Positions 1 to 64,000 of a stretch of DNA of 64,000 nucleotides are shown one piece after another. The DNA lies in the NCBI RefSeq assembly GCF_021129235.1, contig NZ_JAJOMA010000008.1:124001-188000 (forward strand), given 5' to 3'. The notes under the pieces were generated by a model. It did not search any database and was not told the DNA's origin. It saw only the letters and a program-made list of their open reading frames with translations. Positions within the stretch are counted from its first letter, which is position 1. Each line of letters starts with the position of its first letter. The translations under genes and the position numbers were made by a program. Source of the stretch: Kineosporia mesophila. Lineage in GTDB: Bacteria > Actinomycetota > Actinomycetes > Actinomycetales > Kineosporiaceae.

Positions 1-288
1 GTCGTGGTGGTGAAGTCGCCGGCCGGGATCGCCCTGCACGGGGCCGACGGCGAGCGGAGGGTGCCGCAAAAGACCTTGGCACCGGGCGAAATCGTCGATT
101 CGACCGGTGCCGGCGATGTCCTCGCGGCGGGACTGCTGGCCATGCTGGTAGCCGGCAGTCCCGCCGCGCGAGACCTGGAATCCGGTGCCGCTCTCGGCCT
201 GATGCTGGTCAGGCACAAGCTGCGGCACCTCGGTGCTGCGGGTCACGGGGAGTTCGCCGCGCTGGCGCGGCCCTTCGTGACCCGGTGA
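1..288 (+). CDS. PfkB-family carbohydrate kinase, C-terminal fragment (5' end outside window)
   Basis: The reading frame is open from the first base, so only about the last 95 residues are present. The motif DSTGAGD, followed by a small-residue helix, is the PfkB signature 2. In this family it forms the anion hole and supplies the catalytic Asp base for phosphoryl transfer from ATP to a sugar hydroxyl. The substrate cannot be read from this fragment; ribokinase-, fructokinase- and 2-keto-3-deoxygluconate-kinase-like enzymes all share this end. It converges on the dps gene. A short CCGCC/GGCGG hairpin at about 307-320 lies between them and may be a weak terminator. Confidence 0.85.
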   Translation, partial: VVVVKSPAGIALHGADGERRVPQKTLAPGEIVDSTGAGDVLAAGLLAMLVAGSPAARDLESGAALGLMLVRHKLRHLGAAGHGEFAALARPFVTR

Positions 289-348
289 GAACCCCAGGGG
301 AGCCGGCCGCCGGAAGGCGGGGAGACGTCCACCAGGGGGCTTGTGAGA

Positions 349-846
349 TCAGCCCTTACGCGGCGCGCGGTTCTCCGAGGAGATCATCCAGGCCTGCTTC
401 TCCAGGTCGTGGATGATGCTGTGCAGCAGGTCGGCGGTGGTCGGGTCCTCGCGGTCGACGTCGTCGTGCACGGCGCGCACGGTGGCGGCGGCCTCGCGCA
501 GCATCACGGTGATCTTGTCGACGGCCTCGGCGGTGTCGACCTCGTCGGAGCCGAAGTCGGTGAGGCTGGTCTGGGTGCCGACGGCCCTGGGACCGGCGTC
601 CGGGATCACGTCGAGGGCGCGCATGCGCTCGGCGATCGTGTCGCTGTGCTCACGGCCCAGGTCGACGATCTCGTCGAGCTGCAGGTGCAGGTCGCGGAAG
701 TTCTTGCCCACGATGTTCCAGTGGGCCTGCTTGCCGTAGAGGTGCAGGGCCACCAGGTCGACCAGGACTCGCTGCAGGTTCGCGCCGAGGATCGCGGAGG
801 CGTGGAAGCCGTTCGTGCCGGTGTTCTGCGACGTGATGGTCGTCAT
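349..846 (-). CDS. dps: Dps-family ferritin-like DNA-protection protein
   Basis: The protein is 165 aa, a normal Dps length. It is predicted to form a dodecameric cytoplasmic cage that oxidises Fe(II) with peroxide, stores the iron and shields DNA in stationary phase. The intersubunit ferroxidase ligands are visible as H42 in AHWN, then H54 and the D58/E59/D62 cluster in LHLQLDEIVD. The C-terminus is short and slightly basic, without a long Lys/Arg DNA-binding tail. The start ATG (844-846) is preceded on the minus strand by AGAAGGAGC, a good ribosome binding site. A promoter and an IdeR-type box lie just upstream, which suggests iron-dependent control. Confidence 0.95.
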   Translation of the reverse strand: MTTITSQNTGTNGFHASAILGANLQRVLVDLVALHLYGKQAHWNIVGKNFRDLHLQLDEIVDLGREHSDTIAERMRALDVIPDAGPRAVGTQTSLTDFGSDEVDTAEAVDKITVMLREAAATVRAVHDDVDREDPTTADLLHSIIHDLEKQAWMISSENRAPRKG

Positions 847-878
847 GGTGGGGCTCCTTCTCTCGGGGTGCGAGTACC

Positions 879-907
879 ACCCTGAACCCTTCTTTTGATT
901 CTGTCAA
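879..907 (-). promoter_or_regulatory. Predicted dps promoter
   Basis: On the minus strand a perfect -35 TTGACA (902-907) is followed after 17 nt by CAGGGT (879-884), an acceptable actinobacterial -10 with A2 and T6 present. The start codon is about 33 nt further on. The -35 is embedded in a perfect 9-bp inverted repeat (arms 890-898 and 904-912, TTCTTTTGA/TCAAAAGAA, 5-nt spacer). That repeat could itself be a repressor operator, for instance of a Fur- or PerR-like factor. Confidence 0.55.
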
Positions 908-912
908 AAGAA

Positions 913-931
913 GTAGGTGAGCCTAACCTAT
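913..931 (-). promoter_or_regulatory. IdeR/DtxR iron box upstream of dps
   Basis: The 19 bp GTAGGTGAGCCTAACCTAT match the IdeR consensus TTAGGTTAGGCTAACCTAA at 15 of 19 positions. The box lies just upstream of the predicted -35 rather than over the core promoter, the position expected for activation. Mycobacterial IdeR is known to activate ferritin genes from upstream boxes. A second, weaker TTAGGTACTACTAAC element at 975-989 may be a distal site. Confidence 0.65.
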
Positions 932-998
932 GTTCATCGCTGCAGGTCAGAGGCGTTTTTCTGGAATCTTCGGCTTAGGTACTACTAACAGTGCCAGG

Positions 999-1334
999 TC
1001 AGGACGGGTCTTCCTCCTCTGGTGCGAGGTGCTCGATCGAGGGCGGCTCCTCCATCTGCGGATCCCACCCGGACAGGCCGTGGCGCCGCGCCGCGCGGTA
1101 GACGTCGGGCAGCACCTCATCCATCCAGCCGAACGGGAGGGTCAGGGCGAGGTACTTCGAAGTGTCGGGGGAGCCCTCTTCCGGTTCGCTGACGTCGGCC
1201 AGGTCCGGGTGCAGCCCGATGATCTCCTGGCGGAAGGCCGGCACGGCCGGGTGCGGGGCGATGATCCCCGGGTCGTCGGCCACCTCTTCGGGGTCGCCCG
1301 GTGCGGTGTGCCAGAAGTAGAGGTCGTAGCTCAT
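999..1334 (-). CDS. Hypothetical protein of the MSYDLYFW type
   Basis: This 111-aa soluble acidic protein begins MSYDLYFW. I recognise that N-terminus from many small uncharacterised actinobacterial proteins, but I know no function for it. There is no signal peptide, membrane segment or metal motif. The C-terminus is Glu/Pro-rich (PEEEDPS). The start at 1334 is chosen because the conserved N-terminus begins there; the ribosome binding site is weak. The 172 bp up to the next gene show no clear feature beyond its presumed promoter. Confidence 0.6.
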   Translation of the reverse strand: MSYDLYFWHTAPGDPEEVADDPGIIAPHPAVPAFRQEIIGLHPDLADVSEPEEGSPDTSKYLALTLPFGWMDEVLPDVYRAARRHGLSGWDPQMEEPPSIEHLAPEEEDPS

Positions 1335-1506
1335 GGCAGCAGGTTCCCCGCCGGGGGCGAGTGGTGTCCAGGAGGCCTCTGATCAGGCCTGATGCCACTG
1401 CGCCGTCCGGGTGGCGAGCGGGTGTCACGTGCACTGGCGGAACGGGATTTTCCATGGTCGAGTTCTGTTCCGGTGCAATGCCGCGCCTGCGTCGTGATCC
1501 GGCCTT

Positions 1507-3669
<2,163 letters not shown>

Positions 3670-3683
3670 AAAAGCGTTGTTCG

Positions 3684-3723
3684 TGATCAGGCGAACGTTC
3701 CCCGGGGAACGTTCGCCTGATCA
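3684..3723. repeat. Perfect 40-bp intergenic palindrome (diverged family member, terminator-like)
   Basis: Two 20-bp arms, TGATCAGGCGAACGTTCCCC and its exact complement, meet with no spacer between the convergent glgX and membrane-kinase genes. The last three bases (tca) are the stop codon of the minus-strand gene. It shares outer TGATCA, a run of four C/G at the centre and overall architecture with the TGATCATGCAAAAC elements at 13379, 26816 and 45607, but the stem sequence differs. It is probably a bidirectional transcription terminator. Confidence 0.75.
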
Positions 3724-4845
3724 GGAAAAGTTTGCGGGGGGCTTCCAGGTGACGTCGAGCCACAGCTGATCGCCACTGATGAGGCGGCTGATCTGAACCG
3801 GGCCGTCGGTGCCGGTCGGCTCCGGGGGCGCGTCGAGGGCGCCGTCCACCACCACGCTCAGCGTGACCTGGTTGTCCCGGGCGACCACGGTCAGCCGGGC
3901 CCGCGACCGGGCCCCGGCCAGCACCGGGATCACCGGTTCGGTCAGGGCGCGGCGGGCCGGCAGCGGGAGCACCGGCACGGTGCCGCGCACCGAGGCCTGT
4001 ACCGAGGTGCCCTGCCGCTCGGCCACGTCGATGCAGGCCGAGATCTCGTGGCTGAGCGGGTCGGCGACCTCGTCGCTCTCGGCGAACAGCCGGCGCATGC
4101 GGGCGGCCTCGACCGAGCAGTTGCGCCGCACCTGGGGGTCGGCCGGATCCAGCAGGCCGTCGGCGATGCCCTCGAGCAGGGGCGTGGTGGTGGTGGAGAG
4201 GTCGATGTACCGGTTCTGCCGGTCGCCGTGCACCTGTTCGGCCACCCGCTCGGACAGCCGGATGCGTTCCTCCTGGGCCGCGGTCTCCCGGGCCACGGCG
4301 GCGGACTGCCCCAGCGACACCGCGGCCACCGCCACAGCGCCCTGCCAGCTGGCCACGAGCAGACTGGTGACGCCCAGCTCGACCAGCGTCGACTTGTCGC
4401 CCTGACCGGCGGCCAGCACCTGAACCAGGGAGATCGCCTGTTGCAGGGCCAGAACGCCGAAGAACCAGCCGAGGGGCAGGTCCATCAGCAGCAGCACGGC
4501 GAACCAGCCGAACACCTTCCACGACCAGTGCGGCGGCAGGATCAGCTGCTCGGGCCGCACCGCCGCCGTGGCCAGGACCGTCGCGACCAGGGCGACAGCC
4601 ACCATCGGCCAGCGCAGCCGGCCCCACGGCCGCTCGCGCCAGACCATCCCGGCCGCCAGGGCCAGCAGGGCGACGAGCACGGTGAGGCACCCGTACTCCA
4701 GCAGCGGTGAGGTGTAGGCGCCGGGCGTGGTCACGGCGATCGGCAGGAACCAGACGCAGAGCACGGCCGTGGTCACACCCAGCGTGGCGATGTGCAGCCC
4801 GCGGATGAACTCGTCCGCGATGACCGTACGGGCGGAATCAGACAC
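3721..4845 (-). CDS. Membrane protein resembling a degenerate sensor histidine kinase
   Basis: The protein is 374 aa. The first ~200 residues contain about five or six hydrophobic segments. A helical region (about 200-270; ETAAQEERIRLSERVAEQVHGDRQNR) follows, resembling a dimerisation helix. The C-terminal third lacks recognisable N, G1 and G2 boxes of a HATPase domain, so I doubt kinase activity. It overlaps the upstream kinase gene (4838) by 8 bp, so the two are translationally coupled. It may act as a partner or regulatory subunit of that kinase. No response regulator follows. The stop codon lies inside the palindrome at 3684-3723. Confidence 0.65.
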   Translation of the reverse strand: MSDSARTVIADEFIRGLHIATLGVTTAVLCVWFLPIAVTTPGAYTSPLLEYGCLTVLVALLALAAGMVWRERPWGRLRWPMVAVALVATVLATAAVRPEQLILPPHWSWKVFGWFAVLLLMDLPLGWFFGVLALQQAISLVQVLAAGQGDKSTLVELGVTSLLVASWQGAVAVAAVSLGQSAAVARETAAQEERIRLSERVAEQVHGDRQNRYIDLSTTTTPLLEGIADGLLDPADPQVRRNCSVEAARMRRLFAESDEVADPLSHEISACIDVAERQGTSVQASVRGTVPVLPLPARRALTEPVIPVLAGARSRARLTVVARDNQVTLSVVVDGALDAPPEPTGTDGPVQISRLISGDQLWLDVTWKPPANFS

Positions 4846-5983
4846 CGGCCCACTCCAGACGGACGACGGTGCCCGACCCCGGCACCGAGCTGACCGTGCC
4901 GACGCCGCCGGCCCGGGTCATCCGGGCGGTGATCGACTCGGAGATGCCGCGGCGCGTGAGCGGGATCCGGTCCGGTGCGAAACCGACGCCCTGGTCGCGA
5001 ATCTCGACCACCAGACCGGAAGCTTCACGGCTGATCGAGAGCGTGGCCTCGGGCACCCCGGCGTGCCGGGCCACGTTGGTCAGAGCCTCGCGCACGCTGT
5101 CGCGGATGGCCAGGGCGGGCAGCGACGGCACCATCAGCTCGCCCAGCGGCGGGTGGTGCACGGTCACCTGCCCGGCGGCCGTGGTCTCGGCGAGCATCGT
5201 GGCCAGGTCGAGCACGGGCTCCGGTCTCACCGCCCGCACCTCCGGGTCGAGCAGGGCCAGGTCGCGGCGGGCCTGCTGCTGCAGCCAGTCGCTGCGGCCG
5301 GGCACCGTGCCGAGCCCGACCATCAGCAGCGTCGCGGCCGCGGTGTCGTGCAGGGTGGCCAGGTGCTCGCGCTCGTCGGCGCGCCGGGCCCGGCTGAACT
5401 CGGCGGCGGCCCGCTTCCGGTCACCGGCGGCCAGGTACTCGTCGGCCCGCCGCCCACCCCGGCGCACCATGACGAACAGGCCGCGCGAGAGCAGGGCGTC
5501 GGCGAGCAGCCAGATCGCCGGCGCGGGCCAGGAGCCGCCGTTGTCGCCGATCGCGGTCTGGATGCCCACCCAGTAGGCCGCGACCAGCAGCACCGCCGCC
5601 AGCGCCCCGACCCGTGGCGAGGTGTGCCACTGGTAGGTGACGATGGTCATCGCGACCAGGGCGTTCATCCAGCCGGTGCCGTCGGGCACGCTGTCGGGCG
5701 GGATCAGCCAGTACTGCCCGGCCAGTACGCCGCAGGTGATGGCCAGGTCAGCGGTCAGCCAGCGGGCGCCGACCCGGTCACCGCCCTGCATCCGCAGCAT
5801 CCGGATGCAGAAGACCAGGGTCCAGGCGATCAGCCCGGCGGTGACGACCGAGGCGACGGCCAGGCGGCTGCCCGAGAGCAGGAACAGGCCGAAACATCCG
5901 CATCCGACGGCCACCACCATGCGGCTGGCGGCGGCCCACCTGAGGCTCGTTCGCAACATGGATCGTTCAACGGGGTGCGGCAC
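4838..5983 (-). CDS. Membrane sensor histidine kinase (HisKA_3/HATPase type)
   Basis: Several transmembrane helices occupy roughly the first 180 residues. A dimerisation/phosphoacceptor-like helix (LATLHDTAAATLLMVG, candidate His) follows. The HATPase domain shows an N box (VREALTNVARHAG) and a G1-like box (DQGVGFAPDRI), as in NarL-partner kinases. The frame stays open to ATG 6106, but that adds a Ser/Pro/Arg-rich stretch without a ribosome binding site. I chose GTG 5983 because a -10-like element ends 7 nt before it, which would give a leaderless mRNA. ATG 5959 is another possibility. No response regulator gene is nearby, which is unusual for this family. Confidence 0.75.
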   Translation of the reverse strand: MPHPVERSMLRTSLRWAAASRMVVAVGCGCFGLFLLSGSRLAVASVVTAGLIAWTLVFCIRMLRMQGGDRVGARWLTADLAITCGVLAGQYWLIPPDSVPDGTGWMNALVAMTIVTYQWHTSPRVGALAAVLLVAAYWVGIQTAIGDNGGSWPAPAIWLLADALLSRGLFVMVRRGGRRADEYLAAGDRKRAAAEFSRARRADEREHLATLHDTAAATLLMVGLGTVPGRSDWLQQQARRDLALLDPEVRAVRPEPVLDLATMLAETTAAGQVTVHHPPLGELMVPSLPALAIRDSVREALTNVARHAGVPEATLSISREASGLVVEIRDQGVGFAPDRIPLTRRGISESITARMTRAGGVGTVSSVPGSGTVVRLEWAGV

Positions 5984-5990
5984 GCGGAAA

Positions 5991-6019
5991 AGTATTACAG
6001 AACGGTCACCCGGGGTCAC
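5991..6019 (-). promoter_or_regulatory. Candidate promoter of the histidine-kinase operon
   Basis: On the minus strand, GTGACC (6014-6019, 4/6 to TTGACA) is followed after 17 nt by AATACT (5991-5996, 4/6 to TATAAT). The predicted transcription start coincides with GTG 5983, a leaderless arrangement that is common in actinobacteria. Confidence 0.4.
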
Positions 6020-6160
6020 TGGCGCCGACGGCGACACCGGGGCTGGGGGGGAGTGCGAACGGTTCCGGCGGGAGGTACGCGACCGCTGCGTGCGGGCGTC
6101 CACCATTTTGCCGGTGCCGACAGATCGTCAATAGGTGAGTGAACGCTGACGAAATTGTCC

Positions 6161-6182
6161 GTTCATCGACTGTACGCATCGA
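6161..6182 (+). promoter_or_regulatory. Possible PHO-box-like direct repeat upstream of phoX
   Basis: GTTCATCGACT is followed immediately by GTACGCATCGA. These are two 11-nt units, the first close to the Streptomyces PhoP unit (GTTCA-YYY pattern) and the second poorly conserved. The position, about 90-110 bp before the phosphatase start, would fit phosphate control, but the match is weak. Confidence 0.25.
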
Positions 6183-6271
6183 ACCGGCTGTTCGGCGCGG
6201 GCGGTCCCCGTAGTTTCCGAAGAACCCACGGCTGACCAGCACCCGTGGGAATTCATGTACGGGAGACCCTG

Positions 6272-8263
6272 ATGAGAAACCTGCCCATGCTCGGGCTGAC
6301 GCACGGGAATCGCAGCGCGGTCACCTGCCACCTCAAGTGTGACAACGCCTGCTCGCGTCCGGCCCCGAACAGCAGTTGCGAGCCGACGTTCCAGCGGGTC
6401 GCGTCCTCGGCGCTGAGCCGCCGCGCCCTGCTGGCCGGGGGCGGTGCGCTGGCCGCGGCCGTGGCGATGCCGGTCGTGCACGCACAGGAGGCCGAGGCGA
6501 CCACCCGGGGTTCTCTCGGCTTCACGCCGATCACGTCGGTCGAATCGACGAAGGATGCCTTCACGGTGCCGAAGGGGTTCCGCTGGGACCTGATCATCCG
6601 GTGGGGCGACCCGCTGTTCGAGAACTCCCCGGCGTTCGACCCGACCAAACCCGATGCCCAGGCGCAGGCGCTGCAGTTCGGTTACAACAACGACTACCTC
6701 GACATCATCGAGACGAACAGCCGCGGTACGCGGGCTCTTCTGGTCTGCAACCACGAATACACCAACCGCGCCATCATGTTCCCGCCGACCACGACGGAGA
6801 CCGAAGAGGCCGAGGTGCTGCGCACGCTGAAGGCCGCCCACGGTTTCGCCGTGGTCGAGCTGGAGCGTGCCCGCCGCGGGGCCCGCTGGTCGTACGTGCG
6901 CGGTGGCCACCACAACCGCCGCATCACCGCCGACACCCCGTTCCGGTTCGACGGCCCGGCGGCCGGTTCGGACCTGCTGAAGACCAAGGCCGACCCGCAC
7001 GGGGTCAGGGCGCTGGGTACCTTCGGCAACTGCTCCGGCGGTACAACCCCCTGGGGCACCGTGCTTTCCGGTGAGGAGAACTTCAACGGCTACTTCGTGG
7101 CCGACCCGGCCGCCCGGGGCGGCAAGCGTTACGGCCTGACCAGCGCGGCCAGCACCTACGGCTGGGAGAAGATCGACCCGCGTTTCGACGCGACGAAGGC
7201 CGACTACGCGAACGAGCCGCACCGTTTTGGCTACGTCGTCGAGATCGACCCGACCGACCCGACGTCCACCCCGGTCAAACACACCGCGATGGGCCGGATG
7301 AAGCACGAGGGCGCGAACATCCGGGTGGACGACGACGGCACCGTCGTCGCGTACATGGGTGACGACGAGAAGTTCGACTACCTCTACAAGTTCGTCGCGA
7401 AGAACAAGTTCCGCAAGGGCTCCTCGAGGGCGGCCCGCAAGCACAACCTGCAGCTGCTCAGCGAGGGCGACCTCTACGTGGCCAAGTTCTCCGGCACGCA
7501 GGAGGCGGACAACGCGAATCTGGGCTCGGGCGAATGGATCCCGCTGACGAAGAACGGTAGGTCGGCCGTCACCGGCTTCACCCTCGAGGAGGTGCTGGTC
7601 TTCACCCGGGAGGCCGCCGACGCGGTCAAGGCCACGCCGATGGACCGCTGCGAGGACGTTCAGCCCGACCTGAAGACCGGCAAGCTCTACGTGGTCTGCA
7701 CGAACAACGACGCCCGCGGCACCACCGGCAAGCCGGCCACCGACGCCGCCAACCCGCGCCCGGTGAACAAGAACGGCCACATCATCGAGATCACCGAGCG
7801 CCGCAACCAGGCCGACGCCACCCGGTTCACCTGGGACCTGTTCCTGGTCTGCGGTGACACCGACCAGGCCGGAACCTATTTCGGTGGCTGGGAGGGCCCG
7901 GTGGCGCCGATCTCCTGCCCCGACAACATCGCCTTCGACTCGGTCGGCAACCTCTGGATCGCCACCGACGGCCAGCCCAGCTCGATCAAGAAGAACGACG
8001 GGCTGTTCAAGGTGCCGCTGCACGGCAAGGAGCGCGGCCACCTGGTGCAGTTCCTCGCGGTGCCGGTGCAGGCCGAGACCTGCGGCCCGGTCATCCACGA
8101 CCGGGACGGCTCGGTCTTCGTCGCCGTGCAGCACCCGGGCGAGGAGGGCACCTGGGCGGCGCAGAACTCGTACTTCCCCGACTACGTCGCGGCCGGGGCC
8201 ACGCCGGCCCGGGGCGCCTGGCGGGGGCCGCGTCCGGCGGTCGTGCAGGTGACCCGGGCCTGA
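6272..8263 (+). CDS. phoX: PhoX-family phosphatase, Tat-exported
   Basis: The protein is 663 aa. It begins with an unusually long Cys-containing n-region, then a twin-arginine signal (SRRALLAGGGALAAA, Arg50-Arg51) with probable cleavage near AQA. The mature part carries PhoX/DUF839 motifs: NHEYTN, the NCSGGTTPWGT-LSGEEN block and a GGWEGPV-SCPDN block near the end. Characterised PhoX enzymes are Ca/Fe-dependent monomeric alkaline phosphatases that release phosphate from many organic phosphates outside the cell. The ATG at 6272 has GGGAGA 5 nt upstream. Upstream in-frame starts would spoil the signal peptide. A 36-bp palindrome follows the stop. Confidence 0.88.
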   Translation: MRNLPMLGLTHGNRSAVTCHLKCDNACSRPAPNSSCEPTFQRVASSALSRRALLAGGGALAAAVAMPVVHAQEAEATTRGSLGFTPITSVESTKDAFTVPKGFRWDLIIRWGDPLFENSPAFDPTKPDAQAQALQFGYNNDYLDIIETNSRGTRALLVCNHEYTNRAIMFPPTTTETEEAEVLRTLKAAHGFAVVELERARRGARWSYVRGGHHNRRITADTPFRFDGPAAGSDLLKTKADPHGVRALGTFGNCSGGTTPWGTVLSGEENFNGYFVADPAARGGKRYGLTSAASTYGWEKIDPRFDATKADYANEPHRFGYVVEIDPTDPTSTPVKHTAMGRMKHEGANIRVDDDGTVVAYMGDDEKFDYLYKFVAKNKFRKGSSRAARKHNLQLLSEGDLYVAKFSGTQEADNANLGSGEWIPLTKNGRSAVTGFTLEEVLVFTREAADAVKATPMDRCEDVQPDLKTGKLYVVCTNNDARGTTGKPATDAANPRPVNKNGHIIEITERRNQADATRFTWDLFLVCGDTDQAGTYFGGWEGPVAPISCPDNIAFDSVGNLWIATDGQPSSIKKNDGLFKVPLHGKERGHLVQFLAVPVQAETCGPVIHDRDGSVFVAVQHPGEEGTWAAQNSYFPDYVAAGATPARGAWRGPRPAVVQVTRA

Positions 8264-8271
8264 GGCGGTTC

Positions 8272-8307
8272 CCCGGCTCCCGTCCCGGATCCGGGACGGG
8301 AGCCGGG
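8272..8307. terminator. Perfect 36-bp palindrome after phoX
   Basis: CCCGGCTCCCGTCCCGGA is followed by its exact complement with no spacer, starting 9 nt after the phosphatase stop. It is very stable as RNA and lacks a strong U-tract, which is usual for actinobacterial terminators. Confidence 0.75.
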
Positions 8308-8428
8308 TGCTTCTGGCGGACGCGAACCCGGTACGGCACGGTTCGTGCTGAGATTTTTGGTGTTCCAGGGATTTCACCGGGGTCTTTTCGGGATGTGCGG
8401 TCCCGGGGCCGGTGCGAAGCTGCCGGTC

Positions 8429-8947
8429 ATGCCGATGAGTTCGAGCGAGGGCAAGGACTGGATCCGCGAGCGTATTGCCGTGCTCGCCGCCGAGAGACCC
8501 GTCACCGTGCTCGACATCGGTCCGGGGGTGGGCACCTACGCCAAGTTGCTGGCCGGGTTGCCGGTGGGGCGGGTCATCGGTATCGAGATCTACGAGCCGT
8601 ACGTGCACACGTACCGGCTGCGGGAGTACTACGACGAGATCATTCTGGGGGACGCGCGCACGCTCGCCTTCCCGGAGGCCGACGTGGTGATCCTGGGTGA
8701 CGTGGCCGAGCACATGACCGAGGACGAGGCGCTGGGCCTGTGGGCGAAGTCCCGGGCCGCCGCCGCGCGGGCCGTCTACCTCTCGATCCCGGTCGTGCAC
8801 TATCCGCAGGACGAGATCGAGGGCAATCCGCACGAGGTGCACGTGGTGGACGACTGGAACCACGAGCGGGTGCTGAAGACCTTCGAAGGGATCGGCGAGT
8901 TCTGGACCGGCACCGAGGTCGGCGTGTACGAATGCCGGACTGCATGA
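8429..8947 (+). CDS. Class I SAM-dependent methyltransferase
   Basis: This 172-aa single-domain enzyme has motif I VLDIGPGVGTYAKLL, the acidic residue ending beta-2 (GIEIYEPY), a motif III-like GDARTLAF and a motif IV-like VVILGDVAEHM. The substrate is unknown. It is the first gene of a four-gene operon in which each gene overlaps the next by 4 bp; the other three are glycosyltransferases. A sugar or glycolipid methylation role is therefore inferred. The ATG at 8429 fits the domain start. An in-frame ATG at 8393 would add 12 residues without similarity to the family. Confidence 0.78.
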   Translation: MPMSSSEGKDWIRERIAVLAAERPVTVLDIGPGVGTYAKLLAGLPVGRVIGIEIYEPYVHTYRLREYYDEIILGDARTLAFPEADVVILGDVAEHMTEDEALGLWAKSRAAAARAVYLSIPVVHYPQDEIEGNPHEVHVVDDWNHERVLKTFEGIGEFWTGTEVGVYECRTA

Positions 8948-9990
8948 GCCGGGTCCTGCAGATCCCGGGCGATCATCCGTACGTGCGCAGTGCCTGCCCG
9001 CCCGCCTACCGGGCCGCGGTCTCGCCGTCGGTGGTGCCGAACCCGGCGTTGTCGGCCGCCTGGCTGCGCGAGCACCGGTCCGAGTTCGACATCGTCCACC
9101 TGCACTTCGGTTTCGAGCATCTGGACGCCGACGGACTGCGCCGCTGGGTGGGTGAACTGCGGGCGTTGCGGCTGCCTCTCGTCTATACCGTGCACGACCT
9201 GCGGAACCCGCACCAGGACGGGCCGGGGCCGCACGACGCGAATCTCGACGTCCTGATCCCCGCGGCCGGTGTGGTACTGACCCTCACGAAGGGCGCGGCC
9301 CGGGAGATCCGGCGCCGCTGGGGGCGCCGCGCCGATGTGGTGCCGCACCCGGCCGTCTTCGACCCGGCGCTGCTGACGTCCGGACCCGCCGGCCGGTCCG
9401 GTCCGCCGACCGTCGGTATTCACCTGAAAGACCTGCGGCGCAACGTGGTCGAGCCGGACCGGGTGGTCCGGGCCGCACTGGCCGGGGCCCGCGAGGTCGG
9501 TGGCCGCCTGCGGATCGACCTGCACCCCGGGGCCCTGCGCCGTCCGGAGCTGCGCCGGACGTGCGAACTGGGCCGCCGGGGCGAGATCGATCTGCGGGTG
9601 CACGGCCGCTTCGACGACGCCGAGCTCGCCTCCTACCTATCGCAGCTGGACGCCTACGTCCTGCCGAACCGCTTCGGTACGCACTCCGGGTGGCTGGAGG
9701 CGTGCCGGGACGTCGGCACCCGGGTGGTCGCGCCCTCGTGCGGGTACTACACCGAGCAATGGGACGACGTGGTCGGCTATTTCAACGACGAACGGGACGG
9801 GTTCGACGAGGAGTCGCTGAGCGACGCCGTGCGGCAGGCCCTGACCCGGGCCCCGGTGGGCCCGGTCGACGCCGGCTTCCGCCGGCGGCAGCTCGCTCTC
9901 GTGCGGTCGGTGCACACCGATGCCTACACCCGCGTCCGCCCGGTGGCCCTGCGGGAACGCACCTGGGGAACGGGCCGGGTGGCGGTGTGA
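8944..9990 (+). CDS. Glycosyltransferase, GT-B fold (GT4-like)
   Basis: The protein is 348 aa. It starts at ATG 8944, overlapping the methyltransferase stop as ATGA. The N-terminal half contains the IVHLHFGFEHLDADG and VYTVHDLRNPH segments typical of GT-B enzymes. The C-terminal half contains a sugar-nucleotide-binding region ending in YVLPNRFGTHSGWLEACRDVGT, where a conserved acidic residue would bind the donor. Donor and acceptor are unknown. It is cytoplasmic, without a signal or membrane segment. Tight coupling to the next two transferases points to stepwise assembly of one glycan. Confidence 0.75.
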   Translation: MSRVLQIPGDHPYVRSACPPAYRAAVSPSVVPNPALSAAWLREHRSEFDIVHLHFGFEHLDADGLRRWVGELRALRLPLVYTVHDLRNPHQDGPGPHDANLDVLIPAAGVVLTLTKGAAREIRRRWGRRADVVPHPAVFDPALLTSGPAGRSGPPTVGIHLKDLRRNVVEPDRVVRAALAGAREVGGRLRIDLHPGALRRPELRRTCELGRRGEIDLRVHGRFDDAELASYLSQLDAYVLPNRFGTHSGWLEACRDVGTRVVAPSCGYYTEQWDDVVGYFNDERDGFDEESLSDAVRQALTRAPVGPVDAGFRRRQLALVRSVHTDAYTRVRPVALRERTWGTGRVAV

Positions 9991-11033
9991 GGGAGTCGTG
10001 GACGGGCCGGTCCGTCACGCATCTGGTGGTCGGGCCGCCCGATCACGGGGTGACGATCTTCGCGCGATGGCTGGCCCGTCACACGGACGGACGCCTGGTG
10101 GAGGTCCCGGATCCGGGTGCCGCCGGCGCAGCGGCGGGCGGAAGCGGGGATGCGGGGGTTCACCTGCACTACACCGAGGCACTCTTCGGCCCGACCACGG
10201 GAGAAGCGGCCGAGGCCTTCGTGCGCCTGCGCAGCGGGCTCGGTGAGCGGGTCACGGTCACCCTGCACGATCTGCCGGACCCGGCCGACGAACCGGGCCG
10301 CTACCGTCGCCGCGCCCTCGGGTACGGCCGGGTCGCGCTGGCGGCCGACGCGGTCTGCGTCAGTAGCGAACACGAACGGGCTCGGCTGGAGACGCTGCTC
10401 GACCGGTTCGCGGACGCCGCGCGCCCGGCCGGGCTGCGGGTGATTCCGCTGCCGGTCCGCGCTCCCGTCCGTCCGGACCGGTGGCCGCCGGTGGTCCCGG
10501 AGGTGGGGGTCTTCGGCTTCGTCTACCCCGGCAAGGGACACGACGACGTGCTGGAGGCCATGGCCGGCCTGCCGGAGGCCGTGGGACTGACCGCGATCGG
10601 GCGGGTCGCGGACGGGCACGGGGAACTGGCCGGGCGCCTCACCACCCGGGCGGCCGCCCTCGGGCGCCGGCTGGAGATCACTGGTTTCCTGCCGGACGAC
10701 CAGGTGGACGAGCGTCTCGCCCGGGTCGCCGTGCCGATCGTCCCGGCCCGGACCATCTCCGCCTCGGGATCACTCAACACCTGGCTCTCGGCCGGGAGAC
10801 GTCCCCTGGTGGCCGACGGGCCCTACACCCGCGAGCTCGACCGGGCCTGCCCCGGGGCCGTGACGCTCTACCGGCCGGGCCGTCTCGCCGGGATGATCCG
10901 GGCCGTGCTGGCCGAACCCCGGCTCGGCCGGCTGCTGCGGCCGGTGCCCGGGGAACGTCTCGAGAGCGGTGTCGCGGCGGCCTACGGTGTCTTCTTCCGG
11001 GAGGCGGCCGGACCGTCGGCGGCCGTGGCGTGA
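9987..11033 (+). CDS. Glycosyltransferase, GT-B fold (second of cassette)
   Basis: The protein is 348 aa, the same length as its upstream neighbour and distantly similar in layout. The start is GTG 9987, overlapping the previous stop as GTGA. The N-terminal domain shows VTLHDLPDPADEPGRYRRR. The linker leads into VFGFVYPGKGHDDVLEAMAGL, the usual GT4-type second Rossmann domain, with ITGFLPDDQVDERLARVAVPIVP and the SGSLNTWLSAGRRPLV donor-site region. Specificity cannot be read from the sequence. It lacks membrane segments, so it probably acts at the inner face of the membrane or on a soluble acceptor. Confidence 0.75.
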   Translation: MRESWTGRSVTHLVVGPPDHGVTIFARWLARHTDGRLVEVPDPGAAGAAAGGSGDAGVHLHYTEALFGPTTGEAAEAFVRLRSGLGERVTVTLHDLPDPADEPGRYRRRALGYGRVALAADAVCVSSEHERARLETLLDRFADAARPAGLRVIPLPVRAPVRPDRWPPVVPEVGVFGFVYPGKGHDDVLEAMAGLPEAVGLTAIGRVADGHGELAGRLTTRAAALGRRLEITGFLPDDQVDERLARVAVPIVPARTISASGSLNTWLSAGRRPLVADGPYTRELDRACPGAVTLYRPGRLAGMIRAVLAEPRLGRLLRPVPGERLESGVAAAYGVFFREAAGPSAAVA

Positions 11034-12175
11034 TCGACGAACCCCTGCCCCTGCCGCACGGCGGGTTCGTGGTGCCGGGCAACCGCTGGGACCTGGTGCG
11101 CGACCGGAGCGCCCCGATGCCCGACATCACCGTGGTCGTGCCCTGGTACCGCAACCGGGAACAACTCGACCTGGTACTGGAAGGCCTGGCGCAGCAGGAT
11201 TATCCGCGCACCCGCTTCGAGGTCGTGATCGCCGACGACGGCTCGCCGCAACCCCTGACGGGTGACCTCCGGCCGGAGGCCGACCTGCGGATCAGGGTGG
11301 TGCGGCAGGACGACCGGGGGTTTCGGGCGGCCGCCGCCCGCAACCTGGCGGTGCGTCACAGCGAGGGCAGCGTGCTGGTCTTCCTCGACCAGGACACCGT
11401 TCCTTCGCCGGGGTACCTGCGGGCCCTCGGCCGGTGGCCTGCGCTCCTGCCCGACGCGCTCGCGGTGGGCCGCCGTGAGCACGTGGACCTGGAGGGCTGG
11501 ACCCCGCAGCGGCTCCGCGACGGGTGGGACCCACCGGCCCGGTTCCCCTCCCCGGCCTGGCTGACTGACGCGTACCGGGGTTCCGGGAACTTGCTGCGGG
11601 CCGACCGGTTGTCCTACCGGTACGTCATCAGTGCTGTGATGTGCTGCGGGCGGGATCTTTTCCGGGAGACCGGCGGCTTCGACGAGTCGTTCACCGAGTA
11701 CGGCGGCGAGGACTGGGAGTTCGCCCACCGGGCCTGGAACGCCGGGGCCGTGCTGGTGCACGAGCCGGAGGCCGTGGCCTGGCACGACGGGCCGGACTGG
11801 GCCGGGCGGGAGAGCGAGGCCGGCCGCCGGGCCGCCAAGTCCGCCGAGAACGAGGCGCTGGCCCGGCGGATCCCGGCACCGGGTCGTCCTGCGCAGGACG
11901 CCACGGAGGGTGGCCCGGCGGATGTCGTGGTGCTCGGGCCCGGGGCGTCGCCGGACCTGGTGGCCGGTTGTCATGTCCTCCTCGACGGCCCCTGGCCGGA
12001 ACCGCTCGACCCGATCGTGGCCCGTCTGCGGCAGCAGGGGGTGGGAGAGATCGCCGGGCCCGGCCTGCGGGTCGTCTCCACCCGGGCGCTGACCCGGACC
12101 CGGCGCTGGGAGAAGTACTTCCCCGGGCGTGACCTGATGGCCGACCTGTTCGGGAGTCTTCCGCCGGGCTCGTGA
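11030..12175 (+). CDS. Glycosyltransferase family 2 (GT-A) with GT7C-like segment
   Basis: The protein is 381 aa and starts at GTG 11030 (GTGA overlap with the preceding stop). GT-A motifs are clear: VVVPWYRN, VVIADDGS, and the metal-binding DXD-like FLDQDT. Later comes the GGFDESFTEYGGEDWEFAHR block, characteristic of GT2 enzymes carrying a Glyco_transf_7C segment, where Glu/Asp act as base and metal ligand. The last ~100 residues are a small extra domain of unknown role. It is the last gene of the cassette and is followed by a hairpin. It probably adds a hexose or HexNAc to the product of the two GT-B enzymes. Confidence 0.82.
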   Translation: MIDEPLPLPHGGFVVPGNRWDLVRDRSAPMPDITVVVPWYRNREQLDLVLEGLAQQDYPRTRFEVVIADDGSPQPLTGDLRPEADLRIRVVRQDDRGFRAAAARNLAVRHSEGSVLVFLDQDTVPSPGYLRALGRWPALLPDALAVGRREHVDLEGWTPQRLRDGWDPPARFPSPAWLTDAYRGSGNLLRADRLSYRYVISAVMCCGRDLFRETGGFDESFTEYGGEDWEFAHRAWNAGAVLVHEPEAVAWHDGPDWAGRESEAGRRAAKSAENEALARRIPAPGRPAQDATEGGPADVVVLGPGASPDLVAGCHVLLDGPWPEPLDPIVARLRQQGVGEIAGPGLRVVSTRALTRTRRWEKYFPGRDLMADLFGSLPPGS

Positions 12176-12197
12176 CGGTCCCGGCACCCAGACATTC

Positions 12198-12245
12198 CTG
12201 GTACCGCCTGGTTCTATGGGTCGCCTGGAACCAGGTGGTACCCAG
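12198..12245 (+). terminator. Hairpin after the glycosyltransferase operon
   Basis: CTGGTACCGCCTGGTTC (12198-12214) pairs with GAACCAGGTGGTACCCAG (to 12245), with one mismatch or wobble and a bulge, across a 13-nt loop. It lies 23 nt after the operon stop. Confidence 0.55.
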
Positions 12246-12475
12246 CCGCCGCTGGGCCAGTCGCGCCGGGGAGTCCTGGAGTAATGCGTGGCCGCTGTAG
12301 AGCGTCGACGTGGTGCGCAGGCCGGCCGGGGGTACGGCATGAAGGTCAGCGAGGGCACGCTCCATCCTGCTGACGCACATGCTGCGGCCGGACGGGCCGG
12401 TCGGCGGTCTGGGTGGCCGGCAGGATCAGGGGCTCACCTGGACGGGGGTGGCGACCGGTTTCCGGTCGGGGGACT
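12246..12475. other. Non-coding stretch without recognisable feature
   Basis: Short open frames cross this stretch on both strands, but none has a ribosome binding site or recognisable protein similarity. A minus-strand frame beginning near 12380 (MCVSRMERALADLHAV...) could be a decayed gene start, but I cannot support it. Confidence 0.3.
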
Positions 12476-13054
12476 TCATGCGAATCCGGGTGCGCCGGGC
12501 GGGGGAACGCTCGCCCCGGTCTTGACGGCGGTGGTCAGGAGCGGACCGGCCAGGAGGTCGTGGGTCACCTCGCCCCGCACGTGCTCCTCGATCACCGCCA
12601 GCGCGGCCTTGGCCCCGGAGAGGCCGGCGGCGTGCCGGGCCGAGATCCGGTCCCAGAACGGGTGGGGCTCGGACCGGGGCCGGGAGTAGGAGAAGCCGGG
12701 CCGGAAGAGCTCGTACCGCAGGCCGTCGCGCCAGTGCTGGAAGGTGGTCTCCCCACCGCCGAGGTCGAGCAGGCTCAGGCTGTCGGTGCCCTCGGACAGG
12801 ACGTCGAGCGACGGCTTCTCCAGGGCCCGGTCCTGATGGCAGAAGGCCCACTGCCCGAGCATTCCCACCCTCAGCACGGTGGTCCCGGGCCCGAACATCT
12901 GCTCGTCGACGGCCTGTTGCCAGGTGACCGGGCGGGCCGGGCCGGGATCCACGCCGTACCGGGTGAGGATGTCGGTGGGGGCGAGGCCGCGGGTGAGGGT
13001 GATGACGAAGCCGAACTCGCTGAGGCTCCAGGGGGCACGGCGGGCGGCGGCCAT
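12476..13054 (-). CDS. Hypothetical protein, DUF6461-like
   Basis: This 192-aa soluble protein has an N-terminal pattern (a Trp-Ser start, TLTRGLAPTDILTRYGVDP, then a central GQWAFCHQD) that recalls the uncharacterised actinobacterial DUF6461 family. The assignment is from memory of the pattern only. There is no signal peptide or catalytic motif. The start ATG at 13054 lacks an obvious ribosome binding site. It stands alone between the glycan cassette and the iron-uptake operon. Confidence 0.5.
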   Translation of the reverse strand: MAAARRAPWSLSEFGFVITLTRGLAPTDILTRYGVDPGPARPVTWQQAVDEQMFGPGTTVLRVGMLGQWAFCHQDRALEKPSLDVLSEGTDSLSLLDLGGGETTFQHWRDGLRYELFRPGFSYSRPRSEPHPFWDRISARHAAGLSGAKAALAVIEEHVRGEVTHDLLAGPLLTTAVKTGASVPPPGAPGFA

Positions 13055-13113
13055 GTTCGCAGTGTAATCGCGGGTGGACTGGCGGTGCCGGGCAAGTGCG
13101 GGATCCTTGCCGG

Positions 13114-13311
13114 ATGTCTCAGCCCGATCCGGAACCCCAGCCCGATCCGGAGCTCGATCCGGCGGTGTACCCGCCGATCGACCCCCGTGAGCCTGTCCCC
13201 GACGACCCGGGCGAGCTCCTGCCCGACACCCCGGAAACCCTGCCCCCGGCCCCGGCGGAACCCGGTCCCGGTGACCCGGGCGACCCCGACCCGGTCCCCG
13301 AGCCCACGTAA
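13114..13311 (+). CDS. Short Pro/Asp/Glu-rich hypothetical protein
   Basis: This 65-residue frame consists almost entirely of Pro, Asp, Glu and Gly, with repeated PDPE-like units (MSQPDPEPQPDPELDP). Composition alone can produce such an open frame in GC-rich DNA, and the opposite strand is equally open as a Gly/Ser-rich frame. Support is limited to a consistent ATG and stop and its position in an otherwise empty gap. It may be an intrinsically disordered protein or not a gene. Confidence 0.35.
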   Translation: MSQPDPEPQPDPELDPAVYPPIDPREPVPDDPGELLPDTPETLPPAPAEPGPGDPGDPDPVPEPT

Positions 13312-13378
13312 AGCGACGTAGGGCGATGCGGAGCGGGCTGGCCGGACCGAGACGCGTCCGTGTCCCCTTGCCCTTCTG

Positions 13379-13434
13379 CGATCAGGCAAACTTCCCCGGA
13401 GTTCTAGAACGCCGGGGAAGTTTTGCATGATCAC
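13379..13434. repeat. Palindromic repeat family member with one GTTCTAGAAC core
   Basis: The left arm GATCAGGCAAACTTCCCCGG and right arm CCGGGGAAGTTTTGCATGATC flank the central palindrome GTTCTAGAAC. The arms pair with a few mismatches on the left. The right arm carries the outer GTTTTGCATGATCAC signature shared with copies at 26816 and 45607. It lies about 130 bp before the FecCD operon, so it could insulate that operon from upstream transcription. Confidence 0.75.
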
Positions 13435-13561
13435 GGAGGAAGTGAGGGGCGGTCCGGCGGTCTCGTTCCGGGGGGTGAGCCGGGCCGCGGCGCATGGGCG
13501 CCGATCAACACTTCTGTCCTAGGTGTTAGGGTCCCCTTACTTTCCCCTGACAGGAGTGCTG

Positions 13562-14629
13562 GTGACGCCCGCCATCGACGCGCCGCCGGGCGAGCAGCCC
13601 GCCACTCGTCGGCAACCTCCTGCCCGCGTGCGTACGTCCACGGGTCTGGCGGGTGTGCTGGGGCTTCTCGTGCTCCTGGTCGTGTCGATCACGCTCAGCC
13701 TGGTCGTCGGGTCCGGCCACGTCCCACTGAGCGACGTCTGGAACGGCGTGTTCAGCCCCGACCGCTCGGTCGAGGGGCAGCTGATCATGCGGGAGCTGCG
13801 GATCCCGCGCACCGTGGCCGGGCTGCTGGCCGGGGTCGCGCTGGGACTGGCCGGGGCCGTGATCCAGGGCGTCACCCGCAACCCGCTGGCCGACCCGGGC
13901 CTGCTCGGCATCAACGCCGGGGCCTCGGCCGCGGTGGTGTTCGCCATCGGCTGGCTCGGCATCACGGCCGCCAACGGCTACATCTGGTTCGGCTTCCTCG
14001 GGGCCGCGGTGGCCGCCACCCTGGTCTACGGGGTCGGGTCGCTCGGCCGGGAGGGCGCCACCCCGGTCAAGCTGGCGCTGGCCGGGCAGGCGACGAGCGC
14101 CGCGCTGATCGCCCTGACCACGGCGATGCTGCTGAAAGACACCGAGACCTACGACCGCTACCGGTTCTGGCAGGTCGGGTCGCTGACCGGCCGCGACGCC
14201 GAGGTGATCGCGCAGGCCGCGCCCTTCGTCGGGATCGGTGTGCTGCTCGCGCTGGCGCTCGGCCCGCAGCTCAACGCCCTGGCCCTGGGTGACGACGTGG
14301 CGCGCGGCCTGGGCCAGAAGGTCGGCCTGATCCGGGTGATCAGCGCGGTCGCCGTGGTGCTGCTCACCGGCGCGGCCACCGTGATCGCCGGGCCGATCGC
14401 GTTCGTCGGCCTGGTCGTCCCGCACGCCGCCCGGATGCTGGCCGGGGCCGACTACCGCTGGCTGCTCGTGCACTGCCTGTTGCTGGCGCCCTCGCTGTTG
14501 CTGGTCTCCGACGTCATCGGCCGGCTGATCGCCCGGCCGGGCGAGCTCCAGGTCGGCATCGTCACGGCCGCGGTCGGGGCCGTCCCGTTCGTCATCCTGG
14601 TCCGGCGGCGGAAGATGGCTGAGCTGTGA
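13562..14629 (+). CDS. Iron-siderophore ABC transporter permease (FecCD family), subunit 1
   Basis: This 355-aa membrane protein is predicted to have about nine or ten helices. It is one half of the transmembrane channel that moves ferric siderophores into the cytoplasm. Family signatures include RELRIPRTVAGLLAGVALGLAG, GVTRNPLADPGLLGINAGA and the coupling-helix region GPIAFVGLVVPHAARML. The GTG at 13562 is preceded by CAGGAG at a good distance; earlier starts have no such site. It overlaps the second permease by 4 bp. The operon also includes the ATPase and is followed by two binding lipoproteins. Confidence 0.93.
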   Translation: MTPAIDAPPGEQPATRRQPPARVRTSTGLAGVLGLLVLLVVSITLSLVVGSGHVPLSDVWNGVFSPDRSVEGQLIMRELRIPRTVAGLLAGVALGLAGAVIQGVTRNPLADPGLLGINAGASAAVVFAIGWLGITAANGYIWFGFLGAAVAATLVYGVGSLGREGATPVKLALAGQATSAALIALTTAMLLKDTETYDRYRFWQVGSLTGRDAEVIAQAAPFVGIGVLLALALGPQLNALALGDDVARGLGQKVGLIRVISAVAVVLLTGAATVIAGPIAFVGLVVPHAARMLAGADYRWLLVHCLLLAPSLLLVSDVIGRLIARPGELQVGIVTAAVGAVPFVILVRRRKMAEL

Positions 14630-15681
14630 GCCTCACGACCGCCACGACCGCGGAGCAGATCCGCGCCGTGCACCAGGCCCGGCACACCGGCCGCGGCCGC
14701 GAGGTCGTCGTCACCACGATCCTGCTCGTGGCCATCCTGGCGGCCTTCGCGCTGAGCCTGTCGATCGGCGACTTCGCGGTGCCGATCCCCGACGTCCTGG
14801 GGGCCCTGGTCGGCCGGGGCGACACCGGTACGCACTTCATCATCATCGAGCTGCGGCTGCCCCGCGCCCTGACCGCCGTCTGCGTCGGGCTCGCGCTCGG
14901 CCTGGCGGGTGCCGTCTTCCAGGCCCTGCTGCGGAATCCGCTGGCCAGCCCGGACATGATCGGCGTGACCCAGGGGGCCAGCGTCGGCGCGGTCCTGGCC
15001 TCGATCACCTTCGGGATCAGCGGGATCGCGCTCTCCTTCGCGGCCCTGGCCGGTGCCGTGGTCACCTCGACCCTGATCTATGCCCTGGCCTGGCAGCGCG
15101 GGGTCGCCGGGTACCGGCTCATCCTGGTCGGCATCGGGGTGGCCGGTGCCCTCTCCTCGATCGTCTCCTACCTGCTGACGAGTTCCGACGTGACGGTGTC
15201 TCAAGACGCCCTGGTCTGGCTCACCGGATCGCTGAACGGGTCGTCGCTGGAACAGTTCTGGCCGCTGCTGGGGGCCCTGGTGGTGCTCCTGCCGCTGACC
15301 GCGCTGGCGTCGCTGACGCTGCCCGTGCTGCAACTGGGTGACGACACCGCGGCCGGTCTCGGCGTGCCGGTCGAGCGCAGCCGCCGGGCGCTGCTCGGCT
15401 GCGCGGTCGGCCTGACCGGCGTCGCCGTCGCGGCCGCCGGGCCGGTGGCGTTCGTGGCGTTCGTGGCCGGGCCGGTGGCCCGTCGCCTGCTGCCCACCAA
15501 GGGCGCGGCGCTGGTGCAGGCGGCCCTGATCGGTGCGCTCCTGATGCTGGTGGCGGACTTCGCCGCGCAGCACCTGCTCTGGTCCTCGCAGTTCCCGGTG
15601 GGGGTGGTCACCAGCCTGATCGGTGCCCCGTACCTGCTCTGGCTGCTGTCCCGGGCCAACCGGATCGGCAAGGGTGGATGA
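14626..15681 (+). CDS. Iron-siderophore ABC transporter permease (FecCD family), subunit 2
   Basis: The protein is 351 aa and starts at GTG 14626 (GTGA overlap with the preceding stop). It has an N-terminal cytoplasmic tail of about 30 residues followed by about nine or ten helices. FecCD motifs repeat here as ELRLPRALTAVCVGLALGLAG, LLRNPLASPDMIGVTQGA and GPVAFVAFVAGPVARRL. Together with subunit 1 it should form the heterodimeric permease, as in FepD/FepG. It is translationally coupled on both sides and overlaps the ATPase start. Confidence 0.93.
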   Translation: MSLTTATTAEQIRAVHQARHTGRGREVVVTTILLVAILAAFALSLSIGDFAVPIPDVLGALVGRGDTGTHFIIIELRLPRALTAVCVGLALGLAGAVFQALLRNPLASPDMIGVTQGASVGAVLASITFGISGIALSFAALAGAVVTSTLIYALAWQRGVAGYRLILVGIGVAGALSSIVSYLLTSSDVTVSQDALVWLTGSLNGSSLEQFWPLLGALVVLLPLTALASLTLPVLQLGDDTAAGLGVPVERSRRALLGCAVGLTGVAVAAAGPVAFVAFVAGPVARRLLPTKGAALVQAALIGALLMLVADFAAQHLLWSSQFPVGVVTSLIGAPYLLWLLSRANRIGKGG

Positions 15682-16504
15682 ACAAGTGACGGACGGACAC
15701 ACGCTCACCGCGCGGGACCTGCACCTGGGGTACGAGGGCCACGAGGTGGTGACCGGGCTCAACCTCGAGGTCCCGCCCGGCCGGGTGACGATGATCGTCG
15801 GCCCGAACGCCTGCGGAAAGTCCACCACCCTGCGCTCGATGGCCCGTCTGCTCGCCCCCACCTCGGGTGCGATCCTGCTGGACGGAAAGGACATTCAGCA
15901 GACTCCGACCAAAGAGGTGGCCAGTCTGCTCGGCATCCTGCCGCAGACCCCGGTGGCTCCCGACGGCATCGTCGTCAGCGATCTGGTCGGCCGTGGCCGC
16001 TACCCGCACCAGGGCTGGCTGCGCCGGTGGACGACGGAGGACGACGAGGCGGTCGCCGAGGCGATGCGCGCGACCAGCGTGCTGGAACTGGCTGCCCGGC
16101 CGGTCGATTCCCTCTCCGGCGGGCAGCGCCAGCGGGTCTGGATCGCCATGGCGCTGGCCCAGCGCACCGACCTGCTGCTGCTCGACGAGCCCACCACCTA
16201 CCTCGACGTGGCGCACCAGCTCGAGGTTCTCGACCTGCTGATCGACCTGAACGCCACCCGGGGCACGACCGTCGTGGTGGTGCTGCACGACCTGAATCTG
16301 GCCTGCCGGTACGCGGACCATCTGGTCGCGATGCGGGACGGGAAGGTGATGGCGGAGGGGAACCCGACCGAGGTGGTCAGCGCCGAGCTGATCGGCGAGA
16401 TCTTCGGGATGCGGTGTTCCATTGTGCCGGACCCGATCTCGGGAACCCCGATGATCGTGCCGATCGGGCGGCACCGGGCCGGGGTCACCGTTACCGAAGC
16501 GTGA
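15674..16504 (+). CDS. Iron-siderophore ABC transporter ATP-binding protein (FepC-like)
   Basis: The protein is 276 aa. Walker A GPNACGKSTT, the Q-loop around LPQTP, the signature LSGGQRQR, Walker B LLLLDEPT and the switch His in VLHDLN are all intact. It energises uptake through the two FecCD permeases. Two starts are possible: GTG 15674 (overlaps the permease by 8 bp) and GTG 15686 (preceded by GGGTGG). I took the longer. No siderophore biosynthesis gene is nearby, so the system may import a xenosiderophore or one made elsewhere in the genome. Confidence 0.93.
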   Translation: MDEQVTDGHTLTARDLHLGYEGHEVVTGLNLEVPPGRVTMIVGPNACGKSTTLRSMARLLAPTSGAILLDGKDIQQTPTKEVASLLGILPQTPVAPDGIVVSDLVGRGRYPHQGWLRRWTTEDDEAVAEAMRATSVLELAARPVDSLSGGQRQRVWIAMALAQRTDLLLLDEPTTYLDVAHQLEVLDLLIDLNATRGTTVVVVLHDLNLACRYADHLVAMRDGKVMAEGNPTEVVSAELIGEIFGMRCSIVPDPISGTPMIVPIGRHRAGVTVTEA

Positions 16505-16517
16505 AGACGGTGCTTAC

Positions 16518-16536
16518 TTAGGCAATGCTAAGCTAA
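16518..16536 (+). promoter_or_regulatory. IdeR/DtxR iron box, first siderophore-binding protein gene
   Basis: TTAGGCAATGCTAAGCTAA matches 15 of 19 positions of the IdeR consensus and ends 5 nt before the ATG. Holo-IdeR binding here would block transcription or translation initiation when iron is sufficient. The same 19-mer occurs at 17640-17658. Confidence 0.85.
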
Positions 16537-16541
16537 CTAAC

Positions 16542-17558
16542 ATGAGTTCCCTACTGCCCCGGCGGCGCTCAGTACGCACCGCCGTCATCGCCCTTGCCGC
16601 CGCGGCAATGGCGACTGCCCTGACCGCCTGTGGTGACTCCGATTCCGGCGCCTCCTCGGAAGCCTCGGGAACCTCGGCCACGAGCGCCTTCCCGGCCACC
16701 GTCGCGACCAAGTTCGGCGACGTGAAGATCGACGCCAAGCCCGCGCGGGTCGTCGCGCTCGGCTGGTCCGACGCCGAGACTGCGCTCGCCCTGGGCGTTC
16801 AGCCCGTCGGCGCCAGCGACTGGCTGGGCTTCGGCGGCGAGGGCGTCGGCCCGTGGGCCCAGGGGCAGTACACCAAGGCTCCCGAGCTCATCGGCACGAT
16901 GGAGCCCGAGTTCGAGAAGATCGCGGCCCTCAAACCCGACCTGATCCTCGACGTCCGCTCCAGTGGTGACCAGAAGCGGTACGACACGCTCAGCAAGATC
17001 GCGCCGACCGTGGGCGTTCCCGAGGGTGGCGACAACTACCTCACCACGTGGGAGCAGCAGACCACGATGATCTCCGAGGCGCTCGGCGTGCCGGACGAGG
17101 GCAAGAAGCTCATCTCCGACACCGACGCCGAGTTCACGAAGTACGCCGATGAGAACCCCGACTTCAAGGGCAGGACGATCACGGTCGGCTCGAAGACCAG
17201 CGAGGGCTACGGTGCCTACCTGACCGGTGACGCCCGGGTCGACTTCGTCGAGAAGCTCGGCTTCGAGAACAACCCGACCGTGCAGAAGCAGGCCGGTGAC
17301 AGCTTCTTCATCAGTGTCTCGGGCGAGAACCTGAAGCAGCTCGACGCCGACGCGGTGCTGATGATGCCGATCTTCATCGACGCCAAGGAGATCACCGACG
17401 ACGCGCTGTTCAAGGCGGTCCCGGCGGTGAAGGCGGGCCACGACGTCGTCATCGACGACACGAACATCAGTAACGCGTTCTCGGCCGGTACCCCGGCCGC
17501 GACGACTTACGCCCTGGAAAAGGTTGTGCCGCTGCTGAAGACGGCCCTCGGGTCCTGA
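16542..17558 (+). CDS. Ferric-siderophore-binding lipoprotein (FecB/TroA type), copy 1
   Basis: The protein is 338 aa. A lipoprotein signal (basic n-region, hydrophobic stretch, lipobox LTAC, lipid-modified Cys near residue 29) is followed by a Ser-rich linker and a two-lobed class III binding domain with the VVALGWSDAETALALGVQPVG start. It should capture the ferric siderophore at the cell surface and deliver it to the FecCD permeases upstream. It lies 37 bp after the ATPase gene but has its own iron box and terminator, so it can be transcribed separately. It is a close paralogue of the next gene. Confidence 0.92.
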   Translation: MSSLLPRRRSVRTAVIALAAAAMATALTACGDSDSGASSEASGTSATSAFPATVATKFGDVKIDAKPARVVALGWSDAETALALGVQPVGASDWLGFGGEGVGPWAQGQYTKAPELIGTMEPEFEKIAALKPDLILDVRSSGDQKRYDTLSKIAPTVGVPEGGDNYLTTWEQQTTMISEALGVPDEGKKLISDTDAEFTKYADENPDFKGRTITVGSKTSEGYGAYLTGDARVDFVEKLGFENNPTVQKQAGDSFFISVSGENLKQLDADAVLMMPIFIDAKEITDDALFKAVPAVKAGHDVVIDDTNISNAFSAGTPAATTYALEKVVPLLKTALGS

Positions 17559-17565
17559 CCTACAA

Positions 17566-17616
17566 CGAAAGCCCCTGTCCACCGCCCGGTCCCGGGGTGG
17601 GAGGCAGGGGCTTTCG
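17566..17616 (+). terminator. Terminator between the two binding-protein genes
   Basis: CGAAAGCCCCTG (17566-17577) and CAGGGGCTTTCG (17605-17616) form a 12-bp perfect stem. The loop itself contains a smaller GC-rich hairpin. It lies 7 nt after the stop codon. Confidence 0.8.
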
Positions 17617-17639
17617 TGTGCCCACCCGTAATCAACGAC

Positions 17640-17658
17640 TTAGGCAATGCTAAGCTAA
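17640..17658 (+). promoter_or_regulatory. IdeR/DtxR iron box, second siderophore-binding protein gene
   Basis: The 19-mer is identical to that at 16518-16536, again ending 5 nt before the start codon (ATG 17664). It also shows that the earlier in-frame start at 17616 is not used, because the box would then be inside the coding sequence. Confidence 0.85.
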
Positions 17659-17663
17659 CTTTC

Positions 17664-18674
17664 ATGCGTTTCAACCTGTTTCGACGGCGTTCTGCTCGTA
17701 TCGCCGCCGTTGCCCTGGCCGGCCTGGCGCTGACCACTCTCTCGGCCTGCGGTGACTCCTCGTCCACCGCCGACACCGCGAAATCCTCTGCCAGCGGCGC
17801 GTTCCCGGCCACCGTCGCGACCAAGTTCGGCGACGTGACGATCGAGTCCAAGCCCGAGCGGGTCGTCGCCCTCGGCTGGTCCGATGCCGAGACCGCGCTC
17901 GCCCTGGGCGTTCAGCCTGTCGGCGCCAGCGACTGGCTGGCCTTCGGCGGCGAGGGCGTCGGCCCGTGGGCCCAGGGGCGCTACACCCAGGCGCCCGAGA
18001 TCATCGGCACCCTCGAGCCGGAGTACGAGAAGATCGCGGCCCTCAAGCCCGACCTGATCCTCGACGTGAAGTCCAGCGGCGACCAGGAGCGGTACGACAC
18101 GCTCAGCAAGATCGCCCCGACCGTGGGCGTCCCCGAGGGCGCGGAGGCCTACCTGACCTCGTGGGAAGACCAGACCACGATGATCGCAACGGCTCTCGGT
18201 GAGAAGGAGAAGGGCGAGAAGCTCATCTCCGACATCACCGCGGAGTACCAGAAGTACGCCGACGCGAACCCGGAGTTCGCCGGCAAGACCATCACGGTCG
18301 GCTCGCGGACCAGCGAGGGCTGGGGCGCCTACGTCAAGGGCAACGGCCGCGTCACCTTCGCCGAGATGCTCGGGTTCACCATCAACCCGAAGGTCCAGGA
18401 GAAGGCCGAGCCGGGCACGTTCTCGGTCAAGGTCTCCGAGGAGAACCTCACGATGCTCGACGCCGACCTGGTGGTGATGCTGCCGATCTACATCGACGCG
18501 AAGGAGATCAGCGACAACGCCTTGTTCACGGCGGTTCCCGCGGTGAAGGCCGGTCACAGCGTCGTCATCGACGACGCGGACATCCGGCTGGCCTTCTCCG
18601 CCGAGTCACCGCTGTCGATCGGCTACGCGCTCGAGCACGTGGTGCCGCTGTTCAAGGCTGCCCTCGCGCAGTAG
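17664..18674 (+). CDS. Ferric-siderophore-binding lipoprotein (FecB/TroA type), copy 2
   Basis: The protein is 336 aa. The signal peptide ends in lipobox LSAC, followed by a Ser/Thr-rich linker and the same binding fold as copy 1. Most of the first 200 residues are nearly identical to copy 1 (for example FPATVATKFGDV, VVALGWSDAETALALG). The second lobe and C-terminus differ more, which may mean altered ligand preference. The copies share promoter architecture and iron box, so the duplication included the control region. The start is set by the lipoprotein signal and the position of the iron box. Confidence 0.92.
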   Translation: MRFNLFRRRSARIAAVALAGLALTTLSACGDSSSTADTAKSSASGAFPATVATKFGDVTIESKPERVVALGWSDAETALALGVQPVGASDWLAFGGEGVGPWAQGRYTQAPEIIGTLEPEYEKIAALKPDLILDVKSSGDQERYDTLSKIAPTVGVPEGAEAYLTSWEDQTTMIATALGEKEKGEKLISDITAEYQKYADANPEFAGKTITVGSRTSEGWGAYVKGNGRVTFAEMLGFTINPKVQEKAEPGTFSVKVSEENLTMLDADLVVMLPIYIDAKEISDNALFTAVPAVKAGHSVVIDDADIRLAFSAESPLSIGYALEHVVPLFKAALAQ

Positions 18675-18685
18675 ACGGCACGCGA

Positions 18686-18716
18686 AAAGCCCCGGCCCAC
18701 GCACGGGCCGGGGCTT
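18686..18716. terminator. Bidirectional terminator
   Basis: AAAGCCCCGGCCC (18686-18698) and GGGCCGGGGCTTT (18704-18716) form a 13-bp perfect stem with a 5-nt loop. A/T runs at both ends suit termination from both strands, between the convergent lipoprotein and ParA-like genes. Confidence 0.88.
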
Positions 18717-18727
18717 TCTGCGGCGTT

Positions 18728-20368
18728 CTACAGACCGTCGGCGATCGCGGCGGTGACCTTCAGCCAGGCCGTACGGCTGGCGGGGGAGAGCGCGTCGTAC
18801 GTGATCGGGCCACCGGAGACCAGGGCCGGGTCGTGGGGCACGTCCAGCACGGTCCGGGTCAGGTTGTTGAAGTGGTCGTGCAGCCGGTCGTGCAGGGCCG
18901 GTTCCGGCTTCTTGCCGGGGGCGCTCAGCACCGTGACCGCGTTGTGCACGAGCTCTTCCTTGCCCGCGGCGCGCAGGCCGTCGGCGAGCCAGGCGGCGGA
19001 GGCGGCGGTGTCCTCGCGGATGGTCGAGACGATCACCAGCTGGTCGGCCGAGTTCACGGCGGCCTGCCAGTTCGAGGCGCGCATGTTGTTGCCGGTGTCG
19101 ACCACGAGCACCCGGTAGAACCGCGAAAGGGCCTTGTGTAGCTGGTCGAACGCGGCGTCGTCGATGCTCGCGGCCGAGGCGGCGTCCTCGTCACTGGCCA
19201 GCACGTCGAACTGGGCGCTGCCCTGCGACCGCACGTAGTTGTCGAGATCGCCGACGCGGGAAGACCTCACGTCGGTGAACCGGTCCAGGTCGCGGAGCAG
19301 GTCGACGGCCGTGTTGGTGTGCCGGGCCGGGTTCGCGCGCCAGCCGAGCGTGCCCCGGGTCTCGTTGTTGTCCCAGGCCAGGGTGTAACCGCCGCGGTGC
19401 ATGCCGAACGTCGAGGCGATCAGCAGCGAGGCGGTGGTCTTGTGGGCCCCGCCCTTGGGGTTCACCACGACGACCGTCTTCGGGCCGCGCAGGCTGCGCT
19501 GCACCGAGTTCACGGCCTCGCGGTACTCCAGCTCCCGGCTGTTCGGGGTGGGGGAGATCAGGCCGCCGCTGACGCGCCGCACCAGGGCCTGCCAGCCGTA
19601 CGTGGCCGGGCCGTTGGGAGCGGGGGGACGCGTGGCGAGCAGGTCGGGGAGGGTCGGCTTCGGCTGCGGCACACCAAGTTCCTTGGCTGTCTGGTTGGTG
19701 GCGGACGGGATCGGCACGGCACCGGTGGGCGGGGTGTTCGGGGTCACGGGGGTGGGAGGCACCGCCATGGTGGTGGCCTCGGGGTCCACGGGGCGTACGG
19801 ACGAGGTGGCCGGTGCCGGTGTCGGCGCAACGGCCGGCGCGGGAGTGGGCGCGGCCGTGATCTTCGGGGGAGCCATGACCGTCGGGGAGGTCGCGGCCTG
19901 CGTCACCGTGACGGTGTCGGTCTCGGCCGGATCGGCGGAGCCACCGAGCGCCTCACTGCCGGCGGTGCGGGCGCCGAGGGCGTCACGCAGCGGGCCGTGC
20001 TTGGAGCGACCGAGTTTCGGGCGCCGGGCGGAGCCGGGCAGGGGGCCGGGGGCGACCTGTTCCCAGGAGCGGGCGGTGCTGTTGGCCGGCTGCTCGTCGA
20101 GCGGCAGCACGCGGCCGTCGGGGTGCACGACCAGCTGCGAGCGGCCTTCGGGGTCAATGGTCTCGACCCGCAGCGGCCGGCCGAGGCCCGCCGTCTGCAC
20201 ACTGAGGTGCTCGAGCACGGCGGCCCGGGCGCGGGCGACGTCGCCTCCGCCGCTGAGCACGGTGCGCGGGGAACCGTTGATCGTGACTTCGGCCGTGCCG
20301 TCCTCGGAGATGTTGGCGCTGACCTTGGGCCAGTCCGGCACGGCGCCGTACGGGTCGGTGTTGCTCAC
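18728..20368 (-). CDS. MinD/ParA-type P-loop ATPase with long proline-rich N-terminal region
   Basis: The protein is 546 aa. Residues about 1-90 form a small N-terminal domain. About 90-265 are low-complexity Ala/Pro/Thr-rich linker. The C-terminal ~280 residues are a ParA/MinD ATPase with deviant Walker A VNPKGGAHKTT and Walker B-like VLVVDTGNN. Similar fusions (EspI-like and CpaE-like) act in secretion or polar localisation, but no T7SS, Tad or ParB gene is adjacent here. The ATPase may position a complex encoded elsewhere. It is transcribed alone toward a strong terminator, with a relatively AT-rich upstream region. Confidence 0.8.
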   Translation of the reverse strand: MSNTDPYGAVPDWPKVSANISEDGTAEVTINGSPRTVLSGGGDVARARAAVLEHLSVQTAGLGRPLRVETIDPEGRSQLVVHPDGRVLPLDEQPANSTARSWEQVAPGPLPGSARRPKLGRSKHGPLRDALGARTAGSEALGGSADPAETDTVTVTQAATSPTVMAPPKITAAPTPAPAVAPTPAPATSSVRPVDPEATTMAVPPTPVTPNTPPTGAVPIPSATNQTAKELGVPQPKPTLPDLLATRPPAPNGPATYGWQALVRRVSGGLISPTPNSRELEYREAVNSVQRSLRGPKTVVVVNPKGGAHKTTASLLIASTFGMHRGGYTLAWDNNETRGTLGWRANPARHTNTAVDLLRDLDRFTDVRSSRVGDLDNYVRSQGSAQFDVLASDEDAASAASIDDAAFDQLHKALSRFYRVLVVDTGNNMRASNWQAAVNSADQLVIVSTIREDTAASAAWLADGLRAAGKEELVHNAVTVLSAPGKKPEPALHDRLHDHFNNLTRTVLDVPHDPALVSGGPITYDALSPASRTAWLKVTAAIADGL

Positions 20369-20646
20369 GCGGCTGCCTTTCTAGGTGCGGGGTGAAGGCG
20401 CGCTCAAGGGCGCCGGCCGATCTTCTGATGATCAACCAGACTGAAACGATCGGGCATCACGGAAGATACGGCACAAGTCAACTGATAGTCACGAAAGCGC
20501 TAAAACGTGACACAAATGTATGGCATTCGAAGAGGTCAACAAGTCAATGAATGGCCGAAGTGTGCAGGATCGCGAGCGGTTTGTCAGCCGTGATCATGCG
20601 CACTTCTGATCGACGGGGTTTTTCCGGGCGTGCCTACTCTTTGCCG
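20369..20646. other. Divergent intergenic promoter region (relatively AT-rich)
   Basis: These 278 bp separate the ParA-like gene (minus) from the pirin gene (plus) and are noticeably richer in A/T than the surroundings between about 20420 and 20550. They must hold both promoters, but no confident -35/-10 pair stands out. CGTGATCATGCGCAC at 20589-20603 resembles one end of the dispersed palindromic repeat but has no matching second arm. Confidence 0.4.
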
Positions 20647-21636
20647 GTGAGCAATGTGGAGGACCGGTCCGACGCGGTGGTCTGTGAGAACACGCCGGCT
20701 CCCGGCATCGAGGTGCTCGGGCCCCGCGACGTGCCCCTGGGCGGCCCGCGGGCCCTGTCGGTGCGCCGCACGCTGCCGCAGCGCCGGCGTTCGCTGATCG
20801 GGCCCTGGTGCTTCCTCGACCACTACGGCCCCGACGACGTCGAGGCGACCGGTGGGATGCGGGTGGCGCGGCACCCGCACACCGGGCTGGCCACGGTGAG
20901 CTGGCTGTTCACCGGTGAGATCGACCACGTCGACTCGGCCGGGTTCGCGGCCCGGGTCCGGCCCGGCGAGGTGAATCTGATGGTCGCCGGGCACGGCATC
21001 TCGCACCAGGAGATCTCCACCCCGGCCACGCGCACGCTGCACGGTGCCCAGCTCTGGTACGCGCTGCCCGACGCCACCCGCGACATGGCCCCGACGTTCC
21101 ACCACTACGCGCCCGAGCCGATCGTCGACAACGAGACCGAGATCCGGGTGTTCCTGGGATCGCTCGCGGGCAGTGTCTCGCCGGTGCCGGCCTACACCGG
21201 GCCCGTGCTCGGGGCCGAGATCCAGCTGCCCGCCGGGGTCCATCTGGATCTTGACCTGCAGCCCGGTCTCGAGCACGGGGTGCTGGCCGACGGGGGATCG
21301 GTGACCGTCGACGGAACGGACATGGCACCCGACCATCTGGCCTACCTCCCACCCGGCCGGGAGCGGGTCCGGTTGCTGGCGGGTGCAGTGCCGGTGCGCC
21401 TGCTGCTCATCGGCGGCGAACCCCTGGGGGAGCAGATCGTGATGTGGTGGAACTTCGTCGGCCGCGACCACGACGAGATCGCGGCCTACCGGGCCGCCTG
21501 GCAGGCCGAGATCGAAGCCGGGCCGGGGCTTTCCGGCAACGCCGGGGAGAAGCGCTTCGGCGACTTCCCGGCCGGGCAGCCCGCGCCCCTGCCCGCACCC
21601 GTCCTGCCTCCCCTGAGGCTCCGACCGCGTGGTTGA
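20647..21636 (+). CDS. Pirin family protein
   Basis: The protein is 329 aa, a bicupin. The N-terminal cupin carries the pirin metal-site pattern: HPHTGLATVSWLF, GEIDHVDS and then HGISHQE (three His and one Glu expected to bind Fe). Bacterial pirins include quercetin 2,3-dioxygenases and proteins of uncertain regulatory role. The C-terminal cupin ends with MWWNFVGRDHDEI, a well conserved pirin element. The GTG at 20647 fits family length. It is monocistronic as far as the sequence shows. Confidence 0.9.
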   Translation: MSNVEDRSDAVVCENTPAPGIEVLGPRDVPLGGPRALSVRRTLPQRRRSLIGPWCFLDHYGPDDVEATGGMRVARHPHTGLATVSWLFTGEIDHVDSAGFAARVRPGEVNLMVAGHGISHQEISTPATRTLHGAQLWYALPDATRDMAPTFHHYAPEPIVDNETEIRVFLGSLAGSVSPVPAYTGPVLGAEIQLPAGVHLDLDLQPGLEHGVLADGGSVTVDGTDMAPDHLAYLPPGRERVRLLAGAVPVRLLLIGGEPLGEQIVMWWNFVGRDHDEIAAYRAAWQAEIEAGPGLSGNAGEKRFGDFPAGQPAPLPAPVLPPLRLRPRG

Positions 21637-21855
21637 ACACTGCGTGACCGGGGCGGGTACGCGTCCTCAATCAGGGATGTCCGGAACCGGATTCCGGTGA
21701 CCGGCCGTGAATGACAGGCAACGGTCAGTCAACCTCAAAGGTCTTTCCGCACTACGGGAATCGGGTGGAGCAGCGAGGCATCGGAGTGAGACCCCGGGCG
21801 ACTGTGGTTTGCGTGTGCAAGACTCCGTTGCTCAAGGAAAAGAAAAATCCTTTTC

Positions 21856-22482
21856 GTGACGAAGCAGGACAGGACACCGACTCACGTGGCAGAGCTTCAA
21901 CTCGAGGTCCAGGGCGAGAACCACGACATCCAGATCTCCCCGGAGGCGCGCCTGGCCGGCTCCAAGATCAAGGTGCGGGACAACGGTGGTCCCTGCTCCG
22001 TGCACATCGGCGCGGGCGTGACCGGCAAGTGGAGCCTCTCGGTCTCCGGCGGGTCGAAGATCGTCATCGGCGAGAAGTCGACCTGTGAGAGCGCCATGAT
22101 CGTCGCCCACGGTGCCGACATCGTGATCGGCGAGGACTGCATGTTCTCGTTCTCGGTGGAGATCCGCGCGACCGACACCCACGCGATCTACGACATCGAC
22201 TCCGGCGACCGCATCAACCCGGACAAGCCGATCAGCATCGGTGACCACGTGTGGCTGGGCAAGCAGGTGATGATCCTCAAGGGCGCGAACGTCGGCGCCG
22301 GCAGCATCATCGGCGCCCGCGCGGTGGTCTCCGGAACGGTGCCGCCGTTGTCGGTGGCCGCCGGCGTCCCGGCCCGGATCGTGCGCCAGAACGTGGTCTG
22401 GACCCGCCGCATCGGCAAGGGCCGGCTCGACCTCGACCCGGCCGCGATGGCGATCGTGGAGAGCGTGCGCGAGTCAGCCTGA
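21856..22482 (+). CDS. Left-handed beta-helix (hexapeptide repeat) acyltransferase
   Basis: The protein is 208 aa. Hexapeptide repeats run from about residue 45 to 180 (KIVIGEKSTCES, ADIVIGEDCMFS, ISIGDHVWLGKQVMILKGANVGAGSIIGA, and VAAGVPARIVRQN as the closing turn), which fits a trimeric O-acetyltransferase. The conserved His in TDTHAIYD is the likely base. The acceptor is unknown; surface-glycan or small-molecule acetylation is possible. The GTG at 21856 follows a purine-rich AAGGAAAAGAAAAA stretch at a long distance, so the start is uncertain. It converges on the next gene with a 9-bp overlap. Confidence 0.82.
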   Translation: MTKQDRTPTHVAELQLEVQGENHDIQISPEARLAGSKIKVRDNGGPCSVHIGAGVTGKWSLSVSGGSKIVIGEKSTCESAMIVAHGADIVIGEDCMFSFSVEIRATDTHAIYDIDSGDRINPDKPISIGDHVWLGKQVMILKGANVGAGSIIGARAVVSGTVPPLSVAAGVPARIVRQNVVWTRRIGKGRLDLDPAAMAIVESVRESA

Positions 22483-23328
22483 GACGTCGATACCCTCGCG
22501 GGGGCGGTCGAGCAGCGTCAGCAACCTCAGGTTGTCGGCCGAACTGCTACCGGGATCGGTGCTGTAGACGAACATCGTCTGGCCGGCATCGCCCGGCAGC
22601 GTCAGGGCCTCGAAATGCAGAGTGATGGGCCCCACCTCGGGATGCGTCAGGCGCTTGATGCCGAACGTGCGCTCGTGCACCCGGTGATCGCCCCAGGCCG
22701 CCCGGAACGGCGCGCTCTTGTTGGTCAGTTCGCCGACCAGATCGTTCAGCGCCCGATCGTCGGGATGCCGCCCGGCATCGAGCCGTAACGTGCCGACCGC
22801 GTCGGCCGCCACCGTGTCCCACTCCGTGAACCGTTCCCGCGCCACCGGATCGAGCAGCACCCAGCGGGTGTAGTTGCGCTCGCGGGCCGGTAGCCGTCGC
22901 CAGTCCGTGAACAGCGCGGTGGCGAGGGTGTTCGCCGCCAGCACGTCGGTGCGCCGGCCCAGGATCAGCACCGGGTGGTCCACCATCGACGCCATCATCT
23001 GCAGCAGCGCGGGGCGCACCCGCTGCGCCGGTCCGGCGGAGGAACCGCGGGCGGGCCGGGCCAGGTCGATCAGATGGGCCCGGGACGCGTCGTCCAGCTG
23101 CAGGGCCCGGGCCAGGGCCTCGACCACCGCCTCGGACGGGCTGTTGTGCCGCCCCTGTTCCAGGCGCGTGTAGTAGTCCACGCTCACCCCGGCCAGCTGC
23201 GCGACCTCCTCGCGGCGCAGCCCCCGCACCCGCCGGGGCGAGAGACTCGCGCCCAGCCCGGCCTCTTCGGGCGAGAGCCCGGAGCGGCACGTGCGCAGGA
23301 ACTCGCCGAGGTCGGTGCGTGCAGCCAT
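22474..23328 (-). CDS. Helix-turn-helix regulator with MmyB-like ligand-binding domain
   Basis: The protein is 284 aa. An XRE-type HTH spans residues about 10-70 (LSPRRVRGLRREEVAQLAGVSVDYYTRLEQGR). It is followed by the MLTR_LBD/MmyB-like domain (VLAANTLATALF, NYTRWVLLDPVARERFTEWD, FEALTLPGD). Such regulators often repress a divergently transcribed SDR or other oxidoreductase, and here an SDR gene diverges 156 bp away. The start ATG at 23328 fits the family N-terminus. The last codons overlap the end of the acyltransferase gene on the other strand. Confidence 0.9.
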   Translation of the reverse strand: MAARTDLGEFLRTCRSGLSPEEAGLGASLSPRRVRGLRREEVAQLAGVSVDYYTRLEQGRHNSPSEAVVEALARALQLDDASRAHLIDLARPARGSSAGPAQRVRPALLQMMASMVDHPVLILGRRTDVLAANTLATALFTDWRRLPARERNYTRWVLLDPVARERFTEWDTVAADAVGTLRLDAGRHPDDRALNDLVGELTNKSAPFRAAWGDHRVHERTFGIKRLTHPEVGPITLHFEALTLPGDAGQTMFVYSTDPGSSSADNLRLLTLLDRPREGIDVSG

Positions 23329-23484
23329 GCCTCCATGGTCGCCGTCGAAGGGCCGCAAGCCAAACCCCTGAGGGGGGTATGGCGTTCCCCGGCAGCGCAG
23401 GGCCGGGTACCTGCTGGTGGGGCGGCCGCGCGGTGGCGAGTCTGGATGACGTACCGAACACCGCCCCTCGCAAGGAGAAACACC

Positions 23485-24321
23485 ATGTCCACCTGGTTCG
23501 TCACCGGCACTTCCCGCGGACTCGGCCTCGATCTGGTCCGCCAGCTGCTGGAGCGCGGCGAGAACGTGGCCGCGACCACCCGTTCGGCCCAGCGGCTCGG
23601 TGAGGCCCTGGGCGGTTCCGGCGAATGGCCGCGCCTGCTGGTGCTGGAGGTCGACCTCGCCGACGAGCAGCAGGTCACCCGGGCCGTGGGCGCCACCCAC
23701 GACCGGTTCGGCGGCCTCGACGTCGTCGTCAACAACGCCGGCTACGGATTCCTCGGCGCGGTCGAGGAGGTCAGCGACGCCGAGGTCCGGAAGATGTTCG
23801 ACGTCCAGATCTTCGGGGTCTGGAACGTGCTGCGCGCCGTGCTGCCCGCGATGCGTGAGGCGGGGCGGGGACACATCGTCAACGTCTCCTCGATCCTCGG
23901 TCTCACCGCCTTCCCCGGCTGGGGGCTGTACGTCGCCGGGAAGTACGCGCTGGAGGGCCTGACCGAGTCGCTGGCCGCCGAGGTGGCCGGGTTCGGCATC
24001 ACGGTCAACCTGGTCGAGCCCGGCTACATGCGCACCGACTTCCTGCGTCCGGTCTCGCTCGGCCTGCCCTCGCAGGAGAGCACCGGCTACCCGGCGATCC
24101 GCGAGATGACGCAGCAGCACCTGGCCATGCCCGGCACCCAGCTCGGCGACCCGGCCAAGGCCGCCACCGCGATCATCGAGGTCGCCACCCGGGACGACGC
24201 GCCCCTGCACCAGCTGCTCGGCTCCGACTCCCTCGGCCTGGCCGACGCCCGGATCGAGGCCCTGCGGGCCGATGTGGAGGCGAGCCGGGCGCTCGGGGTC
24301 ACCACCGACATCCAGGATTGA
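23485..24321 (+). CDS. Short-chain dehydrogenase/reductase (classical SDR)
   Basis: The protein is 278 aa. It has the cofactor motif TGTSRGLG, NNAGYG, catalytic Ser in NVSS (about 136), Tyr149 and Lys153 (YVAGK), and the VEPGYMRTDF segment after the active site. It is predicted to be NADP-dependent. The ATG at 23485 has AAGGAG 8 nt upstream. It is divergent from the MmyB-like regulator, which is probably its repressor. The substrate is unknown. Confidence 0.92.
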   Translation: MSTWFVTGTSRGLGLDLVRQLLERGENVAATTRSAQRLGEALGGSGEWPRLLVLEVDLADEQQVTRAVGATHDRFGGLDVVVNNAGYGFLGAVEEVSDAEVRKMFDVQIFGVWNVLRAVLPAMREAGRGHIVNVSSILGLTAFPGWGLYVAGKYALEGLTESLAAEVAGFGITVNLVEPGYMRTDFLRPVSLGLPSQESTGYPAIREMTQQHLAMPGTQLGDPAKAATAIIEVATRDDAPLHQLLGSDSLGLADARIEALRADVEASRALGVTTDIQD

Positions 24322-24327
24322 GGACGA

Positions 24328-24404
24328 GGCACCGGCCGGGTCGCTCGGGTGCCCCGTCCCCGGTGGGATGGAGGACGAGGCACCTGGCCGATCGGTCAGG
24401 TGCC
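24328..24404 (+). repeat. Two tandem look-alike hairpins after the SDR gene
   Basis: GGCACCGGCC...GGGTGCC (24328-24353) and GGCACCTGGCCGATCGGTCAGGTGCC (24379-24404) are each hairpins. Each is preceded by GAGGACGA, giving an imperfect direct repeat of about 51 bp period. They probably act together as the terminator of the SDR gene. Confidence 0.5.
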
Positions 24405-24460
24405 CCTCCCGCGGTGGGTCTGGAGACGCGGCCCGTCCCGGGCCTGATTAGCGTGACGGC

Positions 24461-25120
24461 ATGGCCGACACTGCGATTTTCGACGTCGACGGAACCCTGG
24501 TCGACACCAACTACCAGCACACCCTGGCCTGGTACCGGGCTTTTCGCCGTCATGACCTGACCCTGCCGCTGTGGCGGCTGCACCGGGCGATCGGGATGGG
24601 CGGAGACAAATTGGTCGCCGCCGTGGCCGGTGACGACGTGGAGAAGTCGATCGGCGACGACCTGCGCACCGCCTGGGAGCGCGAGTTCGAGGCCATGATC
24701 GACGAGATCCGGCCCTTCGACGGGGTGCGGGAGCTGCTGACCGAGGTGAAGGACCGGGGATTCACCCTGGTGCTGGCCAGTTCGGGGAAGGGCAAGCACG
24801 TCGAGCACTTCCTCGACCTGTTCGGCGGCCGGTCGCTGGCCGACGGCTGGACCACCTCCGAAGACGCTGAGCAGAGCAAGCCCGCGCCCGACCTGGTGCA
24901 GGTCGCCCTGGAGAAGGCCGGGGGCACGCGCGGGGTGATGGTGGGTGACTCGACCTGGGACGTGATCGCGGCCGGGAAGGCCGGGATCGAGACCGTGGCG
25001 GTCCGCACGGGCGGCTTCTCCGAACAGGAACTGCGGGAGGCCGGGGCCGTCTCCACGCACGACTCACTGGTCGATCTGCGCCGGAACCTGGACGAAACGC
25101 CGCTGGGCCGCGCGGACTGA
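24461..25120 (+). CDS. HAD-superfamily hydrolase (phosphoglycolate-phosphatase-like)
   Basis: The protein is 219 aa. HAD motif I is FDVDGTLVD (Asp8 nucleophile, Asp10 acid), motif II is LASSGKG, the motif III Lys is in SKPAPD, and motif IV is GDSTWD. A helical C1 cap lies between motifs I and II. The substrate is probably a small phosphorylated metabolite. The ATG at 24461 is fixed by motif I being near the N-terminus; no strong ribosome binding site precedes it. A topoisomerase relic follows directly. Confidence 0.88.
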   Translation: MADTAIFDVDGTLVDTNYQHTLAWYRAFRRHDLTLPLWRLHRAIGMGGDKLVAAVAGDDVEKSIGDDLRTAWEREFEAMIDEIRPFDGVRELLTEVKDRGFTLVLASSGKGKHVEHFLDLFGGRSLADGWTTSEDAEQSKPAPDLVQVALEKAGGTRGVMVGDSTWDVIAAGKAGIETVAVRTGGFSEQELREAGAVSTHDSLVDLRRNLDETPLGRAD

Positions 25121-25132
25121 AACGCCGCTCGG

Positions 25133-25496
<364 letters not shown>

Positions 25497-25599
25497 CGAG
25501 GCGAAACCTCCCCCGTCGTCCTGTTGTCGAGGTGCGCCCGGTAGCCGGGGCGAGCAGGGTGGAGACATCACCGATGTGCCCGGCGATGAAGGAGTACGC

Positions 25600-26775
25600 A
25601 TGTCCGAGCTGCTGACCGGCGACCTGTACCAGTTCGAGTCGATCCTGGACGAGGACGACCGGAAGATCCTGGACAGAGTGCGGGCCTTCCTGGACGCCGA
25701 GGTGCGGCCCATCGCCAACGACTACTGGGGGCGCGCGGAGTTCCCGTTCCAGCTGATCAAGGGTTTCGCCGATCTGGACATCGCCCGGCTGGCGAACCCG
25801 GTGGCGTCCGGCGGACCCCAGCGAAGTCTCCTCAACGGATTCCTGGCGATGGAGCTGGCCCGGGCCGACGCGTCCGTTGCCACGTTCTTCGGCGTCCACG
25901 TCGGGCTGGCGATGGGCAGTATCAGCGCCTGCGCCTCGGACGATCAGAAAGAGCGCTGGCTACCGCCGATGTCCCGGATGGAGAAGATCGGCGCGTTCGC
26001 CCTGACCGAGCCGGAGAGCGGTTCGGACATCGCCGGCGGGATGCGCACCACCGCCCGCCGCGACGGTGACGAGTGGGTGCTCGACGGCGCCAAGCGCTGG
26101 ATCGGCAACGCCACCTTCGCCGACCTGATCGTGCTCTGGGCCCGCGACGTGGAGGACGGCAAGGTCAAGGGTTTCGTGGTGGAGAAGGGCACACCCGGCT
26201 TCACGGCCACGAAGATCGAGGGCAAGATCGCCCTGCGCATGGTCGAGAACGCGAACATCACGCTGGAGAACTGCCGGGTGCCGGAGGCGAACCGGCTGGC
26301 CGGGGCCCACTCGTTCCGCGACACGGCCGGGGTGCTGCGCCGCACCCGCAGCGGCGTGGCCTGGCAGGCGGTCGGCGTGATGATGGCGGCCTACGAGATC
26401 GCCCTGGCCTACGCCCAGGAACGTGAGCAGTTCGGTCGCCCGATCGCGGGTTTCCAGCTGGTGCAGGACCTGCTGGTGCGGATGCTCGGCAACACCACGG
26501 CCTGTCTGGGCATGGTGGTGCGCCTGGCGCAGTTGCAGGAAGAGGGCACGTTCCGCGACGAGCACTCGGCCCTGGCCAAGGCCTACTGCACCACCCGCAT
26601 GCGGGAGACCGTCGGCTGGGCCCGGGAACTGCTGGCGGGCAACGGGATTCTGCTGGAACACCACATCGGCCGGTTCGTCGCCGACGCCGAGGCCCTGTAC
26701 TCGTACGAGGGTACTCGCGAGATCAACAGCCTGATCGTGGGCCGCGCGGTGACAGGAATCAGCGCCCTGACCTGA
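25600..26775 (+). CDS. Acyl-CoA dehydrogenase (glutaryl-CoA dehydrogenase-like)
   Basis: The protein is 391 aa. The family motifs FALTEPESGSD (flavin/substrate site), WIGNATFAD and the C-terminal SYEGTREINSLIVGRAVTG, with catalytic-base Glu370, place it near the glutaryl-CoA/isovaleryl-type branch. It should oxidise an acyl-CoA with FAD and pass electrons to ETF. Specificity between glutaryl-CoA and branched acyl-CoA cannot be settled from the motifs. ATG 25600 follows AAGGAG. No ETF or CoA-transferase gene is adjacent. It converges on the flotillin gene across a long palindromic repeat. Confidence 0.9.
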   Translation: MSELLTGDLYQFESILDEDDRKILDRVRAFLDAEVRPIANDYWGRAEFPFQLIKGFADLDIARLANPVASGGPQRSLLNGFLAMELARADASVATFFGVHVGLAMGSISACASDDQKERWLPPMSRMEKIGAFALTEPESGSDIAGGMRTTARRDGDEWVLDGAKRWIGNATFADLIVLWARDVEDGKVKGFVVEKGTPGFTATKIEGKIALRMVENANITLENCRVPEANRLAGAHSFRDTAGVLRRTRSGVAWQAVGVMMAAYEIALAYAQEREQFGRPIAGFQLVQDLLVRMLGNTTACLGMVVRLAQLQEEGTFRDEHSALAKAYCTTRMRETVGWARELLAGNGILLEHHIGRFVADAEALYSYEGTREINSLIVGRAVTGISALT

Positions 26776-26815
26776 TCTCAACCCCCGTCGTGATCGCGTG
26801 GGTCACAACCCCCGC

Positions 26816-26898
26816 CGTGATCATGCAAAACCTCCCCAGAGTTCTAGAACTCCGAAGCGAAGAGTTCTAGAACTCCGGGGAGGTTTTGCATGATCACG
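26816..26898. repeat. Long palindromic repeat with two GAGTTCTAGAACTC cores
   Basis: Outer arms of about 22 bp (CGTGATCATGCAAAACCTCC and onward, with its complement on the right) flank two copies of the 14-bp palindrome GAGTTCTAGAACTC separated by CGAAGCGAA. The arms together pair over about 37 bp with one or two mismatches. It lies between two convergent genes. It is the largest member of the family also seen at 13379 and 45607. It probably works as a bidirectional terminator: the stem is flanked by AAAA/TTTT. Confidence 0.88.
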
Positions 26899-26915
26899 AA
26901 CGATTTTGAAGGGGG

Positions 26916-28403
26916 TCAGGCTTGCGTGGTGGGGGTCTTCTTCGGGGCGAGAGGGTCGCTGGTGCCGCCCAGCAGCTGGCCCAGGTCGAGGCCTCCGGCC
27001 TTGGCGGTCTCGAGCACCTGCAGGAGCAGGGCCGGGACCGAGCCGGCGACGCGGTTGAGGGCGTCGTTGCCGTCCTGGCCACCGTTGCTCAGCACCGTGA
27101 GGTTGCTGATGTTGCCCATCGGCGCGGCGACCTCCTTGGCGATCAGGGGCAGCACCGCGATCAGGTCGGGCAGCACGCGCAGGCGGGCGGCCTCGTCGTT
27201 GAAGGCGGACAGGGCCTCGGCCAGTTCCTTCTGGCCCTCGGCCTCGGCGAGCAGCGTGGCGCGCTGACCCTCGGCGGCCGCGAGCAGCTTGGCCTTCTCG
27301 ACCTCGGCCTGGGCGGTACCTTCCCGCTGGAAGGCGGCGGCACCGGCGGTACGGGCCTTCAGGTCCGCCTCACCGGCGAGCTCGCGGCGACGGGCCTCGG
27401 CCTCGGCGTTGGCGATGGTGACGGCCTTCTGGCCCTCGGCGCGCCGGGTGGCGGCCTGACGCTCGGCCTCGGCCGGCGCGATCACGTCGGCCTCCAGGGC
27501 CTGCTTGCGCTGGGCCGCACGCTGCTCCTCGACGGCGATCTGCCGCTCGGTGCGCTGACGTTCGGTGTCCACGGCGGCCAGGAGCACGGCGCGCTCGGCC
27601 TCGCGCTCGGCCAGCGGACCGGCCTGGGCGGCGCGGGCCTGGGCGGCCTTGACCTCGGTGTCGATCTCGGCCTGCTTCATCGAGAGGGCGCGCTGCGCCT
27701 CGGCGATGGCCTCGGCCGACTTGGCCTCGGCGGTACGGCCCTGCTGGTCGGCCTCGGCGGCGGCGATACGGGCGTCCCGGCGGGCCTGGGCCTCGCCGAC
27801 CTCGGCGTCGCGGCGCACCTCGGCGATGCGCTTGCGGCCCAGCGACTCGATGTAGCCGTTCTTGTCGCGCACGTCCTGCACGGTCAGCACGTCGAGTTCC
27901 ATACCGATCGAGGCCAGGGCGGCGCCGGCCTCCTCCGCGACCGAGCGGGTGAGCTGGTCGCGGTTGCTGTTCAGGTCTTCCACGGTCATCTTGGCGCAGA
28001 TCGCGCGCATGTTACCCGCGATGATCTCGGTGAGCTGGTGACGCAGTTCCTCGCGGTTGGCGGTGAGGAAGCGCTGCGTACCGGTCTCGATCGCCTCGTC
28101 GGTGGAGCCGAAACGCACCAGCGACACCACGTCCACGGCGATACCGACGCCGTTGCTGGAGATCGCCGAGCCCACGGAGACCTGGATGTTGAACGGCTCC
28201 AGGCTCATGAAGTCGACGCGCTCGAGCACGGGCACCCGGAACCGGGCGCCGCCGCGCACGATCTTCGGCCGGCCCCGGCCGGTGAAGACGGCCACCATGT
28301 TGGGTGGCACCTTCACGTAGTTCTTCGCGTAGAGCATCGTCAGCAGGAGGAGGGCGACGACCACCGCGGCCACGGCGATCAGGACAGGGGTGAAACCGGT
28401 CAT
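26916..28403 (-). CDS. Flotillin-family membrane scaffold protein (FloT/YqiK-like)
   Basis: The protein is 495 aa. One N-terminal transmembrane helix (about 5-28) is followed by a SPFH/band 7 domain (about 40-210; VPPNMVAVFTGRGRPKIVRGGARFRVPVLERVDFMSL). Next comes a long Ala/Glu/Arg-rich coiled coil (about 225-400) and a C-terminal oligomerisation region. Flotillins organise membrane microdomains and affect fluidity and envelope stress. ATG 28403 follows AAGGA on the minus strand. It lies 43 bp downstream of an NfeD-like gene, the classic partner, so the two form an operon. Confidence 0.93.
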   Translation of the reverse strand: MTGFTPVLIAVAAVVVALLLLTMLYAKNYVKVPPNMVAVFTGRGRPKIVRGGARFRVPVLERVDFMSLEPFNIQVSVGSAISSNGVGIAVDVVSLVRFGSTDEAIETGTQRFLTANREELRHQLTEIIAGNMRAICAKMTVEDLNSNRDQLTRSVAEEAGAALASIGMELDVLTVQDVRDKNGYIESLGRKRIAEVRRDAEVGEAQARRDARIAAAEADQQGRTAEAKSAEAIAEAQRALSMKQAEIDTEVKAAQARAAQAGPLAEREAERAVLLAAVDTERQRTERQIAVEEQRAAQRKQALEADVIAPAEAERQAATRRAEGQKAVTIANAEAEARRRELAGEADLKARTAGAAAFQREGTAQAEVEKAKLLAAAEGQRATLLAEAEGQKELAEALSAFNDEAARLRVLPDLIAVLPLIAKEVAAPMGNISNLTVLSNGGQDGNDALNRVAGSVPALLLQVLETAKAGGLDLGQLLGGTSDPLAPKKTPTTQA

Positions 28404-28446
28404 CGGTCGGATCCTTGGGTCGGGGGAACGGGTTCTAGGGGGAGGG

Positions 28447-29079
28447 TCAGTCCGAGAAGGCGCTGCGGTGCACCAGTACCCCACCGTCGACGAGGTCGAC
28501 GACGGTGACGGCGGTGCCTTTCGGCACACCTTCGTGGTGGTCGGACGACGCGGTCTGGGTGATGCGCGCGCCGGCCCGGTCGTGGAACGTCACCTGTCCG
28601 GTGCCGTGCGGGAGGATGTCGAGCGTCACCACACCGGTACGCCCGATGTAGCCGTAGCGGCTCGTCAGCGAGTTGTACTGCTGCCGCGCCAGCGGTTTCA
28701 GGATGAAGCGGTGAGTTGCCGCGCCCACGGCCAGGAATCCCGCGGCCGCCACCGGCCAGGCGATCAGCGCCGGGCCGCCCGCGGCCACCGCGATGAACCC
28801 GGCCGCCCCGAAACCCACCAGCGAGACGGCCAGTACGCGGATGCTGAACCAGGTGGGGGCGTCCAGGGCGGCCGAGCCGTCCGGGATGTGGCCCACCGCG
28901 TCCACCGGCGGCCCGCCCGGAGATCCGGCCTCGTGACCAAGGTCGCCGGGCCCGCCCGCATCACCGTGCCCGCCCAGCTCACCGTCGTGCCCGCCCAGCT
29001 CGCCGAGCACGAGACTCAGTAGCAGGATGAGGAAACCGGTCGCACCGACCGCGATGAAGAGGGTCTGCGAGTCTGGCAT
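28447..29079 (-). CDS. NfeD-like membrane protein, flotillin partner
   Basis: The protein is 210 aa. It has an N-terminal helix, a Gly/His/Asp-rich loop (about 28-60, with repeated GELGGHDG-like units), two further hydrophobic segments (about 85-140) and a C-terminal OB-fold-like domain (about 150-205; YGYIGRTGVVTLDILPHGTGQVTF). NfeD proteins are encoded next to flotillins and localise with them. ATG 29079 is preceded by GAAAGGG. The frame extends upstream but without family similarity. It is the first gene of the pair and is divergent from the ABC exporter locus. Confidence 0.82.
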   Translation of the reverse strand: MPDSQTLFIAVGATGFLILLLSLVLGELGGHDGELGGHGDAGGPGDLGHEAGSPGGPPVDAVGHIPDGSAALDAPTWFSIRVLAVSLVGFGAAGFIAVAAGGPALIAWPVAAAGFLAVGAATHRFILKPLARQQYNSLTSRYGYIGRTGVVTLDILPHGTGQVTFHDRAGARITQTASSDHHEGVPKGTAVTVVDLVDGGVLVHRSAFSD

Positions 29080-29358
29080 GGCGCTGGCGGCCCTTTCGTA
29101 GGCGGTCGGCGTCGATGATCGGGTGGCCCGGCGAAGCGCGGTGGTGCGCCCCTCCACCCATCCTGACGTCGACACCGCAGTATGTGTTGCATGCGTGCTC
29201 ACTGTGATGTGAACGACATGTTCCGTGACAGTCCAGTGCCGTTGAAATCGGCCGAAGGTCATTCTTTGACTGGACCAAGGTCGCTGCGGTAGACCCTGCC
29301 GAGCGCGGTTCTCCTTCACCGCTCGTCCTGCTCATCGTGGAGCTGTGGAGAGGAACCG
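29080..29358. promoter_or_regulatory. Divergent promoter region, nfeD-flotillin and ABC exporter operons
   Basis: This 279-bp divergent gap is locally richer in A/T around 29170-29275. For the plus strand, TTGACT (29266-29271) with TAGACC (29290-29295, 18-nt spacer) is a plausible core promoter about 65 bp before the ATPase start. GAGAGGA at 29348-29353 is its ribosome binding site. No confident minus-strand core was found, although CATACT-like sequence occurs near 29180. Confidence 0.4.
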
Positions 29359-30246
29359 GTGCCCGACGCCATCGTCGTGTGTGACAGCCTGGTCCGCATC
29401 TACCAGACCGGATCGATCGAGGTCCAGGCGTTGCAGGGGCTTGACCTGCTGGTCGAGGCGGGCGAGATGATCGCCGTGGTCGGGGCCTCCGGCTCCGGCA
29501 AGTCCACCCTGCTCTCGCTGCTCGCCGGGATCGACGCCCCCACGGCGGGCCGGGCCCGGGTGGCGGACTGGGACCTGCTGGACATGTCGGCCCGCGACCG
29601 GGTGAGGTACCGGCGGCACACGGTCGGTTACGTGCGGCAGCAGACCGCGCAGAACCTGGTGCCCTACCTGACCGCGGCCCAGGTGGTCGACCTGCCCATG
29701 ACTCTCGCCCGGGTGCCCCGCAAAGAGCGCGCCACGCGGGTGAACACGCTGCTCGAGGCGGTCGGGGTGGCGCACTGCGCGGACCGGCGCCCGGGGCAGA
29801 TGTCCGGCGGCGAGCAGATGCGGGTCGCGATCGCCGTCTCCCTGGCCAACCGGCCGCGGGTGCTGCTGGCCGACGAGCCCACCGGTGAGCTCGACACCGA
29901 GACCTCCGCCCAGGTGTTCGGCGTGCTGCGCGACGTCAACCGGGATCTCGGTGTGACGATCGTGGTGGTGACGCACGACCCGGACGTCAGCGGGCAGGTC
30001 GAGCGCACCGTGGCCATCCGCGACGGCCGCACCTCCAGCGAGGTGCTGCGGCGCACGTCGACCGGGGCGAACGGCGACGACGAGGTGGTGCACGAGGAGT
30101 ACGCCGTGATGGACCGCGCAGGACGGGTGCAGGTGCCCAAGGACTACATCGAGGCGCTGAACCTGACCCGGCGGGTGCGACTCGCGCTCGAGGACGACCA
30201 CGTCAGCCTGCGTCCCGACGAGGAAACCCGGGGAAAATCGGCATGA
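29359..30246 (+). CDS. ABC exporter ATP-binding protein with C-terminal AbrB-like domain
   Basis: The protein is 295 aa. The LolD/MacB-type ATPase (about 1-230) has Walker A GASGSGKST, signature MSGGEQMR, Walker B VLLADEPTGELD and switch His in VVTHDP. Beyond the usual end, about residues 245-290 read DRAGRVQVPKDYIEALNLTR then VRLALEDDHVSLRP, the pattern of an AbrB/SpoVT-like swapped-hairpin domain. That fusion could sense state or dimerise the ATPase. It is the first gene of a four-gene exporter locus. The start GTG 29359 is well placed behind GAGAGGA. Confidence 0.88.
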   Translation: MPDAIVVCDSLVRIYQTGSIEVQALQGLDLLVEAGEMIAVVGASGSGKSTLLSLLAGIDAPTAGRARVADWDLLDMSARDRVRYRRHTVGYVRQQTAQNLVPYLTAAQVVDLPMTLARVPRKERATRVNTLLEAVGVAHCADRRPGQMSGGEQMRVAIAVSLANRPRVLLADEPTGELDTETSAQVFGVLRDVNRDLGVTIVVVTHDPDVSGQVERTVAIRDGRTSSEVLRRTSTGANGDDEVVHEEYAVMDRAGRVQVPKDYIEALNLTRRVRLALEDDHVSLRPDEETRGKSA

Positions 30247-30289
30247 TCATGAGAAGTTCGGCCCCGGCCACCGGGAGAGGGCGCGGATC

Positions 30290-30961
30290 GTGCTGAGTAT
30301 TCGTGGGGTGAGCCGCAGCTACGGGTCCAGCCAGGTGCTGCACGACGTCTCGTTCGATGTCGCGGCGGGCACCCTGGTCGCGTTGGTAGGGCGGTCGGGG
30401 TCGGGGAAGACGACGCTGCTGAACATGGTGGGTGGCCTGGACCGGCCCGACGCCGGAACGGTTCTCGTCGACGGTGCCGACGTCACGGCCCTGGACGAGG
30501 CGGGACGCAGCCGGTTACGGCGCGACAAGGTCTCGTACGTGTTCCAGACCTTCGGTCTGGTGCCGGTTCTCTCGGCCGCCGAGAACGTCGGCATTCCGCT
30601 GCGCATGCGGCACACGCCGCGGGAGGAACGCGAGAAGCGGGTGGCCCGCCTGCTCGACCTGGTCGGGCTGGCCGGCCACGCACGGCAGCGTCCCGACGAA
30701 CTCTCCGGTGGGCAGCAGCAACGGGTGGCCATCGCCCGCGCGCTCGCCTCGTCCCCGCGCCTTCTGGTCGCCGACGAGCCGACGGGACAACTGGACGCCG
30801 AGACCGGCCTCTCGGTCATGGCTCTCCTGCGGGGGGTGGTGGAGTCGGAGGGGGTGACCGCTCTCGTCTCCACCCACGACCCGGTGATGATGCGCCTGGC
30901 CGACCGGATCGTGCGGATCTCCGACGGCCGTGTCACCCACGACGAAGAGACTGCCGGGTGA
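30290..30961 (+). CDS. ABC exporter ATP-binding protein (LolD/MacB type)
   Basis: The protein is 223 aa. It has Walker A GRSGSGKTT, signature LSGGQQQR, Walker B LLVADEPTGQLD and switch His in VSTHDP. This is the standard length without extension, unlike its upstream neighbour. GTG 30290 follows GGGAGAGG. It lies 43 bp after the first ATPase and 7 bp before the first permease, so it is co-transcribed with them. Two different ATPases for two permeases suggest either a heteromeric exporter or two linked ones. Confidence 0.92.
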   Translation: MLSIRGVSRSYGSSQVLHDVSFDVAAGTLVALVGRSGSGKTTLLNMVGGLDRPDAGTVLVDGADVTALDEAGRSRLRRDKVSYVFQTFGLVPVLSAAENVGIPLRMRHTPREEREKRVARLLDLVGLAGHARQRPDELSGGQQQRVAIARALASSPRLLVADEPTGQLDAETGLSVMALLRGVVESEGVTALVSTHDPVMMRLADRIVRISDGRVTHDEETAG

Positions 30962-30968
30962 GACACCA

Positions 30969-33900
30969 GTGCTGAAGCTTCTGGTCCGCCGGGCCAGGGC
31001 CTCCTGGCCGCTGCTGGCCGCCGTGGTCGCGGTGGTCACGATCGGCGGAACCCTGCTCGGGGTGTCGGCGCGACTGCTCACCGTCTCGGCCGGCACCGCG
31101 CTCACCGCGGGGATGTCCCGGACCGAACCGGCTGAGGTCGAGACCATCGCGTACCTCAGCGACATTCAGAACGAGAACGCCGCCCGGGTGATCGCCGACA
31201 CCAGAGAACTGCTGAAGGACGCGGTGAGCCCTCTGGGTACGCCGGTGACCCAGACCCGGGCCTCCAGCACGATGCGCACCCTCGAGGTCCGGGGGAACGA
31301 TTCTGCGGTGGGCTACCTCACCGGGATGGACGACCTGTCGCGGGCGGTGCGGCTGACCGCGGGTGAATGGCCTGCCGCCGGTCCGGTGAACGGCGTCCTG
31401 CCGGTCGTCGTCCTGGAGTCCACGGCCCGGGCGATGCGCCTGGAACCCGGCAGCCGAGTGCGCCTGGGGTCCCAGTCCAGCGCCCGCTTCGGCGAGGACG
31501 ACGGCGTGGAGCGCACCGATCTGCTCGTCACCGGGGTCGCAGCGCCCCGACAGAACGCCGGCTGGGACCGGGATGTGCTGGGGGCCGAGGGATTCGACCA
31601 GGCCGTGGCGGTCGGCTACGCGGGTACGGCCCCGGGGGCGGGACCCTTCCTGGTCGGGACGCCCGCTCTGATCGGGACCGGTCTGGCGCTCGACCGGATC
31701 CAGGTCGATGTGCAACCGGCTCTGGACGCCGCGGACGCCGGGAAACTCGACGCGGTCGCCACCCGGCTGGCGACCGCGGACCGACGGCTGGGAGACCGGC
31801 TCGGTGACCGCGTCCACCAGCAGCGGGTCGCCTCGACCCTGTTGGGGACCGTCACCCGGGTGTACACGCAACAGGCCGTGACCCGTTCCACCGTGCTGGT
31901 CGTGATGTTGCTGGGCACCCTGCTGACCGCATCGGCCCTGCTGCTCGCCGGGCGCCTGGTCACCCGGTCGCGGGCGGCCCAGACCGCGCTGTTCTCGGCA
32001 ATGGGCGCCGGACGCGGCCAGCAGCTGGGACTGGCCGCGGGGGAGGTGGCCGGTCTGGCCCTGATCGCGACGGCGTTGTCCGTGCCGGCCTCGTCGTTCG
32101 GCCACGCCGCGCTCACCCGGCTCCCGGCTCTGCGCCACGCCGGGCTGACCACCGGTCCGGGTGTCAGCGGCGGGCAGGTTCTGGTGATCCTCATCGGTGT
32201 ACTGGCGCTGTCGGCCGTGCTCCTGCTGCCGGCGTTGCGGTCCGACCCGGCCGCCCAGGACGCGGCCGAGCAGCGGGGAGGAAAAGAACTGCTCGTGCGC
32301 TCGGGCGCCGACCTGGCCCTGGTCGCCCTGGCGGCGGTGGGCTGGTGGCAGCTGCAGGTGCAGCCGACGGCGCAGTCGGGCACCGACGTCGTGCGCATCC
32401 TGGCGCCCGGCCTGATCCTTCTCGCCGGGGCCGCCCTGATGGTGCGCCTGACCGGTCTGCCGCTGGGGCTGGCCGACCGGGCGGCCCGGCGTTCGAGGCG
32501 ATTGGTTCTGCCCCTGGCCGCGTTCGAGGCATCCCGGCGCCCGCAGGCGATCGCCGCCGCGCTGCTGCTCGTGCTGGCAGTGGCGTCCGGGACCTTCGGA
32601 CTGGCGCTGGCCGCGACCTGGCAGCAGTCGCAGGTCGACCAGGCCGACCTGGCGGTGGGCACCGATCTGAGGGTGGAACTGGCGGGGCCGGCCCAGGCCG
32701 GGCAGGCCGGGGTACTGCGCGAGGCCGTCGGGGGAACCATCTCGCCGGTACTGGAGCAGGACGTTGCGGTGGGGCAGTGGCTCGGTGGTACCGGCAACGC
32801 CCCGCACCTGGTGGCGCTGAATTCCGCAGACGCCGGGGACCTGTTGCGGGGGAGGCTGCCGGAGGGGACGTCGTGGGCCCAGATCGGCGCGGCGATCGCT
32901 CCCGGGCAGCCCGCGCCCTCGGTGGCCCTGAACGGTCCCCCCGAGATCACCGGGAGTACCGACAGCGAGAGCGTCCTGCAGATCACCCCTCAGCTAGTGC
33001 TGCAGGACGCGGCTGGACTACGCAGCACCTGCGGGCTCCGGCCGATCGTGCTCGACGGTGAGCCGCACCGGGCGACCGACTGCGACACGCTGCCGGAGAA
33101 CTCCCGGGTCGTGGCGGTCGTCGTCGACCTCGCACCAGGTCCGGCCGCCGATGCGGAGAACCTGATCGGAACCGGTTCGGTGAAACTGTCCTTCCGGTTC
33201 CCCCGGGCTGACGGTGATCCGGGCCGGTGGCAAGCCTCCAGCTACGGCCGGCAGGACGGCACCCGGGTGCTCAGTGTCGCCGGTGACGGCGCGCGCGAAG
33301 GCGCCGACATCGTCTTCCATCTTGACGCCGTCGTGCAGCTGTCCGACCTGTACTACGCGAACGGCCAGTTCGTGATGGCCGGTTTCGTGGCTCCGCAGGA
33401 AGTTCCGGTGGTCGTCTCACAAGACTTCGCCGACGTGCTGGGATCCGGGCCCGGCGACCGGTACAGCATCCTGATCAATACCGTGTCGGTGCCGGTCAAG
33501 GTCGCGGCCGTGGTGCCCGACGTACCCTCCGCACCCGGCCGGAGCGCGATGCTCGCCGACGCCGACCTGCTCGGCCGGGTCCTGACGGCGCAGGGCGCCC
33601 GGCCGACCGTGGGGAATGCCTGGTGGGTGGGTCATCCGAAGAACGTCTCCGGGGCGGGAAAACTTGGCCTCGGCGAGGTGACAACGAGAGATGCCGAACA
33701 CCAGGAACTTTCGCAAGGTCCTCTCCGTGTCGGGGTGCCCGCAGCCCTGGCGATGCTGCTCCCCGCCGTGCTGCTGCTCGCCGTGGGTGGTCTCACCCTG
33801 CACGTCGTATCCGACCTGCGGTCCCGGGCGGGGGAGGTGGCCCGGCTGCGGTCGCTCGGGCTCACTCGGCGCACCGTGACCGGAATGCTGCTGGCCCAGC

Positions 33901-34145
33901 ACGGTGGCCTGCTCGTCCTGCTGACCGCCGCCGGCACTGCTCTCGGAGCGATCACGGCTGCCGTGGTCGGCCCGCTCCTGATTCGTTCCGACCTGGGAGC
34001 GGCCCCGGTGCCCGATGCCCTGTTCCGCTGGCCCTGGACCCACGAGATCCTGCTGCTGGCCGTGCTTCTCCTGACCGGCCAGGCGGTGATCCGCGTCGTC
34101 AGCGGGATCCAGGTGCGGGCCGGCGACCGGAGGGCCCGCGGATGA
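30969..34145 (+). CDS. Large FtsX/MacB-type ABC permease
   Basis: The protein is about 1,058 aa. An N-terminal helix (about 12-40) is followed by a large extracytoplasmic domain, then a cluster of helices (about 310-560), a second large outside domain (about 570-900) and a final FtsX block of three helices (VARLRSLGLTRRTVTGMLL between them). This duplicated layout is typical of actinobacterial FtsX-like permeases. They handle peptides, lipids or cell-wall signals mechanically rather than transporting through a channel. GTG 30969 lies just after the ATPase stop. It overlaps the next permease by ATGA. Confidence 0.88.
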   Translation: MLKLLVRRARASWPLLAAVVAVVTIGGTLLGVSARLLTVSAGTALTAGMSRTEPAEVETIAYLSDIQNENAARVIADTRELLKDAVSPLGTPVTQTRASSTMRTLEVRGNDSAVGYLTGMDDLSRAVRLTAGEWPAAGPVNGVLPVVVLESTARAMRLEPGSRVRLGSQSSARFGEDDGVERTDLLVTGVAAPRQNAGWDRDVLGAEGFDQAVAVGYAGTAPGAGPFLVGTPALIGTGLALDRIQVDVQPALDAADAGKLDAVATRLATADRRLGDRLGDRVHQQRVASTLLGTVTRVYTQQAVTRSTVLVVMLLGTLLTASALLLAGRLVTRSRAAQTALFSAMGAGRGQQLGLAAGEVAGLALIATALSVPASSFGHAALTRLPALRHAGLTTGPGVSGGQVLVILIGVLALSAVLLLPALRSDPAAQDAAEQRGGKELLVRSGADLALVALAAVGWWQLQVQPTAQSGTDVVRILAPGLILLAGAALMVRLTGLPLGLADRAARRSRRLVLPLAAFEASRRPQAIAAALLLVLAVASGTFGLALAATWQQSQVDQADLAVGTDLRVELAGPAQAGQAGVLREAVGGTISPVLEQDVAVGQWLGGTGNAPHLVALNSADAGDLLRGRLPEGTSWAQIGAAIAPGQPAPSVALNGPPEITGSTDSESVLQITPQLVLQDAAGLRSTCGLRPIVLDGEPHRATDCDTLPENSRVVAVVVDLAPGPAADAENLIGTGSVKLSFRFPRADGDPGRWQASSYGRQDGTRVLSVAGDGAREGADIVFHLDAVVQLSDLYYANGQFVMAGFVAPQEVPVVVSQDFADVLGSGPGDRYSILINTVSVPVKVAAVVPDVPSAPGRSAMLADADLLGRVLTAQGARPTVGNAWWVGHPKNVSGAGKLGLGEVTTRDAEHQELSQGPLRVGVPAALAMLLPAVLLLAVGGLTLHVVSDLRSRAGEVARLRSLGLTRRTVTGMLLAQHGGLLVLLTAAGTALGAITAAVVGPLLIRSDLGAAPVPDALFRWPWTHEILLLAVLLLTGQAVIRVVSGIQVRAGDRRARG

Positions 34146-36283
34146 GCCTCCACCGGCCCAGCATGCGCGGCCGCGCCCGTGCCGATCGAGGGCCACTGCT
34201 GCTGACCGCCCTCGTGGTGTTCGTCGCGGTCCTGATCACGGCCGCCGTTCCGCCGCTCATCGACCGACGGGCCGACCGGGCCGTGGCCGAGGCCGTGAGC
34301 GCTGCCGGTGACGCCGCCGGCATGACCGCGCAGGTGCCCTTCGACGCCGAGACACCCGGCTATCCCCGGGTCCGGCGGCCGAACTCGGCCACCGTCGCCG
34401 ACGGGTACGCCGGATCTGCGCAACAGTTGCTGAATCCCACCCTCAGATCGGTGTTCGGGCCGCCGGTCGTCAGTGTCTCCAGCAGTGACCTGGAGCTCAG
34501 GACGGGTGGCCTGCCCGGCCGGACCCTGCGGCTGGTGTACGTGGGCGAACCGGCTTCCCTCACCTGGACCGACGGCAGCCCACCCGCCCAGGATCCTTCC
34601 CGGGGCGAGGAGCGGGCCGGACCCGCTCCCTGGCCGGTCTCGGTGGGGCTGTCCGAAGCCGCCTCCGAAGTGCTCGGTCTCAGCACCGGCGACCGGGTCC
34701 GCACCGAGGACCGCGAGGGCGGCCGGGTCGAACTGCGGATCAGCGGGATCTACCGGGCGCAGAACCCCTCCGACCAGGTCTGGAAGGTTCAGCCGCAACT
34801 GCTGGAGCCCGCCGTGTTCACCGATACCCGGGGCATCACCACCAGCTTCACGTCGGTGCTGCTGTCGGCGGACTCGCTGCCGGACGGCCGCCTGGCCACC
34901 GCGCCCACCGACATGGACGTGACGATCGAGTTCAGGCCGACGGCGGGTTCGATCAGCCGCGACAACGCTCCGGTCGTGATCGACTCGCTGGTCGAACTGG
35001 GGGCCGGATCCGGCGTCGCGCAGGACGAGGGCCCGGCGATCGATTTCAATACCCGCCTGAGCGGTGTGCTGGAGAGGATTCTCGACCAGATCGCGGTGGC
35101 GACCGCCCTGGCCATCGTGTTGCTGGGGGCCGTGCTGGTCGCGGTCGGCCTGGCGCTTGCGCTCACCGCCGACCTGCTCACCCGGCGCCGGGGCGGGGTG
35201 CTGACCGGGCTGCGCCGGCGCGGGGCCTCGCTGCCCGGCCTGTGGGCCGAACTGGCCGTGGAGTCGGTGCTTGTGACACTGCTCGCGGGGGGCGCCGCTG
35301 CGCTGGTCGTCCGGCTGCTGATCGATGAGCTGTCTCTGGCCTGGTCCCTGCCCGTGCTGTTCGTCGCGGTCGTCGGGCCTCCCACCGTCGCGGTGCTGGC
35401 GGCCGCCCGGGCCACCAACCACCGGGCCGCGCCCGCCAACCGGTCTGCGCGCAGGACCCTGGCGGTCACCCGTCAACTGCGCCGCATCACGACCGAGGTC
35501 GCGGTGCTGCTCGCCGCCGTCGGTGCGTACACCGCCCTGAGTCAGCGGGGCATCGCCACCAACAACGGGGCCGCCGCCTCGCTGCTGCCCGCGCTGGCCC
35601 CGTCCCTGGTCGCGGTCAGCGGGGGAATCCTTCTGCTGCGGATACTTCCGCCGGCCCTGACCGGCTTCCTGCGGCCGGCCGGCCGGCTCCGGGGGAGCCT
35701 CCCGCTGCTGGCGGCGAGCCGTGCCGGTGCAACCGCGGGCCGGGTCCTGCCGCTGGTCCTGATCGTGACGTCCTGTGCCCTGGCCGTCTTTGCGCTGTCG
35801 GTGCGGGCCACCGCCTCCGGGAGTGGGCCCGTCGCGCCGGACGCGCGGCCGCTGGCCGGTGCCCTGGCCGACGGGCTGCGCGACCTCGCCCTGGTGGCGG
35901 GCCTTCTCCTCATGGCGCTCGCGGTCCTGGCCCTGGTGATCGGTGCCCTGGGCAGCGCCCCGGAACGCGGCGAGACCGCGGCCCGGCTGCGGACTCTCGG
36001 TCTGACGGTCGCCGACACCCGGTGGATCTGCCTGGGCGAGCTGCTGCCGGTCGCGCTGGCCGGCGGCCTGGTGGGCTGGATGCTCGGCCGGGTGCTGGCC
36101 TCGCGGGCGGTCGGCCTGCTCTCGCTGCGGGTGCTGAACGACCTGCCGGCCGACCCGGCGCTGGTCGTTCCGGTGATCACCTACGTTCCGGTGGTGCTGC
36201 TGATCGTCACGGTGGTGCTGGTGGCGGCGGTCGAGTCGTCGCTGCGGCGCCGGGAGCGGCTGGGCCAGGTCCTGCGCGCCTGA
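34142..36283 (+). CDS. FtsX/MacB-type ABC permease, second subunit
   Basis: The protein is 713 aa. It has an N-terminal helix (about 18-36), an extracytoplasmic domain (about 40-310), then a central set of helices and a C-terminal FtsX block with ARLRTLGLTVADTRWICLGELLPV between helices. It overlaps the preceding permease by 4 bp and ends before a hairpin terminator. It is shorter than its neighbour because it lacks the second large outside domain. Together with the two ATPases it forms an export or mechanotransmission complex. No MacA-like adaptor or two-component system is encoded beside it. Confidence 0.86.
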   Translation: MSLHRPSMRGRARADRGPLLLTALVVFVAVLITAAVPPLIDRRADRAVAEAVSAAGDAAGMTAQVPFDAETPGYPRVRRPNSATVADGYAGSAQQLLNPTLRSVFGPPVVSVSSSDLELRTGGLPGRTLRLVYVGEPASLTWTDGSPPAQDPSRGEERAGPAPWPVSVGLSEAASEVLGLSTGDRVRTEDREGGRVELRISGIYRAQNPSDQVWKVQPQLLEPAVFTDTRGITTSFTSVLLSADSLPDGRLATAPTDMDVTIEFRPTAGSISRDNAPVVIDSLVELGAGSGVAQDEGPAIDFNTRLSGVLERILDQIAVATALAIVLLGAVLVAVGLALALTADLLTRRRGGVLTGLRRRGASLPGLWAELAVESVLVTLLAGGAAALVVRLLIDELSLAWSLPVLFVAVVGPPTVAVLAAARATNHRAAPANRSARRTLAVTRQLRRITTEVAVLLAAVGAYTALSQRGIATNNGAAASLLPALAPSLVAVSGGILLLRILPPALTGFLRPAGRLRGSLPLLAASRAGATAGRVLPLVLIVTSCALAVFALSVRATASGSGPVAPDARPLAGALADGLRDLALVAGLLLMALAVLALVIGALGSAPERGETAARLRTLGLTVADTRWICLGELLPVALAGGLVGWMLGRVLASRAVGLLSLRVLNDLPADPALVVPVITYVPVVLLIVTVVLVAAVESSLRRRERLGQVLRA

Positions 36284-36285
36284 CC

Positions 36286-36311
36286 TGCCCGTCGGATGCC
36301 CACCGGACGGG
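36286..36311 (+). terminator. Hairpin after the ABC exporter operon
   Basis: GCCCGTCGG (36286-36294) pairs with CCGGACGGGC (36302-36311), with one bulged base and a 7-nt loop, 2 nt after the last permease stop. Confidence 0.6.
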
Positions 36312-36435
36312 CCTCAGGACCATGGCGATCAGATGTATCACTCTTGGTACCGGCGGCTTCACTCAGAGGTATCTTCTGGGGAATGGGAGGGTTGCCGGTC
36401 TGTCTACGCGGTGATCCGTCGAATCGGGGGGATTC

Positions 36436-39249
36436 GTGGGCAACCATCGGTCAGCTGCGTCCGGAGCGGGCGACGACAAGATGCCGGTGTTCAAGGGGGC
36501 CAGACAGCTTCTGGAGTGCCTGGAACGCCTGGCCCGCCGGCCACGCCGGCGGGAGGCACCGGCCTCGGCCGGGAAGACCCGCGGGGTCCAGGGCATCCCG
36601 CTCGTCTGCCTGAAACGGGTGGACGACGGGGGTGCCCTGGTCGAGGGACTGGCCAGATATCTGAAGGAGGCCGAGCCGCGCCGTATCCCGCACGTCGTGC
36701 ATCGCTGTGTGCCCCCGCCGCCCGGCGCGGACGACCTCGACGACATGGCGGGCGGCCTGCTGCGAATCGCCCGTGAGCTGGCGAGTGGTCCCAACACCGC
36801 GGGTGGCCGGATCCGGTTCGGCCGGTTCGGTCTCGTGCACTGGCTGATCCATCAGGATCTCGGGGCCGACCACATCGATTCGGACGGTCTGCTGCGCCGG
36901 CGGCTACGTGACCGGGAGCTGTCCTCGTCCCGGTACGCGTCGCTGTTCTCCGACGAGCTGCCCGAGTTCCTCGATGCCCCGGTCGCCCGGTGGGCCAAAC
37001 TCGCGCGGATCGTGCCTCCACTGTGGTTCATGGTGCGTCTCAGCGGCCGGGTTCCGGGCATCGGGCGGGAGTACCGGTGGCTCCTGCGCCAGCCCTACCT
37101 CGAACCGCAAGACCCAGGAACGGTTCTCGGGTTCGGGGTGCGGCTGACCGAGGGCCGCCGGGATGCCGAGGAGCCCGAAGAGGTGCTGCTCCTGCTGGTG
37201 AAGGCCTTCCTGTCCGACCTCGCCCACGCCTACCGCCGTTCGTTCTGGCACCCGCGGGGAGCCCGCCGTACGTCCTACCCCGTGGTGCTCCTGGACGATG
37301 CCGAGGAGGGCGGCTTCCTACTCCAGCACCTCGTCCAGGAGATCCGCAGCCACCCGCGCCGTACCTTCGACCCCCTGGTCCTGGTCGCCGCGGCCCGGAC
37401 GTTCCCGCCCGACGCGCTGAGCGGTGGCGGCACCGGTTCCGGCGTCGTGCGGTGGACCGCGTCCGAGGCGGTCGACGGCTACGAGGCGTGGTGCCGCCGG
37501 GGCGCCGGGCGTTCCCGGGCCGAGGATGTCTGGCACCTGCTGATCAGGGTGCCGCCGGTCGAGGTGAAGCCCGCGGCGGACGCGGACGACGAGCAGTACG
37601 CGGCGCTCTGGCACGCCGCCAACAATGCCCGGCGGTTCGAGGTGGCGACGCCGGCGCTCTGGGCCCGCGCGTGGGTGGTACCGGTCGCCCTGGTGCTGCT
37701 GATGGTCGGAGGCGCGGGCGGCTGGTTCGCGACGGGACGACCGGCCGCGCCTGATATTCACCTGTCCCTGCCCCGGCTCTCCGCCTCGGACCGGGAGGAG
37801 CCGGCCGATGGCCCTCCTGTCCCGGCGAACACGGATGACGTGCAGCTCGAGGAAGCCGGTCTACCGTACTGTTCGAAAGACGCTGCGGCCCATCGCAACG
37901 TCCGGTTGGTGCTGCAGTCTGCGGAGCGCTACGAATGTGTCGGGGTCGCCGGGCAGATGGCAGCCTTCGCCCCTCGGGATCGCTCGGCGGCTCAGTTCGA
38001 CGCAACGCTGTCCGCGCAGAACGACCGCGCCGGGGAGTTGAAGCGGGCCTCACCGGATCGGCCGGTTCTGTGTCTGGTCTATGCGACAGCGTTCGAGAGC
38101 CGGGGCAAGGGCGGCAAGACGCCGGACAACACAGAACAGAAGCTCGAGTTCATGGGTTACCTCCGGGCTCAGCAGAGACAGAACACGATGCGCGATGGCC
38201 CTAACCAGCCGATCGTGCGGCTCCTGCTGGGAAATGCCGGGCCGGGTATGGGTAACTATCCGGCGATGCTGGCCCAGTTCGGTCCGGCCGGGGATGGCTG
38301 CGATGCTCTCGGCGTGATCGGTCTCGACGAAAGCACTTCCACCACGAGACAATTGATTCTCAAACTCAATGACCTCCAGTACCCGGTCGTGTCCGCGACG
38401 CTCACGGCCGACAACCTGGCCGACGGGGCCAGGAACTATTTCTCCGTGGCCGCGCCCAATTCCGCGCAGGCGGCCGAGATCGCCCGCTGGGCGGCGGACC
38501 GGACCGACGGCCGACAGGTTCCCCGTGACGTGGCGGTGATCTGTCCGCGCGACGCCGGCAACCTATGGAGCGAGACCCTGACGCATTTCCTGCGCCGGCA
38601 GTTTGCCGGGCGACGGTGGAACCTTACGGTGTACGCGTACACTCCGGATTTGCTGGAGGCCGAGGAAGACACCGGTGGGGGCGCCTGCGGTAGTAGCGCG
38701 GTTCCGGTGGACGAACTCGAGGATCTTCCCGCGCAGTTGCGGGAGCAGGGTGACCCGGTGGTGGTCTTCGCCGGGCGGGGCCAGGATTTCGGGGTCTTCC
38801 TGACCCATTTCGACAGCGATCTGGATGTGATCGCCGCCGACGACGTTTCCAGCGATGTGGCCCGTCGGCAGGACAACGGATCCCTGGACGGCCGCGAGTA
38901 CTCCTACATTTCATTGGCTTTTGCGGGAGAAGGAGAATCGCCGGCGAAGCAGGAGTACGCCGGGTATCTGAGGTTCAAGGGTATGAATGACATCAGGGCG
39001 GATGTCGACGGGCATGCGGCCCTGGCTGAGGCGGCCGCCCTCGCCTACATTCGCGCTGCCCGGGCCGTTCGCGCGGACGGACTCGCCCTGGGGCGCGAGC
39101 GACTGATCGAGAAACTTCGCCTCCAGGCCGGAGACCGGGCCGGGTCGCCGGATACCGGTCAGCTGGAGCCGAAAGTCTGGTCGGGAGTGGACTGCCGGGT
39201 CTGTGTTCTGCGGGTCACCAAGAACATGCGCATCCGGCCGGACCAGTGA
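36436..39249 (+). CDS. Single-pass membrane protein: NTPase-like cytoplasmic part fused to type 1 periplasmic-binding domain
   Basis: The protein is 937 aa. Residues about 50-400 resemble a degenerate P-loop/STAND-like domain: it starts GIPLVCLKRVDD where a Walker A would be, and later has YPVVLLDDAEEGG (Walker-B-like) and PLVLVAAAR (sensor-like). No GKS/T is present. One strong transmembrane helix follows (about 412-434, AWVVPVALVLLMVGGAGGWF). After a Pro/Asp-rich linker, about 470-937 form a LivJ-like type 1 binding fold (LGVIGLDESTSTTRQLILKLNDLQ, YFSVAAPNSAQAAEIARWAAD, DVAVICPRD). It is predicted to be an N-in receptor. GTG 36436 follows a GGGGGG ribosome binding site. It is monocistronic. 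Confidence 0.72.
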   Translation: MGNHRSAASGAGDDKMPVFKGARQLLECLERLARRPRRREAPASAGKTRGVQGIPLVCLKRVDDGGALVEGLARYLKEAEPRRIPHVVHRCVPPPPGADDLDDMAGGLLRIARELASGPNTAGGRIRFGRFGLVHWLIHQDLGADHIDSDGLLRRRLRDRELSSSRYASLFSDELPEFLDAPVARWAKLARIVPPLWFMVRLSGRVPGIGREYRWLLRQPYLEPQDPGTVLGFGVRLTEGRRDAEEPEEVLLLLVKAFLSDLAHAYRRSFWHPRGARRTSYPVVLLDDAEEGGFLLQHLVQEIRSHPRRTFDPLVLVAAARTFPPDALSGGGTGSGVVRWTASEAVDGYEAWCRRGAGRSRAEDVWHLLIRVPPVEVKPAADADDEQYAALWHAANNARRFEVATPALWARAWVVPVALVLLMVGGAGGWFATGRPAAPDIHLSLPRLSASDREEPADGPPVPANTDDVQLEEAGLPYCSKDAAAHRNVRLVLQSAERYECVGVAGQMAAFAPRDRSAAQFDATLSAQNDRAGELKRASPDRPVLCLVYATAFESRGKGGKTPDNTEQKLEFMGYLRAQQRQNTMRDGPNQPIVRLLLGNAGPGMGNYPAMLAQFGPAGDGCDALGVIGLDESTSTTRQLILKLNDLQYPVVSATLTADNLADGARNYFSVAAPNSAQAAEIARWAADRTDGRQVPRDVAVICPRDAGNLWSETLTHFLRRQFAGRRWNLTVYAYTPDLLEAEEDTGGGACGSSAVPVDELEDLPAQLREQGDPVVVFAGRGQDFGVFLTHFDSDLDVIAADDVSSDVARRQDNGSLDGREYSYISLAFAGEGESPAKQEYAGYLRFKGMNDIRADVDGHAALAEAAALAYIRAARAVRADGLALGRERLIEKLRLQAGDRAGSPDTGQLEPKVWSGVDCRVCVLRVTKNMRIRPDQ

Positions 39250-39273
39250 CGTCCGGCCGATGGGGGCCGCTTC

Positions 39274-39651
39274 TCAGATCAGGTCCTCGAACCGGCAGTT
39301 ACGCACGTCCGGCTCGGGCAGTACCCCGAACCGTACGGCGGGAATCGTGGTGCGCTCCTGGAGGATCGCGAGGCACAGGCGGTGCATGCCGTCCATCAGC
39401 CGGCCGTCCGGGCGCAGGATGATCGGGTGGGTGGGGTCCACTGCCAGGATCAGGCGGGCGTGGTTCAGCACGCGGCGCACGGTGGGGGACGAGGTGGCGT
39501 CGGTCCAGTAGTCCGTGTCGATCTCGGGGAACGAGGCCACGGGCACGTCGTGCCGGGGCAGGTCGCGGCTCAGGTCGATCAGGCGGGCCACGTTCCAGGC
39601 GTCGTGGCCGGGGCCGGACCCGGCCGGCCAGAAGTGGTACTGCGGGCGCAT
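39274..39651 (-). CDS. ParB/sulfiredoxin-like domain protein
   Basis: The protein is 125 aa. The pattern LIDLSRDLP, FPEIDTDYW, PIILRPDGRLMDGMHRLCLAIL then VRFGVLPEPDVRNC matches a small actinobacterial family annotated as ParB-N/Srx-like. The GMHR block is the nucleotide-binding (GxxR) motif of that fold. The function is unknown; ATP- or CTP-dependent regulation is possible. It is divergent from the alpha/beta hydrolase gene across 120 bp that contain a 15-bp palindrome. Confidence 0.65.
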   Translation of the reverse strand: MRPQYHFWPAGSGPGHDAWNVARLIDLSRDLPRHDVPVASFPEIDTDYWTDATSSPTVRRVLNHARLILAVDPTHPIILRPDGRLMDGMHRLCLAILQERTTIPAVRFGVLPEPDVRNCRFEDLI

Positions 39652-39677
39652 CGCGTCAATCTAGCCCCCTTGCCAAT

Positions 39678-39692
39678 CGGAACGTCGTTCCG
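39678..39692. promoter_or_regulatory. Candidate operator palindrome upstream of the hydrolase gene
   Basis: CGGAACGTCGTTCCG is a perfect 7+1+7 inverted repeat in the divergent gap 39652-39771. Size and symmetry suit a TetR-family dimer. A TetR gene lies in the same direction just downstream of the hydrolase, so autoregulation is possible. Confidence 0.45.
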
Positions 39693-39771
39693 TATCGTCG
39701 GCGGAACGCAGTTTCGGTTAGTTGCCTCGGCGCTGGTCCGGACTGGAACACCCTGAGAGGAAAGCTCACTC

Positions 39772-40689
39772 ATGTCCGAAACGCTTGATGTCGGCGCTCC
39801 CACGCCGACGATCTCGGTGAAGCCCGTCGTGCTGCCCGCCCCCGAGCGGGGCACCGACCTGCAGGTGCGGGTGTCCGCGCCCACGACCGGCGAGAACCTG
39901 CCGGTCATCGTGTTCTCCCACGGTTTCGGCAAGTCCCTGGACGCCTACGCGCCGCTGGCCGACTTCTGGGCCTCGCACGGGTTCGTCGTGATCCAGCCGA
40001 CCCACCTCGACTCCCACACGCTCGGCCTGACCCCGGAAGACCCGCGGTACGCCGACATCTGGCGCTTCCGTAACCGGGACCTCACCCGGGTGCTCGACGA
40101 GATCGAGGTGCTCACCTCGTCCGTACCCGGTCTGGCGAGCCGGATCGACCGCGACCGCATCGCGGTGGCGGGGCACTCGTGGGGCGCGACGACGGCGAGC
40201 ATGCTGATCGGCGCCCGCGTGGTGGGCGATGCCGAGGACGTCGCCGACGACCGGGTCAAGGCCACCGTGCTGCTGGCGCTCGCGGGTACCGGGGGCGAGG
40301 ACCTGACCCCGTTCGCGGCGCAGAACTTCGCGTTCATGAGCCCGGACTTCTCCGGCATGACGCCGCCGGCCCTGCTGGTGGCGGGCGACGCCGACCAGTC
40401 CCCGCTGAGTGTCCGTGGCCCGGAATGGTTCACGGACGGCTTCCACCTGGCCCCGGGGGAGAAGCACCTGCTCACGCTGTTCGGCGCGGAGCACTCGCTG
40501 GGCGGGATCACCGGCTCCGGGGTCACCGAGACCACGGACGAGAACCCGGAGCGGGTGGCCCTGATCCAGCAGGTCACGGTGGCCTACCTGCGCAGCGCCC
40601 TGGGGATCGACCCCACCGCCTGGGACGCCGCCCGGGACACCCTGAAGGACGGGGCGAGCCAGGTCGGGAGCCTGGTGACCAAGGGCTGA
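39772..40689 (+). CDS. Alpha/beta hydrolase (chlorophyllase/PAF-acetylhydrolase-like)
   Basis: The protein is 305 aa, without a signal peptide. An oxyanion-region motif FSHGFG is followed by the nucleophile elbow GHSWG. The acidic residue is probably in AGDADQ and the catalytic His is in GAEHSLGG, completing a Ser-Asp-His triad. Substrates for this branch are esters; the exact one is unknown. ATG 39772 follows GAGAGGAAAG. A TetR-family regulator starts 71 bp downstream in the same direction. Confidence 0.88.
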   Translation: MSETLDVGAPTPTISVKPVVLPAPERGTDLQVRVSAPTTGENLPVIVFSHGFGKSLDAYAPLADFWASHGFVVIQPTHLDSHTLGLTPEDPRYADIWRFRNRDLTRVLDEIEVLTSSVPGLASRIDRDRIAVAGHSWGATTASMLIGARVVGDAEDVADDRVKATVLLALAGTGGEDLTPFAAQNFAFMSPDFSGMTPPALLVAGDADQSPLSVRGPEWFTDGFHLAPGEKHLLTLFGAEHSLGGITGSGVTETTDENPERVALIQQVTVAYLRSALGIDPTAWDAARDTLKDGASQVGSLVTKG

Positions 40690-40760
40690 ACGCTCCCGCG
40701 GCACGGCGTGCGGGACCGTGCGGGACACTGGGCGGATGCTGTCGCTCCCGGGGGAAGCCC

Positions 40761-41327
40761 GTGCCTAGGGCCGGACTCGATCCCGCCGCCGTCGTCGCGG
40801 CCGGTGCCGCCCTGGCCGACGAGGTCGGATTCGCCCGGCTCACCATGGGCATGCTGGCCGAGCGGGTCGGGGTGCGCACCCCGTCGCTCTACAAGCACAT
40901 CGCGAGCCAGGACGACCTCAACCGCCGGATCGCCGCGCTGGCCGTCACCGAGGCGTCCGAGGCGGTCGGCTCGGCCATCCAGGGGTACGCGGGCAAGGAC
41001 GCCCTGGCCGCCGCCTCACGGGCCTTCCGGGGGTACGTGGTCGCCCACCCGGGCCGGTACGCGGCCACCGTGGGGATGGAGCCGACCGGCCCGGACGACC
41101 CGATGGCGGCGGCCAGCGTGCGCCTCATGGCGGCGCTCAAGGCGGTGCTGCGGGCGTACGACGTGCCGCCCGGCGAGATGACGCACGCCCTGCGGGCCCT
41201 GCGCAGCTTTCTGCACGGGTTCGCGACCATCGAGGCCGGGAACGGTTTTCAGTGGGCCGCCGACGTCGACGAGAGTTTCGAGTGGCTCATCACGCTGATG
41301 GACCGGGGTCTGCGCAAGAGCGACTGA
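40761..41327 (+). CDS. TetR/AcrR-family transcriptional regulator (WHG-type C-terminal domain)
   Basis: The protein is 188 aa. The N-terminal HTH (about 8-50) includes GFARLTMGMLAERVGVRTPSLYKHI. The C-terminal ligand domain, with AHPGRYAATV and ALRSFLHGFATIEAG, resembles the TetR_C_33/WHG group. GTG 40761 is preceded by GGGGGAAG. The upstream open frame lacks similarity. It probably controls the adjacent hydrolase, for which a palindrome exists at 39678. Confidence 0.88.
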   Translation: MPRAGLDPAAVVAAGAALADEVGFARLTMGMLAERVGVRTPSLYKHIASQDDLNRRIAALAVTEASEAVGSAIQGYAGKDALAAASRAFRGYVVAHPGRYAATVGMEPTGPDDPMAAASVRLMAALKAVLRAYDVPPGEMTHALRALRSFLHGFATIEAGNGFQWAADVDESFEWLITLMDRGLRKSD

Positions 41328-41357
41328 GCGAGCGCCGGACCGGGGTCGGCGAGGGTT

Positions 41358-41894
41358 TCAGGAGACGCGCGACGTGCGCATCACCGATCGGGCCACGGCG
41401 GCGGCCATCACACCCGGCATCTCACGGAGCGTGGTCCGGTGGGGCACCGCGGGCGGGGTCTGGATGTACCCGGCGGTGGTGGTGTCGAGGGCCAGTTCGG
41501 TGAGCTCACCGGCGAAGCCGCCCGAGGCGCCGATCTCCAGGCGCCAGTCCTGGCGTTCCATCTGACGGGTGAGCCACACGACGTCCAGGTCGAGGGCCAG
41601 CGCAAGGTCGTGAACGGTGGCGGTACCGCCCATCTCGAGAAGGGCGTTGTGCACATCGGCAGGTGTGCAGTCTTGGCCCGCCATGGACTTCCGGGTGTTC
41701 GGGGCGCGGTCGTGGGCGGCGGCCTCGGCCGGCGTCAGATACTCCACGACGCAGAGGGTGTCACCGTCCTCGTGCTTCCAGCCGATGTGGGAGATCAGGG
41801 TCTGGGGGCCGAGCTGGCGTTTGGCCCGTTCGCGGGCCTGGTCGTTGTTCTTGACCGAGCGTTTACCCGCGTACGGATAGGTCACCGTTTCCAT
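41358..41894 (-). CDS. Hypothetical protein
   Basis: The protein is 178 aa and soluble, with no family recognised. The N-terminal ~60 residues (METVTYPYAGKRSVKNNDQARERAKRQ...) are charged. The middle (about 75-125; DVHNALLEMGGTATVHDLALALDLDVVWLTRQM) looks like a winged-helix fold, which would allow nucleic-acid binding. A clear ATG and GGAGGAGCC on the minus strand support it as a real gene. It stands alone between a TetR gene and an MCP gene. Confidence 0.6.
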   Translation of the reverse strand: METVTYPYAGKRSVKNNDQARERAKRQLGPQTLISHIGWKHEDGDTLCVVEYLTPAEAAAHDRAPNTRKSMAGQDCTPADVHNALLEMGGTATVHDLALALDLDVVWLTRQMERQDWRLEIGASGGFAGELTELALDTTTAGYIQTPPAVPHRTTLREMPGVMAAAVARSVMRTSRVS

Positions 41895-42020
41895 GACGGC
41901 TCCTCCACTCTCCGGTGAGGGGGAAAGATCGGGGGCTCCGTCGGCACGGTCGCCGTGGGTGTTAACTGCTTCAAGTAGCGGTACGGGAAACAGGCGGGCG
42001 TGACCACCCGTCCGGCCCCG

Positions 42021-43517
42021 TCACCGGGCTTCCTCCGGGGAACTCTCCACCAGCGTGCCCAGACGGTACGACAGGACGGCCAGCTCCTCGGCCGTGGAGC
42101 GGGTGTCGCCGGCCGCCACCTGATGGTTGCGTGTGGCCGCAGCCATCGCGGAGATCGCCAGGTCGGTCTGTTCCACGGCGATCGTCTGCTGGCTGGTGGA
42201 ACGCTGGATCTGGCGGGCCGACTCCATCGTGCTGGCGACCAGCGCCACGATCTCCTCGAAGCTCTCCACCGCCTCGATCACGTGGGACGCACCGGCCTCG
42301 ACCACGTCCGAGGCCTCCCGGCTGACCCGGCGGGTGTCGTCGACGGCGCCGGCCACCGACTGCACCAGCTCGCCGATCTCCCGGGTGGATCCTCCCACCC
42401 GGTCGGCCAGGCCGCGGATCTCGTCGGCCAGGGCGGCGAACCGGGCAGCGTCGCCCCCCGCGCCGGCCGCCTCGATGCTGGCGTTGATCGCCACGATGTT
42501 GGTGAGCTCGGCCAGCTCGGAGACGATCTCGACCACCCCGGAGATCTGCCGGGCCTTGGTCGTCAGGTCGTCCATGTGCTGGTCGACCGAGCCGGAGTGG
42601 GCCCGGATGCGGTTCATGGACGACTGGGTGGCCAGCACGACGTCCCGGCCCTGTCGTCCCGCGTCGGCCGTCTGTCCCGCCGCCGCGACCACGTCCTGGG
42701 CCCCCTCGGCGATCCGGCGGGACTCGGTCAGCATCTCCTTGACGGTCGTGGAGATCTCCGCGGCCGAGCTGGCCTGCTCACTGGCCCCCTCGGCCTGCTT
42801 CTTGGCGCTGCTGCGCAGGCCGGCCGACGACACCTGCACCGAGCGGACCGCGGTCATCACCCGCCGGCGCACCAGCCGCACGGTCATCCCGGCCGACGTG
42901 GTGGCTCCGATCAGGATGACGAGGAAGGAGATGACGATCTGCACGATGCCGACGTGCGCCACCCGGGTGGCGGCCTGTTCCCGTTCCTCCACCAGACCCT
43001 GAAGGTAGGTGAAGAGCTCGTTCATCGACTCCGTGGTCTGTATCCGCGCGCCGTCGATGCTCTCCCACGCGCGCACCACGTCGGTGTTACCGGCGCCCGA
43101 CTGCTTCAGGTTGACCGGGCCGGCGTCCAGATCGACGAAGTCGGCCTGCAGTCGCTGAATCTCGGCGATCAGGTCGCGGCCGTGCGCGGTGTCCACAGTC
43201 TGCCGCAGCAGGGTCAGTTGCTGGGCGAAGAGCTCGTCCTGGCGGTACTGCTCGCCCAGGTACTTGCCCTGGCCGGAGAGCAGGTATCCGCGGTTGGCGG
43301 CGGCCCGGGCGTCGCGGATGTCCATCAGCGTGCGGGCCTCGAGCACGAGCGCGGTGTCGTGCTCGATCACCCGGTCCTTGCGGTCGACCACCCGTTGCAG
43401 GGTGGCCAGGGACAGCACCGCCATGGCGAGCGTGAGCACCAGCACGAAGGCCAGGGAACCGAACACCGCGGCGCGTACCGTCGGGGCACCCCGCCCCCCT
43501 CTGCGTCTTTCCGTCAC
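42021..43517 (-). CDS. Methyl-accepting chemotaxis-like protein, divergent class
   Basis: The protein is 498 aa. A TM helix (about 18-40) precedes a CHASE3-like helical sensor (about 45-185), a second TM (about 190-212), and the cytoplasmic signalling coiled coil. The hairpin tip is atypical: IVAINASIEAAGAGGDAARFAALADEIRGLADR instead of the usual [25 protein letters not shown] seen in its two neighbours. HAMP is short or absent. It may pair with a different CheA/CheW or act in another signalling array. The GGAAAGAC upstream is a modest ribosome binding site. A possible FliA-type promoter lies upstream. Confidence 0.85.
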   Translation of the reverse strand: MTERRRGGRGAPTVRAAVFGSLAFVLVLTLAMAVLSLATLQRVVDRKDRVIEHDTALVLEARTLMDIRDARAAANRGYLLSGQGKYLGEQYRQDELFAQQLTLLRQTVDTAHGRDLIAEIQRLQADFVDLDAGPVNLKQSGAGNTDVVRAWESIDGARIQTTESMNELFTYLQGLVEEREQAATRVAHVGIVQIVISFLVILIGATTSAGMTVRLVRRRVMTAVRSVQVSSAGLRSSAKKQAEGASEQASSAAEISTTVKEMLTESRRIAEGAQDVVAAAGQTADAGRQGRDVVLATQSSMNRIRAHSGSVDQHMDDLTTKARQISGVVEIVSELAELTNIVAINASIEAAGAGGDAARFAALADEIRGLADRVGGSTREIGELVQSVAGAVDDTRRVSREASDVVEAGASHVIEAVESFEEIVALVASTMESARQIQRSTSQQTIAVEQTDLAISAMAAATRNHQVAAGDTRSTAEELAVLSYRLGTLVESSPEEAR

Positions 43518-43548
43518 CGCTGACCCCCGTCGCGTCGTCCTGCCGGAT

Positions 43549-43575
43549 GTCGGCAGAAGTCGTCGCGACCTTGAA
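43549..43575 (-). promoter_or_regulatory. Possible motility-sigma (FliA-like) promoter
   Basis: On the minus strand, TTCA (43572-43575) and GCCGAC (43549-43554) are separated by 17 nt. This is close to the CTCA-N15-17-GCCGAA form I recall for FliA in sporulating actinobacteria with motile spores. It would start transcription about 25 bp before the MCP ATG. Confidence 0.35.
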
Positions 43576-43578
43576 AGC

Positions 43579-44145
43579 TCAGTCGAGAAGACGGGCGTGC
43601 AGGTGCATGTCGTGGTAGCCGTCGGCGTGCCGCAGGGCCCGCACGGCGGTGCCCTCCAGAGCGAATCCGCAGCGCTGCGCGACGCCGCAGGAGGGCTCGT
43701 TGAAGGTGGAGTGCTGCAACGTCAGACGGTGCAGGCCGGCCTTGCCGGCCCAGTCGGCGAGAACGGTGACCGCGCGGGAGGCGACCCCGGACCGGCGGGC
43801 CTGCGGCGCCACCCAGTAGGCCACCTCGGCGTCCCCGTACTCCAGGTCGAGGGTGCGGAAAGCAATGCGGGCGAGCTGGTTCTCGCCGTCCGTCACGGCC
43901 CAGTCGGCACCCCGCTCGGTGAGCCACTTCCGGTTGGCCCGCTCGATCCAGCCGGCGGCGTCCTGCTCGTCGTCCAGCGAGAAGGTGTGCCAGCGCTGGA
44001 TCGCCGGGTCGGCGTAGGCTCCCACCAGGAACGCCTCGTCCCCCGCCCGCCACGGGCGCAGCCGCAGACCGTCGCCCTCGATCTGCGGCTGGGGCCCGGA
44101 CGACCAGGAACCGGCCGGGACGACGGGTTCGTTGAGGGCAGGCAT
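43579..44145 (-). CDS. GNAT-family N-acetyltransferase (RimJ/RimL-like)
   Basis: The protein is 188 aa. It shows the strand DGLRLRPWRAGDEAFLVGAY, the acetyl-CoA loop region VAPQARRSGVASRA and the terminal NEPSCGVAQRCGFALEGTAVRA motif typical of protein N-terminal or antibiotic acetyltransferases of the RimJ type. It could acetylate ribosomal or other N-termini; the substrate is unknown. ATG 44145 is used because upstream frame continuity lacks similarity. It ends just beyond the MCP promoter region, so the two genes are separate units. Confidence 0.85.
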   Translation of the reverse strand: MPALNEPVVPAGSWSSGPQPQIEGDGLRLRPWRAGDEAFLVGAYADPAIQRWHTFSLDDEQDAAGWIERANRKWLTERGADWAVTDGENQLARIAFRTLDLEYGDAEVAYWVAPQARRSGVASRAVTVLADWAGKAGLHRLTLQHSTFNEPSCGVAQRCGFALEGTAVRALRHADGYHDMHLHARLLD

Positions 44146-44200
44146 ACCCGCCAGTTTAAGCGCCGCTCCCGGGCTTTTCGCGGGGTTGTCGGGCGGTTCA

Positions 44201-44254
44201 CAGCGAGATGGAGGACGACGTACCCGGCCGGGTACGTCGTCCTCCATCTCGCTG
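44201..44254. repeat. Perfect 54-bp palindrome
   Basis: A 27-bp arm (44201-44227, beginning CAGCGAGATGGAGGACGACG) is followed directly by its exact complement (44228-44254). It lies between the stop of the first roadblock gene and the start of the GNAT gene, both on the minus strand. It is therefore probably the roadblock terminator. Its sequence is unrelated to the TGATCATGC family. Confidence 0.85.
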
Positions 44255-44264
44255 TCCGGGAGGA

Positions 44265-44636
44265 TCAGATCTCGATCGTGCGCTCGAGGTTGGCCAGCTT
44301 GTGGCGGGCCAGGGCGAGGTTGGCGCGGCGCTTGTCGAGGGCCATGTACAGGAACAGGCCGTGGCCAGCCTGCCCGCGGATCAGCCGGATCAGGTGGTAC
44401 TGGGTGTCGAGGGTGATGAGGATGTCCTCGATCTCTTCCCGCAGCCGCAGCGACTCCATGGTGCGCATCTTGGCGCGGACGATCTCGGTGTTGCCCGCGG
44501 CCGCGACCTCGAGGTCCAGGGCACCGTTGCCGCCGGCCTGGCCGAGGGTCATGCCGCTGGTGAAGTCCACGAGCGCGGCGCCGATGGCCCCGTCGATCTG
44601 CATGGCTTCCTTGAGGATGATCTCGATGTTGGACAC
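44265..44636 (-). CDS. Roadblock/LC7 domain protein, copy 1
   Basis: The 123-aa protein is a single roadblock domain: VSNIEIILKEAMQIDGAIGAALVD, SGMTLGQAGG, then LDTQYHLIRLI and a helical C-terminus. Roadblock (MglB-like) proteins usually act as GAPs or partners of small Ras-like GTPases that set polarity. In actinobacterial conservons they sit with a kinase, DUF742 and GTPase, none of which is adjacent here. The GTG start at 44636 is fixed by GGAAGGAAA, identical to that of copy 2. An upstream ATG in frame has no such site. Confidence 0.9.
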   Translation of the reverse strand: MSNIEIILKEAMQIDGAIGAALVDFTSGMTLGQAGGNGALDLEVAAAGNTEIVRAKMRTMESLRLREEIEDILITLDTQYHLIRLIRGQAGHGLFLYMALDKRRANLALARHKLANLERTIEI

Positions 44637-44736
44637 GCTGCATTTCCTTCCGCATGGAACTGGGGGCCTGCCCCCCACCTCCGACACCTGACGTCCGGCC
44701 ACTGCTCACGGTGACCGTCCGAACGCGGCCTGCGTA

Positions 44737-44796
44737 GGGACTTAAGTCCCGTCAAAGCCGGTGCGGCGCTGCACCGACACTCATTCGGTGCAGCGC
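44737..44796. promoter_or_regulatory. Two palindromes upstream of roadblock copy 1
   Basis: GGGACTTAAGTCCC (44737-44750) is a perfect 14-bp palindrome in an otherwise GC-rich region. GCGCTGCACCG...CGGTGCAGCGC (44766-44796) is an 11-bp stem around a 9-nt loop. Either may be an operator for the roadblock gene (start 44636). The second could also be a weak terminator of copy 2. Confidence 0.4.
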
Positions 44797-44848
44797 GCGT
44801 TCAGTAGGAAAACCCTGATCGCCGGGCGGTTCCGCCGGGCAAAACAGA

Positions 44849-44880
44849 AACGGCGCCGACTCGAAGAGCCGGGCGCCGTT
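44849..44880 (-). terminator. Hairpin after roadblock copy 2
   Basis: AACGGCGCC (44849-44857) pairs with GGCGCCGTT (44872-44880) across a 14-nt loop, 15 nt after the stop codon on the minus strand. Confidence 0.6.
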
Positions 44881-44894
44881 CGTGGGGTGGTGCC

Positions 44895-45263
44895 TCAGAT
44901 CTGGATGTTGCGCTCCAGCAGGGCCAGCTTGTGGCGGGCCATGGCGAGGTTGGAGCGGCCCTTGTCCAGGGCCAGGTACAGGAAGAGGCCCGCGCCGGCC
45001 TGACCGTTGATGAGACGGATCAGGTGGTACTGCGTGGTCAGGGTGATGAGGATGTCCTGGATGCCCTCACGCATGCCCAGGGCCTCCATGGTGCGCATCT
45101 CCGAGCGCACGACCTCGGTGTTACCCGCAGCCGCCACCTCGAGGTCCAGGACGGCACCCCCGGCCTGGCCGAGCGTCATGCCGCTCGTGTAGTCGACCAG
45201 AGCGACGCCGATGGCGCCGTCGATCATCATGGCTTCCTTGAGGACGGTGTCCAGATTGCTCAC
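44895..45263 (-). CDS. Roadblock/LC7 domain protein, copy 2
   Basis: The 122-aa protein is closely similar to copy 1 (VSNLDTVLKEAMMIDGAIGVALVD, SGMTLGQAGG, TTQYHLIRLINGQAG). It lacks one residue of the G-x-G loop and differs mainly at surface positions. GTG 45263 has the same GGAAGGAAA ribosome binding site as copy 1. The pair looks like a tandem duplication. Copies could form homo- or heterodimers. A motility or polarity role with the surrounding MCPs is inferred from location only. Confidence 0.9.
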   Translation of the reverse strand: MSNLDTVLKEAMMIDGAIGVALVDYTSGMTLGQAGGAVLDLEVAAAGNTEVVRSEMRTMEALGMREGIQDILITLTTQYHLIRLINGQAGAGLFLYLALDKGRSNLAMARHKLALLERNIQI

Positions 45264-45606
45264 GGTTGCGTTTCCTTCCGGCCACGAGGGCTGTTCTGTC
45301 GAGCGAGCAAGCGTGCTGCGCGGCGCCGGCGGGCCTTCGGTGGCTGGGCTGAGCGGAGCCGTAGGTCTCACTTGGTTGTCGGTCTCGATGGCGCCCAACT
45401 GATGCGGTCATCAGGACTCTCAGTGGTCCTATCTGGCGGCGACTACGCTCCGCAAGCTGTAAGGGTCTGCTGTGAGCGACAGCACGTGAAAATCCGGGCG
45501 TTCCTGCACTACGCGGTGGCAACGTCACGCTCCGCCAGTTCCTGGTCGTGACGGACGGTGGTGGGTGGGGACGCATTGGATCACCCGTTCGCCCGGCGGC
45601 CCTTTC
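45264..45606. other. Upstream region of roadblock copy 2
   Basis: About 340 bp contain no supported gene. They should hold the promoter of roadblock copy 2. Short open frames run through both strands but have no ribosome binding site or similarity. The right end is bounded by the palindromic repeat at 45607. Confidence 0.4.
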
Positions 45607-45656
45607 GTTCGTGATCATGCAAAACCTCCCCGGGGAGGTTTTGCATGATCACGAAC
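45607..45656. repeat. Perfect 50-bp palindromic repeat family member (no core)
   Basis: A 25-bp arm (GTTCGTGATCATGCAAAACC then TCCCC) is followed directly by its exact complement. The inner CCTCCCC/GGGGAGG and outer TGATCATGCAAAAC match the 26816 copy, but the GTTCTAGAAC core is absent. It lies 10 bp after the stop of the OYE-type reductase gene, where it should terminate transcription. Confidence 0.88.
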
Positions 45657-45666
45657 AGGGAGGTGG

Positions 45667-46725
45667 CTAACGGCCGCGCACGTACTGCGGCGGCCAGGGC
45701 AGGTCGTCGCCGAGTTCGGCGGCGGCACGCTGGGGCCAGCTGGGCTCCCGCAGCAGCACCCGGGCCAGCAGGACAGCGTCGGCGGACCCCTCGGCCAGCA
45801 CCTGCTCGGCCTGCTTCGGCTCGGTGATCAGGCCGACGGCCGCGGTGGGCAGCCCACTGGCCTGCTTCACCTTCGCGGCGAAGGGCACCTGGTAACCCGG
45901 GCCGACGGTGATCTTCTGGTCGGGGTGGTTGCCGCCGCTGGAGACGTCGACGAGGTCGACGCCGTGGTCCTTGAGAGTGGTCGCGACCTGGGCGACCTCG
46001 TCCACGTCGAGCCCTTCCGGCACCCAGTCGGTCGCGCTCACCCGCACCAGCAGGGGAGTGCTGTCGGGGATCGTGGCCCGCACGGCGTCGACGATCTCGA
46101 TCAGCAGCCGGGAGCGCCCGGCCAGGTCGCCGCCGTAGGAGTCGGTGCGCAGGTTGCTGAGCGGGGAGAGGAACTGGTGCAGCAGGTAGCCGTGGGCGGC
46201 GTGCACCTCGAGCACCTCGAACCCGGCCGACACCGCGCGCCGGGCCGCGTCGGCCCAGGCCTGCACCAGGGCCGGGATGTCGTCGACCGCCAGCTCGGCG
46301 GGCACGTCGAAGCCGTTGTAGGCGTTCTCGGACGGCGCGACGGTCTTCCAGCCGCCCTCGGCCGCCGGCACCGAGCCCCGCCCGCGCCACGGCGCGTAGG
46401 TCGAGGCCTTGCGGCCCGCGTGCGCCAGCTGGATCGCGGGCACCGAGCCCTGCTCCTTCACGAACCGGGTGATGCGCTCGTAGTCGACGGCCTGGGAGTC
46501 GTTCCAGATCCCGGCGTCCTGCGGCGAGATCCGGCCCTCGGACACGACCGCGGTGGCTTCCTGCATGACCAGCCCGGCCCCACCGCGGGCCAGGGAGCCG
46601 AGATGGACCAGGTGCCAGTCGGTCGGGTGCCCCTTCTCGCTGGAGTACTGGCACATCGGGGAGACCCAGGCACGGTTCGGCACGGTGACGCCGCGCAGGG
46701 TGAGTGGCGAGAACAGAAGACTCAT
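45667..46725 (-). CDS. NADH:flavin oxidoreductase, Old Yellow Enzyme family (YqjM-like)
   Basis: The protein is 352 aa. It opens LFSPLTLRGVTVPNRAWVSPMCQYSS, including the YqjM-type Cys that tunes the flavin. The HAGRKAS motif, EVHAAHGYLLHQFLSPLSNLRTDSYGG and the ITVGPGYQVPFA/LLREPSWP parts are all standard. It is predicted to reduce activated C=C bonds using FMN and NADPH, probably in xenobiotic or oxidative stress defence. ATG 46725 begins the conserved N-terminus. It is bounded by strong palindromes on both sides and so is monocistronic. Confidence 0.93.
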   Translation of the reverse strand: MSLLFSPLTLRGVTVPNRAWVSPMCQYSSEKGHPTDWHLVHLGSLARGGAGLVMQEATAVVSEGRISPQDAGIWNDSQAVDYERITRFVKEQGSVPAIQLAHAGRKASTYAPWRGRGSVPAAEGGWKTVAPSENAYNGFDVPAELAVDDIPALVQAWADAARRAVSAGFEVLEVHAAHGYLLHQFLSPLSNLRTDSYGGDLAGRSRLLIEIVDAVRATIPDSTPLLVRVSATDWVPEGLDVDEVAQVATTLKDHGVDLVDVSSGGNHPDQKITVGPGYQVPFAAKVKQASGLPTAAVGLITEPKQAEQVLAEGSADAVLLARVLLREPSWPQRAAAELGDDLPWPPQYVRGR

Positions 46726-46779
46726 GATGCAGCCAACCAACGGACGGCCGGAGTGCTTCCCCGTCGTCCGCAAACGACG

Positions 46780-46812
46780 ACGGCGGTGGGCTCCCCGGGA
46801 GCCCACCGCCGT
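46780..46812 (-). terminator. Terminator after MCP copy 1
   Basis: ACGGCGGTGGGCTCCC (46780-46795) pairs exactly with GGGAGCCCACCGCCGT (46797-46812) around a single C. It lies 6 nt after the stop of the minus-strand MCP gene. Confidence 0.85.
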
Positions 46813-46818
46813 GCGTTC

Positions 46819-48468
46819 TCAGATCTTGAAGCGCCCGACCAGTTCGTTGAGGTTGCCGGCTACGTGGGCCAGGTCGCCGGCGGCGCGCTGGGCCTCGGCG
46901 ATGCCGGTGGTGGAGGACTGCGAGGCGTGCGAGACGGCGTCGACGTCGGAGGCGATGCGGCCTGCGGCGCGGGCGGTCTCGTCGATGCTGCGGGCGATCT
47001 CGGAGGTCACCGCGGTCTGTTCCTCGACGGCCGAGGCGATGGTCGTCTGGTACGAGTTGACGTCTTCGATGGTCCGCGAGATGTGGTCGATCGCATTGAC
47101 GGCGGCGCGGGTGTCGGCCTGGATGGCCTCGACCCGGTGGCTGATGTCCTCCGTCGCCCGGGCGGTCTCCTGGGCGAGCTGCTTGACCTCCTCGGCGACC
47201 ACGGCGAAGCCCTTGCCGGCCTCGCCGGCCCGGGCGGCCTCGATGGTGGCGTTCAGGGCCAGGAGGTTGGTCTGCTCGGCGATCGAGGTGATGGCCTTGA
47301 CCACGTTGCCGATCTCCTCGCTGGACTCGCCCAGCTTGCCGACGATCTGGGTGGCCGAGGCGGCTTCGGTGGCGGCGCCCGCGGCGACCCGGACGGCCTC
47401 GGCGGAGGAGTTGGCGATTTCGCGGATGCTGGCGGACATTTCCTCGGTGCCGGCGGCGACGGTCTGGACGTTGCCGGAGACCTGGGCGGAGGTGGCGGAC
47501 AGGCTCATGGCCTGGGTGGAGGTCGCTTCGGAGTTGGAGGCGACCTGGGCGGAGACGACGCTGAGTTCCTCGGCGCTGCCGGCCAGGGTGGTGGAGCTGG
47601 TGCGGATGTCCTCCATGGCCGAGCGCAGCGACGCGGTGCTCTGGTTCAGCGCGCCGGCCATCTCGCCGACCTCGTCCCGGCTCCTCACCGGCACGGTGAC
47701 GGTCAGATCGCCCTCGGCGAGGGACTTCAGTCCGTCCCGCACCCGCAGCACGTTGGTGACGATCATGCGCGCCAGCCACCAGCCGAACGCGATCATCAGC
47801 AGCACGCCGATGGCGATGATGATCCAGGCCTGGACGACCGAGGAGTGGGCCGAGTTGTCGGCGCTCTTGGCGTCGGCGCTCATGTCGGCGACGGCGTTGT
47901 CGGCCAGGAGGTTCAGGTCGTCGCGCACCTTGTCGGCCTGGGTCGAGAAGTCACCGGTCACCAGGGCGCCGATGGTGCGGTACTGGTCGCCGGTCAGGTT
48001 GTTCTGCGTGGTCACCGGGGCGATCTCGTCGGTGTAGAGCTTCTGCACCGTGGCGAGTTGCGTCTTGGCCGACGCCAGCGTGGCCGTGTCCTGCGCGTCC
48101 AGGCCGCTCGCGGCGAGAACGTCCAACTTGGCGGAGACCGAGGTGAAGCCGTCGGCGACGGCGGTCTGGGCCTTGTCTCCGGCCGCGCCGTCGCTCAGAG
48201 CGGTGAGGAGGATGTTGCGCCGGATGCCGGCGAACTCGGAGCGGGCCTGGAGGGCGACCACCGCGCGCTGGGCGTTGACGGTCACGATCCGGTTGCTGGC
48301 GTCGGAGACCGAGTTGACGGCCCGCTGCCCGATCACACCGATCCCGACAGCGAGCAGGGTGGCCACGACGATCAGGCTGAAGATCTTCTTCAGCAGGCTC
48401 AGGTTCGCGAAGAATGCTGCGGGAGACATGGAACGGCGGTGAGCCGTCGGCACTTCGGCGGCAGACAT
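46819..48468 (-). CDS. Methyl-accepting chemotaxis protein, twin copy 1
   Basis: The protein is 549 aa. It has TM1 (about 29-47), a four-helix-bundle-type sensor (about 48-205), TM2 (about 208-230), HAMP (about 230-282) and a long signalling domain with canonical tip [31 protein letters not shown]. The last ~265 residues are almost identical to twin copy 2, while the sensor differs, so the two report different or differently tuned stimuli to the same kinase. ATG 48468 has GAGAGGA upstream. No CheA or CheW is in the window. Confidence 0.95.
46844..47631. repeat. 788-bp direct repeat inside twin MCP genes, copy 1
   Basis: This stretch is identical to 48729-49516 for most of its length, including synonymous positions. 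Differences cluster in patches near 47172-47243 and 47342-47402, a mosaic expected from gene conversion. The two copies are 1,885 bp apart in direct orientation. Confidence 0.9.
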
Positions 48469-48533
48469 GGACGTCCTCTCGGGCAATGTGTCGCGTCCCC
48501 GCCACTCTTTCGGGCGTCTGACGGACTGCTGTA

Positions 48534-48554
48534 ACAACGTGTCAAGGCAGTTGT
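48534..48554 (-). promoter_or_regulatory. Inverted repeat ACAAC-N11-GTTGT upstream of MCP copy 1
   Basis: The same half-sites and 11-nt spacing occur at 50420-50440 upstream of MCP copy 2, at the same distance (about 66 bp) from the start codon. The surrounding 40 bp are also similar. This suggests a shared activator or repressor site, or a shared promoter element. Confidence 0.5.
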
Positions 48555-48656
48555 CGACGAAACGCCACCGGCGGTGAGAAAACTGTTGTCGTCTCACGCA
48601 TTCGGTCCAACATCGGCCCGGCGAACATCACGCTGGGCCGATCATGGCCACCACGC

Positions 48657-48688
48657 GAAACGGCGGTGGGGAGCCCCACCGCCGTTTC
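48657..48688 (-). terminator. Terminator after MCP copy 2
   Basis: GAAACGGCGGTGGGG (48657-48671) pairs perfectly with CCCCACCGCCGTTTC (48674-48688) around a 2-nt loop, 15 nt after the stop. Confidence 0.88.
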
Positions 48689-48703
48689 CCCTCACCGCTG
48701 TTC

Positions 48704-50353
48704 TCAGATCCGGAAGCGCGCCACGAGCTCGTTGAGGTTGCCGGCTACGTGGGCCAGGTCGCCGGCGGCGCGCTGGGCCTCGGCGATGCCGGTGGTGGAG
48801 GACTGCGAGGCGTGCGAGACGGCGTCGACGTCGGAGGCGATGCGGCCTGCGGCGCGGGCGGTCTCGTCGATGCTGCGGGCGATCTCGGAGGTCACCGCGG
48901 TCTGTTCCTCGACGGCCGAGGCGATGGTCGTCTGGTACGAGTTGACGTCTTCGATGGTCCGCGAGATGTGGTCGATCGCATTGACGGCGGCGCGGGTGTC
49001 GGCCTGGATGGCCTCGACCCGGTGGCTGATGTCCTCCGTCGCCCGGGCGGTCTCCTGCGCCAGCTGCTTGACCTCCTCGGCCACGACCGCGAAGCCCTTG
49101 CCCGCCTCACCGGCCCGGGCCGCTTCGATGGTGGCGTTCAGGGCCAGGAGGTTGGTCTGCTCGGCGATCGAGGTGATGGCCTTGACCACGTTGCCGATCT
49201 CCTCGCTGGACTCGCCCAGCTTGCCGACCGTCTGGGTGGCCGAGGCGGCTTCGGTGGCGGCACCGGCGGCGACCCGGACCGCTTCGGCGGAGGAGTTGGC
49301 GATTTCGCGGATGCTGGCGGACATTTCCTCGGTGCCGGCGGCGACGGTCTGGACGTTGCCGGAGACCTGGGCGGAGGTGGCGGACAGGCTCATGGCCTGG
49401 GTGGAGGTCGCTTCGGAGTTGGAGGCGACCTGGGCGGAGACGACGCTGAGTTCCTCGGCGCTGCCGGCCAGGGTGGTGGAGCTGGTGCGGATGTCCTCCA
49501 TGGCCGAGCGCAGCGAAGAGCTGGCCCGGTTCAGGGCGGCCGCCATCTCGCCGACCTCGTCGGTGTTCGTCACCGGAACGGTCTTGGTCAGGTCGCCGTC
49601 GGCCAGGGCGATCAGGCCGTCGCGCACCCGGCTGATGGTGGAGACGATCATCCGCGTGATCCAGTAGCCGAACGCGATCATCAGCAGGATGCCGATCGCG
49701 ATGATGATCCAGGCCTGGATGATCTGCCGGTGGGCGGAGGACTTGGCGTCTGCGGCGGCGGCGGCCATGTCGGCATCGGCATTGGTGCCGAGGGTGTTCA
49801 AACCGGAGGAGACCTTGGTCGCGGCGGTGGCGAAGTCTCCGGCGATGTAGGTGCCGAGATCGCGATACTGCTTACCGCTGAGGTTGTCCTGGCCGATCTG
49901 CGGCAGGATCTTCTCGGTGTACAGCTGCTTCACCGCGGCCAGGTTGGTGACGTCGGCCGCCAGCAGAGTGCTGTCCTCGCTGTCCAGCCCGCTGGCGGAC
50001 AGGTCGCTGAGCCCGGCCGTGACCGCGTCGAAGCTGTCAGACACGTCTTTCTGAGCCGTCGTCGAGGTGTCACCCGTGGTCAGGGCAGCCAGCAGGATGT
50101 TACGCCGCAGGCTGGCGAACTCGATCCGCGCCTGGAGGGCACTCGAGACCCGCTTCGCCGTGACCTCGACGATCTCGTCGCTCGTCGACTGGACCGAGTG
50201 AGTCGTCCGCTGGCCGATCGCCCCGATCCCGACGGCCAGCAAGGTGGCCACGATGATCAGGCTGAAGATCTTCTTCAGCAGGCTCAGGTTGGCGAAGAAC
50301 GCGGCGGGAGACGTGGCGCGACGTGGCGCCGACGACGCTGCGACGGCAGACAT
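48704..50353 (-). CDS. Methyl-accepting chemotaxis protein, twin copy 2
   Basis: The protein is 549 aa, exactly the same length as twin copy 1, with the same layout: TM1, sensor, TM2 with [25 protein letters not shown] and signalling domain. The sensor region (about 48-205) shares the frame but has many substitutions, and the HAMP differs moderately. The signalling domain is nearly identical. ATG 50353 has GAGAGGA upstream. It is monocistronic, ending before its own terminator. Confidence 0.95.
48729..49516. repeat. 788-bp direct repeat inside twin MCP genes, copy 2
   Basis: This is the partner of 46844-47631. Uniform identity with islands of divergence points to recent sequence homogenisation of the signalling domain, while the sensor halves continue to diverge. 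Confidence 0.9.
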
Positions 50354-50419
50354 GGACGTCCTCTCGGGGAAGAGTCTCGTCTCTTGCCACGAAAGTGCGG
50401 CGTCCGACGGACCGGTGTG

Positions 50420-50440
50420 ACAACTCGTCAGACCGGTTGT
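50420..50440 (-). promoter_or_regulatory. Inverted repeat ACAAC-N11-GTTGT upstream of MCP copy 2
   Basis: It is the same element as 48534-48554 at the same distance from the start codon. Here it is nested in a longer inverted repeat, GTCCGAC (50403-50409) with GTCGGAC (50441-50447). Confidence 0.5.
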
Positions 50441-50523
50441 CGTCGGACACCGCAGGTCCGGTGAACCTCACGCCGCGCGTCCACCCTTTCGGAGCAACGG
50501 TGGATCTTCGCGGTCACGCTGGG

Positions 50524-51570
50524 TCATACGCTGCCGGAGTCGCCGCCCCGCTCGGGCCGCAGGTGCTTGCGCGAGCCCTCGACCTCGGCCAGCTCGTCCT
50601 CGTTCAGTTTCCGGGTGTCACGCAGCGGGACATAAGGTTCCGCACCCTCGGGCAGGCCGTCGTGCTCGGCCCGGGCGCGTTCCAGCTCGGCGTTGAACTC
50701 GGCGCCCAGCAGGATCGCCAGGTTCGAGATCCACATCCAGACCAGGAAGATGACGATACCGGCGAAGGTGCCGTAGGTGGCGTCGTAGCTGGAGAAGTTG
50801 GAGACGTAGAAACCGAACCCGGCGGAGGCGATCAGCCACAGGATGACGGCCAGGAAACCGCCCGGGGTGACCCATTTGAAGCCCTGCTTGGCGTTCGGGG
50901 TGGCCCAGTACAGGATGGCCAGTTCCAGCATCATGATCAGGAACAGCACCGGCCACTTCGCGATGCTCCAGGTGGTGAGCGCGGCGCTGCCGAGACCCAG
51001 CAGGTCACCGGCGCGCTCGGCCACGGGGCCGGTGAAGACCACGATGACCACGGCCAGCAGCAGAAGCACCACCATGACCACGGTGGTCAGGATGCGGGTG
51101 GGCAGCGTCTTCCAGATCGGCCGGCCCTCGGGGATGTCGTACACGACATTCGAAGCGCGCATGAAGGCGGCGACGTATCCGGAGGACGACCACAGGGCCG
51201 TCGCCAGACCGAGGACGAAGGCGATACCGGCCGAGGACGGCTTGTTCCCGACCTGGCCGAGAATGCTGTCGAGGGTGCCCTGGAACGAGCCCGGCACCAC
51301 CTCGCCGAGGTTCTTCCGGAGGTCGTCGATGGCCTGGTCGGACAGGAACCCGAACAGCGAGATCAGCACCAGCAGGGCCGGGAACAGCGCCTGGATGCCG
51401 TAATACGTGAGGGCCGCGGCCACGTCGGACAGGTTGTCGTCCGAGAACTCCTTGCCCGCGCCCTTGAGCACCCGCATCCAGGAGTGTTTCGGCAACTGGG
51501 CGGGCGACGTGGCCGGGTCTTCGGGAGGAAGATCGTCCGGGCTGCTCTGCTGTTTCTTCGATCCCCACAT
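50524..51570 (-). CDS. YihY/BrkB-family inner membrane protein
   Basis: The protein is 348 aa. It is predicted to have six helices in the YihY/virulence factor BrkB (UPF0761) pattern: AAALTYYGIQALFPALLVLISLFGF, LWSSSGYVAAFMRASNVVYDIPEGRPIWK and YGTFAGIVIFLVWMWISNLAILLGAEFNAELERAR. It has charged N- and C-terminal tails. The biological role is unresolved (permease or lipid-related). The start ATG at 51570 fits. It is monocistronic, with its stop beside the upstream region of MCP copy 2. Confidence 0.93.
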   Translation of the reverse strand: MWGSKKQQSSPDDLPPEDPATSPAQLPKHSWMRVLKGAGKEFSDDNLSDVAAALTYYGIQALFPALLVLISLFGFLSDQAIDDLRKNLGEVVPGSFQGTLDSILGQVGNKPSSAGIAFVLGLATALWSSSGYVAAFMRASNVVYDIPEGRPIWKTLPTRILTTVVMVVLLLLAVVIVVFTGPVAERAGDLLGLGSAALTTWSIAKWPVLFLIMMLELAILYWATPNAKQGFKWVTPGGFLAVILWLIASAGFGFYVSNFSSYDATYGTFAGIVIFLVWMWISNLAILLGAEFNAELERARAEHDGLPEGAEPYVPLRDTRKLNEDELAEVEGSRKHLRPERGGDSGSV

Positions 51571-51673
51571 AGGGTCACCGTGTCACGGGGCAGGCGCCAC
51601 CGCCGGTCGAGAAGACCCCCTACCAGCAGGTATGTGACCTTGTGCCCGCCTGCGCCGGTACGGGCAGAAAGGG

Positions 51674-51820
51674 TCAGGGCCGCACGGGCCCCCGGAGAAC
51701 GGCCTCCCGCATGTCGTCGGTGCGCCCGGCGCCACGAACTCCAGCCACCAGGTGGCGCCACCCTCCCGGGCCGCGCTCACCGCGCCCCGCTCGGCCGGCT
51801 CGTCGTCCAGCCGGCGGCGC
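51674..51820 (-). pseudogene. Luciferase-like (LLM class) flavin oxidoreductase C-terminal relic, frameshifted
   Basis: On the minus strand, codons read REGGATWWLEFVAPG down to about 51724. One frame over, they continue RTDDMREAVLRGPVRP and stop at 51674. That is the usual C-terminal end of actinobacterial LLM-class oxidoreductases (GATWW-x-E...MR-x-A-x-x-RGP-x-R), split by a +1 shift. Upstream, the frame dissolves into 13-bp tandem repeats, so the bulk of the gene is gone. Identification is from the remembered motif. Confidence 0.6.
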
Positions 51821-51821
51821 C

Positions 51822-51873
51822 CGTCGAGCGGCCACGTCGAGCGGCCACGTCGAGCGGCCACGTCGAGCGGCCC
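51822..51873. repeat. Tandem repeat, 4 x 13 bp
   Basis: The unit CGTCGAGCGGCCA is repeated four times without spacer; the last copy ends in C instead of A. It lies between two gene relics in the 485-bp gap between the BrkB and MFS genes. It is too short and spacer-free to be a CRISPR array. Confidence 0.85.
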
Positions 51874-51989
51874 GCAGCCGCACGGCGAAGGCCGACGCGG
51901 TGCGGGAGGGCGGCTCGCTCGACTCGATCCGGGTGGCCGGGAAGATGCGGCAGATCAGTGAGAAGCGGGCGAAGGCGCTCGAGCGCTGA
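51874..51989 (+). other. Orphan coding-like tail
   Basis: The plus strand reads TAKADAVREGGSLDSIRVAGKMRQISEKRAKALER before a stop at 51987. Codon use looks protein-like, and the segment would make an amphipathic basic helix. There is no start codon with a ribosome binding site, because the 13-bp repeats lie directly upstream. It may be the 3' end of a deleted gene, whose terminator is the hairpin at 52000. I do not recognise the family. Confidence 0.35.
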
Positions 51990-51999
51990 CCGTCAGCAG

Positions 52000-52047
52000 A
52001 ACAGAAGGGAGGACGCGTGGGGGCACCCACGCGTCCTCCCTTCTGTT
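52000..52047. terminator. 22-bp perfect-stem terminator
   Basis: AACAGAAGGGAGGACGCGTG and onward (52000-52021) pairs exactly with 52026-52047 across the loop GGCA. It lies 7 nt after the MFS transporter stop on the minus strand and after the orphan tail on the plus strand. Confidence 0.88.
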
Positions 52048-52054
52048 CCTGCTC

Positions 52055-53551
52055 TTACATGTGGACCGCGACGTTCTCGTTCTGCGCGGCCATCTGCGCC
52101 GTGACCCGGCGCGAGGGGTACAGCACGAAGGCGACCAGCGCGGCAGCCGCGAAGAAGACCGCCGACCAGATGAAGACCGCGTCGTAGGCGGCCAGCTGGG
52201 CCTGGATCATCACGTCGGCCGCGGTGGCGTGCGAGGCGGCGTAGTCGGTGGCGGCGGACGCCGAGACGCTGCTCAGCAGGGCGACGCCGATCGAGCCACC
52301 GACCTGCTGGGCGGTGTTCACGGTGGCCGAGGCGACACCGGCCTGGTGGGCCTCGACGCCCATCGTGGAGGAGCCCATCGCGACGGCGAAGATGCAGCCC
52401 AGGCCCAGGCCCGACAGCACCAGACCGGGCAGCAGCGCGGTGAGGTAGCTGCTGTCGGCTCCGAAGCCGGTGAACAGCAGCATGCCGGCCGCGGCGAGCA
52501 GGGCGCCCACCCCGACCTGGATCTTCGGGCCGAGGTTGTTCTGGAAGGCTGGGGTGCCGTTGAACTGAGCACTGACACCGATCGCGACGACCATCGGCAG
52601 GAACGCGAAACCCGATGTGATCGGCGTGTACCCGAGTACCTGCTGCACGTAGAAGGTGACGAACAGGAACACCGCGAACATCCCGATCGCGGCGATCAGC
52701 ATGACCAGGTACGAGGTTCCGCGCACCCGGTCGAGGAGGATGTTCATCGGCAGCAGCGGGTGCCGGACCAGGCGCTCGGCCACCACGAAACCGATGACCA
52801 GCCCGATGCCGGCGATCAGGCCGGCCAGGGTGACCGGATCGCTCCAGCCCTCGGTCTCGGACCGGGCGAAACCGAAGACGACGAAGAAGATCCCGGCGAC
52901 CGCGAGCACCGACCCGGGCCAGTCGAACGACATCTTGCCGCTCTCGCGCTCGTTCGCGGGCAGCAGGCGCAGGCCACCGATCACGGCCAGGACGGCGAAG
53001 AAGACGTTCACGTAGAGGCACCAGCGCCAGGACAGGTACTCGGTCAGCGTGCCGCCGAGCAGCAGGCCGACCGCCGCACCGGAACCGGCGACAGCGCCGA
53101 AGATGCCGAATGCCTTACCGCGGTCCGAGGAGGCGGCGAAAGTGACCGTGAGCATGGCCAGGGCGGCGGGGGCCAGCAGCGCGCCGAAGGCACCCTGCGC
53201 GGCGCGGGCCACGATCAGGACCTCGTAGCTGGGGGCCCAGCCGCCGAGGGCACTGGCCGCGGCGAAGCCGACCAGGCCGACGAGGAATCCGAGCTTGCTG
53301 CCGAACATGTCGTTCAGCCGGCCACCGATCAGGAGGAGGCTGCCGAAGGCGAGGGAGTACGCGGTGACGACCCACTGACGCTGCGCGTCGTCGAACGCCA
53401 GGTCGGTCTGCGCGGCGGGCAGGGCGATGTTCACGATCGTCGAGTCGAGCACGACCATCAACTGGGCGATCGAGATGACACCGAGGATCAGCCACTGCTG
53501 GCGACCCGCCGGTGCGCTGGTGCTGGCCGCCAGGGGCGAACGGTCGGACAT
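52055..53551 (-). CDS. MFS drug transporter, DHA2 (14-TMS) family
   Basis: The protein is 498 aa with about 14 predicted helices. DHA2 features include LDSTIVNIALP in TM1 (antiporter motif D1), the GGRLNDMFGSK loop 2-3 motif and GSGAAVGLLLGGTL in TM5 (motif C, typical of proton-coupled exporters). It should expel toxic organic compounds at the cytoplasmic membrane. It is divergent from a TetR-family repressor gene, with two near-identical operator-like palindromes between them, so it is probably induced by its substrates. ATG 53551 fits the family start. Confidence 0.93.
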   Translation of the reverse strand: MSDRSPLAASTSAPAGRQQWLILGVISIAQLMVVLDSTIVNIALPAAQTDLAFDDAQRQWVVTAYSLAFGSLLLIGGRLNDMFGSKLGFLVGLVGFAAASALGGWAPSYEVLIVARAAQGAFGALLAPAALAMLTVTFAASSDRGKAFGIFGAVAGSGAAVGLLLGGTLTEYLSWRWCLYVNVFFAVLAVIGGLRLLPANERESGKMSFDWPGSVLAVAGIFFVVFGFARSETEGWSDPVTLAGLIAGIGLVIGFVVAERLVRHPLLPMNILLDRVRGTSYLVMLIAAIGMFAVFLFVTFYVQQVLGYTPITSGFAFLPMVVAIGVSAQFNGTPAFQNNLGPKIQVGVGALLAAAGMLLFTGFGADSSYLTALLPGLVLSGLGLGCIFAVAMGSSTMGVEAHQAGVASATVNTAQQVGGSIGVALLSSVSASAATDYAASHATAADVMIQAQLAAYDAVFIWSAVFFAAAALVAFVLYPSRRVTAQMAAQNENVAVHM

Positions 53552-53571
53552 GTCCTGCCTTTCGAAGGCGT

Positions 53572-53628
53572 GGTGGAGCGGAATAGCTGTTCCGCATTGG
53601 CTCCACCATAGCGGAATAGTTGTTCCGC
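53572..53628. promoter_or_regulatory. Twin operator palindromes between MFS and TetR genes
   Basis: GCGGAATAGCTGTTCCGC (53578-53595) and GCGGAATAGTTGTTCCGC (53611-53628) differ at one base and are 33 bp apart start to start, about three helical turns. The first is enclosed by a further inverted repeat, GGTGGAGC (53572-53579) with GCTCCACC (53600-53607). They are strong candidates for the sites of the adjacent TetR repressor. Confidence 0.85.
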
Positions 53629-53645
53629 ATTGCTAGGCTGAACTC

Positions 53646-54305
53646 GTGAGTACTTCGTCCGGGCGGGCCGCCGCGTCTGCGGAACCTGGTGGGAACATGA
53701 CGGACCGGATCCTGCAGGCGGCCGGGGAAGTCTTCGCCGACCAGGGGCTGGGGGCCACGCTGGCAGACGTCGCGGCCCGGGCCGGGGTGGGTGTGGCCAC
53801 CGTGTACCGGCGGTTCGCGAACAAGGACGAGCTGATCCTGGCCTCGTTCGAGATCCGCTTCCGGCAGTCACAGACCGACGTGCTGCGGGCGATCGAGGAG
53901 GCGGACCCGTGGACGGGCTTCGTCGAGTTCTTCGAGGGGGGCGTGCATCTTTTCTCGCAGGACCGGGGCTTTCGCGAGTTCGTCGTCGGTGGCTACGCGG
54001 AGAGCGTCGGCTGGGCCCGGGCCAGCTCACACGATCACGTGGTGACCGTGATCCGTCGGCATCAGCAGTTCATGCGGGAGGCGCTGGAGCGGATGCTGCT
54101 GCGCTGTCAGGAGGCGGGGGCGGTGCGGGACGACGTGCACCCCAGCGACCTGCTCGCCCTCACCATGGCGGCGGTCAGCAGTATTGATTTCGGTGCGCTG
54201 AAGGGCAACCCGGCGATTCACCGGCGGGTCATCGGGGTGATCCTCGACGGCCTGCGACCGGCCCGGAACGCGCCGACGCCCCTGCCGCCGGCCACGTCGG
54301 GCTGA
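53646..54305 (+). CDS. TetR/AcrR-family transcriptional repressor
   Basis: The protein is 219 aa. The N-terminal HTH (about 20-65) reads ILQAAGEVFADQGLGATLADVAARAGVGVATVYRRF, a standard TetR helix-turn-helix. The C-terminal domain (about 75-205) is helical and would bind the inducer. GTG 53646 lies close to the second operator, so it represses itself and the divergent MFS gene. An internal ATG at 53697 could also serve as a start. The 3' end is inside a hairpin that terminates transcription. Confidence 0.92.
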   Translation: MSTSSGRAAASAEPGGNMTDRILQAAGEVFADQGLGATLADVAARAGVGVATVYRRFANKDELILASFEIRFRQSQTDVLRAIEEADPWTGFVEFFEGGVHLFSQDRGFREFVVGGYAESVGWARASSHDHVVTVIRRHQQFMREALERMLLRCQEAGAVRDDVHPSDLLALTMAAVSSIDFGALKGNPAIHRRVIGVILDGLRPARNAPTPLPPATSG

Positions 54306-54320
54306 CAGCAGGGGCGTCGG
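54273..54320 (+). terminator. Terminator overlapping the TetR 3' end
   Basis: CCGACGCCCCTGC (54273-54285, inside the last codons) pairs with GCAGGGGCGTCGG (54308-54320). The loop is 22 nt and holds the stop codon. Confidence 0.65.
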
Positions 54321-54326
54321 GAAGGT

Positions 54327-54803
54327 TCAGTTACCGCGTCGCCGCAGCCACACGAACAAGCCGGTCAGGAAGGCGGCGGCCCCGCCCACGGCGGGGATGA
54401 GCCAGGGGCGCTCCCGATGCTGCTGCTGCACCGCTTCCTGGGCCACGTGGGCCTTCTCGGTCGCGATCACGCGGGCCTGCCCGGCCTTGGCCCGGGCCTG
54501 CTCGCCGGTGACCTTCGACTGCTCGGTGACCGCGGTCTTCGCCGCGACCGCCTGAACCTTGGCGGTCTGCTGAACCTCGCCGGCCTTGGCCTTCAGCTCC
54601 TGGGCCTTGACCCGCGCGGCGCCCTGCACCTCCTGGGCCTTGGTGCGGGCGGTGTCCTGCACCTGGTGAGCCTTCTCGGTGGCCCGGGTCTTCACATCGG
54701 CGCGGGCGGTGAGGGCCTCGACCGTGTTCGCGAGCTCGTCGCGGGTGTGGTCGATGTCCTCACGGATCTCGTCGGCGCTGCGGCTGCCGTTCTCGTCGCT
54801 CAT
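54327..54803 (-). CDS. DUF3618 membrane protein
   Basis: The protein is 158 aa. The N-terminal motif SADEIREDIDHTRDELANTVEAL is diagnostic for DUF3618. It is followed by an Ala/Lys/Gln-rich amphipathic coiled coil (about 35-125; repeated TKAQEVQ/VKAQELKA units), a single helix (about 135-152) and an arginine-rich end. Such proteins occur in actinobacteria next to Holin-X type genes and are thought to be envelope- or stress-associated. The coding sequence overlaps its upstream partner by 4 bp, so the two are co-translated. Confidence 0.88.
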   Translation of the reverse strand: MSDENGSRSADEIREDIDHTRDELANTVEALTARADVKTRATEKAHQVQDTARTKAQEVQGAARVKAQELKAKAGEVQQTAKVQAVAAKTAVTEQSKVTGEQARAKAGQARVIATEKAHVAQEAVQQQHRERPWLIPAVGGAAAFLTGLFVWLRRRGN

Positions 54804-55231
54804 CGGTGCGTACTCTCCTTCACGGCCTCGACATCATGCTTCGTGCTGTCCACGGCCTGGGTCGGCACGGGGGGAGTGGCCTGCTGGAACTGCTTGCGGC
54901 CGATCAGGGCCATCACGCCGGCCACGACGAGCAGCACCGCGGCCACGATCAGCGCGGCGGCCCAGGCGGGCATCGCCTCGGCCAGGCCGAGCACGGCCGC
55001 CGCGATCAGCACGCCGGTGCCGAACAGGGCGACCAGACCGGCCCCGCCGAAGGCGCCGGCCCCGATGCCCGCGTGCTTGGCCTTCTCGGTGAGTTCGGCC
55101 TTGGCCAGCTCGATCTCCTGACGGGCGAGCTGCGGCACCAGGCGGGTGATGTCCTGGACCAGTTCGGGGGCCGACTTGTCCTGCTGGGGGTTCTGGTGGG
55201 TCGGGACGGGCCCGGGAACAGCCGATGTCAT
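54800..55231 (-). CDS. Actinobacterial Holin-X/Phage_holin_3_6-like membrane protein
   Basis: The protein is 143 aa. LVQDITRLVPQLARQEIELAKAELTEKAKHAGIGAG leads into two transmembrane helices (about 55-80 and 86-108). The family name comes from similarity to holins, but members are chromosomal and widespread in actinobacteria, usually with a DUF3618 gene as here. It is not evidence for a prophage. ATG 55231 has GAGAGGCCC upstream on the minus strand. Confidence 0.85.
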   Translation of the reverse strand: MTSAVPGPVPTHQNPQQDKSAPELVQDITRLVPQLARQEIELAKAELTEKAKHAGIGAGAFGGAGLVALFGTGVLIAAAVLGLAEAMPAWAAALIVAAVLLVVAGVMALIGRKQFQQATPPVPTQAVDSTKHDVEAVKESTHR

Positions 55232-55384
55232 GCTCGAGGGCCTCTCTCGTTCGTCACGCTCATGGCTTCTCCAAGGTCGCGTCGCGCGTTCCCTTAGAAT
55301 TTAGATGTGCCCTGGCCAGGCGCATCCTGAGTTACCCCCTCGGGAGCGGACAGATCGGTCCAAGATCACGCAATACTGGCCCGC

Positions 55385-55987
55385 ATGACTGATGAGCAGC
55401 CCGAGGACGAGACCGTGGGCCGATCGGGGGCCGGTGCGCTTGTCTGCGTCGTGCTGCTGGTGCTGACCGTGGGCCAGCTGCTGGTGGCCACCTTCTTCGC
55501 CTCCGGGCTGGAACAGTTCGAGGACAAGGGCTTCGGGGCCCGCCTGGTGCTCTACCCGGTGATGATGCTGACGGTGCCGGCGATCTGGTGGCTCACCACG
55601 AAGCGTCGGGACGACCCGCCGTGGGCCGCGTTCGCCTGGATCATGCTGCCGTTCCTCGTCGACGTCACCGGCAACACGCTGAACCTGTACGACGCGGTCG
55701 GCTGGTGGGACGACGCCAACCACTTCGTCAACTGGATGTTCCTCGGGCTCGGGGCCGGCCTGCTGATCACCCGCGGGCCGGCGCGGCCGCGCTGGGAGAT
55801 CGTGCTCCTGGTCGCCGGGGTCGGCGCGATCATGGCGATCTTCTGGGAGATCGGGGAGTACTACGCGTTCATCCGGGGCGGCACGGAGCTCGACACCGCC
55901 TACACCGACACCCTGGGGGACGAGGTGCTCGGCACGTTGGGTGCCCTCACCGCCGGGGTGATCACCGCGGTGCGTCAGCGGCGGTAG
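55385..55987 (+). CDS. Membrane protein, YjdF/DUF2238-like
   Basis: The protein is 200 aa with about five or six helices. The motifs WWDDANHFVNWMFLGLGAG, FWEIGEYYAF and AYTDTLGDEVLGTLGAL match the conserved Asp/His/Glu pattern of the YjdF/DUF2238 group. The function is unknown. The start ATG 55385 precedes the first helix by about 18 residues. Its 3' end overlaps the convergent SRPBCC gene by 13 bp. Confidence 0.75.
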   Translation: MTDEQPEDETVGRSGAGALVCVVLLVLTVGQLLVATFFASGLEQFEDKGFGARLVLYPVMMLTVPAIWWLTTKRRDDPPWAAFAWIMLPFLVDVTGNTLNLYDAVGWWDDANHFVNWMFLGLGAGLLITRGPARPRWEIVLLVAGVGAIMAIFWEIGEYYAFIRGGTELDTAYTDTLGDEVLGTLGALTAGVITAVRQRR

Positions 55988-56421
55988 GCCCCGCCCTCGG
56001 CCAGAAAGGCGAGCCGCCGCAGGCTTTCGGTGTTGCGCGGCGCGATGCTGAGCTGGCGGACGGGCTGGGGGACCAGCTTGCCGGGGCCGGAGGAGACGTC
56101 TTCCTGCAGGCGCACCAGGGAACCACCGTCCTCGTCGTCCTCGAGCTCGAGGTAGACCGTGGCCTCGCCGACCGGCCAGCCGCGGGCCTGCAGCACCAGC
56201 CGGTGGTTCGGGACGAAGTCGACCACCTGGGTCTCGTCGTCCAGGAGCGCCGGCCACACTCCGACCGAATGGTGGATCTTGGAGCCGGGTTTCGGCCAGG
56301 CGTCGTCCACCGCCCGGATCCGGGAGGCGCCGACCACCCAGCCGGCGTAGAGCCAGCCGTCGGACAGAACCGCGAAGACGTCCTGCACGGGGGCCTGGAT
56401 GTGTCGCTTGACCTCGATCAT
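55975..56421 (-). CDS. SRPBCC-family (START-like) protein
   Basis: The protein is 148 aa. The pattern IEVKRHIQAPVQDVFAVLSDGWLYAGWVVGASRIRAVD, with PGSKIHHSVGVWP and LELEDDEDGG later, is typical of Polyketide_cyc2/SRPBCC hydrophobic-pocket proteins. The ligand is unknown. ATG 56421 begins the first beta strand, and the longer frame is not supported. It overlaps the convergent YjdF-like gene by 13 bp, so transcripts from the two strands would be complementary at their ends. Confidence 0.82.
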   Translation of the reverse strand: MIEVKRHIQAPVQDVFAVLSDGWLYAGWVVGASRIRAVDDAWPKPGSKIHHSVGVWPALLDDETQVVDFVPNHRLVLQARGWPVGEATVYLELEDDEDGGSLVRLQEDVSSGPGKLVPQPVRQLSIAPRNTESLRRLAFLAEGGAYRR

Positions 56422-56453
56422 GGCCCTATTGCACCGCAGATCCGGCCGATGCG

Positions 56454-58313
56454 TCACTCGACCGTGGTCATGACGACGAGCGTGCCCGCCGTCCGGGAGT
56501 CCGGCTGGTGCAGTGCGCTGACCGTGACGGCGACCCGGATGCTGCGCCCTCGCCGGTTCACCGCATCGAGCACAGCGCTGGCGCGCTCGCCCGTCTCACC
56601 CAGGGCCTGCCGGATCAGTGGGCGCAGGTGCTCCACCGGCAGGCCGATGTCGAGGTTCAGCAGGTGCCGCCCCACGGTCTCGTCCTGCCGCAGGCCCCAC
56701 AGCTCCTCGGCCCCGGAGTTCCAGACCTGGACCTGGAGGTCGTGGTCGACCACGGCGATACCGGCCTCCAGGGTCGTCAGCACCATCTCCATGAAGCCGT
56801 TCAGGCTGGAGACCTCGCTGGTGCGCTCGCGGAGCTCGGTGTTGCTGAACTGCAGTTCGTCGTTCATCGACTGCAGCTCCTCGTTCATCGTCTCGAGTTC
56901 CTCGTTGGTGGACTGGAGCTCCTCGTTCGTCGTCTCCAGTTCCTCCACCGTCGACTGGAGTTCCTCGTTGGTGGTCTCGAGTTCCTCGTTGGTCGACTGG
57001 AGTTCCTCGTAGGCGGTCTCCAGCTGGCGGTTCGCGTACTCCAGCTCGGTCTGCAACTGCCGGTACCGCGAGACGTCGGTGAAGAGCAGGCTGGTGCCCA
57101 GCAGCAGGCCGCCCCGGTCGAGCAGCGGGACCAGCTGGATGTCGAGCCACACCGTGCTGCCGTTGCGCGTCCACTCGACGTCGCGGACCCAGACCGGGCG
57201 CTTGTCGGAGACGGCCTGCTTCAGGTGTGACCGCAGCTCCACCGGGCGGTAGGAGACCTCGAGATCCTGCAACGGTCGGCCCACCTCGCGGGTGGTGAGG
57301 CCGAACAGGGCACTGGCCCGCTGGTTGCTGAGCAGCACCCTGCTCTCCGCGTCCAGCACGATCTGGGCGACCGGGCTGGAGTTCAGCGCCTCCTGCCGGA
57401 CCTGGCCGTGGTAGTCGCTGCCCTCCACCGCGGCCAGGACCGGGCCCGGCCCGGGCAACATTGTGCGCTCGGGCCGGCCGCCGGTCACCACCTTGCGGAA
57501 GAAGCGGCGTTTCAGGTCGACCGGGGTGAAGACCGAGCCGTGGGTCAGCAGCATCTCGGCCTTGCCGAGGAACAGCACGCCGGAGTTCTCCAGCGCGAAG
57601 TGCAGCCGGTGGATGATGCCGGCCTGGGTCTCGGCGTTGAAGTACATCAGGGTGTTGCGGCACAGCAGCAGGTCGATGTGGGAGATCGGGGCGTCCTGCA
57701 CCAGGTCGTTGCGGCCGAAGATCACCGAGCGGCGCAGGTCTTTGGTGAAGGTGTAGCGCTGGCCGGAGTTCTCGAAGTACTTCTCGACCAGGTCACGGGG
57801 CACGTTGCGCAGGAGGCGCTCGTGGAACGTGGCGGCCCGGGCCTCGGCCAGCGCCTCCTCGTCCACGTCGGTGGCGTAGATCTTGACCCGCCGGCGCACC
57901 TGCTCGACGCCGAGTTCCTCGGCCAGGCAGATCGCCAGGCTGTAGGCCTCCTCGCCGGTGGCGCAGCCTGCGCTCCAGATCCGGATCGGGCCCGCGCCCT
58001 TGCGTTCCAGCAGGGCCGGCAGGATCTCGCCGCGCAGATGGGCCCAGGCCTCGGTGTCGCGGAAGAAACTCGTGACATTGATGAGCATCGTGTTGAACAG
58101 GCTGGTGAACTCGTCCGGGTGCAGCTCGAGGTAGTCCTGGTACTCCTCGTAGGAGCTCACCTGGACGGCCTGCATCTGGTGGTTCACGCGGCGCATGAGA
58201 CTGGTGCGCTTGTACCCGGTGAAGTCGAAGCGCCGCGCGTCCTTCAGGTACTGCAGAAGACGCTCGAACTCGGCGCCCTGATCGTCGGCCGGCGGGATCG
58301 TGTTGTCGCTCAA
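56454..58313 (-). CDS. CheR-type methyltransferase with PAS domains
   Basis: The protein is 619 aa. The N-terminal CheR helices (about 10-75) and SAM-binding domain (IWSAGCATGEEAYSLA, LLLCRNTLMYF) occupy about 1-280. A PAS domain (about 295-415) follows, then a highly regular heptad coiled coil (about 420-485, built from ELQSTNEELET-type units), and a second PAS (about 490-600). The coiled-coil pattern is well known from CheB/CheR-PAS hybrids. The start is TTG 58313, overlapping the cheB stop as TTGA, with GGAGAAG just upstream. It would methylate receptors or a specialised target under PAS control. Confidence 0.9.
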   Translation of the reverse strand: MSDNTIPPADDQGAEFERLLQYLKDARRFDFTGYKRTSLMRRVNHQMQAVQVSSYEEYQDYLELHPDEFTSLFNTMLINVTSFFRDTEAWAHLRGEILPALLERKGAGPIRIWSAGCATGEEAYSLAICLAEELGVEQVRRRVKIYATDVDEEALAEARAATFHERLLRNVPRDLVEKYFENSGQRYTFTKDLRRSVIFGRNDLVQDAPISHIDLLLCRNTLMYFNAETQAGIIHRLHFALENSGVLFLGKAEMLLTHGSVFTPVDLKRRFFRKVVTGGRPERTMLPGPGPVLAAVEGSDYHGQVRQEALNSSPVAQIVLDAESRVLLSNQRASALFGLTTREVGRPLQDLEVSYRPVELRSHLKQAVSDKRPVWVRDVEWTRNGSTVWLDIQLVPLLDRGGLLLGTSLLFTDVSRYRQLQTELEYANRQLETAYEELQSTNEELETTNEELQSTVEELETTNEELQSTNEELETMNEELQSMNDELQFSNTELRERTSEVSSLNGFMEMVLTTLEAGIAVVDHDLQVQVWNSGAEELWGLRQDETVGRHLLNLDIGLPVEHLRPLIRQALGETGERASAVLDAVNRRGRSIRVAVTVSALHQPDSRTAGTLVVMTTVE

Positions 58314-59326
58314 AGCTTCTCCGCAGCAGGGTCGATCTCGGGGGACGGGCCTCGGAGCAGGAGCCGCCGGACCAGCTCGGCGGCCTCCCAGGCCTCGGTG
58401 GAATTGTCGGCGAACCGGGCGGCCACCAGTTTCTGCCCGCTGTCGGTGGCCCGGCCGCTCATCTGACGGGCGAGCGCGGCCTTCTCCTCCAGGGCGCGCA
58501 ACGCCATCCACAGCGCGCCCTCGGTCGCGGCGTCGCTGCGGGCCAGCAGGCTCGACATCGACCAGGCGTGGCCGACGCGGCAGCGGTACCGGACCTGCCC
58601 GTGCTCCTCGATCTCGAACAACGAGCCGTAGCAGTCCGGGCAACCGAAACCGGCGGGCCGGCCGGGTGGATCGGACCGGTGAAGGGCCGCCGGGTCCAGC
58701 GCGGCCACGGCCAGTTCCCGCGTCAGCAGGTCGTCGTCGCGGTCCGGGGCGTCGGGCACCTCGACGCCCGTCAGTTCGGTGAGCCGGGCCGCCATCGCGG
58801 CGACCGGCAGCACGAACTCCGGGGCGCCGGCGTCGATCGCGTTCGTGGGCATGCCGGGATGCAGGGCATCGTCCGGGGCCTGGACCATCCCGATCCCGCC
58901 GTGGTGCCGGATCGAGACCAGGCCGGTGGAGCCGTCGTCCAGGGTTCCGGAGAGCACGATGCCCAGCACCCGCGGCCCCAGGACCCGGGCGGCCGAGCGG
59001 AACAGCACGTCGACGGCGGGGCGATGCCCGTTCTCCCGCGGGCCCCGGGTGAGGACGACCTGGTCGCCCGTCACCAGCAGGTGATGGTCGGGACGCGCGA
59101 CGATCACGGTACCGCGCCGCAGCGGCGTCTGGCCGGTGGCCGGCACCACGTTCAGGGCGGTGGCCCGGGACAGGATGGTGGCGAGGGCGTTGACCCCGGA
59201 GGCCGGGGTGTGGAGGACGACCAGGACACAGGCCGGAAGCTCGGCCGGCAGCGGGGCCAGCAGGGCGCTGATGGCTTCCACCCCGCCCGCGCTGGCACCG
59301 ACGACGACGACGTCACGCACGGCCAC
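58310..59326 (-). CDS. CheB-type methylesterase domain protein without receiver
   Basis: The protein is 338 aa. The catalytic triad of CheB is visible as S12 (VVGASAGG), H39 (VVLHTP) and the Asp in SGTLDDGS (about 130). There is no N-terminal receiver domain, so phosphorylation cannot switch it in the usual way. A C-terminal segment (about 205-240) has CPDC and YRCRVGHAWS, a zinc-ribbon-like Cys/His pattern, then a helical tail. I chose GTG 59326 because GGAGG lies 8 nt upstream; ATG 59341 overlaps that site. The stop overlaps the cheR start. Confidence 0.9.
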   Translation of the reverse strand: MAVRDVVVVGASAGGVEAISALLAPLPAELPACVLVVLHTPASGVNALATILSRATALNVVPATGQTPLRRGTVIVARPDHHLLVTGDQVVLTRGPRENGHRPAVDVLFRSAARVLGPRVLGIVLSGTLDDGSTGLVSIRHHGGIGMVQAPDDALHPGMPTNAIDAGAPEFVLPVAAMAARLTELTGVEVPDAPDRDDDLLTRELAVAALDPAALHRSDPPGRPAGFGCPDCYGSLFEIEEHGQVRYRCRVGHAWSMSSLLARSDAATEGALWMALRALEEKAALARQMSGRATDSGQKLVAARFADNSTEAWEAAELVRRLLLRGPSPEIDPAAEKL

Positions 59327-59378
59327 GTGACCTACCTCCATCGGCTCGGGCGATTTCGACCCTAGTGCATGGTGCCGG

Positions 59379-60677
59379 TCAGGAGGACCGGCCGGCGCGG
59401 GCCGCCTCGTCCACGAGTGCCTGGGCCAGGTCGCGCACCCGGCGGTTGCTGTCGTTGCTCATCTTCGTCAGGTACGCGAACGCCTCCTGCGCGCTGCACC
59501 CCCGGGTGACCATGATCATGCCCTTGGCCTGGTCGATGGAGGCCCGGGAGCCGAGGGCCTCGTGCAGCTGGCGCTGTACCTCGCGCATCTTCTCCAGGGC
59601 CTCGCTGTCCCGCACCAGGGTCTGGGCCGCGGCGACGAAGGGGGCCAGTTCCCCGGCCGTCTGCTCCGGCAGCCGGCTGCCGGGGTGGCCGTAGAGCATC
59701 AGGACCCCGACGGCGCGGTCCTCGTGGTGCAGTGGCAGGGCCAGCCAGGACGGGGTCTCGTCACCGTCCCGGATGTTCTCGCCCAGGCGAGGCCAGCGCG
59801 GATCGGTGAACGGGTCGTGGGTCAGCACCGGCTCCAGCTGCGCGTAGGCGGCGAAGACCGGTCCGGAGCCGACCGTGTGCTGAAGACCGTCGCCGGCCTG
59901 TGCGTCGGGTGAGCTGGACACCGCGGTGGAGGGCTGGGCCGGGTCACCGAGCAGCACGGAGCCGGCCTGGATCCGCGGCTCGGCCCGGATCGCCAGCTCG
60001 ATCACCCGGCGCAGCAGCCCGGGCAGGTCGCCGTCGCCCACCCCGAGCCGCGACAGGTCCACCAGCGCGGTCCGGTAGGTGCTGCTCAGCGGCGGGGCGT
60101 CGGGGGTGACCGGCTTCAGGATCCACTGCACCGGCGCTTCTTCACGGTCGTCGGGACGGTCGTCGGGTTGCTGCCGGGTGATGGTCACGTGGCACGGCAC
60201 GGCATCTGCGCCCCGGGGCGTCAGCAGGAGGACGCCCGAAGCCTGCGTCCCGGCGGTCAGGGACGCGTACAGCAGTTGCCGCGCCTGGCGGCGGTCGGCC
60301 GGGTGGACGAAGGAGAAGACCGGTTTTCGCTGCTGGAGGGCGCGGACCGGGGTGGCCAGCAGGCGCTCCGTCGCGGGGTTGGCCTCGACGATGCCGCCCT
60401 CGAGGGTGGTCGCCAGGACCGCCACGGGCAGACCCTCGACCAGCCGCCGGGACCGGTTGCCGGCCTTGATCTCGGCGAGCTGACCGGCGAGCTCGTCCTG
60501 TGCGGCCCGGATCTCGTCCGCCACCGCGCCGATCGTCTCCTCCGACGGGAGGTCGTCCCCGGCCAGTGCCTCCTGGGCCAGGACCAGCTGGTGCATCGAC
60601 TGCTGGAGCGCACGGACCGACCGGTCCCGGGGGTCGGGAGCCACCGGGTGTTGTCGCAGGGTGGGGTTCGTGGTCAT
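59379..60677 (-). CDS. PAS-GAF-ANTAR signalling protein
   Basis: The protein is 432 aa. A helical N-terminus (about 15-75) precedes a PAS domain (about 75-175), a GAF domain (about 200-365; LGVGDGDLPGLLRRVIELAI, WLALPLHHEDRAVGVLMLYG) and a C-terminal ANTAR domain (about 370-425; ASIDQAKGMIMVTRGCSAQEAFAYLTKMS). ANTAR binds dual hexaloop RNA structures and prevents transcription termination. Light, redox or ligand input through PAS/GAF would thus control RNA elongation. It lies 52 bp upstream of cheB in the same direction, so probable co-transcription joins it to the CheB/CheR pair. Confidence 0.9.
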   Translation of the reverse strand: MTTNPTLRQHPVAPDPRDRSVRALQQSMHQLVLAQEALAGDDLPSEETIGAVADEIRAAQDELAGQLAEIKAGNRSRRLVEGLPVAVLATTLEGGIVEANPATERLLATPVRALQQRKPVFSFVHPADRRQARQLLYASLTAGTQASGVLLLTPRGADAVPCHVTITRQQPDDRPDDREEAPVQWILKPVTPDAPPLSSTYRTALVDLSRLGVGDGDLPGLLRRVIELAIRAEPRIQAGSVLLGDPAQPSTAVSSSPDAQAGDGLQHTVGSGPVFAAYAQLEPVLTHDPFTDPRWPRLGENIRDGDETPSWLALPLHHEDRAVGVLMLYGHPGSRLPEQTAGELAPFVAAAQTLVRDSEALEKMREVQRQLHEALGSRASIDQAKGMIMVTRGCSAQEAFAYLTKMSNDSNRRVRDLAQALVDEAARAGRSS

Positions 60678-60784
60678 CCGGTCGGTGCTCCGCTTCGCTC
60701 TTCGTGCCGGCAGGCGTGCCGAGTCGTGACGGAATGACCCCGGACGGACCGCACATCGTGTGTGACAGCAGTCTGTTGCCTGTG

Positions 60785-60837
60785 CCCTTCTCCACCGGGT
60801 GCGACGCGCAGTACGCGTCGCACCCGGTGGAGAAGGG
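60785..60837. terminator. 24-bp perfect-stem terminator
   Basis: CCCTTCTCCACCGGGTGCGA then CGCG (60785-60808) pairs exactly with 60814-60837 across a 5-nt loop. It lies between the SDR stop (60868) and the upstream region of the ANTAR gene, and so terminates the SDR transcript. Confidence 0.85.
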
Positions 60838-60867
60838 GTTTTCCCAGCCTGTCGACCGCCCCTGCGG

Positions 60868-61761
60868 TCAGGGCGTGGGCATTCCCCCGGTCACGGTGAG
60901 AGTCTCGCCCACGGTGTACGACGACTCGGCCGAGGCCAGGTACACGTACGCCGGCGCCAGTTCGGCCGGCTGCCCCGGACGCCCCAGCGGGGTCTGCTGC
61001 CCGAACTCCGGGAGAGCCTCCGGCGGCTGACCGCCGGCGGCCTGCAACGGCGTCCAGATCGGTCCGGGGGCGACCACGTTCACCCGGATACCGCGCGGGG
61101 CCAGCTGCTGGGCCAGGGCCTTGCTGAAGGTGTTGATCGCGGCCTTGGTGGTGGCGTAGTCGACCAGCGTGGGGGAGGGGCTGTAGGCCTGCACCGAGCT
61201 GGTGTTGATGATCGCCGCCCCGGCCGGCAGGTGCGGCAGCGCCTCCTGGATGATCCAGAACATCGCGTGGATGTTGGTGCGCATCGTCAGATCGAAGCTC
61301 TCCGAGGTGATGTCCTCGAGCTTCTCCTGCGTCTGCTGCCGGCCGGCCACGTTGACCACGAGGTCGAGCCCGCCGAGCTCCTTCACCGCGGTGCGCACCA
61401 GGCTCCGCGCGAACTTCTCGTCGGCCACGTCACCGGGTGCCTGCACCGCCTGGCGCCCGGCCTGGGTGATCAGCTCGGTCACCTCGTCGGCGTCGGGCTG
61501 CTCCTGCGGAAGGTACGAGAGCACCACATCGGCGCCCTCCCGGGCGTAGGCGATGGCCACGGCCCGGCCGATGCCCGAGTCGGCCCCCGTGACCAGGGCC
61601 TTGCGGCCGGCCAGGCGGCCGGTGCCACGGTAGCTCTTCTCACCGTGGTCGGCCTTCGGGCTCAGCTCCTGGTCGAGGCCCGGGCCCTCCTGGTACTGCT
61701 CGTCGGGCTGCGGCATGCGGTACTGCTCGACCGGGTTGGTGAAGGTGTATTGGTCGCTCAA
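60868..61761 (-). CDS. SDR-family oxidoreductase (YghA/YdaD-like)
   Basis: The protein is 297 aa. An extended N-terminus (about 1-50, rich in Gln/Glu/Tyr) is followed by TGADSGIGRAVA, NVAG, the catalytic Ser-Tyr-Lys region (NTSSVQAYSP...YATTKAA) and PGPIWTPL. Proteins of this subgroup are general-stress NAD(P)-dependent alcohol/aldehyde dehydrogenases such as GsiB-associated YdaD and YghA. The start is TTG 61761 with AGGAG 7 nt upstream. Its position next to katE suggests a shared stress response. Confidence 0.92.
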   Translation of the reverse strand: MSDQYTFTNPVEQYRMPQPDEQYQEGPGLDQELSPKADHGEKSYRGTGRLAGRKALVTGADSGIGRAVAIAYAREGADVVLSYLPQEQPDADEVTELITQAGRQAVQAPGDVADEKFARSLVRTAVKELGGLDLVVNVAGRQQTQEKLEDITSESFDLTMRTNIHAMFWIIQEALPHLPAGAAIINTSSVQAYSPSPTLVDYATTKAAINTFSKALAQQLAPRGIRVNVVAPGPIWTPLQAAGGQPPEALPEFGQQTPLGRPGQPAELAPAYVYLASAESSYTVGETLTVTGGMPTP

Positions 61762-61799
61762 AGCTGTTCTCCTGTTTCGTGATGTGTGGAACGCGCGGC

Positions 61800-63911
61800 T
61801 CAGCCCCGCACGGGGGCCACCGCATTGGCCATCACCAGGTCCGCGCGGTCCCAGGCCCGGTGCAGGCCCAGCGCGGCGACGAGTTCGGCGATGAAGGTCT
61901 TGTCGGCGCTGTCGCCGTGCAGCACGCCCGGGCCGTCGGCGGGGATGCCGGAGGCGGTCAGCACCTCGACGCCGTCGCCCCAGGCCCCGACCGCCTTGCA
62001 GTGCCGGTACATCTCCTGCAGCAGCACGACCGTCTTGATGTCGGGCGCGTGGGCGGTGCCCCCGGCGACCAGCACCGCGTCGAACTCGATCGATCGAGCC
62101 GTCAGGGGGGTGCGCTGCACGGTCTCCCCCGAGCGCCCCTTCCCCACGAACCCGCCGGTCGGGGCGATGATCAGGAGCTCGGCACCGAGCTTGAGCAGCG
62201 CCTTGCGCATCGCCCTGACCCCGCCGAGGTCGGAGGCGTCATCGACGATCACCCCGATCTTGCGCCCGGCGATCGGGCCCGGGACCTCGACGATCTGCGA
62301 CAGCGCGGGCGAGAGCTCGACCTCGCCGACCTCGGTCAGGCCGGTCGGCATGGGAAGGCCGAGGCCCGCGGCCACCGTCGCGCACAGGTCGGCGTCGACC
62401 TGCGCGAGCACCGTCAGCTCGCGCTCCTTGATACTCTGCTCGAAGCACTTGCCCAGCTCGAACGTGAAGGCCTCGGCGATGTGCGCCTGCTCGAGCGGGG
62501 TCAGGCTGCGGTAGAACAGCGCGGCCTGGGTGAAGTGGTCCTCGAACGACAGCGGGTTGGCCCGCACCGCGTTGCCCTCGATCCGGCGCGGCGTCTGCAC
62601 GTACCCGTTCTCCAGGTCGACGGCGGGCAGGCCGCCGTCCAGGCTGTTGGGCCGGTACGGCGCCACCCCGGTGTGGATCGCGGTCTGGTGCATGCCGTCG
62701 CGCAGCATGTCGTTCACCGGCACGTGCGGCCGGTTGATCGGCAGCTGGCTGAAGTTCGGCCCGCCCAGCCGGGTCAGCTGGGTGTCCAGGTAGGAGAACA
62801 TCCGGGCCTGCATCAGCGGATCGTTCGTCACCTCGATGCCCGGCACCAGGTGGCCGGTGTGGAAGGCGACCTGCTCGGTCTCGGCGAAGTAGTTGGTGGG
62901 GTTGCGGTTCAGCGCGAGGCGTCCGAGCAGCTGCACCGGCGCCAGCTCCTCCGGCACGAACTTCGTCGGGTCGAGAAGGTCGATCCCCTCGAAGGTCTCG
63001 GTGCCGTCGTCGGGCAGCACCTGCACGCCCAGGTCCCATTCCAGGAAGGCCCCGGCCTCGATCGCGTCGGCCAGGTCACGGCGGTGGAAGTCGGGGTCCA
63101 CCCCGGCGGCGATCTGCGCCTCCTCCCAGACCAGCGAGTGGACGCCGGCGACCGGCTTCCAGTGGAACTTCACCAGGTGCGACTCACCGGCGGCGTTCAC
63201 CAGCCGGAAGGTGTGCACGCCGAAGCCCTCCATCGTGCGGAAGGACCGCGGGATGCCCCGGTCGCTCATGTTCCAGAACACGTGGTGGGTGGCCTCGGTG
63301 TGCAGCGAGACGAAGTCCCAGAACGTGTCGTGGGCCGACTGCGCCTGCGGGATCTCCCGGTCGGGCTGGGGTTTGCCCGCGTGGATGATGTCGGGGAACT
63401 TGATGCCGTCCTGGATGAAGAACACCGGCATGTTGTTGCCGACCAGGTCGAAGTTGCCCTCGTCGGTGTAGAACTTCGTGGCGAACCCGCGGGTGTCGCG
63501 CACCGTGTCGGCCGAGCCCTTCGAGCCCAGCACGGTCGAGAAGCGTACGAAGACCTCGGTCTCCTTGCCCTTCTCGGCCAGGAACCCGGCCCGGGTGATG
63601 CTCGCTCCGGTGCCGTACGAGGTGAAGACGCCGTGCGCGGCGGCGCCGCGGGCGTGCACCACCCGCTCGGGGATGCGCTCGTGGTCGAAGTGGGTGATCT
63701 TCTCTCGGAGGTGGAAGTCCTCCAGGAGGGTCGGGCCCCGCTCGCCCGCCTTCAGCGAGTGGTCGGTGTCGGGAAGCCGAAGGCCCTGGGCGGTGGTCAG
63801 GTGGTTGCCCGACTGCGCGCGGGAGTCGACTGCCCCGAGGTCCCCGGTCTTCACCCCGGTGGGGCTGACCGGTTCGGGGGCGGTCTGGTCGGGCTTGCGG
63901 CGAGTGGCCAT
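61800..63911 (-). CDS. katE: Large-subunit monofunctional catalase (HPII/KatE type)
   Basis: The protein is 703 aa. The catalase core has distal His86 ([12 protein letters not shown]), the Asn motif GNNMPVFF and heme-ligand Tyr in RMFSYLDTQ. About residues 540-700 form the flavodoxin/GATase1-like C-terminal domain ([28 protein letters not shown]) found only in large-subunit catalases. It converts hydrogen peroxide to water and oxygen in the cytoplasm as a tetramer. ATG 63911 has AGGAGT upstream. The SDR gene starts 38 bp after its stop, so the two may be co-transcribed. Confidence 0.96.
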
Positions 63912-63949
63912 ACGTGACTCCTGTGCTGGATGGGTTTTTTGCGGATCGA

Positions 63950-64000
63950 TCAGGGCTGGAAGACGACCTTGACCATGCCGTCCTGTTTCTTCTGGAACTC
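63950..64000 (-). CDS. Zinc-dependent alcohol dehydrogenase, C-terminal fragment (rest outside window)
   Basis: The minus strand ends with EFQKKQDGMVKVVFQP and a stop at 63950-63952. The K-x-DG-x-x-KVV-x-x-P ending is typical of medium-chain Zn alcohol/formaldehyde dehydrogenases. Only 16 codons are visible, so this is a motif-level assignment. It lies upstream of and in line with katE, separated by 38 bp. Confidence 0.55.
   Translation of the reverse strand, partial: EFQKKQDGMVKVVFQP

Follow-up and report, generated by a model that had tools for sequence, protein, structure and literature searches.

BIME/RIB and Correia elements are palindromic repeats that carry a protein-binding site, the bound protein being IHF or gyrase. 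The Kineosporia repeat family described here differs in that its site matches a gene-specific promoter dyad. REPINs are REP doublets that form hairpins (Bertels and Rainey 2011, PMC3116915). They resemble the Kineosporia family in their extragenic location, in a pair of conserved inverted ends flanking a spacer that is less conserved and whose length and ability to form a hairpin are important, and also in their compensatory changes and in singlets that resemble remnants (PMC3116915). In contrast to REPINs, the Kineosporia family has no RAYT match, its conserved unit is an outer arm plus the GTTCTAGAAC core, it is strongly placed at 3' ends and in convergent gaps, and its arm modules are exchanged within resident sites. 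Another report indicates that CGTC-type REPs seem to have no dedicated transposase, that REP stems measure 5-13 bp, and that GTAG and CGTC REPs, like the present elements, are short palindromic repeats whose stems allow alternative complementary residues (PMC3733652). The Kineosporia ends, however, read CG-TGATCA with CGRA outward, and the near-perfect stems span about 18-37 bp compared with the 5-13 bp given in that report. The column composition of 184 + 140 flanks from the two genomes with the family revealed neither a GTAG nor a CGTC end tag. Inverted DNA uptake sequences can form terminators, as stated in a further paper (PMC2267715). With such terminators, the Kineosporia family shares a repeated word in inverted pairs, here as putative terminators, but whole 79-83-nt units are repeated in Kineosporia. 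We know of no uptake system that uses the Kineosporia arm word. Open-licence literature yielded no paper on Kineosporia trpB or on REPIN or palindromic terminators in actinobacteria.

We analyzed a 64-kb window (C60:124001-188000) of the 7.78-Mb genome of a Kineosporia soil bacterium in 61 contigs (G000). At the level of DNA sequence, comparison of four hairpins in this window with their relatives showed a family with roughly 100 or more copies per genome, placement at 3' ends, covarying stems, mostly vertically inherited loops and exchange of arm modules. We consider it fairly probable that these hairpins represent a lineage-specific, REPIN-like family of bidirectional terminators, without a detected RAYT, that undergoes concerted evolution and carries an operator-like dyad. 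The functions predicted for it are termination and protein binding.

All four hairpins were found where the original prediction had placed them (26816, 13379, 45607 and 3684), and none of them has a strand. The type A element at 26816-26898 measures 79 nt between TGATCA ends and 83 nt including the CG ends, and lies between convergent acyl-CoA dehydrogenase and flotillin-like genes. Its arms are 37 nt each, 97% complementary and separated by 9 nt. From left to right, it comprises the arm TGATCATGCAAAACCTCCCC (26818-26837, plus strand), a first GTTCTAGAAC palindrome (26841-26850, strandless), which is an operator-like core of the dyad type also seen in the trpBA promoter, a site-specific 13-nt loop TCCGAAGCGAAGA (26851-26863, plus strand), a second GTTCTAGAAC palindrome (26864-26873, strandless), and a right arm complementary to the left one (26877-26896, minus strand). 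A coreless perfect 50-nt palindrome at 45607-45656 has the same arms and is absent in the related genome G008. The element at 13379-13434 has a ACTTCCCC stem and one GTTCTAGAAC core (13401-13410). Outer arms and an inner stem had been claimed for all three; the arms are shared by 26816 and 45607, and at 13379 the inner stem is intact, but the left end reads CGATCAGGC and only the right arm contains the full TGATCATGCAAAAC. The claimed series of zero (45607), one (13379) and two (26816) GTTCTAGAAC cores was correct, and the suggested diverged relative at 3684-3723 is a perfect 40-nt palindrome with the arm word GCGAACGTTCCCC.

Within the window, TGATCATGCAAAAC with at most three mismatches gave 8 matches against 1.08 expected, and at least 8 were reached in 0 of 100 shuffles. 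The hairpins fold much more stably than their shuffles do, with z values of -8.96 (3684), -6.91 (13379), -13.92 (26816) and -10.96 (45607). A search of the window against Rfam at the gathering score returned 0 matches, ruling out a known RNA family there. As predicted, two of the four hairpins lie in convergent gaps (3684 and 26816), the one at 13379 being in a tandem gap. The gap at 45607 is convergent only if the plus-strand ORF 44931-45551 is a gene; the gene caller omitted this ORF and called the gap tandem. The minus-strand ORF 3721-4845 terminates within the TGATCA of the 3684 element.

That these hairpins belong to a dispersed family held up in a whole-genome search, in which TGATCATGCAAAAC with at most one mismatch was found 133 times in forward and 137 times in reverse orientation in G000, compared with 0 for the reversed-pattern control. 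With the same tolerance, the arm TGATCATGCAAAACCTCCCC was detected 119 (forward) and 121 (reverse) times in G000 and 99 and 110 times in G008, and 0 times in the other 11 of the 13 genomes searched (four of Kineosporia, seven of other genera of the family). The repeat family is thus present in two of the six Kineosporia genomes, G000 and G008, which are about 92% identical across the window. The double core GTTCTAGAAC-N5..25-GTTCTAGAAC occurs 75 times in G000, 70 times in G008 and once in G009, and 0 times in the remaining 393 of the 396 genomes of the order; each of these three totals includes one copy at the trpB site, which in G009 is the only copy. An exact double core with fixed spacing gave 0 matches in genome_contigs, from which own or very near genomes were possibly left out. 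On these 0 matches, together with the three positive genomes among 396, a wider distribution of the double core was rejected. Carriage by phages or plasmids was likewise rejected, since the element had no match to plasmids and phages at E 1e-3 and the exact 20-nt arm had none in viral_contigs.

To describe element anatomy, we parsed about 1.06 Mb of long stretches per genome plus 60 G000 loci of about 3 kb. The full elements in this sample number 92 (G000) and 70 (G008), including 67 and 33, respectively, of exactly 79 nt and 10 and 7 of 40 nt. The 79-nt form, the commonest, consists of arm, GTTCTAGAAC, 13-nt loop, GTTCTAGAAC and arm. Parsing identified a double core in 70 G000 and 49 G008 elements; its loop is 13 nt long in 117 of the 119, a spacing of 23 bp from core center to core center. 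Further modules are GTGTCCCC stems, a AGACCGAA/TTCGGTCT core, and a D module (CAGCCTTCGGCCGGGAGGTGCCCCC and its neighbors), which yields 108-nt forms. Exact GTTCTAGAAC in the sampled stretches lies near family arms in 93 of 95 cases (G000) and 98 of 100 (G008), the other two in each genome being the trpB site. A second core type, exact GACCGAA..TTCGGTC, was considered as another operator and rejected: the sampled stretches contained 0 copies in G000 and one in G008, the latter within an element. On both sides, the flanks (184 + 140) begin with CG, followed by a degenerate purine-rich and then a G/T-rich pattern to about +18, indicating that the repeat unit is wider than originally drawn. In the 13 distinct 40-nt copies, 98.3% of the cells were paired and both sides had changed in 9 of 18 stem pairs; 0 of 500 shuffles reached either value, and slid versions gave 31-49%. 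As judged from these aligned copies, the covariation shows that the hairpin is kept, although palindrome covariation can also be obtained by palindrome correction at the DNA level instead of by RNA selection.

Placement relative to genes was assessed with a simple gene caller trained in this analysis, and Fisher tests compared elements with gaps, each element counted as one gap. Convergent, tandem and divergent gaps hold 24, 38 and 7 elements in G000 and 29, 32 and 6 in G008, versus 65, 296 and 164 of all gaps of at least 60 bp in G000 (n = 525) and 78, 289 and 152 in G008 (n = 519). The convergent excess (24/69 versus 65/525 in G000, p about 1e-7; 29/67 versus 78/519 in G008, p about 1e-9) is accompanied by a divergent deficit (p about 2e-5 and 4e-5, respectively). 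One element per genome lies inside a called gene, and two G008 elements have no flanking call. Elements start a median of 20 nt past the stop codon in G000 and G008 alike. Terminal TGATCA words contain 7 called gene ends among 70 G000 elements and 5 among 70 G008 elements. The coreless 40-nt form (17 copies) is similarly placed: 9 of the 11 copies in tandem gaps are located 9-42 nt past a stop codon, and the other two 171 and 865 nt.

Stable hairpins soon after stop codons, often in convergent gaps, are the mark of bidirectional terminators, and this arrangement was found here. An RNA hairpin formed just past the stop codons would end transcription in both directions. The AAAA/TTTT flanks on which bidirectional termination had been proposed are real as A-rich and T-rich flanks, but they are weak: 49 of 184 flanks in G000 and 43 of 140 in G008 contain TTT within their first 20 nt, and positions +6 to +20 of the outward G000 flanks are 50% G and 22% T. 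Such weak U-tracts count against the terminator reading, and the bias toward 3' ends and convergent gaps could partly be due to promoter avoidance. In other Kineosporia genomes, unrelated hairpins occupy the same gaps, for example that of 26816 in G009, G006 and G007 and that of 45607 in G009, G006 and G005; at the latter gap, G008 has no comparable hairpin. The G009 gaps facing elements (L125-L128) are long, rich in short tandem repeats and contain their own hairpin, GAGACACCCCCTATACC..GGTATAGGGGGTGTCTC.

Ortholog matching between G000 and G008 took in 39 of 92 and 35 of 70 full elements, respectively, and made 42 distinct sites comparable. Tabulation of orthologous gaps, which the original prediction had proposed, showed an element in both genomes at 34 of these sites (33 parsed in both, one by eye); it is missing from G008 at seven and from G000 at one. 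The A_C60:110785 element of G000, for example, is present in G008. Three of the seven G008 absences have an arm remnant (L220:2274, L231:13600 and L011), which points to loss, and at two (A_C60:109604 and L238:13489) the G008 stretch is much longer. G008 L192:13330 and G000 L234:16584 look like a presence/absence pair, with a neighboring ordinary hairpin kept in both.

The loops were then compared between and within genomes. For the 27 pairs with two 13-nt loops, the mean inner-7 distance was 1.81, versus 4.17 with shuffled partners. In the better orientation, 23 of the 27 pairs differ at no more than 3 of 13 positions; the remaining four, which differ at 5, 5, 6 and 7, do not have the appearance of orthologs. 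At A_C60:89203, L233:9940 and L001:1366, the loop has opposite orientations in G000 and G008, as expected from recombination between inverted arms. Since ortholog loops are mostly recognizable, most sites predate the split of G000 and G008. Paralog loops, on the other hand, are near random given column composition. Distance-1 pairs number 39 versus 24.2 expected in G000 and 12 versus 8.5 in G008, a small excess that hints at some recent copying, and one pair of G000 sites has identical 13-nt loops. Near-random paralog loops and the four related genomes without the family lead to two alternatives for its spread: either it predates the four family-less Kineosporia species, with loss there, or the loops were set anew in each copy. 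The arms are almost uniform, and thus they must be held or rewritten while the loops drift.

Rewriting of arms was visible in the D module. Among the 33 sites parsed in both genomes, D was found only in G008 at 10, in both at one and only in G000 at 0. Nine of the 10 are looped type A elements with D in one G008 arm, the G000 arm being plain or GTGTCCCC; at seven of these nine, the loop differs at no more than 3 of 13 positions, showing that the arm changed inside a resident element. At the tenth site, A_C60:85239, the G000 element is 40 nt long and coreless, and G008 has a longer, D-like one. Both arms were altered together at L227:9993/L190:7869, at L220:8393/L194:11075 and at the window sites 3684 and 13379. 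In the G008 ortholog of 3684, both arms changed to GCGAAGTGTCCCC and one core was added, and the gap opposite 13379 holds a different module with a GTGTCCCC stem and a AGACCGAA/TTCGGTCT core. The G008 ortholog of the 26816 element has identical arms and a loop that differs at 3 of 13 positions. Ectopic gene conversion would homogenize the arms, and correction of one arm on the other would make both change together while the loop stays local. Matched change of both arms is what gene conversion plus palindrome correction predicts, and we infer this mechanism from it. An independently mobile D module is unsupported, because D lies next to a family arm in every sampled case: the arm precedes the D motif in 6 of 6 instances in G000 and 15 of 16 in G008 (sampled stretches), and the sixteenth has one after it. 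The approximately 92% identity of the two genomes over the window lets arm exchange be read site by site. In this way, two processes that are often lumped as repeat spread become separable, namely inheritance of sites with site-specific loops and rewriting of arms from other copies.

The double core is also present in the trpBA promoter of five of the six Kineosporia genomes: G009, G000, G008, G007 (K. rhizophila) and G005 (K. babensis). Its layout there is AGTTCTA(G/T)AACT-C-TTGAC-NNNN-(A/T)GTTCTAGAACT-C-N-TA(C/G)GGT, followed by 6-7 nt to ATG, with TTGCG for TTGAC in G000. By visual inspection, TTGAC would be the -35 box, which the dyad surrounds, and TACGGT the -10 box. Downstream lie trpB (393 aa; TIGR00263, 524.9 bits, cut-off 392.45) and trpA (271 aa; TIGR00262, 213.2 bits, cut-off 102.35). 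A second, more distant match to the trpB stretch (69-70%) exists in all six genomes. In G006 (L256), a half site is left at the old place upstream of trpBA, and a different contig carries the best trpB match (77%). The next gene upstream of trpBA on the same strand encodes an ECF-type sigma factor (L252:3334-4035, G000). In the four family-less Kineosporia genomes, exact AGTTCTAGAACT occurs at trpB only (twice in G009, once in G005, not in G006 and G007), and with at most one mismatch it is at or below the reversed-pattern control.

The same word in a conserved promoter is what is expected of an operator, and the trpBA dyad, conserved and in register with promoter-like boxes, looks like one. 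Because the same dyad type is found at trpBA and at the element center (GTTCTAGAAC-N13-GTTCTAGAAC), the element core is probably recognized by the same putative DNA-binding protein. The cores are 13 nt apart in the elements versus 12 at trpBA. Between the element loops and the trpBA spacer there was no resemblance (530 and 726 of 2000 simulations were as good), so that an origin of the loops in this -35 spacer is unsupported, and the dissimilarity and the differing spacing leave common descent of the dyads unsupported as well. The core may have been captured from trpBA, may have been given to trpBA, or may merely share its binder. A more far-reaching and rather unlikely scenario is that a terminator hairpin captured a gene-specific operator and, as it spread, multiplied the single dyad of a genome to about 70-75. 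Dozens of terminators would in that case titrate the trpBA regulator or have it as a roadblock, and the ends of transcripts would be coupled genome-wide to tryptophan or a related signal. An operator-like sequence in dozens of terminators makes regulator titration by bacterial repeats testable; on repetitive elements as decoys or in titration, the open-licence literature yielded one unrelated paper only.

The original prediction had also suggested a RAYT transposase, and this suggestion failed: Y1_Tnp had 0 matches in G000 (97% complete) and G008 (99%), with one match in G005 and 5 of 14 control genomes positive. A RAYT-driven REP is thereby rejected, and the family is a case of a REPIN-like family without a detectable RAYT. 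As in REPs and REPINs, it is a high-copy extragenic inverted doublet with a spacer of fixed length; as in MITEs, it has terminal inverted repeats. With regard to target-site duplication, column composition showed that the outward flanks have a degenerate pattern in common, in inverted orientation (CGRA followed by purine- and G/T-rich positions). The proposed mobile or homogenized REP/MITE-like repeat was thus borne out as dispersed, homogenized, modular and located at terminator positions; mobility itself has only indirect support, against which stand the 34 of 42 sites common to both genomes. The legible recent change is a gene-conversion-like replacement of arms within resident elements.

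Copying must have happened at some time, since the family is present in only two of six Kineosporia genomes. This distribution, the presence/absence pair involving G008 L192:13330, copies that are nested or in tandem (A_C60:110711/110785 and L218:9989), the identical 13-nt loop pair in G000 and the small excess of near-identical loops would all fit an active non-autonomous MITE or REPIN that is moved in trans by an unrecognized transposase, its terminator placement reflecting tolerated insertion. We regard this explanation as unlikely. Besides the missing Y1_Tnp matches, no transposase was recognized between arm pairs among the unpaired strong arms of the sample (27 in G000 and 22 in G008; about 1.06 Mb per genome). 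In the sole gene-bearing split element, a stretch of about 1.1 kb containing an AbiEi-antitoxin/endonuclease-like gene interrupts the loop (G000 C1:144964-146084, L009/L010); a like-spaced split element exists in G008 (L182:16647-17827), both arms carrying the D module. As a single locus common to both genomes, the split element was rejected as the autonomous parent. Conserved ortholog loops next to near-random paralog loops, and the arm remnants at three of seven G008 absences, also speak against such an active mobile element.

The fixed 13-nt spacing (117 of 119 loops) and the match of the dyad type to a conserved promoter site would suit palindromes that are chiefly DNA-binding sites, for chromosome organization or a regulon, with their terminator-like position being secondary. 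This is very doubtful in our view, because 17 coreless 40-nt forms keep the arms and 9 of the 11 in tandem gaps still follow a stop codon by 9-42 nt, and because the two arm words of an element vary in a matched way, as is more in keeping with a hairpin than with an invariant binding word. The shared dyad could conversely mean that the trpBA site is what is left of an ancient element after loss of its arms, and the core not an operator. Conservation of that dyad in five genomes, three of them without the family, its register with promoter-like boxes and the lack of any visible family arm at the trpBA site make such an origin quite improbable, and the reading of the elements as terminators with an operator-like center is preferred.

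Further long near-perfect palindromes of unrelated sequence lie in the window at 44200-44255, 51999-52048, 60785-60837 and 8272-8307. G008 counterparts exist for the first three, and a weaker one exists for 8272; all four are probably ordinary conserved terminators. In the palindrome at 44200 and in L129-L140, hairpins of several Kineosporia species have an ATGGACG- or GAGGACG-like word near the base and perhaps constitute an older terminator family of the genus.
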